A DNA stretch of 30,997 bases from a virus. The notes beneath the pieces are model-generated. The model was not told the origin of the DNA. It searched no databases and was given only the letters and a program-made list of their open reading frames with translations. The position numbers and the translations under genes are program-made. Position 1 is the first letter of the stretch; every line of letters starts with the position of its first letter. The DNA is taken from the IMG/VR virus record IMGVR_UViG_3300027580_000013, positions 1 to 30,997 of that record; one strand, given 5' to 3'. Below are positions 1 through 30,997 of the stretch, piece by piece.

Positions 1-157
1 CGGATCGGTATCTCAGCCAGCGCCACGGGCTGTCGCCCGCGACCGCCGGACCTTACGATCCCGCTTGCGGTCTGTCGTATGTCTTCGCCCGACCGCTCGG
101 CTGCCGCAGCCCGTCCGCCCCGTTGTTGGGCTTTCGTTTGCTGCTAGGGGAGATATA

Positions 158-174
158 GTTCGTACCCCGTAAGG
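158..174 (-). promoter_or_regulatory. 17-bp motif, copy 1 (candidate phage RNA polymerase promoter near the genome end)
   Basis: Minus-strand CCTTACGGGGTACGAAC followed by TATATCTCCCC. It is identical to copy 2 (3189-3205) except at one position. Reading on the minus strand it points out of the window past position 1. T7 has a promoter (phi-OR) pointing off its right end at a similar place. Confidence 0.5.
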
Positions 175-300
175 ATGTCAATGGATAGATTTAAGCGGGT
201 TGTCGATCTGGCCAAAAGCCAGGGCATACGCCGATTTGCGGCTTGTCGGCGCACGGGATGTTGCGAAAAAATCTGAAAGAAATGTTGCTAGGGCGAGAGG

Positions 301-350
301 ATCGGCCAGGGACCGCAAGGGACCGCGCGGGCCAGCCAGGGCCAGCCAGG
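301..350. repeat. Tandem array B: five 10-bp units
   Basis: Units are atcggccagg, gaccgcaagg, gaccgcgcgg, gccagccagg and gccagccagg. The last two are identical and all end in GG. The period is again 10 bp, but the consensus differs from arrays A and C. Confidence 0.75.
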
Positions 351-481
351 GACGGTCGCCGCGCACTGGTGGACGGATGACGCGCACGCCGCGCAAGCGC
401 GTAGGACCGCACAAAGGCGTACAAGCCGGCTGTGAGGCAGGCTAGGGCAGCGCGTAGGATAGGCCGTGAAAACGGATTGAT

Positions 482-511
482 GCCGGCTGTGGCCGGCTGT
501 GAAAGGCTGTG
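482..511. repeat. Tandem array C: three 10-bp units of GCCGGCTGTG
   Basis: Two perfect units (482-491 and 492-501) and one variant, aaaggctgtg (502-511), again with a 10-bp period. A separate perfect copy of gccggctgtg lies at 425-434. Confidence 0.8.
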
Positions 512-600
512 GGCAGGCTTTAGCGGATCGGGGCGGGTGTGAGCCGGCGAAAAGGCGATAGATTATTCATGTACTTAAATGGAAAACGATCCCACAAAGT

Positions 601-638
601 GAAAAAACTCTGCAGCCCAGCTTGCGCCCGGGCTGCAG
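601..638 (-). terminator. Rho-independent terminator at the end of the late transcript
   Basis: On the minus strand CTGCAGCCC (638-630) and GGGCTGCAG (618-610) form a perfect 9-bp stem with an 11-nt loop, followed by AGTTTTTTC. It lies downstream of the last minus-strand gene. Confidence 0.9.
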
Positions 639-920
639 CCCGCCCCAGGATGCGCCCAGGTAAGGTGGCACGGGTTGCTTGATCCCGTGCAAGGCGCAGT
701 TTGCGGCGGGTTCGCGCGGGTTTGTGACCCCTCCTGGTGGCCCAGGCGCGCCCAGACCCCAGGGGCGGGTGCCTGCGCGCGTAGGATGAAGCGCCCGCCC
801 GCACGGGGGAGCGCACGCGCGCGCACACGCGTAATCGGGGTTCAGCATGGTTACGCCAACCAACGCGGGTTTTGGCCCGCTTATGCAGGCTCATGCGCGC
901 CCTCTAAAGCCGGCTTACGC

Positions 921-1112
921 CTACACCGACACGCCGTAGGCCCATGCAAGGTACTCCCAGACGAACATAGGTACGTCCCCGACCATCTCCCAGAGGATCA
1001 CAGGGAGGGGCAGGAAGACGGCCAGCCCTCCGTACAGGAAGAAACCTGCTCCCAGGACGAACAGGACAGCCCTTAGCAGATCGAAGGCCGCGTCCGAGAG
1101 GATTTCCGACAT
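921..1112 (-). CDS. Small membrane protein near the genome end (63 residues)
   Basis: Starting at ATG 1112 the product is 63 residues: a short polar N-terminus (MSEILSDAAFD), one long hydrophobic stretch LLRAVLFVLGAGFFLYGGLAVFLPLPVILW (about 12-41) that could span the membrane once or twice, and an aromatic C-terminus (MFVWEYLAWAYG). An upstream ATG at 1154 would add 14 basic residues but has no ribosome binding site; 1112 has AAAGG at a long spacing. T7 carries the small membrane protein gp19.5 at the equivalent place. Function is unknown. A rho-independent terminator follows at 601-638. Confidence 0.7.
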   Translation of the reverse strand: MSEILSDAAFDLLRAVLFVLGAGFFLYGGLAVFLPLPVILWEMVGDVPMFVWEYLAWAYGVSV

Positions 1113-1200
1113 TCTAAGCCTAGCCTTTCTTGGTGGGTGGATTGGGTGGACCATTAGGACGATCTGTCTAACCCTACCCTAGCATACCGCCAGGGCAGGG

Positions 1201-1270
1201 CTAAGACAGGTTAAGACATTCCAGGACAGGCTAAGACAGGCTAAGGAGGGCTAAGGAAGTCTAAGGGGAC
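1201..1270. repeat. Tandem array A: seven 10-bp units, consensus CTAAGRMRGG
   Basis: Seven consecutive 10-bp units: ctaagacagg, ttaagacatt, ccaggacagg, ctaagacagg, ctaaggaggg, ctaaggaagt, ctaaggggac. The period is exactly one helical turn. It lies between the large terminase stop and a small membrane-protein gene. T7 has short repeats (SRR) near its right end at a comparable place. Confidence 0.85.
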
Positions 1271-1276
1271 AGTCTA

Positions 1277-1292
1277 TTGTGTTTCTACACAA
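1277..1292 (-). other. Short inverted repeat after the large terminase gene
   Basis: TTGTGT and ACACAA form a perfect 6-bp stem with a 4-nt loop (AGAA on the minus strand). It is AT-rich and lacks a T-run, so terminator function is doubtful. A second possible pairing, GGGGGT with ACCCCC, lies between it and the terminase stop. Confidence 0.35.
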
Positions 1293-1338
1293 AGGGCTTG
1301 GACCCCTGGGGGTGATGGAAAGGTCTTTTTCAACCCCC

Positions 1339-3117
1339 TCACATCCAGGTCAGTCCGCCCCGCCTTCCAGGGCCTCCTCGCGTGGTGTCGGTAAGCTGGT
1401 TGTCCATGTGTGCGGTGAGTTCTTCCTCCAGCCAGCGGGCCTTGCGCTCGTCGGCAGCCTGCTGCTGGTGACGGGCCATCGCGTTGACCCAATACCCGAC
1501 AGCCATCGCCAGGGCGTCGAGACGGTCGTCCTGCGCCAATGCGCCCTTCTCCTTGCAGATGCGGGCCATCTGGTAGAACAGGCGGTACTTCGGGGCGTGT
1601 TCCTTGCCGGCGCTCTCAGGGACGTTCTTGTAGTCGTCCCAGATCACGTCCTCGTCCACGACCAGCCTGTGCTGGCGCATGACCGGCTCAAGCGTGTCGA
1701 TGATCCGCCACTCCTTGGTCGTGGAGTTGCGATCGCCCTCGATGGTCACCGGGTAGATGTCCATCAGGTACGGCTTCAGTAGCTGGCCGAACATGCCGTC
1801 GCCGAAGTTGTCCTCAAACCAGACGTAGTTGACCTGCTGGTCGCGGGCGATCTCCGATAGGCGGCGCAGGGTCTTGTCGGCGTAGCCGTCCTGGAAGCCG
1901 CCCATCGCCGTCACGAACTGCGTGCCGTTCAGCATCTTCACGACAGCGTAAGCGGTCTCGTCCTGGCCTCGGCCTGACGGGTCGATGACCATGACCGCGC
2001 CCTCGTATGGGAACTTGTCGTCGCTCTCCCAGGAGGCGCGGTAGAAGCAATCGTTGTGCAGGCCGACGTTGGGCAGGTCCTTCATGTATAGCTGCGGGTC
2101 ACGTCGCCACATGACCTTCGACGGAGCGAGGTCGGGATCGACGTTCGTGACCACGAGGTCCTGCAGCTTGAGCGGGTACTTCTCCTCGTCCGACAGCGAG
2201 GTGTCGAGCATGAACTGCAGAGCGAAGTCCACGGTGCCGTGGGATAGCTCACGCTCGCGCAGGTCCATATCAGTGAAGCGTTCGGGGTCGGTCGGGTCGC
2301 CGACCTTGACCTCGCCTCGATCAAGCTCGTTGGCGATCATCGGGGCGAGGGCGTTTCCGTACTTCTCGCGCCGCTCGTCGTCAGGATAGCGCGCGGGCCA
2401 GATGCGGACTTGGTAGCCACGCACCGCAAGCTCGTTGTAGAGGCTCTGCTCGGTGTGCGGCGTGCCCAGGTAGATGATCCGGCCATCCGGCTTGATCACG
2501 CTGTCTAGCTCCTTCACCCGCTGGTGAAGCTGCTCGCGCTTCGTCTGGGTGTCGGAGTTGTTCTGCATCTCCACGTCGTCGGGGATGATCACGTCCGCGC
2601 GTGAGCCGGTGATCGCGCCAGTGATGCCGACCGACTTCACAGAGGGCGAGTGGCTGGCCTTGGCCGGGGCCACGTCGAACTGGATGTTGCTGTCGCGGCA
2701 GCCTTGGCGCGGCTTGAGGTGCGACACCACAGGCATCTCGCCGATCAGACGCTTGGTGAAGGTCGAGAAGCTGTCGGAGCGATCCTTCGACCCGGAGATC
2801 ACCTCGATTTTGATGTCGGGATCACGCATCAGTAGCCACACCACGAAGGCCGATGCGACCATCGACTTGCCCTCGCCACGGAACGCCTCGATCACGCCAC
2901 GGCGTGGACCGTGCTGCAGGAAGCGGGCGAGGTCGTACTGGACCTTCGTCGGCTCTGGCAGGTCCAGGTGCTGCCACGTCAGGTACAGGAAGTTGCGGAA
3001 GTCTTCGTAGATCGGCCAGTTGTTCTTGGGGACGCCGCTTCCCTTTTGCCGCCACCACGGGTCATCGACGTGCCCGCAGTAGGGAGAAGCGCCGACCTTC
3101 TTTGCAGTCTCGGCCAT
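1339..3117 (-). CDS. terL: Terminase large subunit, T7 gp19-like
   Basis: A 592-residue DNA-packaging motor (T7 gp19: 586). ATPase motifs are Walker A AFRGEGKS (78-85) and Walker B DVIIPDDVE (175-183), with the coupling motif YLGTPH (216-221). The RNase H-like nuclease domain has IDPSGRGQDETAY (Asp379), FEDNFGDGMFG (Glu435) and DDRLDALAMAV (Asp531/Asp534). It translocates DNA into the procapsid and cuts concatemers. AGGAGG lies only one base before the ATG at 3117, an unusually tight spacing; no better start was found. It is the last large gene before the genome-end region, as in T7. Confidence 0.96.
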   Translation of the reverse strand: MAETAKKVGASPYCGHVDDPWWRQKGSGVPKNNWPIYEDFRNFLYLTWQHLDLPEPTKVQYDLARFLQHGPRRGVIEAFRGEGKSMVASAFVVWLLMRDPDIKIEVISGSKDRSDSFSTFTKRLIGEMPVVSHLKPRQGCRDSNIQFDVAPAKASHSPSVKSVGITGAITGSRADVIIPDDVEMQNNSDTQTKREQLHQRVKELDSVIKPDGRIIYLGTPHTEQSLYNELAVRGYQVRIWPARYPDDERREKYGNALAPMIANELDRGEVKVGDPTDPERFTDMDLRERELSHGTVDFALQFMLDTSLSDEEKYPLKLQDLVVTNVDPDLAPSKVMWRRDPQLYMKDLPNVGLHNDCFYRASWESDDKFPYEGAVMVIDPSGRGQDETAYAVVKMLNGTQFVTAMGGFQDGYADKTLRRLSEIARDQQVNYVWFEDNFGDGMFGQLLKPYLMDIYPVTIEGDRNSTTKEWRIIDTLEPVMRQHRLVVDEDVIWDDYKNVPESAGKEHAPKYRLFYQMARICKEKGALAQDDRLDALAMAVGYWVNAMARHQQQAADERKARWLEEELTAHMDNQLTDTTRGGPGRRGGLTWM

Positions 3118-3165
3118 GCCTCCTCGGTGTATGCGTCCATGAGAGCTTCACATCGAGCAGTGAGT

Positions 3166-3178
3166 GGGGTCGAACCCC
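3166..3178 (-). promoter_or_regulatory. Short GC hairpin in the large terminase leader
   Basis: GGGG-TTCGA-CCCC on the minus strand forms a 4-bp stem and 5-nt loop just downstream of motif copy 2. If that motif is a promoter, this hairpin would be at the 5' end of the terminase transcript, a common stabilising arrangement in T7-like late mRNAs. Confidence 0.35.
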
Positions 3179-3188
3179 GACGAGGACT

Positions 3189-3205
3189 GTTCGTACCTCG
3201 TAAGG
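3189..3205 (-). promoter_or_regulatory. 17-bp motif, copy 2 (candidate phage RNA polymerase promoter upstream of large terminase)
   Basis: Minus-strand CCTTACGAGGTACGAAC, identical at 16 of 17 positions to copy 1 at 158-174. It lies in the 122-nt gap before the large terminase ATG. Size, unique recurrence in non-coding DNA and orientation suit a single-subunit RNA polymerase promoter, but the TATA-like element next to copy 1 is not conserved here. Confidence 0.5.
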
Positions 3206-3213
3206 GTTCCCCC

Positions 3214-3233
3214 AAACACACAGGCTTTGTGTG
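3214..3233 (-). terminator. Weak hairpin terminator candidate after the small terminase gene
   Basis: On the minus strand CACACA (3233-3228) pairs with TGTGTG (3222-3217) around AAGCC, followed by only three T residues. It stands just before the 17-bp motif copy at 3189-3205, so terminator and promoter-like element are adjacent. Confidence 0.4.
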
Positions 3234-3239
3234 GCTCTG

Positions 3240-3464
3240 TTAGGCTTCCTCGCTTTCCTCCTGTTCGGGATCGAACGGAAGCTCCTCGGCGAGGTTGCCG
3301 ATGGGATTGTCAGGCGTGGGCAGGCTCTCGATGCCGTTGTCCTTGAGCATCTGCCGCGCCACGTTGAGGTCCGACGCCGTGGCCTCGCCGTTCTCGATCT
3401 TCTTGAGCAGGTTCTGGGCCACGGCGGTGTGAAGCTGGCTGAGGGTGTCTCGATCAGCCGCCAA
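3240..3464 (-). CDS. terS: Terminase small subunit, T7 gp18-like
   Basis: A 74-residue protein directly before the large terminase gene. The pattern LHTAVAQNLLKKIENGEATA (11-30) followed by DLNVARQMLKDNGIESLP (32-49) matches the conserved core of T7 gp18-type small terminases (89 residues in T7), which recognise concatemer DNA. The C-terminus is acidic (EELPFDPEQEESEEA). The start is TTG 3464, nine bases after AAAGGAGG, within the end of the preceding gene. The assignment is strong by position and motif but the protein is short. Confidence 0.85.
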   Translation of the reverse strand: MAADRDTLSQLHTAVAQNLLKKIENGEATASDLNVARQMLKDNGIESLPTPDNPIGNLAEELPFDPEQEESEEA

Positions 3465-3828
3465 GCACTGTGCCTCCTTTCTGGATCAGGGTCTTCACGA
3501 ACGCGCCCAGGACGGTGCCGCCGACACCTACGACCGTGATCAGGACGTTGCGCCGGCCACGCTCGCGCTGCTGGTAGTTCTCGATCTCGTTGATCCGGGT
3601 CGGGAGATCACCGCGATCTTCCTCGCCGGCCTCCAGCTTTCCCACGCGATGATCGAGACCTTGGACCTTGGTCTCCAGGCCGTCCTGCTTCTTCGCCTGG
3701 GCCTTTTGTTCCGCCATGATGTGGTCGATCTTGGCGTCCATGCGGCCCAAGAAGATCATGAGGTCACGGTCGTTCGTGTCTGCTGGAGGATGCTCTGGGT
3801 TGATTGATCGTTCTGGTTCTTGGTTCAT
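3454..3828 (-). CDS. Holin-like or membrane-anchored coiled-coil protein
   Basis: A 124-residue protein in the position of T7 holin (17.5), between fibre and small terminase genes. The N-terminal two thirds are polar and helical with heptad-like spacing (DLMIFLGRMDAKIDHIMAEQ, LETKVQGLDHRVGKLEAG); residues about 91-112 form one membrane helix (RRNVLITVVGVGGTVLGAFV), followed by a basic C-terminus (KTLIQKGG). This layout, coiled coil plus a C-terminal membrane span, occurs in several phage holin families, but no lysis activity can be read from it. The ATG is 3 nt after the fibre stop. It overlaps the next gene by 11 nt. Confidence 0.75.
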   Translation of the reverse strand: MNQEPERSINPEHPPADTNDRDLMIFLGRMDAKIDHIMAEQKAQAKKQDGLETKVQGLDHRVGKLEAGEEDRGDLPTRINEIENYQQRERGRRNVLITVVGVGGTVLGAFVKTLIQKGGTVLGG

Positions 3829-3831
3829 CGG

Positions 3832-5997
3832 TTAGTACATGGCCTCGATAGAGAACCACATCTCGTTGTTGCCGTCGCGAAGGTCTTGCGCGCTGCCGGA
3901 AGTCTGGAACGCCTCGACTTCGATGACATCGCCTTGGGCGGCATCCAGTATTCCGGTGCTGCCTTGGATTTCTGTGCCGTACAAGAAGTTCCGGCGAACA
4001 TAAGCGATGTTGTTGCCGTTCTTCTTGATCCGCATGATAGCCTGGAAACTTTCGTCCGTCCCCAAGTTAGCCCACTTGAGGGCCGCTTCGGCCCGGAGAT
4101 ACTTGACGCCAGATGGGACAACCCAGACATCGTTTGACCCATCCCAAGCACCGGCTGTATCCACCAACGGTGTGTTGTTCCAGGCCACACGGGTGCCAGT
4201 CCCGTCTGAAACGCTTTGGTTGTTTCCGGTGTTCTTCCAGTTTCGGAAGAACTCGCGCTGCTTCTCAGCACCGACGTTCCCAGGACCCAGGCTCACGTTT
4301 CCGGTCTGCCCGTTCACGCTCTGGACGGGAACATTCGGGCCGTCCACCCGGAGAACCTCGGTGCCTCCAGGGTTCTCGACCGTCAGGCTGATGTTGTTGC
4401 CACCAGACAGCTTGGCGTCCAGAACACTGGACGTGTCGTCGTCACCTGAGACACGGACACCGCCAGAATACTGCTGGGACTTCTGCGCCCAATGATAGGC
4501 GCTGTACTCGCCTGTGTCCGAGCCGGTCGAGGCGTCCACCACGGTCGTGTCTTCAGCCTCATTCGCCCAGCGTTCCGCCGTGATCTCGCTATCGGCAGCA
4601 TCGGTCTTAAAACCTAACGCTGCGTCACGGGCAGTCTCAGCCTCGTCTCGATAGGTCTCGGAAGTGTCGCGGGCGTCTTGGGCGTCGTTCTTGGCCGTGG
4701 TTGCATCAGAAGCCGCAGTGTTGGCCGTGCTGGCGTCTGCTGCAGCTTTCTGAGCATGGTGGAACGCGCTGTACTTGCCCGTGTCAGTGCCCTCGTCATC
4801 GGTGACGGTCGTGTCTTCCGCTTCCGTAGCCCAGCGTTCAGCCTCGCCAGCGTCGTCCGTGGCGTTTGCTTCGGCTGTCTGAGCGTCGTTGCGGAAGGCC
4901 AGAGCATCCTGCTCGTGGTTGTAGGCAGCATCCCGTGCGCTTTGCGCGTCATCACGGGCGCTTTCCGCGTCAGCTTCCGCCGCTTGGGCGTCATCCCGAG
5001 CCGTCTGCGCCGCATTTTTGGCCGACTGAGCATCCTGCTCGTGGCTCTGGGCGTTGGTCTCAGCGGTTTGTGCCGCATCACGGGCGTCCTGGGCATCGCT
5101 TTCGGCGGTCAGGGCCGTGTCCTTGGCTGAGACGGCTGTATCCTTCGCAGAGACCGCTGTGCCCTTGGCCGTAAGAGCGTCCTGCTCGTGGCTATAGGCC
5201 GTGTCACGCGCGCTCTGTGCGTCATCACGCGCGCTCTCAGCGTCGGCCTCCGCAGCCTGGGCGTCGTCCCGAGCGGTCTGTGCGGCGTCTCGGGCGGACG
5301 TAGCCGTGCTGGCAGCCGTCATCGCCCGCTGGGCGTCGTCTGCAGCAGCTTCCTTGCTGTCCTCTGCGTTGGCAGCCCAGACCGACGCATTGTTCGCGTG
5401 GAACTGCGCCGAGCCGGTCTCGATGGTCGAGCCGACCGCGTACTCCTTCGCGGAGTATTCGCCCGTGTCGTTGCCGTCCTTGTCGGTGACCGTCTCCCCG
5501 GTCTTCTGCGCCCACTCCTCGGCTTCGTCGGCCCAGCCGTGGGCGTCCACAGCTTCACCGTAAGCCTGCTCGACCGTGGCTGCAGCGTTCGGGTCCTCGC
5601 TGCGAGCGATGTTGGAGATCACACGGTCATCGGCGTCCCAGGTGCCGTCACTGCCGAGCGGCAGCGCGGCCATCAGGTTGTCGAACGCCTCCTGGACCGC
5701 GTAGAAAAGCTGGTTGCTGTTCTTGTCCAGGTTTTTGGACGTGAGGTTAGAGCCGGCGACGAAGTCCACCAGACGCGCGTCCTTGGGCGTCACGCGCCGC
5801 ACCTCGATCGTGGAGCCGTCAGCGGGAGCGGTGTCCGTCTGCACCGTCCCGCTGTCAGCCCACGAGAAGCTCACAGTCGAGCCGTCTTCGCGGACCTCGA
5901 CGTGCGAACGCTTGAGGTAGGGGAACGTGACGCTGAACTGCGTGGTAGAGCCGTCGCCCTCGTACTGGACGTAGCTGTACCCGCTGCTCAGTGCCAT
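3832..5997 (-). CDS. Tail fibre protein 2 (gp17-type N-terminus, long coiled-coil shaft)
   Basis: A 721-residue fibre with an N-terminal domain (about 1-105) paralogous to fibre 1 (YVQYEGDGSTTQFSVTFPYL, APADGSTIEVRRVTPKDARL). Residues about 210-470 form an Ala/Asp/Gln-rich heptad shaft. The EAEDTTVxD...DTGxYSA module appears at about 386-417 and 475-506, with a variant at 155-185. Near residues 545-560 is SVNGQTGNVSLG, a motif typical of fibre shafts before a globular tip. The last ~130 residues are a separate domain (FFRNWKNTGNNQSVSDGTGT to WFSIEAMY), maybe a jelly-roll receptor binder, though that is speculative. RBS AAGGA precedes the ATG. Confidence 0.92.
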   Translation of the reverse strand: MALSSGYSYVQYEGDGSTTQFSVTFPYLKRSHVEVREDGSTVSFSWADSGTVQTDTAPADGSTIEVRRVTPKDARLVDFVAGSNLTSKNLDKNSNQLFYAVQEAFDNLMAALPLGSDGTWDADDRVISNIARSEDPNAAATVEQAYGEAVDAHGWADEAEEWAQKTGETVTDKDGNDTGEYSAKEYAVGSTIETGSAQFHANNASVWAANAEDSKEAAADDAQRAMTAASTATSARDAAQTARDDAQAAEADAESARDDAQSARDTAYSHEQDALTAKGTAVSAKDTAVSAKDTALTAESDAQDARDAAQTAETNAQSHEQDAQSAKNAAQTARDDAQAAEADAESARDDAQSARDAAYNHEQDALAFRNDAQTAEANATDDAGEAERWATEAEDTTVTDDEGTDTGKYSAFHHAQKAAADASTANTAASDATTAKNDAQDARDTSETYRDEAETARDAALGFKTDAADSEITAERWANEAEDTTVVDASTGSDTGEYSAYHWAQKSQQYSGGVRVSGDDDTSSVLDAKLSGGNNISLTVENPGGTEVLRVDGPNVPVQSVNGQTGNVSLGPGNVGAEKQREFFRNWKNTGNNQSVSDGTGTRVAWNNTPLVDTAGAWDGSNDVWVVPSGVKYLRAEAALKWANLGTDESFQAIMRIKKNGNNIAYVRRNFLYGTEIQGSTGILDAAQGDVIEVEAFQTSGSAQDLRDGNNEMWFSIEAMY

Positions 5998-6012
5998 TGT
6001 TGTCCTTCTTAG

Positions 6013-7428
6013 TTAGGGGTCGAGGCTTGCGATGTGGACGACGACAATGATGCCTTCAGTGTGGTTGTTCACAATTTCCAGGTCTTTCTGGTGGTGAATG
6101 TCCACCTCGAATAGTTCCCGCATACTGTCTACTCGACCGTCGTCGTAGTTAAAGACGCTCCCGATGATTGCTTGAGCGTTGTCAGCACTTACATGGGCAA
6201 TACCGTGACAGTGGTCGTGCCTCCCCGCGACGGTTGTTACCCAGAACAGAAACTTATCGAACGGGACGTTAATTCGGCCCCAGCCGCCTGTATCAATGTA
6301 AAAGCGCGCTTCACGCCGCATAGCGCCAAGCTGCGAGGCGTGCTTCCCATCGACCTTGTCGGCGTCTAAGCCGGAGCCGGAGCCGTCGTTGCCCGGATGC
6401 CAAAGCTGGCTGGCGTTACGGCCATCAACACTGTCGGCGTCCAGGCCGGAGCCAGCGCCCATGTTGCCGGCGTGCCAGATTTGGTTGCCGTTAATCAGAG
6501 GCGTATCCACACTCTGGAACCGCAGCTTTAGCCAGATCGTGCCGTAACGCGCAACGTCGTTGCCAGTGATGCGGGCCAGCGCCTGAGCATCGCCGCCAGC
6601 ATCGTAAGCCTTGAGGGCTGTACTATTGGGCAACGTCACCGGCCCGTCGAGATCGCCGCCGCTGCGTGGGAGGTAGTTGCCGTTCAGGTTCAGGTCGAAG
6701 CGGACTTGTGCCGGGGTCCGTGCGATCCATCCCGCCGAATTAGAGAACCGAGTGAAGTCCATATCATTGGGGCTGGACGGAAGGGCGCTGTTGGCGTTCT
6801 CACGGGCTTTCTGTGCCCAATGGTACGCTGAATAGTTCCCTGTGTCTGACCCGGTCTCAGGATCAACAACAGACGTGTCCTCGGCCTCGGTGGCGTACCG
6901 GGTCGCTAGGGTCTCCGAGTAGCCGGCCTGGACTTCGTGACTGTTGGCTTGATCTCGGTAGGTCTGGGCCGTGTCCCGAGCAGCCTCCGCATCAGCCACG
7001 ATGATGTTGCCGACGCCCAGCGTGACGAGGTCGTTGTCGTCCTGCGGAGCGCCAGCGTTGGAGATCGGGAGACCTTCAGCGTCCCACACGCCGCCGACAG
7101 GCGTCATCGCGTTCTCGGAGGCGTCCTTCACTTCCTGGACGAGGTAGAAGTCCTGGTTGAACGCCTTGTCGAGCGACTTCTCGGTAAGCGTCGAGGCGCT
7201 CTGGAAGTTCACCACACGCGCGTCTGCCGGGGTGATACGGCGAACCTCGACGGTCGAGCCGTCCGCAGGGGCAGGGTCCAAGATGATCGTGCTGGAGCCG
7301 TTCCAGTCGAAGGACTTCTCCGTGCCGTCAACGTAGGCGTGGATGTGGTCCTTGGAGAGGTAGGGGAAGCTGAAGCTGAAGTTTGTGGTTGAGCCGTCGC
7401 CCGTGTACTGGACGAAACTCCGTGCCAT
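6013..7428 (-). CDS. Tail fibre protein 1 (gp17-type N-terminal adaptor)
   Basis: A 471-residue fibre. Residues 1-105 form the T7 gp17-type tail-binding domain (FVQYTGDGSTTNFSFSFPYL, APADGSTVEVRRITPADARV, then FNQDFYLVQEVKD). Residues about 145-210 are a helical shaft with the module EAEDTSVVDPETGSDTG and YSAYHWAQK (179-207), shared with fibre 2. Then come fibre repeats WHAGNMGAGSGLDADSVDG and WHPGNDGSGSGLDADKVDG (about 325-375), common in phage fibre shafts. The C-terminal domain (GWGRINVPFDKFLFWVTT onward) is unrelated to fibre 2 and may hold receptor specificity. The ATG follows GAGGAGG closely. Spacing to fibre 2 is 15 nt, so both are co-transcribed. Confidence 0.9.
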   Translation of the reverse strand: MARSFVQYTGDGSTTNFSFSFPYLSKDHIHAYVDGTEKSFDWNGSSTIILDPAPADGSTVEVRRITPADARVVNFQSASTLTEKSLDKAFNQDFYLVQEVKDASENAMTPVGGVWDAEGLPISNAGAPQDDNDLVTLGVGNIIVADAEAARDTAQTYRDQANSHEVQAGYSETLATRYATEAEDTSVVDPETGSDTGNYSAYHWAQKARENANSALPSSPNDMDFTRFSNSAGWIARTPAQVRFDLNLNGNYLPRSGGDLDGPVTLPNSTALKAYDAGGDAQALARITGNDVARYGTIWLKLRFQSVDTPLINGNQIWHAGNMGAGSGLDADSVDGRNASQLWHPGNDGSGSGLDADKVDGKHASQLGAMRREARFYIDTGGWGRINVPFDKFLFWVTTVAGRHDHCHGIAHVSADNAQAIIGSVFNYDDGRVDSMRELFEVDIHHQKDLEIVNNHTEGIIVVVHIASLDP

Positions 7429-7448
7429 ATCCTCCTCGCAAAGAGTTT

Positions 7449-7473
7449 GCCCCGACCCGCGAGGGGCCGGGGC
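7449..7473 (-). terminator. Strong GC hairpin between gp16-like and fibre genes
   Basis: GCCCCG (7473-7468) pairs with CGGGGC (7454-7449), with an additional inner CCC/GGG pairing. No T-run follows (AAACTCTTTG), so this is either a weak or factor-dependent terminator or an mRNA-processing or stability element that sets fibre expression apart from the core proteins. Confidence 0.5.
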
Positions 7474-7479
7474 TTGGTT

Positions 7480-10400
7480 CTAGTTGCTTTCGTTGGCGAT
7501 TTCTTCCAGGACCGCCTGTCCACCGGGCTGCTGTGAGATGTCCTTGTTGTGCTTGAGACGGCGGTAGAAGCTGTTCAGCCGCTCATACTTACGGAGCATC
7601 TTACGCTCTGCCCGCTTGGTCACGCGGTTCTGGATTTTGTTGAGTTCAACCTGCTTGGCCTCTGGCCCCAGAGTGTCCCAATCGGACGCTTCCATCCGAC
7701 GCTTGAACTTCTCTCGGAGGTTCATCTCGCCGACCTCTTTCATGAGGTAGTCATACGGCGAAAGGTCTCCTTCGGAGTTCTTCCACTTCGGATCGGTGAG
7801 GTCGATGTCGCCCTCCAGCATCGTCTCCTTTGGAGGGGCGATCACCTTGTCCTCCTCAGCCAGCTTCGCCAGTTCCTGGCCGACCCGGTCTTCGCCGCTC
7901 TCCGCAGTGTAAGGCCAGATAGTCCGGTTCATCAGGCCACGCGGACGCATGACCTTTTCGCCCAGCATGTTCCGGGACGCAGGCCGGTTGTCGCTCCAGC
8001 CAGGGACCTTGGCCCACAGGCCGTCCAGGACGTTCCGGCTCTCCCGCATGACCGCGTCCTCGTCGTTCAGGGAGGTTGTGAACGCGGACATCTGCCACGG
8101 GGCGAGCGTGCCGAGCTTGTTCTGGACCAGCTTCTTCATCTCGTAGGGCTTACCAGATGCAACGCCGGCCAGAAGCTCGGTCATACCCTGCAGGTACGTC
8201 TTGGAGGTGACGTTCTTGGCGATGCCTGCGGCAATCGCGGTGCCGGCCTCCGTCAGATCGTTCACCGAAAGGCCATCGCGGCTCATTTCGCCAGCGTCAC
8301 CCATCTGCTCCAGGGTCGCCCGCATCGCCGGCTCGCGGTTGAGGACCTCGTTGAGGGCACGTTCAATGCCTTCCTTACTGTCGGCAGGGATGCCGGCGAA
8401 GGTCCCGAGCGGATCGGCACGACGGTAGGAGATGAACTCATACCGCTGGGAGCCGTCCTCGTTAGTGCCCCACGGGATTTTGAGGCTGTACGGCTGGTTG
8501 TGCATCCGCCACTGCTTCCACTGCTCTGGGTCCTTGGGACCAGCGCCAGTGATCCGCTCGTTGAACGCGAGGAACGCACCTGCGCCCCAAAGGCCGTTGC
8601 CGACGACCTGCTTGCCGATAGCGTCTCGGGCACGGTCGCCGCCTGCTTTGAGGTCAGCCTTCATCTGCCGCTGGGCGAAGCCGGAGCCGAGTGGCCCGCG
8701 CTGCGCCATGTGGCGGAAGATGTTCACGGGCGTCCGCGTGAACGGCATACCCAAGATACGCGCCCACGGGTGCTTCTGGACGAAGTCCTGGATGGTCTTG
8801 CCGGGGCCGTACTGCAGGTCGCTCGTGAAGGTCGTCTCCCGGCCATACTCCTTAGCCTGCGGGACGATAGCCTCGCCCTGCGGGCCATAGGAGGCGTCCA
8901 TGTACCGCTTCGTGTACTCCTTCAGACGCTTGCCCTTCAGGCCCTGTGCGCGGCCCTGACGCAGAGCCATCGCACGCACACGGCTACGGTAGTTCATCTG
9001 CTTGAAGAACTCGTCCGTAGTCATGAGCATCCGCGTCGGAAGCCCGTGCATCTGGAACAGCTTGTCCACGAACTTGTTGTCCGACGTGGGCCGCATCTCA
9101 CCAGCGGAGTGCTGCACGTCGTAGGGACTGACGTGCGGGTCCAGGATGTTCTTGTCCTGCCGGAACGCCTTCGCGGCCATCTTCACACCCTCAAGCGAGG
9201 ACGCGAACTCGCCGAACAGCAGGTCCGCACCTTCTCGGGCACGGGCTTTGCTGCCGCCAAGAGCGCCGCCGACCATCATCTCGATAGGCCGCTGGACAGA
9301 CTGCATCGCCGACGACCCGACCTGGGTGAGCTGCGTGTCGATGCCCGACAGCATGTTGTTCAGGATGAAGTAGTTGAACTTGTCCCAGGACGAGCCGGCC
9401 TTACCCGATGCCTGCTGGGTCGTGGCCTTCAGGTCACCCTCGGCCATAGCAATCCGACGCAGGGCACGCTTGGCTTCCTGGCCGCTGAGAGCGCCCTTCT
9501 TCGCAGCCTCCGGGTCTGCCGCGAGGCTCTGAATGTCGGGCATGTTCTTCTTCAGCGTGCCAAGCGAGCGGAACGCGCGGCCCATTTCGGTCTCGGTGCC
9601 GCCCAGCAGGCCCTGGAAGTTCGCCAGCCGCTGGATCACCTCGTTCGCTTGCTCCACGATCTTCTCGTCGTCGGAGACGAGCGAGGTCTGAGCCAGCCGT
9701 GAGGCTTCCTTGGCAAGCCGATCGTGGTAGGCATAGGCCGCAGTGAGGACCGCGTCGGAGTTCTGGACGCCCTTGAAGGTCTGGTCGAGGGCGTTCATGA
9801 GCGATCCAGGCTTGGTGCCGAGCGCGTCAGCCATCTCCTGGACCACGACATCCGAACGCTTGCCCTTGCCGCCCTTGAACTCGGACAGCTTTTGGTCCGC
9901 GATCCGGGACAGCTTGGCGATCACGTCCTTCGTGTCGTGGTCGGTCGGGAGCTTGTCCAGGTTCAGGTTGACCTCAGACATCGCCATCTCGGGGTCATCG
10001 CCCGTATGGATACGGCCAATGGCCTCCTTGAACTTGTCGATGTCCTTCTTGGACATGACCTTGCGGAGATCGACCTCCTCCTGGGCGGCCCGTTCGGCGT
10101 CCACGTCGGCCTCGGGGTTGGCTTGCTGGCCGGCGTCAGTGGCCTGCCCACCCGTCATCCGGTCTTCGGCCATCTGACGGGCCTCTTGTGCAGCCTCCTG
10201 GTCGCCCTCACGGGCACGCTGGGCCAGTTCGTCAGCCTTCTCGACCTCGGGATCGCCCTGCTGGGTCGTGTCGTCGGATGCCTGGGCCGACTTCTGCTGG
10301 TCACGCTTGGCTGCCTGCTTGATCTCGCCGGCAGTTTGCGTCGAAGGCTCGTCGCCGCGCCGGAGCTTGCCAAACGCCTTGACGCCCTTGACCGCCGTGT

Positions 10401-11133
10401 CGGCGATCAGGCCCAGGCCAAGGCCCTCCAGCGTATTCTTCGCGCGGCTCTCCAGGTCCGTGTCATCTGGCTCGTGCGCCAGCCGGCCCACGCTGTCCTT
10501 CAGGATCGGGTACTGATCCAGGAGATCGGCCAGCCGGCCTTCCTCCTCGTCCACCAGCGTGAAGTCGGCAACGCCGCCAGAGGCCATATTGCCGACGAGA
10601 TCGCCGGCCTTCTCGCTCTTGGTGAGCTTGCTGGCAAGTTGCGGGAACTTGGCGAACTTGTTGATGCCGACCATGCCCATCGCCAGCTTGCCTAGCTCGG
10701 CCCCGATCTGGCCGGCAGCGGTCTCTGGCTCCTTCGTGACGATGCCGGAAAGCGGCTCGTCAGGGGCAACGTCGTCGCCAGCGATCCAGTTGACGATGTC
10801 CGTGGTGGTGTCTGCCGCCTGGGACACGCCTTCTGTGACCGCGTGAGATACCGCGCGCCCGGGTTCGCCTGTGTAGGTGTGGACCTGCGACAGGAAGGTC
10901 TCGCCTACCTTGTCGTAGCTGCTGTCTTCGCCCTGGCCTTGATCGGCGTCAGCGCCCGTCGATCCGGGCATCTCAGCCTCAAGGCCCTCCTGCATAGGGT
11001 TGCGTTCGGTTTGCTGATCCGTCTGCTGGGTCTGGTTCTCCTCCGCAGAGGAGGCAGCGGAGCCATTGTCGGCCCCGCTGCTGGCGTTAGTGGCTGCCTG
11101 CAGGCCCTGCTGCATCGGGTTTTCTTCAGCCAT
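7480..11133 (-). CDS. Internal virion protein / ejection protein, T7 gp16-like
   Basis: A 1217-residue protein, the longest gene here, in the gp16 position (T7 gp16: 1318). It would be ejected into the host and draw in the genome's leading end. The C-terminal two thirds have features of this family: FNYFILNNMLSGIDTQLTQV, the basic MGMPFTRTPVNIFRHMAQRG-like segment (ILGMPFTRTPVNIFRHMAQR), RRADPLGTFAGIPAD and a final basic helix region. I see no lytic transglycosylase (SLT) signature at the N-terminus; the first 60 residues instead hold two copies of an NPMQxGLxA motif and Gln/Asp-rich low complexity. A hairpin and the tail-fibre gene follow. Confidence 0.92.
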   Translation of the reverse strand: MAEENPMQQGLQAATNASSGADNGSAASSAEENQTQQTDQQTERNPMQEGLEAEMPGSTGADADQGQGEDSSYDKVGETFLSQVHTYTGEPGRAVSHAVTEGVSQAADTTTDIVNWIAGDDVAPDEPLSGIVTKEPETAAGQIGAELGKLAMGMVGINKFAKFPQLASKLTKSEKAGDLVGNMASGGVADFTLVDEEEGRLADLLDQYPILKDSVGRLAHEPDDTDLESRAKNTLEGLGLGLIADTAVKGVKAFGKLRRGDEPSTQTAGEIKQAAKRDQQKSAQASDDTTQQGDPEVEKADELAQRAREGDQEAAQEARQMAEDRMTGGQATDAGQQANPEADVDAERAAQEEVDLRKVMSKKDIDKFKEAIGRIHTGDDPEMAMSEVNLNLDKLPTDHDTKDVIAKLSRIADQKLSEFKGGKGKRSDVVVQEMADALGTKPGSLMNALDQTFKGVQNSDAVLTAAYAYHDRLAKEASRLAQTSLVSDDEKIVEQANEVIQRLANFQGLLGGTETEMGRAFRSLGTLKKNMPDIQSLAADPEAAKKGALSGQEAKRALRRIAMAEGDLKATTQQASGKAGSSWDKFNYFILNNMLSGIDTQLTQVGSSAMQSVQRPIEMMVGGALGGSKARAREGADLLFGEFASSLEGVKMAAKAFRQDKNILDPHVSPYDVQHSAGEMRPTSDNKFVDKLFQMHGLPTRMLMTTDEFFKQMNYRSRVRAMALRQGRAQGLKGKRLKEYTKRYMDASYGPQGEAIVPQAKEYGRETTFTSDLQYGPGKTIQDFVQKHPWARILGMPFTRTPVNIFRHMAQRGPLGSGFAQRQMKADLKAGGDRARDAIGKQVVGNGLWGAGAFLAFNERITGAGPKDPEQWKQWRMHNQPYSLKIPWGTNEDGSQRYEFISYRRADPLGTFAGIPADSKEGIERALNEVLNREPAMRATLEQMGDAGEMSRDGLSVNDLTEAGTAIAAGIAKNVTSKTYLQGMTELLAGVASGKPYEMKKLVQNKLGTLAPWQMSAFTTSLNDEDAVMRESRNVLDGLWAKVPGWSDNRPASRNMLGEKVMRPRGLMNRTIWPYTAESGEDRVGQELAKLAEEDKVIAPPKETMLEGDIDLTDPKWKNSEGDLSPYDYLMKEVGEMNLREKFKRRMEASDWDTLGPEAKQVELNKIQNRVTKRAERKMLRKYERLNSFYRRLKHNKDISQQPGGQAVLEEIANESN

Positions 11134-13199
11134 TACTCCTCAGAGCTTTCTTCGTTGTCGGTGTTGTCCTGCTGATCGCCTTGCTCGGCCCCGCTGTCTC
11201 CGGGTGCCTCGACAGCCCCAGGCTGTTGCCGCAGCAGACGTGCCTGGGTCTGGGCGAACTCACGCGGGTTGATGCCGTTGGAGTGCAGGAACGAGGCCAC
11301 CGGACCCTTGGGGTACTGCTCGGTGACCTGACGAAGCTGATCGAGGCTTTCGAACAGCGCCTTCGACTTCCAGTCCACTTCGCCAGCGTCCATATCCTGG
11401 AGATCGTCAGGCGAAGCGAGTGTGGGAGCGTTGGGACCTTCCGCGACAGTCATCGGTTCATCGTAGTTGATCCCGGTCGAAGTCGTATTGCCGACCTGCT
11501 CCCAGCCGGCGTCTTCGGCCTTGTCCATGACTTCTTCGGTTTCTTCCTCGGACTGGCCTTCGCCGACGCTCTCGCTCAGTTCCTCCGGCGATCGGGTGTT
11601 GTCACCTTCATCCGAAGATTGGTCCGTCGAAGTGCTGGTGTCAGAGCTAGAGCCGCCATCGTCGGACTGGCCGTCCGTCACGATGTTGTTCCGCTCCTTG
11701 AACCGGCGAAGCTGCTCGGACGTGAAGTCCTCGGAGTACCGTGCGGCCTTGTTGTCGTAGAGGCTCTGCGCCTTCTCGCGCATTTCCTCGGGACCGGCCT
11801 CGGGGTTCTTCGCCAGCCAGCCGGCGTAGTCCTTCTGGAACTCGTACACCGCCTCGTTGGCGAGACGCCGGGTCATAGGCTTACTGCCTTCGTTGCCGGC
11901 GATGGTGCTGTGCAGGCGGTTAGAGTAGTCCTGGAGAACGTCGTTCTGGTACGGACCTTCTTCGCTGTCTCGGCTCTCGATGTCGGAGATCAGGCTGGTG
12001 GCAGTGTCGGGCTTGAGGTCGCCACGCTTGAGCGCCTCGACCACGTCTTCTTCGCCGACATCGCCCTGGAGAACGCCGACCTGTAGCTCGCGGACCACGT
12101 CACGGTCCTCCACGAACTTGTCCTCGACGTAGTTCTCCCGGATGTCCTTGAGCTTATCGACGGCGAAGGGCGAGAACTGAGCCGCCGTGCCGTACAGGTC
12201 ATCGACCTCGACCTCGCTCGGGTCCTCGGCGTTCGCCAGCCGATTGTGAAGCTCAGTCCCGAGACGCTTGAGCGCGTTCTCCTCCAGCCGCTCTTGCCGC
12301 TGGCGAGCCTGCCGACGCTCCTGCTGGACTTTCTGGGCGATCTCGATCTCGGTACGCTCCTTCATCTTCCGAGCGTATTGGGTCTTGCCCAGCTTGCCGG
12401 AGCCAGCCTCGATCTTGTCGAGGGCATCGAGAAGCTCAGGATCACGCTCACGCAGAGCTTTGCCGGCGATGGCGTCCACGGTCATCTCGTTGACGCGCTT
12501 GCCGTCGAGGCCGACGAACATCTCGCGCTGCTGGATTTCCTCGACCTTCTTGGCGAGTTGCTCCGGCTCCCAATCGCCCTGTGCGGCCTCGTCCACGAGG
12601 TTCTGTATCTCGACCTGGGATTGCCTGATCTTGCCCTCGACAATGTTCTCCTGGACCTGGGCCGAGTGCTGGGAGCGCAGGTTGGCTTCGGCTTGCTGCA
12701 TCTGTGGCAGGAAGCCTTCCTGGAAGTCCTCGTTGTCGGACAGGTTCTGGGTCCACTTCTTCCGCTGCTCCTGAAGGAAGCTCTCGACCTCCTCCGGGTC
12801 AGTGGAGTTGCGGACGCCCGACCGGGCATACTGCGCCTGGAGGTACTGCTGATACTCCTGGCCTTTCAGCTTGCCGGCCTGTTCCTGGTAGCCCTGGACG
12901 AAGTACGGGTTCGCGCTCTCCGGGATTTTGCCCTTCTGGACAGCCTCCTTGAACTCCAGGGCGTTCTTTAGGCGAGCCTTAGCGCCCCGCTTGCGCTCCT
13001 CCTTCTTGTACTCCTCATGCTCCTTCTGCAGGAACTTCTGGACCTGTGGATTGACCTGGGACAGGCCGGCAGCGATCTGGGCAGCCGTGTTCTCTGACTG
13101 CTGTGCGGGCGGGGTGAAGACCGTGGACGTGCCGGCAGTGACACGACTGTCCACGGACCCCTGCGGCGTCCGCACACGGACGCGCTTGTTGGTCGCCAT
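11133..13199 (-). CDS. Internal virion protein, T7 gp15-like
   Basis: A 688-residue, almost entirely helical protein in the gp15 position (T7 gp15: 747). An early GLSQVNPQVQKFLQKEHEEYKKEERKRG-type region (about 45-72) and NPYFVQGYQEQAGKLKG match the conserved N-terminal segment of this family; the rest alternates Gln/Glu-rich helices. A low-complexity Ser/Asp/Gln segment near residues 510-560 and an acidic tail (DNTDNEESSEE) mark the C-terminus. In T7, gp15 forms the periplasmic tube for DNA ejection with gp16. Its stop overlaps the next ATG (TAATG). Confidence 0.92.
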   Translation of the reverse strand: MATNKRVRVRTPQGSVDSRVTAGTSTVFTPPAQQSENTAAQIAAGLSQVNPQVQKFLQKEHEEYKKEERKRGAKARLKNALEFKEAVQKGKIPESANPYFVQGYQEQAGKLKGQEYQQYLQAQYARSGVRNSTDPEEVESFLQEQRKKWTQNLSDNEDFQEGFLPQMQQAEANLRSQHSAQVQENIVEGKIRQSQVEIQNLVDEAAQGDWEPEQLAKKVEEIQQREMFVGLDGKRVNEMTVDAIAGKALRERDPELLDALDKIEAGSGKLGKTQYARKMKERTEIEIAQKVQQERRQARQRQERLEENALKRLGTELHNRLANAEDPSEVEVDDLYGTAAQFSPFAVDKLKDIRENYVEDKFVEDRDVVRELQVGVLQGDVGEEDVVEALKRGDLKPDTATSLISDIESRDSEEGPYQNDVLQDYSNRLHSTIAGNEGSKPMTRRLANEAVYEFQKDYAGWLAKNPEAGPEEMREKAQSLYDNKAARYSEDFTSEQLRRFKERNNIVTDGQSDDGGSSSDTSTSTDQSSDEGDNTRSPEELSESVGEGQSEEETEEVMDKAEDAGWEQVGNTTSTGINYDEPMTVAEGPNAPTLASPDDLQDMDAGEVDWKSKALFESLDQLRQVTEQYPKGPVASFLHSNGINPREFAQTQARLLRQQPGAVEAPGDSGAEQGDQQDNTDNEESSEE

Positions 13200-13218
13200 C
13201 TACGGTTAGCCTCCGGTG

Positions 13219-13854
13219 TTATTCTTCGATGACGGACGTGGAGGGACCAGCCTTCAGACGAGAAGTCGCGCCCGTCGTGGCCGGGTCGTTACCGCTCGGG
13301 CCGAAGTCCAGGCCGAAGTCGCCGTCTGGGCCGCTGTATTGGTCGTAGGCCGACAGAGCGCCCTGGCCGATCTTGAGCGCGCCCGCGAGGTAGTTCGGCT
13401 CCTCGACCGGCTGGGTCATCTGCCGGGTACGGGCCTTGGCTCGCTCGGCGGATACCTCGGTCTTACGGACGCGGCCCTGCTGGCGAGCGCCCAGGTTCGA
13501 CAGGGTGTCCTGTTCAAACTCGGCCTGCTGGCCCTGGAACTCACGGAACAGCGCATCGACAGAGTTGCCGGAGGTGCCGGTCTCCATCGCGGACAGGCGC
13601 GCCTTGGCTGAGGCCCGCTCCTGCTTGATCCGCTGGTCCTTGATCTTCTCGCCTGTGGCCTCCGCGTCCTGCATGTTCTGAAGCTGGATTTGAGCCACGC
13701 GCTCGCTGTGGTTCTCGATAGCCTCGTCTGCGATCTGCTCGTTCCGGGCCTCCTGGGCGTCAGCCGCGTCGGACTTCGCCTTCATTTGAGCGCCCGTCGT
13801 GGCAGCCGTCAGAGCGAGACTAGCGCCCGCGACCGCTGCGGTTGGCGAACACAT
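13219..13854 (-). CDS. Internal virion protein, T7 gp14-like
   Basis: A 211-residue, Ala/Gln/Glu-rich helical protein in the gp14 position (T7 gp14: 196). It begins MCSPTAAVAGASLALTAATT, a short Cys-bearing hydrophobic start typical of gp14 homologues, followed by a long coiled-coil-like region (about 30-100) with a conserved-looking GTSGNSVDALFREF segment. In T7, gp14 leaves the virion first and forms the outer-membrane part of the ejection channel. The start ATG 13854 lies inside the preceding gene with GGAGG ten bases upstream. Confidence 0.88.
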   Translation of the reverse strand: MCSPTAAVAGASLALTAATTGAQMKAKSDAADAQEARNEQIADEAIENHSERVAQIQLQNMQDAEATGEKIKDQRIKQERASAKARLSAMETGTSGNSVDALFREFQGQQAEFEQDTLSNLGARQQGRVRKTEVSAERAKARTRQMTQPVEEPNYLAGALKIGQGALSAYDQYSGPDGDFGLDFGPSGNDPATTGATSRLKAGPSTSVIEE

Positions 13855-14308
13855 CGTAGTAAAACCTCCAGAATGGGACGCCGTTCAGGTGTATTGGTGT
13901 TTGGTCGAAGCTGAAGCCGGCCCACTGGAGCCAGCGAACGTGTAGGGTGTTCCGGCTGTCCACGATGTTCGCCAGGAGGCCGAAGCCACTGGCGAAGTCC
14001 TGAACCCAGCCTTCCCGCTTGGTTCGCCGGCAGAACTCCATTGGGGCCTGCTCAACGAGTTCTGGCGAGGCGACAAGCCAGGGCAGGCCGATGTCCCTCC
14101 GAAAGTCCGGGACCACGCCGAGCAAGGCCACACATCGCCCATGAAGACGCACAGACGTGCGCCGGATCGAGCGGTCGTAGCCCTCCAGCAGCGTCTTCTT
14201 GGCGTCGGCGTTGTTGGCTGTCTCTAGCTCGGCGCGGTCTTCGGCGCGGAGGTTCGGCTCTAGGTCTAGGATGTCGCCTGCCGTCGCGTGATCGACGGTC
14301 AGGATCAT
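13820..14308 (-). CDS. Internal virion protein, T7 gp13-like
   Basis: A 162-residue protein in the gp13 position (T7 gp13 is 138 residues). Visible: DYxR-type linker (EGYDRSIRRTS), LHGRCVALLGVVPD and IGLPWLVASPELVEQAP, which match the gp13/DUF2833 family with its acetyltransferase-like fold. In T7 gp13 is needed to assemble the internal core. Its 3' end overlaps the following gene by 35 nt; that gene's GGAGG ribosome binding site lies within this coding sequence. Confidence 0.82.
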   Translation of the reverse strand: MILTVDHATAGDILDLEPNLRAEDRAELETANNADAKKTLLEGYDRSIRRTSVRLHGRCVALLGVVPDFRRDIGLPWLVASPELVEQAPMEFCRRTKREGWVQDFASGFGLLANIVDSRNTLHVRWLQWAGFSFDQTPIHLNGVPFWRFYYDVFANRSGRGR

Positions 14309-14311
14309 GTA

Positions 14312-16696
14312 TTAGCCGACCCTTCGAGAGTGGTTGACCCAGAACGCTTCCCACTCTGCGGACAGGATCGCGCAGGGCTGGAAGGTGTCGTTCACGATCT
14401 CGATCGTGACTTGGTCGTTCCGGGATTGAATGGGGAAGCGGAAGTTGCCGGTGTCCTGGGAGACCTTGCCCAGCGTGGCGCTAGACGATCCCAGGATCAG
14501 GCCGGTGAACTCGTAGGTGAACGTGTCCCGGCCCTTCGGCGTCACATGGGCGCGGTAGTAGCCTGTCTGGCTGTGGAACGTCGCCATCTTGCGAAGCTGC
14601 AGGCGACCGCTCTGGATCACCTGACGGTTCTCGCCGCTGCCTTGCGTCATGTAGATCGTGGAGAAGCGGAACCGCATGGTGTAAGGCTCGCCGAAGTACA
14701 GGTCCACGTTCCGCCAGTCGCCCTCGACCGTGACGCTCTGGTCGTTCCAGGAGATCACCTGGGCGGTCACGCCCGCAGCAATATCCTGCGCCGTGTCCCG
14801 TGTGACGACGACAGGCTGTGAAGCCCACTTCAGGTCAGGCGTCGTGAATGTGGTCTCGTCGTTGATCTCGTCGTAGGAGATCGAGGCCATCTGGTTCTCG
14901 TTCAGACGCCGATCCAGGCGTGTCAGGTAAGATGCCTCGCTATCCGGGTCTGTGATCCCAGGCTCCAGGTCCATCCACTCGATGTAGATGCCATCAGGCC
15001 GGCTGACTGCGAGCCATAGCCGGCTCTGAACGAAACCGGCGTCGATGATCTCCGCGTTGCTGTCGAAGGTCCATTTGGACCACGAGGACTGCAGCTTCTG
15101 CCGGCCTTCCCAGAAGAACTTGTAGACGTAGAGCGCGTTCCGCTCGTCTTTCGGGATGGCGACCAGGATTTGCTGCAGCGTAGACACGGCCATCTTGTAG
15201 ATCGGGGCCGGGATGTACTGCGGAACGTGGCTGGTCACGTCACGCGCGTTCTGCAGACTGGCTGTGGTCTCCTCGGTATAATACTCCATGACACGGGCGT
15301 GGGCGTTTTGCGCGCCGCCCGAGACAGTGAAGTAGATGTTCTGACCTGTGGAGACCGGCGTCACGTCAGCGTCAGCTTCGAACTCAGTCGTTGCCGGCAG
15401 TGCCACGTTACGCGGCGACAGGACGTTCCCGCCTCGGAGGACGAACTGCGTCTCCTTGGAGAACAGCAGGAGTGTCTCGTTGAACGGCACCGCGCTCTCC
15501 AGGATCGACACCTTCGTGTGCGCTGAGGCGATGTCGATGGGGTCCGTGTCGAGGAGCGTGGTGACTGTACCAGGGAAGAAGTCGAAGTATTCCCCGGCGC
15601 GGCTGAGGATCACGCTCTCCTTGGCGAGGAAGCCCAGACGGTTCCGGTAGAAGAACACGTCGTTGATCGGCTTGTCGATGAAGCCGGGATCGGGCGCGCT
15701 CGTCTGATCGCCGACCACCCGGTTGTTCCAGTTCGCACGGCGGAAGGTAAAAGTGCCGTCGCTCTCTCGGACCAGGACGTGAGGCATCGTCGCAGCCTGC
15801 AGGCGGTACGGGATACCCTGTGCCGCAGTCTCGATCCAAGCACCGCCTCCCGTGTTATCGAACTTGACGTAGTAGTCATCCGAATTGTCGTTCGGACGCC
15901 CCACAACCTTCACCTGGAAACCATCAGGCCCTTCTGTCGGGAGGTCTTGGAAGTCCTGGACTTGGTCCTTGATGGAGTACATGGCATCACCATTGAACCC
16001 ATCCTCGGTATTCACGTCGAAATCAGCGCCGTTGTCCGTCCAAATACGGATCACACGGCCATGCTTGGAGAACCTCCAAGGCTCGCCTCGGTTGTTCTGT
16101 AGCTGTGTGACGATCTCACCAGCGATAGCGGACGTGTCGATGTCTTTGGCGTCAGAGGCGGTCCCGCCGTTGGGAGTGGTGTACTCCGCGTCCAGGTTCC
16201 CATTCAGGAAGACCCGATAGGTCTTACCGTAGTTGCCTTGGCGGACGTGGATCAGCGCCTCGTATGGACGGCTAGAAGTCTTTTCCGATAGCATCTGAGG
16301 GACGGTGGTCTTGTTCACGAGGAACGTGTAGTCCGCCACAGTCATCGCCCGAAGATCATCCTTCGGCGTGATGCCGGAGATATAGTCCACCCCATCCGGC
16401 GTGTTGACGGTCTTGGCCTCGTTATTGATTAGGTCCCAGACGTGGATCGAGCCGTCCCGAACGATCAGTTCGTACTTCTCGCTCTCGTCCCGGTCGATCA
16501 AATGGCCGAAGGCGTCACTGTCGGGCGTGTCTAAGGCACGGGCGCGATGGTTCGTGGGCTGACGTTTCAGCATCCCCTCGGCCACGCTGTCGAAAGCGTT
16601 CTCCTTCAGGTCGCCTTGCGAGGGCAGCCGATAGGTCGGCGGCTGCTGAGAGACGCCATTGACTAGGTTCGGGATACTCCCTGAGACGAGAGGCAT
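14312..16696 (-). CDS. Tail tubular protein B (nozzle), T7 gp12-like
   Basis: A 794-residue tail nozzle protein, the same length I recall for T7 gp12. The N-terminus carries the hallmark IPNLVNGVSQQPPTYRLPSQ (8-27) and LKENAFDSVAEGMLKRQPT (30-48). Further along are KDDLRAMTVADYTFLVNKT, FYRNRLGFLAKESVILSRAG and YKFFWEGRQKLQSSWSKWTF, all typical of the beta-propeller nozzle. Six copies would extend the gp11 ring and carry the fibres. The start follows GAGGAGG. The stop is 3 nt before the next ATG. Confidence 0.95.
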   Translation of the reverse strand: MPLVSGSIPNLVNGVSQQPPTYRLPSQGDLKENAFDSVAEGMLKRQPTNHRARALDTPDSDAFGHLIDRDESEKYELIVRDGSIHVWDLINNEAKTVNTPDGVDYISGITPKDDLRAMTVADYTFLVNKTTVPQMLSEKTSSRPYEALIHVRQGNYGKTYRVFLNGNLDAEYTTPNGGTASDAKDIDTSAIAGEIVTQLQNNRGEPWRFSKHGRVIRIWTDNGADFDVNTEDGFNGDAMYSIKDQVQDFQDLPTEGPDGFQVKVVGRPNDNSDDYYVKFDNTGGGAWIETAAQGIPYRLQAATMPHVLVRESDGTFTFRRANWNNRVVGDQTSAPDPGFIDKPINDVFFYRNRLGFLAKESVILSRAGEYFDFFPGTVTTLLDTDPIDIASAHTKVSILESAVPFNETLLLFSKETQFVLRGGNVLSPRNVALPATTEFEADADVTPVSTGQNIYFTVSGGAQNAHARVMEYYTEETTASLQNARDVTSHVPQYIPAPIYKMAVSTLQQILVAIPKDERNALYVYKFFWEGRQKLQSSWSKWTFDSNAEIIDAGFVQSRLWLAVSRPDGIYIEWMDLEPGITDPDSEASYLTRLDRRLNENQMASISYDEINDETTFTTPDLKWASQPVVVTRDTAQDIAAGVTAQVISWNDQSVTVEGDWRNVDLYFGEPYTMRFRFSTIYMTQGSGENRQVIQSGRLQLRKMATFHSQTGYYRAHVTPKGRDTFTYEFTGLILGSSSATLGKVSQDTGNFRFPIQSRNDQVTIEIVNDTFQPCAILSAEWEAFWVNHSRRVG

Positions 16697-16708
16697 GATC
16701 CTCCTCAG

Positions 16709-17323
16709 CTAGAGCTTGATGACAGGGTTGCGGTCACGCCGCGTGATACTGGCGGCGTGCCAGTTGTCGGTGAGCATGTTGTGGTCCTGCGTATCGCCTT
16801 CGGCGTGCAGGAGACCGACCCAGGCGTTGTTCTCGTCGCGCTGGGTGAAGCCGTGGATCGTCTGCGAGCCGAGCGTCAGGTCCTGGAACATCCGCGCAGC
16901 GCGCAGGTAGATGTACTGACGTGCTGCCTCGGGAAGCTCGTCGTAGGCGAGCAGGACGACCATCTCGGCCCGAAGGGTCTTGTCGAACTTGTAGGTGTGA
17001 TTGCGCCGATCGTAGAGGCGGAAACCGCGCTGGACGACATCAATGTTCGCGTCGGTGCCAGTCGTGTCCACGCGCAGGACGTTCTGCGGCAGCTTGATCT
17101 CGCCGGGAAGCGGGCTGGTCGGCACGATCGGATAGTTGATCTCGGTGTTGAAGTGCCAGCCGTACTTCTGGACCTCGGCGCTGACCCGACGCAGACGTGC
17201 CAGTGCGATCTCAGCATCGGCCAGTCCGGTGTCCTCCAGGGTATTCACCGGGGTCTCGCCAATGGTCGTGAGCATGGCGTTGACCGCCTCAAGCTCGGTC
17301 GTCGGCGTCAGAGCTTCGCTCAT
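16709..17323 (-). CDS. Tail tubular protein A, T7 gp11-like
   Basis: A 204-residue adaptor protein that docks on the portal and starts the short tail (T7 gp11 is 196 residues). Typical features are the N-terminal TELEAVNAMLTTIGETPVNT (8-27), EVQKYGWHFNTE (51-62), LPQNVLRVD, and the C-terminal LPEAARQYIYLRAARMFQDL (131-150). ATG 17323 follows GAGGAGA at a good spacing. The gene sits between the capsid terminator and the gp12-like gene, as in T7. Confidence 0.95.
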   Translation of the reverse strand: MSEALTPTTELEAVNAMLTTIGETPVNTLEDTGLADAEIALARLRRVSAEVQKYGWHFNTEINYPIVPTSPLPGEIKLPQNVLRVDTTGTDANIDVVQRGFRLYDRRNHTYKFDKTLRAEMVVLLAYDELPEAARQYIYLRAARMFQDLTLGSQTIHGFTQRDENNAWVGLLHAEGDTQDHNMLTDNWHAASITRRDRNPVIKL

Positions 17324-17340
17324 AGTCTCCTCTCTGAACG

Positions 17341-17380
17341 AAAAAAAGGGGCAGCCCCAGGATCACTGAGACTGCCCCTT
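17341..17380 (-). terminator. Rho-independent terminator after the capsid gene (T-phi-like)
   Basis: On the minus strand AAGGGGCAG (17380-17372) pairs perfectly with CTGCCCCTT (17354-17346) around a 17-nt loop, and the stem runs straight into a T7 tract. It sits between the capsid stop and the tail tubular protein A gene, the same location as the main late terminator of T7. Confidence 0.93.
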
Positions 17381-17405
17381 GGTTCTGATTAGGCGGCGTC
17401 AGACG

Positions 17406-18359
17406 TTACGCCGGAGCGCCCGTCCGAAGCTCAACCGCGCTCTCGGGACGCAGGATGCCGTGGCCCACGGCGTACTTCGACACCGTCAGCCAGCCCTGGT
17501 ATTCCTCCTTGTAGGTCGGGCCGTCCACGGACAGGTCCTTCAGCTTGACGGTGCCCACCGAGCCGGGGTGCATGATCAGGCCCGCCGTGACGCCGAAGTC
17601 GCCCGCGTAGGCCGACTTATACACGTCGCTGTCCGACGTGCTGATGTTGGAGGTCGGGAGGTTGTTGGTCTTGACGATGTCGATGTCCGCGATCACCGGC
17701 AGGTTCGCGCGGGCATAGCTGCCCTCGCCGCCCCAATCGCGGTTCAGGACGTTCTTGTCCTGGATCACGAGGTAATACTGCGCCGGCTTCAGGAAGCCGT
17801 ACCGCTCGTTCTCCGGGACATCCTTCTCGTCCAGCGCCTGGGCCGCGTCGAAGAAGCCGGTGACCAGATCAGACGCGCTCGTCTTGAAGTTCGCGTTCTG
17901 AATGGTCTCGCCACCCGGCAGGTCCGAGACGGTCGCGCTGGAGCGCGCAGCGTTGATGCCCACACGGGCCACGTTCTTGTCGAACACGCGGGCCAGGGCC
18001 TCGCCGTCCGCGCGGGTGTACTCCGAACGCAGATCATAGTGCTGCATCGCCTCGTCAATGTTGGCGATGAAGGTCGGGGCGATCAGGAGATCGTCCACGT
18101 TGATCGTGCGCTCGGACACGTTCATCTGCGTGCCCTGGATGAAGTTACCCGGCGTGTGGTACTGCGCGTTCTTCTTGCCGGTAGCCGGGAACTGAGCCGA
18201 CTTGCCGCTCTCGATGGTCCGCACCTTGTGACGGCTGCGGAACTTGGTGTTCTCGGCGAACGCGGTCATCACCTCGCCGCCGTAAACCTTCAGGAACAGC
18301 GCGCGCTTGTCGCTACCCTGATTGTCTGCGCCAGTACGCAGGGGGGTCTGATCGACCAT
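17406..18359 (-). CDS. Major capsid protein, T7 gp10-like
   Basis: A 317-residue HK97-fold capsid protein forming the icosahedral shell. The N-terminal third follows T7 gp10 closely: KRALFLKVYGGEVMTAFAEN (18-37), SRHKVRTIESGKSAQFPATG (42-61), then YHTPGN, and later EAMQHYDLRSEYTRADGEALA (103-123). It lacks an N-terminal leader or fused Ig domain. Its own terminator lies immediately downstream, as T-phi does in T7, and a 263-nt leader lies upstream, fitting independent high expression. I saw no convincing slippery site for a gp10B-like frameshift product at the stop. Confidence 0.96.
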   Translation of the reverse strand: MVDQTPLRTGADNQGSDKRALFLKVYGGEVMTAFAENTKFRSRHKVRTIESGKSAQFPATGKKNAQYHTPGNFIQGTQMNVSERTINVDDLLIAPTFIANIDEAMQHYDLRSEYTRADGEALARVFDKNVARVGINAARSSATVSDLPGGETIQNANFKTSASDLVTGFFDAAQALDEKDVPENERYGFLKPAQYYLVIQDKNVLNRDWGGEGSYARANLPVIADIDIVKTNNLPTSNISTSDSDVYKSAYAGDFGVTAGLIMHPGSVGTVKLKDLSVDGPTYKEEYQGWLTVSKYAVGHGILRPESAVELRTGAPA

Positions 18360-18622
18360 GATGTGGTGCTACCTCCGAAGTGTTCGTTGGTGGGTTGAAG
18401 TCTTCTTCTAGTTCCCCCGCCAAGTCACACGATCCACGCATGTTATCCACGCTCGGCACCCGCAGGCACCAAGTAGTGGGCAAGGCTTCACGTCGTTCGT
18501 TGTGCGTGGGGAGGCAGTAGGAAAGCCGATTTCCTCGAAGAAATGGCCTAAAGGCGGGGCCGAAGCCCCGCTAGTAAATTGAGAGTATTGTTGTTTTCCT
18601 AGCCCTAGAGGAGGGGACAGGC
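18360..18622 (-). promoter_or_regulatory. Capsid leader region (263 nt) with hairpins and possible promoter
   Basis: This is the longest non-coding stretch inside the structural block. After the terminator-like hairpin there is a second, AT-rich imperfect inverted repeat around 18525-18545 and two copies of CAACGAAC (minus strand, at 18495-18502 and 18382-18389). The first lies in a 17-nt segment (18495-18511) sharing 11 of 17 positions with the motif found at 158-174 and 3189-3205. T7 places strong promoters before its capsid gene, so a phage promoter is expected here, but the match is weak. The capsid ribosome binding site is GGAGG, about 13 nt before the ATG. Confidence 0.45.
18551..18571 (-). 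terminator. Rho-independent terminator-like hairpin upstream of the capsid gene
   Basis: On the minus strand, GCGGGGC-TTCG-GCCCCGC (18571-18554) is a perfect 7-bp GC stem with a stable TTCG tetraloop, followed by CTTTAGG. The U-tract is short, so it may be leaky or act as an RNA-processing or stability element. It separates the scaffold block from the capsid leader. Confidence 0.6.
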
Positions 18623-18799
18623 TTACGCCTGCTTGACCTTCTTCACGTTGAAGATGCCCGCGACCTTCTCAACGACCGTGTAGAACCGCTTGACCCAGGT
18701 ATTATCGACCGGGGTGTCGGTCACGTTCACGACGAAGATCGCGAGACCGTGCGCGGCCAGGATGCCCTCAAGCACGAGGGCGACGGTGCCCTGGTCCAT
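18623..18799 (-). CDS. Small hypothetical protein, 58 residues, with hydrophobic N-terminal helix
   Basis: ATG 18799 follows AAGGAG by 8 nt. The 58-residue product begins MDQGTVALVLEGILAAHGLA and continues IFVVNVTDTP, a hydrophobic helix of about 22 residues, then a basic amphipathic C-terminus (VEKVAGIFNVKKVKQA). Short proteins with an AHxLAxxVVNxTxTP pattern are, from memory, frequent in tailed phages next to structural genes, with no known function. It ends 52 nt before the hairpin terminator that precedes the capsid leader. Confidence 0.78.
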   Translation of the reverse strand: MDQGTVALVLEGILAAHGLAIFVVNVTDTPVDNTWVKRFYTVVEKVAGIFNVKKVKQA

Positions 18800-18811
18800 G
18801 ATTGCGTCTCC

Positions 18812-19141
18812 TTACTTTCGAGAAAACAGGGTTGGTGCTGTCAGGAGTTCCTGGTGGGGAACCCAGGCTTCCAGACTTTCGTTCTCCCGGTTCTGCAGCC
18901 ACACGCCGCCGAACCGGATGTCGGTGACGCGCCAGAAGCTGTTGGCGCTGTTGTCGTTCCACCGGAGGACAACGTCCTTCGCGATCCGACCAGAGTTCCG
19001 CACCTTGCGGAACGCGATCAGCTTCTTGATCAGGCCGCGAAGCCACAACGACACGCCGATCGCAGCGGCTGCGGCCAGGAGCGTCAGCAGGGTCTCGACG
19101 TTGATGCCCTCCGTGAGCAGGTCCGTGATCGCCTTGACCAT
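18812..19141 (-). CDS. Hypothetical membrane protein, 109 residues
   Basis: The protein has one predicted membrane helix at about residues 17-37 (LLTLLAAAAAIGVSLWLRGL), followed by a basic stretch (KKLIAFRKVRNSGR) that would sit on the cytoplasmic side, then a soluble C-terminal domain with LRWNDNSANSFWRVTDIRFGG. It lies in the space between scaffold and capsid genes where T7 has none. The start ATG is three bases after the scaffold stop. Function is unknown; a role in membrane-linked lysis or assembly is possible but unsupported. Confidence 0.75.
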   Translation of the reverse strand: MVKAITDLLTEGINVETLLTLLAAAAAIGVSLWLRGLIKKLIAFRKVRNSGRIAKDVVLRWNDNSANSFWRVTDIRFGGVWLQNRENESLEAWVPHQELLTAPTLFSRK

Positions 19142-19144
19142 CGG

Positions 19145-19975
19145 TTAGATGCCCGAGCGCAGGAGCTTGTTCTGGACGTATTCGCGGTAGGCAGGGCTGT
19201 TCTGGTACTTCTGCGAGGACATATCGTTCATGGCCTCGCTCCAGTCCGCGTACACGTCCGAGTTCTGCTTCGGCGCGTTGCCGCCCTGAACAAGGTCAGG
19301 CTCGGCAGCCTGGGCGTTGTACTTCTGCACAAGCCCACGCACGGCGAGGCGGATTTGCCCCTCGTCCGCGCTGTCCATCGTCTTGTTGAAGGCGTCGATC
19401 TCGGCCTTGGAGAGGTTCTGACCAGCCCACTGCGTGATCTGCTGGAAGGTCTCCTGACCACCAGCCTCCTCGAAAGCAGTGCTGGCGAGGTCACTGGACT
19501 TCGCCTGGACGCCCCGCATGTAGGTGTTGATGCGGGTCCGGTCGAAGCCGGCCTTCTCCAGTTCCTGGATGCTGTCCTCGGAAAGCTCGCCGTTCTTCTG
19601 GAACTCCTGCTCGTACTTGGAGAAGTCCAGGCCGGCGTTCTCGACAGCGTCCTTGGCCTGCTCGCGATCAGCGTCCTGGCTCTGGTTGTCGTCCTGGCTC
19701 TGGTTCTGATCCTGGCCCTGATCGGACTGTGTCGAGCCGTCACCCTGATCGGAGCTTTCGCCCTGGCCTCCGGTGGCCTGGGAGCCGAGCTTGCTCTCAA
19801 GCTCCTTGTACGCCTTCTCTAGCTCCTCGGCAGACGTGAACTTGCCGGCGAGAAGCTGGCTGGCTTCCTGGTCGCCGCCGTTCTCGTACTGCTCGGCCAT
19901 CTTCTGATCATGGCCCTCGGGAGCCTGCTGCTGCTCTCCTTCGCCGATGGCGGTGCCCTGGAAATCGTCAGGCAT
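19145..19975 (-). CDS. Capsid assembly scaffolding protein, T7 gp9-like
   Basis: A 276-residue, strongly acidic, Gln/Asp-rich, helical protein between portal and capsid genes, as gp9 is in T7 (307 residues). Features are LLAGKFTSAEELEKAYKELE (residues about 41-60), a widely conserved scaffold start, a low-complexity central Gln/Asp/Ser stretch (about 75-105), and a C-terminal helical region ending RSGI that would contact the capsid protein. It directs procapsid assembly around the portal and leaves before maturation. It has no strong Shine-Dalgarno, so it may depend on translation of the upstream gene. Confidence 0.92.
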   Translation of the reverse strand: MPDDFQGTAIGEGEQQQAPEGHDQKMAEQYENGGDQEASQLLAGKFTSAEELEKAYKELESKLGSQATGGQGESSDQGDGSTQSDQGQDQNQSQDDNQSQDADREQAKDAVENAGLDFSKYEQEFQKNGELSEDSIQELEKAGFDRTRINTYMRGVQAKSSDLASTAFEEAGGQETFQQITQWAGQNLSKAEIDAFNKTMDSADEGQIRLAVRGLVQKYNAQAAEPDLVQGGNAPKQNSDVYADWSEAMNDMSSQKYQNSPAYREYVQNKLLRSGI

Positions 19976-19978
19976 GGA

Positions 19979-20242
19979 TTAGTTGGTACTCCGCAGGTTG
20001 CCGTTGACGCTGGTGAAGGTGTGCTTCGGCTGCGTGGCGCGAGGATGATCCCCGCTGTCGTTCTCCGAAGCTGCACCCTTGTCCAGGGTCTCACGACGGA
20101 CATCGTACTGACCCGGCTCCGGCTCCTCGTTGTTAACCGGCTGCATGTTCGACGGGCCGTTGCCCTGCTCGATGTCGGTCGTCGCCTCGGTCTTCTTCTT
20201 GCTCGGCTGCGTCTTACGCTGATTGCTCTTGGCCTGAGCCAT
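19979..20242 (-). CDS. Hypothetical protein between portal and scaffold, 87 residues
   Basis: An 87-residue, highly polar, probably disordered protein with a Lys/Gln-rich N-terminus (MAQAKSNQRKTQPSKKK) and an acidic middle (NNEEPEPGQYD). It starts at ATG 20242 within the last 29 nt of the portal gene and ends 3 nt before the scaffold ATG. T7 has no obvious counterpart at this position. Low-complexity composition makes homology hard to judge; the tight overlap and position favour a real gene, perhaps an assembly or minor head component. Confidence 0.72.
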   Translation of the reverse strand: MAQAKSNQRKTQPSKKKTEATTDIEQGNGPSNMQPVNNEEPEPGQYDVRRETLDKGAASENDSGDHPRATQPKHTFTSVNGNLRSTN

Positions 20243-21839
20243 TGTCTTGCTCCATCTGCTTCTGCATCGCCTGACCCATCTGATCCACGGCGTTCGGTCC
20301 CATCTGGTCGATCATCTGCCGCATCTGCGAACGCCGGCTCTCGTCGGCGATCTGCTGACGGCTCTTAACCAAGCCGTCCGCGTCGATGCCGAGCGCCGCT
20401 GCACGCCGCGCCAGATATTCGTCCACGTTGATGTATTGGGCCGTCGCCTCTGGGCCGAACGCATCGGCAAGGCCGGCGATGAAGGTGTCGAGGTTCTGCA
20501 GGTCGTTGCCGCGACCCAGGGCCTCCAGGCCCGTCACGATCTGCGGCTGAACCTTGTCCTGCGGGAAGTTCGGAAGCTGTCCTGCCTTGTTAAGCTGGCT
20601 GATGATCACCTTGACCAGCGGAAGCTGGAACTCCTGCGACAGGATCGAGTACAGCCCGCCTAGAGCGTTCTCTAGCTCCTGGGCCATGAACCGTACCTCG
20701 GTCGCCGTCACACGCTCGGCATCACGCTGGATCGAGGTGTTCAGCAGGAAGGCAAAGGACAGTCGCTCCTTCAGGTCGTTCAGCGTCTCCTGCGCTGTGC
20801 GGAAGTCGCCGTACTTCTCCATCTGGAGCGTAGACACGTCTTCCTCGAGCCCGTCGCGCACGGCCCCGTTCGGAGCCTCGGCGATGTCCTTCTTGCGGGT
20901 CGTGCCGTTGGGCGAGACCAGGAACACCACCTTCGACGCCGCAGCGGAGCCTTCCACGATGGCGCGGGTAAGCTCCTCCAACGAGTGCAGGTCGCCTTCG
21001 TACTCCTCGATGAAGCCGCGACCGTAGTCCTCGCCGTCGATGGACGTGTAACGCAGAGGCAGCCAGGGCAGGTTCTCCGGCTTGTAGGTGCCCTCAGACT
21101 TGGGGACCTTCTTGCCGTCGATCTCCTGATAGACCTTGAACTTCTGCTTGTTGTTGCCGTCCGTGTAGCGGTAGATGTAGGTGTAGAGTTCCTTGGTCTT
21201 CTCGACCGGCTTCCCGTTCTCGTCCTGGTAGCTCTCGCTCTCGTCCAAGAGTTCCCGTACCCGATCCGGCAAGGCCGAAGGGCTGACGTTCTCCTTGACG
21301 ATGATCTCCAGGATGTTCCCCATCGGGTCGCGCTTCGTCACGAAACGGTTCAGGTGATAGACCCGCACGCGCGAGCGTAACCCAGGCGGGATGAACAGGA
21401 GGACGTTGCCGGCGACGAGAAGCTGCTTCAGAGCTTCGAAGACCGAGACGCGGATGGCCCGCTGCTCGATCACGGTCATGACGGTCTGCTCGATAGAGGA
21501 CAGAGCCTTCATGACCTCGCCCCGCAGGTTACGATCCTGACCGGCCTGCTGCTCCAGTTCCGACAGCGTCTGCTCGTCAATCGTCATGTTGAAGAACGGG
21601 CTGTTCGGCGGGACCAGCGAGGTCAGGAGCTTGGAGGCCAGATTGTTCAGGCCACGAGCGCCCATGCTCTGGTACGGCTGCGGAAGCTCGCTCGTCTCGC
21701 CGTGGCCGTCTTCAGGCAGGAGGCTCGGGATGGTCAGCTTGGCAGCGCGCTGGGCGCGATCGAGAACGACGTTGCGGTCACGCTCTAGCTGGGCGTACCG
21801 CTCCTTGGCTGTGATCTGGTTCTCCGCTTCTGCTGCCAT
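20214..21839 (-). CDS. Portal protein (head-tail connector), T7 gp8-like
   Basis: A 541-residue portal, close in length to T7 gp8 (536). It forms the dodecameric channel at the capsid vertex through which DNA is packaged and ejected. Recognisable stretches are the N-terminal ERDRNVVLDRAQRAAKLTIP, GARGLNNLASKLLTSLVPP, the NRFVTKRDPMGNI region, DGEDYGRGFIEEYEGDL and the C-terminal helix-rich FRTAQETLNDLKERLSFAF and RVTATEVRFMAQELE segments, all characteristic of podoviral portals. The tail end is Gln/Met-rich (MGQAMQKQMEQ). The next gene overlaps its end by 29 nt. Confidence 0.95.
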   Translation of the reverse strand: MAAEAENQITAKERYAQLERDRNVVLDRAQRAAKLTIPSLLPEDGHGETSELPQPYQSMGARGLNNLASKLLTSLVPPNSPFFNMTIDEQTLSELEQQAGQDRNLRGEVMKALSSIEQTVMTVIEQRAIRVSVFEALKQLLVAGNVLLFIPPGLRSRVRVYHLNRFVTKRDPMGNILEIIVKENVSPSALPDRVRELLDESESYQDENGKPVEKTKELYTYIYRYTDGNNKQKFKVYQEIDGKKVPKSEGTYKPENLPWLPLRYTSIDGEDYGRGFIEEYEGDLHSLEELTRAIVEGSAAASKVVFLVSPNGTTRKKDIAEAPNGAVRDGLEEDVSTLQMEKYGDFRTAQETLNDLKERLSFAFLLNTSIQRDAERVTATEVRFMAQELENALGGLYSILSQEFQLPLVKVIISQLNKAGQLPNFPQDKVQPQIVTGLEALGRGNDLQNLDTFIAGLADAFGPEATAQYINVDEYLARRAAALGIDADGLVKSRQQIADESRRSQMRQMIDQMGPNAVDQMGQAMQKQMEQDNGSGQEQSA

Positions 21840-22078
21840 TAGCTAGTCGGGATGTTCAGGCCACTGTTGCCGCTGGTGCCGCCGCCCGTGTTCTTCGGGA
21901 TGCGGAGCTTCTCGCGGCTGTCCTGCTTCCGGTTCTTGTTGGTCTTGGTGCTGTTCTTGCCGCTCCGGCTCTTGTTCTGAGGCTCAATCTTCGGAGCCTT
22001 GGGTGCCGGAGGAGCCGGTGGCGGCGGAGCCGGAGCAGGTTCAGGGTCTGGCTGCTTGGGAGGGTCCGGGGTACACAT
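21839..22078 (-). CDS. Small proline-rich protein, 79 residues
   Basis: The N-terminal half is a Pro/Ala run (MCTPDPPKQPDPEP, then repeated APPP), probably an extended polyproline segment; the second half is basic and polar (Lys, Asn, Ser, Arg), ending in a Gly/Ser-rich tail. No fold or enzyme motif is visible. The start ATG overlaps the preceding stop, and its own stop overlaps the portal ATG (TAATG), so it is translated together with the portal. It may be a minor head or assembly protein, but this rests on position only. Confidence 0.75.
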   Translation of the reverse strand: MCTPDPPKQPDPEPAPAPPPPAPPAPKAPKIEPQNKSRSGKNSTKTNKNRKQDSREKLRIPKNTGGGTSGNSGLNIPTS

Positions 22079-22287
22079 TAAGAGAAGTCGCTCCCTAGTT
22101 CTTGGTTTTCTTGCTGCTCACGGCGCTTCGTCTCCAGGAAGCGGACCACCGCTACCGCTCCGATCTGTTCCCTGATTTTGTGGTCAGGTGTGCCAGGGTT
22201 CGGCGCTTGGTCCGGGAAAACGCGCTGAAGCGCGTCGATCAGAGCCTGAGAGACGTAAGGGAAGCTGTCGTCTTGCGTGTTCAACAA
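22078..22287 (-). CDS. Conserved-looking hypothetical protein, 69 residues
   Basis: A 69-residue protein with the frame TQDDSFPYVSQALIDAL, then FPDQAPNPGTPDHKIREQIG, then AVAVVRFLETKRREQQ. This resembles, from memory, a small protein often found just upstream of the portal gene in T7-like phages; I cannot assign a function. No ATG is available: two consecutive TTG codons (22287 and 22284) follow GAGGG, so initiation is from TTG and the exact start is uncertain by one residue. It overlaps the next gene as TAATG. Confidence 0.72.
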   Translation of the reverse strand: MLNTQDDSFPYVSQALIDALQRVFPDQAPNPGTPDHKIREQIGAVAVVRFLETKRREQQENQELGSDFS

Positions 22288-22292
22288 AATCC

Positions 22293-22308
22293 CTCTGTGG
22301 TTCCAGAG
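22293..22308 (-). promoter_or_regulatory. Small hairpin overlapping the ribosome binding site of the next gene
   Basis: On the minus strand CTCTG and CAGAG form a 5-bp stem with a 6-nt loop directly upstream of GGATTTTG and the TTG start. The 3' arm contains the AGAGG of the likely ribosome binding site, so folding would reduce initiation. No strong U-tract follows, so it is a poor terminator. Function is inferred from position only. Confidence 0.35.
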
Positions 22309-22317
22309 ATGGAAAGG

Positions 22318-22995
22318 TCAGTCCGCGTCGGCATCACGCAGGTACGCCTTGGTCCACTGAGCGCAGAGGCCCGAGCGAACGATGTCCGAAATCTGGAACT
22401 CGATGATGGGCGTCGGCAGGCCGTAAGTCTCGGCAAGTTCGATTGCATGGTCGAGGCCGTTCTGCTCTCGTAGATCACTTTGATCGAGGTCGCCTGTGAC
22501 GATGACCTTGGAGTGTTCGCCGATCCGCGTCAGGAACATCTCCATCTCGGACTTCGTCGTGTTCTGCGCCTCGTCCAGGATCACGAACTTGTCGTAGAGC
22601 GAACGACCACGCATGACTTCGAAGGGCACCACTTCGATGTTGCCCTTGTTCCAGTCGTAGTCGAACTTGTCGCCCATCCGTTCCTTCATGACGGACGTGA
22701 TCGGCGCAACCCAAGGAGCCATCTTCTCCTCAAGCTCGCCGGGGAAGAAGCCGAGCGACCGCCCCGCAGGCACGTTCGGGCGCGTGATGACCACGCCCGC
22801 AGTCTCTCGGCGCATGAGCTTGTCCGCGCCGACCGCAGCCGGGATGAAGGTCTTGCCGGTCCCAGCAGGGCCAATGCCAAAGACCTGCTGATAATCACGG
22901 ATCGCCTCCAGGTATTCTTGCTGCGGTTCGTTGATTGCCTCGACGGGCGGCGGCACTTCGTCTTGGAACTTCTGCTTCTTCTTGGCTCGGGACAT
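22318..22995 (-). CDS. phoH: PhoH-like ATPase
   Basis: A 225-residue P-loop ATPase of the PhoH family, very common in marine phages; its role is unsettled (phosphate-stress ATPase or RNA helicase). Visible motifs: basic N-terminus (MSRAKKKQKF), Walker A GPAGTGKT (42-49), TRPNVPAGRSLGFFPGEL (71-88), a family signature, and Walker B VILDEAQN (138-145), followed by sensor region VIVTGDLDQ. It is the ATPase domain alone, without the PIN or KH domains fused in some relatives. The ATG at 22995 overlaps the metallophosphoesterase stop. After its stop a short hairpin leads into the virion gene cluster. Confidence 0.95.
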   Translation of the reverse strand: MSRAKKKQKFQDEVPPPVEAINEPQQEYLEAIRDYQQVFGIGPAGTGKTFIPAAVGADKLMRRETAGVVITRPNVPAGRSLGFFPGELEEKMAPWVAPITSVMKERMGDKFDYDWNKGNIEVVPFEVMRGRSLYDKFVILDEAQNTTKSEMEMFLTRIGEHSKVIVTGDLDQSDLREQNGLDHAIELAETYGLPTPIIEFQISDIVRSGLCAQWTKAYLRDADAD

Positions 22996-23789
22996 CAGGC
23001 GAATTGCCTTCCAAGTTCCTCAATGCTGATAGTGGACAGGGTGTAGTCGCCGTGACGCACGTTCTTCTTCCAGATCAGCCCGCGCCACCAGAAGTCACTG
23101 ACATCGCGACGGGCGTAGCTCGGGCTGTGTTCGAAGAAGCAACCGGCCACAAGGCCGTGCATGTGCGCGTTGTCGCCTTTACGCGGATGCGTCTTGTAGT
23201 CGAGGACGTGGGAGTGGCCCACGGTGCAGCTTTGGTGGTGCTTCTGGAGAAGCTGGCGCGCTGCATGGGTTCCCCCTACAGGCCGACCACTGACGCCGGC
23301 TGGCAGGTGATGGGCGTACTTGATGCCGTCGATCTCGATGGGGAGCTTGTACTCGACGTACTCGTCCCACCAGTCGTGGAACTCCAGCGCGTCGAGGGTT
23401 AGGAAGCCCTCCAGGCTGGGATGGTCTTCGACGGCACGCTCCACCCAATCTTGGTCGTGGTTGCCTCCCAGCAGGACTGTGCGCGGCTTGTACTGCCGCT
23501 CTTTCCACGCCTTGCGCTGGGCGTTGTACTGCTGGAGAGGACGCCACAGACGCTCTTGTGCATCCTGTACGGCCTCGATGTCGCGGCGGATACGCCCGCC
23601 CTCAGCCTCACGCTTGCCGTGGTGAGGGCAGAGGGAAGGCATATCACCGAGATCACCCAGGCAGATCACCTTGTCGGGCTGCCACTCAACGATAGCCTGC
23701 CCGAGCCAGTCGAAACGCCTGTTGTCGGCCTCCGGGGTCGCATGGGGGTCAGGGACCACCAGATGCGACGAGTGGAGGAGGTTAGTCAT
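22995..23789 (-). CDS. Calcineurin-like metallophosphoesterase
   Basis: A 264-residue protein with the full metallophosphoesterase set: DPH (14-16), GDLGD (45-49), GGNHD (108-112), a later AHH (159-161), and GHSH (191-194), which together bind two metal ions. The substrate cannot be read from sequence; related phage enzymes act on nucleotides, RNA 2',3'-cyclic phosphates or phosphoprotein. The start ATG at 23789 overlaps the HNH stop (ATGA) and the stop overlaps phoH (TGATG), so it is co-translated with phoH. It has no signal peptide, so it should act in the cytoplasm, possibly in nucleotide or RNA turnover. Confidence 0.92.
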   Translation of the reverse strand: MTNLLHSSHLVVPDPHATPEADNRRFDWLGQAIVEWQPDKVICLGDLGDMPSLCPHHGKREAEGGRIRRDIEAVQDAQERLWRPLQQYNAQRKAWKERQYKPRTVLLGGNHDQDWVERAVEDHPSLEGFLTLDALEFHDWWDEYVEYKLPIEIDGIKYAHHLPAGVSGRPVGGTHAARQLLQKHHQSCTVGHSHVLDYKTHPRKGDNAHMHGLVAGCFFEHSPSYARRDVSDFWWRGLIWKKNVRHGDYTLSTISIEELGRQFA

Positions 23790-24178
23790 GCTGCTTTTCT
23801 TTGTCGTTCTCTTTTGCAGGCTTTACAGAGACGCCCGCCTTGCGTCGTAAGTCGGACATTATCGCCGGCTAAACGGTGCCCGCGTTTACAATGTGTTTTC
23901 TTAGCGCCGCCGACGTTGTAGCCTCGGCGAACATTCTCAGCCTGCGTGACAGCTTGCAGATGGTTAGGGTTCACACACGCACGGTTACGGCAGATATGGT
24001 CAATCACCAACGAGCCTGGATCGCCATACACTTCAGCGTAGGCAAGACGATGCGCCCAACATGCGCGGTTCCCTCTATTTATCTGGCAGTACCCATGAGG
24101 TTGATGATGTCGATGTGGTAGAAGCCAACAGTCGTTACTGCTGACCTCTACCTCGTCCCACGGAAAACTACTCGTCAC
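23786..24178 (-). CDS. Free-standing HNH homing endonuclease
   Basis: A 130-residue HNH endonuclease. An N-terminal region (CWLLPH, GYCQINRG) leads to the nuclease core HRLAYAEVYG, then IDHICRNRACVNPNHLQAV (residues about 59-77), with the His/Asn/His metal-binding pattern. The C-terminus carries a second zinc-ribbon-like element, CKRGH and later CKACKRERQR. The start is GTG at 24178, overlapping the ribonucleotide reductase end by 11 nt, and the stop overlaps the next gene as ATGA, so it has been inserted without disrupting either neighbour. It is unrelated to the intron endonuclease, which has a different HNH fold subtype. The likely target is this locus in related phages; endonucleases next to reductase genes are common in phages. 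Confidence 0.92.
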   Translation of the reverse strand: MTSSFPWDEVEVSSNDCWLLPHRHHQPHGYCQINRGNRACWAHRLAYAEVYGDPGSLVIDHICRNRACVNPNHLQAVTQAENVRRGYNVGGAKKTHCKRGHRLAGDNVRLTTQGGRLCKACKRERQRKAA

Positions 24179-25922
24179 AAGACTTCACTCCCGTCTCCGG
24201 GTCGAAGGTGCAGGCACCTCCGCTAGCTTCTTCAGAGCTTCCGCTGTCGCCGCTGTCGTCGGAAGATTGGAGGATGCCCCAACGCTTGCCGGCAGGACGG
24301 AAGGTGGTGCAGCCCTTCGCTCCCCGACGCCACGCTTCGAAGTAGACGTTCTTGAACTCCTCGAAAGTCGTGTCGTCGGAGATGTTGGTCGTCTTGGAGA
24401 CGCTGCTGTCGTTCCAGTAGGCCGCGACCTCCAGGACGTTCAGATGATCTTCCACGGACACGTCGCCGTTCGCGACGGTCTTGCCCTCGACGCCCAGGAA
24501 GTTCCAGCCGTAGTCCACGAGACCTTCTTCCTCGATACGGACGAAGCCTTCGTCGTCGCGGCGACGGACCTTCCGGCTCTGGCCCAGGCTGAAGACAGGC
24601 TCGATCCCGCTGGACACGTTGTCCGCGCACAACGAGGTCGTGCCGGTCGGGGCCTGACTGCGGAGGTGCGAGTTGCGGATGCCGTGCCGCCAGATCAGGT
24701 CCTGGACATAGGGGTCCAGCCGCTGGACGAACTTGCTGTTCAGGAACTTCTCGCGATCGAAGGCCGGGAAAGGCCCATACTCAGCAGCCCGCAGCGCGGA
24801 CAGTTCGTAGAGCTTGTTCGTCAGGAACCACTCGACGCGGTCATGCCAGACGAGGAACTCCTGCGAGCCATACGGCATCCCCATCGCCTCGCCGGCATTG
24901 GCAAGGCCGGTGATGCCCAAGCCCATGCGCCGCTTGTTCTGGGCCTCCTCACGCTGCGCGTCCAACGGGAACGTCGCCCGATCCGGGACGTTGTCCATCG
25001 CCGGATAGACGGCCTCGATGTCAGCTTCGAATAGCTGCCAGTCGAATATCCAGGTGTCTGCCCAAGGGTAGAGGTACTTGGGAAGATTGAACGCTCCAAG
25101 TAGGCACGCCCCGTAAGGCGGCAACCATTGTTCGCCGCAGGGGTTGGTGACTGGAAGATGCTCGCAGTACCAGAGGTTGTTCATCTCGTTAGCACGGTCG
25201 ATGAACAAGACCCCTGGCTCGGCCCAATCCCAGGTCGCGCACATGATCTCATGCCAGAGACGCTGTGCATCGACCCACTTGTAGACGCGGCCACCGAACC
25301 GCAGCGGGAAGCTCTCGCCCCGCAGCACGGCCTGCATGAACTCGTCGGTGACCAGGACCGAGATGTTGAACTGCGACAGGAACGACGTATCGCCGACCTT
25401 CGCGTGGACGAACTCCTCGATGTCAGGGTGATCGACACGAAGGCCGAGCATCTGAGCGCCCCGACGATTACCGGCGCTGGCGATGGTCTTGCACATCGCG
25501 TCGAAGGGCTGCGCGAAGCTGACCGCACCGGACGACGAGGTCTCCTGGCTGGCGATCCAGTCGTTGCGCGGACGCAGCGTGGAGAAGTCGTAGCCGATGC
25601 CGCCGCCCAGCTTCATGGTCTGGGCAGCCTCGCCGAGCTTGTCGGTGATGCCGCTGAGGCTGTCGGGGATCGTGCCCGAGACGAAGCAGTTGTAGGGCGT
25701 GTGATAGCGAGTGCTGCCGACCGCAGCCTGGACACGCCCAGGCGGAAGGAACCGCTGATGCAGCAGCGGATCGCGGAAGCTGTGGAAGTGCGGATCGCTG
25801 TCCTTCAGACCGTCCGCCACGCCGGTCATTCGTTCGCGGAAGGTCTCGCCTTCCTGGCGGTACTTGCGCGCGTGTTCGTCACGCGAGAACTTGAGCGTTG
25901 GCCCGTACTCGGGTGCTGACAA
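24168..25922 (-). CDS. nrdJ: Ribonucleotide reductase, class II (adenosylcobalamin-dependent), NrdJ-like
   Basis: A 584-residue reductase that would make deoxyribonucleotides. Key residues: first redox Cys79 (PYNC), the active-site block NPCGEQ (260-265, radical Cys262, Glu264), second redox Cys273 (GACLLGAFNL), phosphate-binding PTGTTS (425-430), and a C-terminal shuttle Cys pair (Cys571 and Cys582, in ACTFDP and KSCDE). NPCGEQ with the 11-residue spacing to the second Cys is typical of class II enzymes, and no small-subunit (NrdB) gene is nearby, which fits B12 use. It is short for the family, with no ATP-cone domain. The start is TTG at 25922, seven bases after AAGGAGG, an unusual codon for an abundant enzyme. 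It overlaps the HNH gene by 11 nt at its end. Confidence 0.92.
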   Translation of the reverse strand: MSAPEYGPTLKFSRDEHARKYRQEGETFRERMTGVADGLKDSDPHFHSFRDPLLHQRFLPPGRVQAAVGSTRYHTPYNCFVSGTIPDSLSGITDKLGEAAQTMKLGGGIGYDFSTLRPRNDWIASQETSSSGAVSFAQPFDAMCKTIASAGNRRGAQMLGLRVDHPDIEEFVHAKVGDTSFLSQFNISVLVTDEFMQAVLRGESFPLRFGGRVYKWVDAQRLWHEIMCATWDWAEPGVLFIDRANEMNNLWYCEHLPVTNPCGEQWLPPYGACLLGAFNLPKYLYPWADTWIFDWQLFEADIEAVYPAMDNVPDRATFPLDAQREEAQNKRRMGLGITGLANAGEAMGMPYGSQEFLVWHDRVEWFLTNKLYELSALRAAEYGPFPAFDREKFLNSKFVQRLDPYVQDLIWRHGIRNSHLRSQAPTGTTSLCADNVSSGIEPVFSLGQSRKVRRRDDEGFVRIEEEGLVDYGWNFLGVEGKTVANGDVSVEDHLNVLEVAAYWNDSSVSKTTNISDDTTFEEFKNVYFEAWRRGAKGCTTFRPAGKRWGILQSSDDSGDSGSSEEASGGACTFDPETGVKSCDE

Positions 25923-25940
25923 TTCGCCTCCTTGTTGGTG

Positions 25941-26810
25941 TTATTCTAGGACCCGAGCGAAGCCGGGTTGCCCCTGCGCTGAGATCGGCGCACGGATGCG
26001 GCCCTGGTGCTGATAGCCGTCCAGCACGAGGTCGTCGTAGGTGTAGCCGTCGATGCTGTTCGGCTGCCGAGCAAAGCTCAGGGTCGGGAACGGCAACGTC
26101 TGCCGCTCAAGCTGCTCCTGGACCGCCTCGACGTGGTCCTCGTAGATGTGAACGTCGCCGCCGATCCAGGTGAACTCGCGGGCCTCGCAGCCTAGCTGGT
26201 GCGCCACCATGTGCAGCAGAAGGCTGTACTGAGCGACGTTGAAGGGAACGCCCAGGAACATATCGCAGGACCGCTGATACAGGGCGAGGCTGATCTCGTC
26301 GCCGACACGATAGAACTGCAGGAAGACGTGGCAGGGCTTGATGCCCATCGCCTTCAGATGGTCAGGACGCCACGCGGTGACGCAGTGACTGCGGCCCTCG
26401 GGCTTATGCTCCAGGGTCGTCAGTACCTGACCAAGCTGGTCGATCTCAGTCTCGCCGCTGTAGAGGTCCTGGGTCTGGGGATCGACCTTCCAATGCCGCC
26501 ACTGGAAGCCATAGAGCGGGCCGACGTAACCGTCGCCGCGATCCCAGGTGTCCCAGATATGCACGCCCTGGTCCTTCAGCGGGCCGGTGTCTTGCCGGCC
26601 AGAGATGAACCAGAGCATCTCGTTCGCGAGGCCCCGGAACCACGTCCGCTTGGACGTGAACAGGGGCAGGGTGCCTCCGCGCAGGTCGAACTTGATGGGC
26701 TGGGCGAACGCCTCATACCGGGCGTCATCGCCCTCCGGCGCTCGGTAGGTCCCGTGGTTGAGGATGTAGTAGCAGAGGTTGAGGTAGCCTTCCTCGCCTC
26801 GGAAAGTCAT
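25941..26810 (-). CDS. thyA: Thymidylate synthase (ThyA family)
   Basis: Folate-dependent thymidylate synthase, converting dUMP to dTMP with methylene-tetrahydrofolate. Numbered from the ATG at 26810 (289 residues): the substrate-binding region FTSKRTWFRGLANEMLWFI (51-69), IWDTW (85-89), YGFQWRHW (100-107), the catalytic Cys160 in KPCHVFLQFY, the dUMP-binding YQRSCDMFLGVPFN (178-191), and the C-terminal DGYQHQGRIRAPISA region. A TTG at 26813 would add one residue, but the ATG overlaps the exonuclease stop as TGATG and is preferred. It supplies dTMP next to the ribonucleotide reductase gene that follows, forming a nucleotide-synthesis pair. It is not the flavin-dependent ThyX: no RHR signature is present. 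Confidence 0.96.
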   Translation of the reverse strand: MTFRGEEGYLNLCYYILNHGTYRAPEGDDARYEAFAQPIKFDLRGGTLPLFTSKRTWFRGLANEMLWFISGRQDTGPLKDQGVHIWDTWDRGDGYVGPLYGFQWRHWKVDPQTQDLYSGETEIDQLGQVLTTLEHKPEGRSHCVTAWRPDHLKAMGIKPCHVFLQFYRVGDEISLALYQRSCDMFLGVPFNVAQYSLLLHMVAHQLGCEAREFTWIGGDVHIYEDHVEAVQEQLERQTLPFPTLSFARQPNSIDGYTYDDLVLDGYQHQGRIRAPISAQGQPGFARVLE

Positions 26811-27658
26811 CAATTCCCTTTGCTCTCGGGGGAGGTGGAAAGGTTCTCCGGCGTCCAGTAGATCGGCTGGTTGTTCTTGAAGTCGTAGTCTTCACGCCGG
26901 CAGATACGGGCGACACGGGCCTGCTGCAGAGCGGCGTCCTCGCCGAGCTTCTGCTTCTCGTACTGCTGGACCACAGCAGGCCACCACTCGTGCGGCTCCA
27001 GGCCGTCCAGGACCTTGTGGGCTGTCTTCTCGCCGATCTTCGGGCAGCCCTTGTAGCCGTCCGTGGCGTCACCGGAGAGGGTCTGGACCATGTGGTTATA
27101 GTCAGCCTCCCGGCGCGTGATCTTGCGGACAGCTTCCAGCTTGGTGGTGACGTTGCTGTCCTCGTCCTCGATCAGAGCGTTGGCCTTCTGGAGGTTCAGC
27201 AGCTTGCCGGGGATCGTGGCGAGGTCCTTGTCGATAGACACGACGATCTTCTCGCCAGGGATGATCCGCTTGGACGTGGCGAGGACGCCCAGGATGTCGT
27301 CGCCTTCCAGCTTGGGCCGCTGGTAGCAGTCCCAGGTCTCACGCATGTACGCCTTGAGCGGGGCGAGGACGATGGGCTTCCGCTGCTCCGCGCGGTTGCT
27401 CTTGTAGCTGGGCAGCACGTCGTAGCGGAAGTTCGGCTCCTCCGGGTGGGAGAGGGCGAAGACAATCCGATCGGCCTCCATCTCCTCCTGGAGGGTGTTG
27501 ACCTTATGACGCAGATTGGCCTTCGCCTCGCTCTCGTTGGCGTGGAGGGTCCAAAGGTCCTCGGTCCATTTGGTGGTGTACTCGCAGCCGACAGCCGCCT
27601 GGAAGGCCCAGATGTCGCCGTCGATTAGCAGCGTGCGGGTCTTGGCCTTACTCACCAC
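26810..27658 (-). CDS. 5'-3' exonuclease, T7 gp6 / FEN-like
   Basis: A 282-residue nuclease of the PolA N-domain / flap endonuclease family, equivalent by position and motifs to T7 gp6, which degrades host DNA and removes RNA primers. Visible features: N-terminal metal site LLIDGDI (10-16), the arch segment YKSNR (85-89), acidic motif EGDDILG (118-124), SIDKDL (141-146), and the helix-three-turn-helix DNA-binding segment GDATDGYKGCPKIGEKTA (196-213). Two adjacent GTG codons, 27658 and 27655, can serve as start; the second overlaps the upstream stop as GTGA and is equally plausible, costing one residue. The stop overlaps the thyA ATG (TGATG). Confidence 0.93.
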   Translation of the reverse strand: MVSKAKTRTLLIDGDIWAFQAAVGCEYTTKWTEDLWTLHANESEAKANLRHKVNTLQEEMEADRIVFALSHPEEPNFRYDVLPSYKSNRAEQRKPIVLAPLKAYMRETWDCYQRPKLEGDDILGVLATSKRIIPGEKIVVSIDKDLATIPGKLLNLQKANALIEDEDSNVTTKLEAVRKITRREADYNHMVQTLSGDATDGYKGCPKIGEKTAHKVLDGLEPHEWWPAVVQQYEKQKLGEDAALQQARVARICRREDYDFKNNQPIYWTPENLSTSPESKGN

Positions 27659-27831
27659 TCGTCGGCCTCCACCTCGCCTTCGCTGGTTAGGTGCGAAACC
27701 ACGCTCTCCTTCATCGTGTCGATGGTGTCGCGGACCACGCCCTCCGGCACGTTTTGGTAGTGCGGGAAGGTGATCTGCTTGACCATCGTGGTCTTCTGGT
27801 TGTCGTCGCGGACGGTGACCTCGACCTGCAT
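27652..27831 (-). CDS. Hypothetical protein, 59 residues
   Basis: The frame opens with the ATG at 27831, overlapping the preceding TGA (TGATG), and ends with TGA at 27654-27652, which overlaps a GTG start of the exonuclease gene (GTGA). Length is 59 residues. The N-terminus (MQVEVTVRDDNQKTTMVKQI) looks like a beta-hairpin; the rest is mixed and ends very acidic (EGEVEADEW). No known motif is visible. Overlaps at both ends and an uninterrupted frame across the only space between two genes support a real gene despite its size. Confidence 0.72.
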   Translation of the reverse strand: MQVEVTVRDDNQKTTMVKQITFPHYQNVPEGVVRDTIDTMKESVVSHLTSEGEVEADEW

Positions 27832-28067
27832 CAGTTCTGCTCCTGCTTGTAGAAGGGCGTGAGTTCGTCGGCGGCTCGCGTGGCGACCGCTGTGATCGTA
27901 GCGTCCAGAGCCTCCTCGGCTTCGCCAGTCAGGTTCTGGGCTGTGTAAGCCTTCGCCAGGGTCAGCAAGGCGTTGGCGTATTGGTTGGCGAGGGCAGGTG
28001 GGTCGGTCTCCTCAACGCGGGCCTCAGCCTCAGCCTGCAGTTCCTCGGGGGTCGGGCCGTCTTCCAT
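27831..28067 (-). CDS. Hypothetical protein, 78 residues, acidic and helical
   Basis: The ATG at 28067 overlaps the polymerase stop (TGATG) and the stop overlaps the next ATG in the same way. The protein is acidic at its N-terminus (MEDGPTPEELQAEAEARVEE) and Ala-rich throughout, with a pattern typical of two amphipathic helices and no membrane segment. I do not recognise a family. Its place in a tightly coupled cluster between DNA polymerase and exonuclease suggests an accessory role in DNA metabolism, but nothing in the sequence shows this. Confidence 0.75.
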   Translation of the reverse strand: MEDGPTPEELQAEAEARVEETDPPALANQYANALLTLAKAYTAQNLTGEAEEALDATITAVATRAADELTPFYKQEQN

Positions 28068-28680
28068 CAGTGTGTTTCACTCCAGTCGTTTCCGATTTCT
28101 GCGCCGCCACTCAGCGGGCACTTCAGTCCATAGGTTTCGCCGGCCTTCTCGATTGCATCCGCAGCGATGCGGGCCACGTCCTCCGCGATGTCCTCGTCGC
28201 ACTCGATCTGAAACTCGTCGTGGACGTTCAGGACGAACGCATAGTTGGTCCCGCGTAAGTATCCAGCCGCACGAAGATCGTGATCGCACTGCACGAGCGC
28301 CGCCTTCATGACGACGCCGCCCAGGCTCTGGATCAGCGTGTTGGGTGCGGCGTGGTAGCTGCGGATCGGCAGCCGGCGACCATCGAGGCCCCGGAGCCAG
28401 CCGGTCTGCTTCTTGCCGTTCTTGTCTTTCTCGCGGCGCTTGACCGCGTTCTCGACATCGGTGATGAACCGCTCAAGGGCAGGGGTCTCAGCCAGGAACT
28501 TGGCCTTGATGTCCGCACCCTTGATCGTGTGCGCGATGTCCTTGCTGGTCACCTTGCGGTCGGCTTTCTTCAGCCGCTTACGAACCTTCTTCCACTCGTC
28601 GGGACGCTCCCGCTTGAGCCGCTTGATCTCGGCCTTGTCTACGTCCACGACGATGCCGATCTTCTCGTCACCTGCGCCAT
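28067..28680 (-). CDS. T7-type DNA polymerase, exon 2 (end of motif B, fingers and palm, motif C)
   Basis: Exon 2 starts with the last two bases of the Tyr491 codon and continues GAGDEKIG, completing motif B. It carries the polymerase C-terminus, including GLDGRRLPIRS, the segment around NTLIQSLGGVVMKAAL, and motif C (VLNVHDEFQIEC; His-Asp-Glu at residues 644-646 of the spliced protein). The spliced coding sequence is complement(join(28067..28680,29355..30825)), 694 residues. An ATG at 28744 opens an in-frame ORF, but its first 22 codons are intron sequence (P9 region), so it is not the biological start. The stop overlaps the next gene as TGATG at 28067. Confidence 0.95.
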
Positions 28681-29354
28681 CGCTGTGTTCGACTGGAGAC
28701 GCCACTCTCCAGCCCGCCCTCGTAGGGCTGCCCTGTGTTGCCACAGGGGCCAGACCATATCTTCACCCTCGGCCTCGCCGTTAGGGTGCCCCGCTTTTCG
28801 ACCGCCAGTGGCTTGCGGCCTACTCCCGTTATGGGATGGTCGTTGCACCTTCCTTCAAATACTCGACAGCACGTTGCATATTGGTTGTGTTGTCCTGAAG
28901 TAGGCCAAGAGCGCGGTTGCAATTATGGCAAAGCAGTCCGCGTACATGGCCTTCATCGTGACAATGGTCTACTACCAGCTTTAGCTTGTGCTTATTGGGG
29001 TTCATTATAAACCCTTCTCCTCCGCATATCGCGCACACGCCGCCTTGCTGTTCCCAGAGTTCACGGTACTTAGCAAGAGTGATACCGTAGGTGCGAAGGA
29101 AGTAGTTGTGCCACCATCCCTCTTGTTTGCAGTCATCGCCGCAATAGTGGTGGCACGGGGCAGTTGGAGTAAACGTGCTATCGCAAGCGCGACAATTCTT
29201 AGGATTGAAACGCTTGTTTGGATACTTCATTCAGCCTCCTTTGATTGAGGCTATCGAGTATCCGAAGGCTTGGCTCAGGGTTGTCCCAAAGGGAGTTCCC
29301 CTGAATTAACGGGGTTGTTTCCAGTGAGGATTTCCCTCACGGCATCCAGTAACT
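28681..29354 (-). mobile_element. Group I intron (td-like, subgroup IA) interrupting the DNA polymerase gene
   Basis: This 674-nt intron lies between exon 1 (ends with T 29355) and exon 2 (starts with A 28680). P1 pairs exon-end CAUCU with intron GGAUG and has the required U.G at the splice site; the intron ends in G (28681). Core helices are all visible: P2 GUGAGG/CCUCAC (29324-29340), P3 CCCGUU/AACGGG (29308-29313 with 28825-28830), P4 UCAGGG/CCCUGA (29299-29304 with 29275-29280), P7 GACCAU/AUGGUC (28836-28841 with 28753-28758), and a P9 hairpin of 7 bp with a GCAA tetraloop (28731-28748). Splicing restores FIYAFI-YGAG across motif B. A homing endonuclex-type gene, the 28829-29230 endonuclease, sits in the peripheral region between P6 and P7. 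Confidence 0.93.
28829..29230 (-). CDS. Intron-encoded homing endonuclease, endonuclease VII-like (HNH / His-Me finger)
   Basis: A 133-residue protein encoded inside the group I intron. It begins with a zinc-binding pattern, Cys14-X2-Cys17 and Cys30-X4-Cys35, followed by the recombination endonuclease VII pattern: YGIT, QQGGVCAICGG (second CxxC), the nuclease core LVVDHCHDEGHVRGLLC, then HNCNRALGLLQD. In this family the Asp-His pair and Asn bind metal and cut DNA. The likely role is cutting intronless polymerase alleles so that the intron is copied in by repair. The ATG at 29230 follows AAAGGAGG by 4 nt. The last codons encode the 5' strand of ribozyme helix P7, and the stop codon (28831-28829) lies in the P3 3' strand, so translation and RNA folding compete for the same nucleotides. 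Confidence 0.93.
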   Translation of the reverse strand: MKYPNKRFNPKNCRACDSTFTPTAPCHHYCGDDCKQEGWWHNYFLRTYGITLAKYRELWEQQGGVCAICGGEGFIMNPNKHKLKLVVDHCHDEGHVRGLLCHNCNRALGLLQDNTTNMQRAVEYLKEGATTIP

Positions 29355-30825
29355 AGATGAAAGCGTAGATGAACCTCTTTGCCTGATCTCGGCCCGTCGT
29401 ATGCTCGCCATTGATGACGAGCTTCTCGTCGGGATCGAAGCCCAGGCCGCGAGCGTTCAGCGAGTGAACGTCGGTGCGGTCTTCCTTGCTGCCCTCGACC
29501 ACAGTACGGGCGTACTCGCCGCCGTCGTACCGGGCGAGGAAGTGACCAAGGCCGCGAAGCTCCAGGCCGTCCGCGTCCACGCCCACGAGCTTCTTGCCCT
29601 TGGGCACCTTGAACAGCTTGCGAAACTCCTCGCCATACGGCGACTTCGGCTGCGGCACCTGACCCAGGTTCGGTGAGTTGTGCGCGCAGCGGCCCGTCAC
29701 TGTACCGTTGGTCACGACGTAGCCCCGGATACGCCCGTCGCTATCGACGTGCTTCATCAGGGCCTGCTTACCCTCGGCAAGCTGGCCGATCCGCTTGGAC
29801 AGCAGATAATACTCGGCCAGGAGCGGGGCCGGCTCGTAGGGCAGAGCTTGGAGAACCTCGTCGTCTACGGCAGGCTTGCCGCCGTCCGTGAACTTGGTCG
29901 GCTGCCAGCCGTAGAGGGTCTTCAGGCGCTCGGCGACTTGGTCTCGGGACTGCGGATTGAACTCCTGCAGGTAGACCTTGCCGTACTGAACGCCCTGGTC
30001 GTACTCCTCCAGGACCGGGCCGTTGTAGTCCTTGATGCGCTTGCCGGTCTTGGTGGAATACCTGGGCCAGCGGACGTAGCCGAGATCGGGCCGCTTCACC
30101 TTGCGGCTCTTGGTGACGGTCTTCTCCTCGGCGAGCTTCCAGTAGGGCGGGAAGTATTGCTGAAGCTGCTCGCGGACTTCCTCACGCCTGCCCGAGAGCT
30201 TGCCGTACAGCTTGCCAGCAGCGGCTTCATCGAACAGAACGCCATGCTTCTCCTGGGTGTCGATGATCCAGGCGAAGTCATGCTCCAGCTTGATGGAGCG
30301 CCACGGCCAGCGTTTCTTCCTGATCTTGGAGAGCAGCTTGCAGGTGACCGCAACGTCACGCTCGCAGTACCGCTGCATCTCCTCGGTCCACTGCGAGAAG
30401 TCGTGGAAGTCGCCCTTGTGAAAGCCCAGACGCTCGCCCCAGGCTTCCAGGGAATGACGCCCGATGTTCTTGCCGCTGATCTTGCCCTTCTCGTGGAGCG
30501 GGAAGTCGTCCTTCTTCCGCTCGGGCCACATCAGCCGAGCGCAGATCAGGGTATCGAGCAGAAAGCCTTGGGGGTTCCAGTCTGGATAGACCTTCCGCAG
30601 CGCGTGGTAGTCGAACGCGATGCCGTTGTGGAAGGCGAGGTAGTCGGCCTGCAGCAGCCAGTTGAGGCCGTCGCGGATGCTGGGATGCCGCGAGCTATGG
30701 TCCGTGCAGGATAGCTGTTCGCCCGTGTCAGGGTCTCTTACGACGAGCGAGAAGACCTGGGTGAGTTCGTGGAGAAAGCCGTCAGTTTCCGCGTCGGCGA
30801 CCAGCGTCAGGGGTTGGTCGGCCAT
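29355..30825 (-). CDS. T7-type DNA polymerase, exon 1 (3'-5' exonuclease domain, palm motif A, first part of motif B)
   Basis: Family A DNA polymerase of the T7 gp5 type, the replicative enzyme of these phages. Exon 1 encodes residues 1-490 plus the first base of codon 491. Visible motifs are Exo I (Asp11, Glu13 in DAETDGF), Exo II (FHNGIAFD, 65-72), Exo III (YCERD, 153-157), polymerase motif A (VGVDADGLELRGL, 414-426, catalytic Asp417), and motif B/O helix beginning RDQAKRFIYAFI (479-490). Unspliced, the frame hits an intron-encoded TAG immediately after this, so an unspliced message gives a polymerase lacking YGAG, the rest of the fingers and motif C. Joined to exon 2 (28067-28680) the protein is 694 residues, close to T7 gp5 (704). 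ATG 30825 lies 3 nt downstream of the preceding stop. Confidence 0.95.
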
Positions 30826-30828
30826 GTG

Positions 30829-30915
30829 CTAGGCCAGCACCAGGACGCCGATGAAGATGATGGAGAACGCCGCTGCATTGGCGGCGAACAAGGTACGACT
30901 GACAGGGTTATCCAT
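30829..30915 (-). CDS. 28-residue single-pass membrane peptide
   Basis: A short frame begins at ATG 30915 after a good ribosome binding site (AAAGGAATGAAGT). It encodes 28 residues: a short polar N-terminus (MDNPVSRTLF), then a continuous hydrophobic stretch of Ala, Ile, Phe, Val and Leu to the C-terminus, so it should be a single membrane helix. It overlaps the upstream gene by 8 nt and ends 3 nt before the DNA polymerase ATG, which has no Shine-Dalgarno of its own, so translating this peptide may couple to polymerase synthesis. Function is unknown. The clean RBS, the tight packing and the lack of intergenic space are the reasons to call it a gene. Confidence 0.6.
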   Translation of the reverse strand: MDNPVSRTLFAANAAAFSIIFIGVLVLA

Positions 30916-30997
30916 ACTTCATTCCTTTCGTCTGAGGTGGGAGCTTCTTCTGGGAGACGCGGACGAGGACGTAGTCGGGATCGACGTTGGCCTTCTG
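30908..30997 (-). CDS. C-terminal end of an unidentified protein (partial)
   Basis: The reading frame is open from the window edge to a TAA at 30910-30908 and encodes the last 29 residues of a protein whose start lies outside the window. The tail is basic and polar (it ends KLPPQTKGMKYG) and shows no motif I recognise. Its stop codon overlaps the start of the next small gene by 8 nt, and that gene's ribosome binding site lies inside this one, so the two are probably translationally coupled. By T7 gene order this should be an early or class II gene between primase-helicase and DNA polymerase, but the fragment is too short to identify. Confidence 0.6.
   Translation of the reverse strand, partial: QKANVDPDYVLVRVSQKKLPPQTKGMKYG

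Follow-up and report, generated by a model that had tools for sequence, protein, structure and literature searches.

What interrupts motif B of the DNA polymerase gene in this virus, how could a whole polymerase be made from the interrupted gene, and why does the interruption lie where it does? The sequence analyzed is an IMG/VR virus record, linear and 30,997 bases long, here called the window. The gene is composed of three parts.

29355..30825, minus strand: exon 1 of a family A (T7-type) DNA polymerase, codons 1-490 and the T of codon 491 (Pfam DNA_pol_A, 4.8e-19; alignment with T7 DNA polymerase)
28681..29354, minus strand: group I intron of 674 nt, IA2-like (RF00028, helices and covariation, spliced frame)
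28067..28680, minus strand: exon 2 of the DNA polymerase, beginning with AT of codon 491, followed by GGC GCA GGT (YGAG) (joined frame, Pfam, intronless homologs)

Upon removal of positions 29354 to 28681 (minus strand), the exons translate as a 694-aa T7-type polymerase with zero stops, and FIYAFIYGAG is restored. Each half of the polymerase matches Pfam DNA_pol_A. In the alignment of the spliced protein, the split codon 491 (T|AT) is equivalent to T7 Tyr530 (numbering counted back from the alignment), or Tyr766 in E. coli numbering. The polymerase is continuous across the junction when aligned with intronless IMG/VR homologs (L004-L052 and others), and the K-to-Y spacing of AK-xxxYAxxYG is unvarying in the 48 intronless relatives that matched a motif search. 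In the unspliced message, an in-frame TAG built with the first two intron bases closes exon 1. An intein was considered and rejected because of the stops in frame and the RF00028 match. The preliminary description of this DNA had placed a group I intron at exactly these coordinates, splitting the Tyr codon 491 as T|AT; both claims hold, and the alignment with intronless relatives that it proposed leaves the polymerase unbroken at the junction. No empty-site strain pair was found because the nearest phage DNA is just 60-80% alike, over partial stretches only. Among the polymerase relatives, L057, L058, L059, L062, L066, and L075 carry an additional stretch of several hundred bases that separates the exonuclease part from the polymerase part.

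The covariance-model search that had also been proposed finds RF00028 at 28731-29381 (minus strand), with 51.6 bits, an E value of 1.7e-10, and coverage of the full model (1-253). The curated gathering cut-off of this family is 50 bits, and the Rfam scan returned no further family at cut-off anywhere in the window. The helices were written by hand and then scored on an alignment of the window intron and 20 homologous introns (n = 21). In the window, standard pairs form throughout P1, P2, P3, P4, P5, P6/6a/6b, P7, P7.1, P7.2, P8, P9, P9.1, and P9.2. The following elements were located from helices and covariation unless another basis is given.

29355..29359, minus strand: P1 exon strand CAUCU, predicted 5' splice site, second target copy
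29343..29347, minus strand: internal guide sequence GGAUG, the P1 intron strand (helices, junction comparison)
29324..29340, minus strand: P2 hairpin
29308..29314, minus strand: P3 5' strand
28837..28841, minus strand: P7 5' strand GACCA, within the final endonuclease codons (covariation)
28789..28795, minus strand: P3 3' strand
28753..28757, minus strand: P7 3' strand UGGUC (covariation)
28731..28748, minus strand: P9 hairpin with a GCAA tetraloop

The 5' splice site of the window is a U.G pair, as in 21/21 introns, and a terminal G closes the intron. P1 consists of 5 bp, CAUCU/GGAUG (exon strand/guide), and its outer pair covaries with the exon as C-G, G-C, or U-A. P3 (7 bp) and P7 are paired in 100% across the 21 introns, and P7 of the window differs from its 20 relatives by a double change from U-A to C-G (columns 663/747). 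Over the whole alignment, there are 222 double-change cells versus 72 in shuffles, and the covariation score is 0.393 versus 0.153 for shuffled alignments, a value reached by 0/500 shuffles; slid controls give 0.06-0.16. The covarying helices include P1, P3, P7, P7.2, and P9. P2, P8, and P9.2 are weaker, with 53-72% of cells paired, and the rest are mostly at 88-100%. The U.G, P1, P2, P3, P4, P7, P9, and terminal G noted in the preliminary description thus all form. Between the P7 5' and P3 3' strands lies UCCC...GGGA-GUA-GGCCGC...GCGGUC, that is, P7.1 and P7.2 with a G-U-A joint, the arrangement on which assignment to group IA2 is based (PMC3428280). By its sequence and fold, 29354..28681 (minus strand) is a group I intron (RF00028), and self-splicing is predicted. 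No convincing P10 was found by eye in the window intron. Two alternative 3' sites that pass simple end rules were discarded, as neither yields the polymerase frame and motif.

The intron encodes a protein, which was absent from the text of the preliminary description.

28829..29230, minus strand: homing endonuclease of 133 aa, Endonuclease_7 / DHHRN type (Pfam PF02945, 4.1e-23; PHROG endonuclease VII families; invariant residues)
29235..29240, minus strand: AGGAGG, Shine-Dalgarno sequence of the endonuclease gene, placed 4 nt ahead of the ATG and predicted to lie in the hairpin GCCUC...GAGGC

The DHHRN homing endonuclease family is defined in PMC6083498, and the window protein belongs to this Endo VII-type group, since its Endonuclease VII domain contains all of D, H, H, R, and N. 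In the alignment, D88, H89, H91, R97, and N103 are invariant among the endonuclease relatives, as are the CxxC pairs, and the reading frame is intact, with its catalytic and zinc residues. The founder of the family, F-CphI of cyanophage S-PM2, has the Endo VII catalytic motif (PMC6083498). The window endonuclease shares those catalytic residues; F-CphI is free-standing beside a psbA intron, whereas the window gene lies inside a polA intron. The GC content of the endonuclease gene is 50%, compared to 62% for the exons. The gene is located between the P6 strands, and its last codons encode the P6 3' strands and the P7 5' strand; an overlap between the endonuclease frame and an intron core strand is also seen in Pf-WMP3 (PMC3428280). 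The predicted hairpin around the Shine-Dalgarno sequence has a fold z of -2.7. At 29200-29280 (minus strand), the P6b 5' strand GGAUACU could pair either with the 3' end of the endonuclease gene (P6b) or with GAAGUAUCC at its start codon, which adjoins the Shine-Dalgarno-masking hairpin. This alternative pairing could be a switch between translation and splicing, or it could be a coincidence.

The intactness of these parts bears on whether the intron is still functional. A decayed element that is non-mobile or splices poorly, with the polymerase made as two pieces or from rare spliced mRNA, is a very improbable explanation. It would fit the truncated protein that the TAG gives from unspliced mRNA, as well as the rival P1 partner located 12 nt upstream, which pairs comparably when taken by itself. 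It is at odds with core helices that are all intact and covarying, an endonuclease frame that keeps its catalytic and zinc residues, and a perfect exon frame and motif, and complementation by two peptides split in motif B would probably be hard.

The relatives of the endonuclease also point to a mobile element. Its best tblastn matches in phage records are in Bas93, Jarilo, Kpp-61, IME184, LUZ24, PAK-type, and Felix-type phages, with identities of up to 58%, and they lie within split polA genes of unrelated phages. In each phage region opened, the endonuclease gene sits between two DNA polymerase halves. A profile search of IMG/VR added 80 more loci, and in about half of them the gene again splits polA. 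The preliminary description had regarded the insertion as homing-type, and an encoded Endo VII/DHHRN-type endonuclease whose nearest relatives reside in split polA bears this out. On these sequence comparisons, the element is with high probability a mobile intron of group I (IA2-like) that carries a homing endonuclease of Endo VII/DHHRN type, and its family inserts into motif B in phage polA genes. In the proposed mechanism, the guide GGAUG would pair with exon CAUCU to form P1, a step that covariation supports, and the ribozyme would then cut after the U of codon 491. Joining of the exons is predicted from the frame and structure to remove 674 nt and regain FIYAFIYGAG. The endonuclease would be translated from its hairpin-masked ribosome site. 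Given its family and the recurrent association with split polA, the endonuclease would presumably cleave intronless polA near motif B, and repair would copy the intron in.

At 23 loci, an uninterrupted polA is followed directly downstream, at a gap of -1 to 116 nt, by a gene related to the endonuclease (L104, L122, L127, L129, L131, L136, L138-L140, L142, L145, L147, L151, L152, L159-L161, and L163-L168). This suggests that endonucleases of this type are directed at polA also where no intron is involved, in intronless or collaborative homing around polA. Two introns of the same family, L174 (335 nt) and L180 (251 nt), both at the 529/530 border, are too short for an endonuclease and have no match to it. 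With some introns lacking an endonuclease and related endonucleases free-standing beside uninterrupted polA, the family is good material for tests of how group I introns gain their endonucleases and move to new insertion sites.

Phage introns of this kind have been described before. Pseudomonas phage LUZ24 has a group I intron with the endonuclease VII gene gp35 in its DNA polymerase (Ceyssens et al. 2008, as cited in PMC6083498). It resembles the window in gene, motif, endonuclease family (54% identity), core helices, and a GGATG guide with TTCATCT, but its insertion is in the codon equivalent to Tyr526, which puts it 12 nt upstream of the position taken in the window. PMC6083498 lists Endo VII-type genes for LUZ24, Berlin, and YpP-G (DNA polymerase introns) and for EC6, JH2, and others (intron-encoded). 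Escherichia Bas93/Bas94, Pectobacterium Jarilo, Klebsiella Kpp-61/IME184, and the PAK-type and Felix-type phages likewise have a homologous endonuclease in polA motif B and, where compared, a homologous intron core. Their insertions lie elsewhere than Tyr530: at Tyr526 in Bas93/94, Phe524 in Jarilo, and codon 528 in Kpp-61, PAK, and Felix. A homologous core and endonuclease in polA motif B characterize the LUZ24-type family, and the window has both. Its site is 12 nt downstream of the commonest one in the family (T|AT of Tyr526), which varies between members and is not a defining feature. The intron-endonuclease pair of the window is thus of an already known polA family, and its unusual feature is the exact position. 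The preliminary description had judged such an intron in a phage of this kind worth documenting; it is less novel than supposed, given the known polA introns of LUZ24, Berlin, and Felix-like phages (PMC6083498). In the literature searched, with several primary papers outside the search, no statement of the exact motif-B sites of the family was found. The introns of Pf-WMP3 (I-PfoP3I), SPO1/SP82/Bastille (I-HmuI and others), phiI/W31 (I-TslI), and phiL7 are likewise group IA2 introns that carry homing endonucleases in phage polA genes. In Pf-WMP3, phiI, and W31, the endonuclease gene lies in P6a, and P7.1 and P7.2 of Pf-WMP3 are joined by GUA (PMC3428280). Unlike the window intron, the Pf-WMP3/SPO1/phiI/phiL7-type introns lie outside motif B, at polA sites 674, 676, and 881 in E. 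coli numbering (PMC3428280), and their endonucleases are classical HNH rather than Endo VII/DHHRN.

Annotation and automated searches represent the family poorly. With the curated RF00028 cut-off, 0/11 family loci were recovered in one set (L078-L088) and 1/11 in a second (L080-L157); at E 0.01, 9/11 loci of the second set match. The related loci are missed by Rfam because the curated cut-off is strict, and automated Rfam scans under-count this polA intron family. The EC6 record labels its intron endonuclease (L087, 3884-4366) 'DNA polymerase I'. The Jarilo, Kpp-61, and LUZ24 records (L079-L081) are among several in which exon 1 is annotated as a frame that runs on past the junction into intron sequence, with exon 2 beginning at an internal start.

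To compare insertion sites, junctions were placed by requiring that U ends the exon, G ends the intron, and the motif spacing is constant, and sites are given in T7 residue numbering. Forty-five distinct introns were placed: 28 at T|AT of Tyr526 (including LUZ24, Bas93, and the majority of IMG/VR loci), 9 at codon 528, 4 at Phe524, 3 at the 529/530 border, and 1, that of the window, at Tyr530. Seven further introns lie at the 529/530 border (ten in all), and in this larger set, too, T|AT of Tyr530 is occupied by the window intron alone. When IMG/VR was scanned by pattern for other introns at exactly this site, two chance matches emerged, neither in a polymerase. The same scans with Leu in place of Ile found introns at the 529/530 border, one nucleotide off the window site. 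About 50 related introns are thus spread over five positions in a 17-nt span of one codon run, with the guide fitted to each position. The window intron by itself is one more member of a widespread polA-targeting family, and this family-wide site pattern is the more useful result.

The local sequence suggests how the window's position could have arisen. The window exon reads TTCATCTACGCT-TTCATCT|AT, and the motif is coded TTCATCTACGCT TTCATCTATGGC. Through the F-I-Y-A-F-I-Y-G motif, the target TTCATCTA is present in two copies at a spacing of 12 nt, and it is the second that precedes the intron. A second F-I-Y-G copy occurs in 0/48 of the intronless relatives that matched the motif search.

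29367..29373, minus strand: first 7-nt target copy TTCATCT, 12 nt upstream, a possible competing 5' splice site and the intron place in most relatives (LUZ24, Bas93, L089)

Such a repeat could also mislead assembly. A mis-join in an IMG/VR contig, for which reads for checking are absent, could hide in the repeat and disguise a true insertion at Tyr526. We consider this artefact extremely improbable, since assembly of the contig would have required reads containing both junctions, GCTTTCATCT|AGTTAC and AACACAGCG|ATGGCG, and a 7-nt repeat should be below the usual assembly word length.

The window and the Tyr526 class have the GGATG guide and the P2 hairpin in common, though the guide match is not independent evidence, as the exon sequence in part dictates it. 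The intron core nearest to that of the window is L089, of the Tyr526 class, at 68%, and the L089 polymerase is top-scoring among the intron-bearing ones (40.8%). In one tree, the window and L089 group with support of 86/91, which is gone in the next tree with more rows; constraining the two together is not rejected (p 0.44). Branching among the endonucleases is too shallow for their tree to place the window. The intron most likely derives from a relative of the Tyr526-site introns, which either inserted directly at the second target copy or slipped onto it, and a 12-nt shift from the Tyr526 class, taken alone, is somewhat favored by these sequence comparisons.

Kinship with the 529/530-border class, in which local changes of position and guide followed insertion with no 12-nt jump, is unlikely, though it has some points in its favor. 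Ten family introns lie at this border, 1 nt from the window's site, and exon 1 of L175, a border-class locus, is at least as similar to that of the window (43%) as the L089 polymerase. A clade of the window with the border introns costs 33 log units, at p 0.06, short of formal rejection. The border introns differ from the window in exon (TTCCTT), guide (GAGG(AA/C)), and the P2 hairpin, which is absent from most, and their cores are less like the window's.

The first target copy may also be recognized by the guide. As bare helices, the two candidate P1 pairings are close, at -2.5 and -1.3 kcal/mol, and in the computed local ensemble the upstream pairing is favored. The upstream TTCATCT was rejected as the normal splice site: four residues would be lost, against the constant K-to-Y spacing of the 48 intronless matches. 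Its use in some splicing events is a real possibility. A stronger proposal, offered tentatively and with more doubt than confidence, is that the intron relocated by exactly 12 nt, a distance of four codons, from the usual site to the second copy of the F-I-Y-A/F-I-Y-G target, leaving two competing 5' splice sites. In that case, use of the upstream site would produce an in-frame deletion of four O-helix residues (QAKRFIYGAG, with Y-A-F-I lost), and the choice of splice site would determine whether the polymerase made is active or inactive. Motif B, with introns at Phe524, Tyr526, 528, and 529/530, would then be a natural archive of how one intron family hopped between neighboring sites. The window offers a natural two-site splicing substrate.

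A second homing-type gene is present in this genome at 23786-24178 (minus strand). It is a free-standing HNH_3 endonuclease of 130 aa with a GTG start (Pfam HNH_3, 8.6e-13) that adjoins the ribonucleotide reductase gene and is unrelated to the intron endonuclease.
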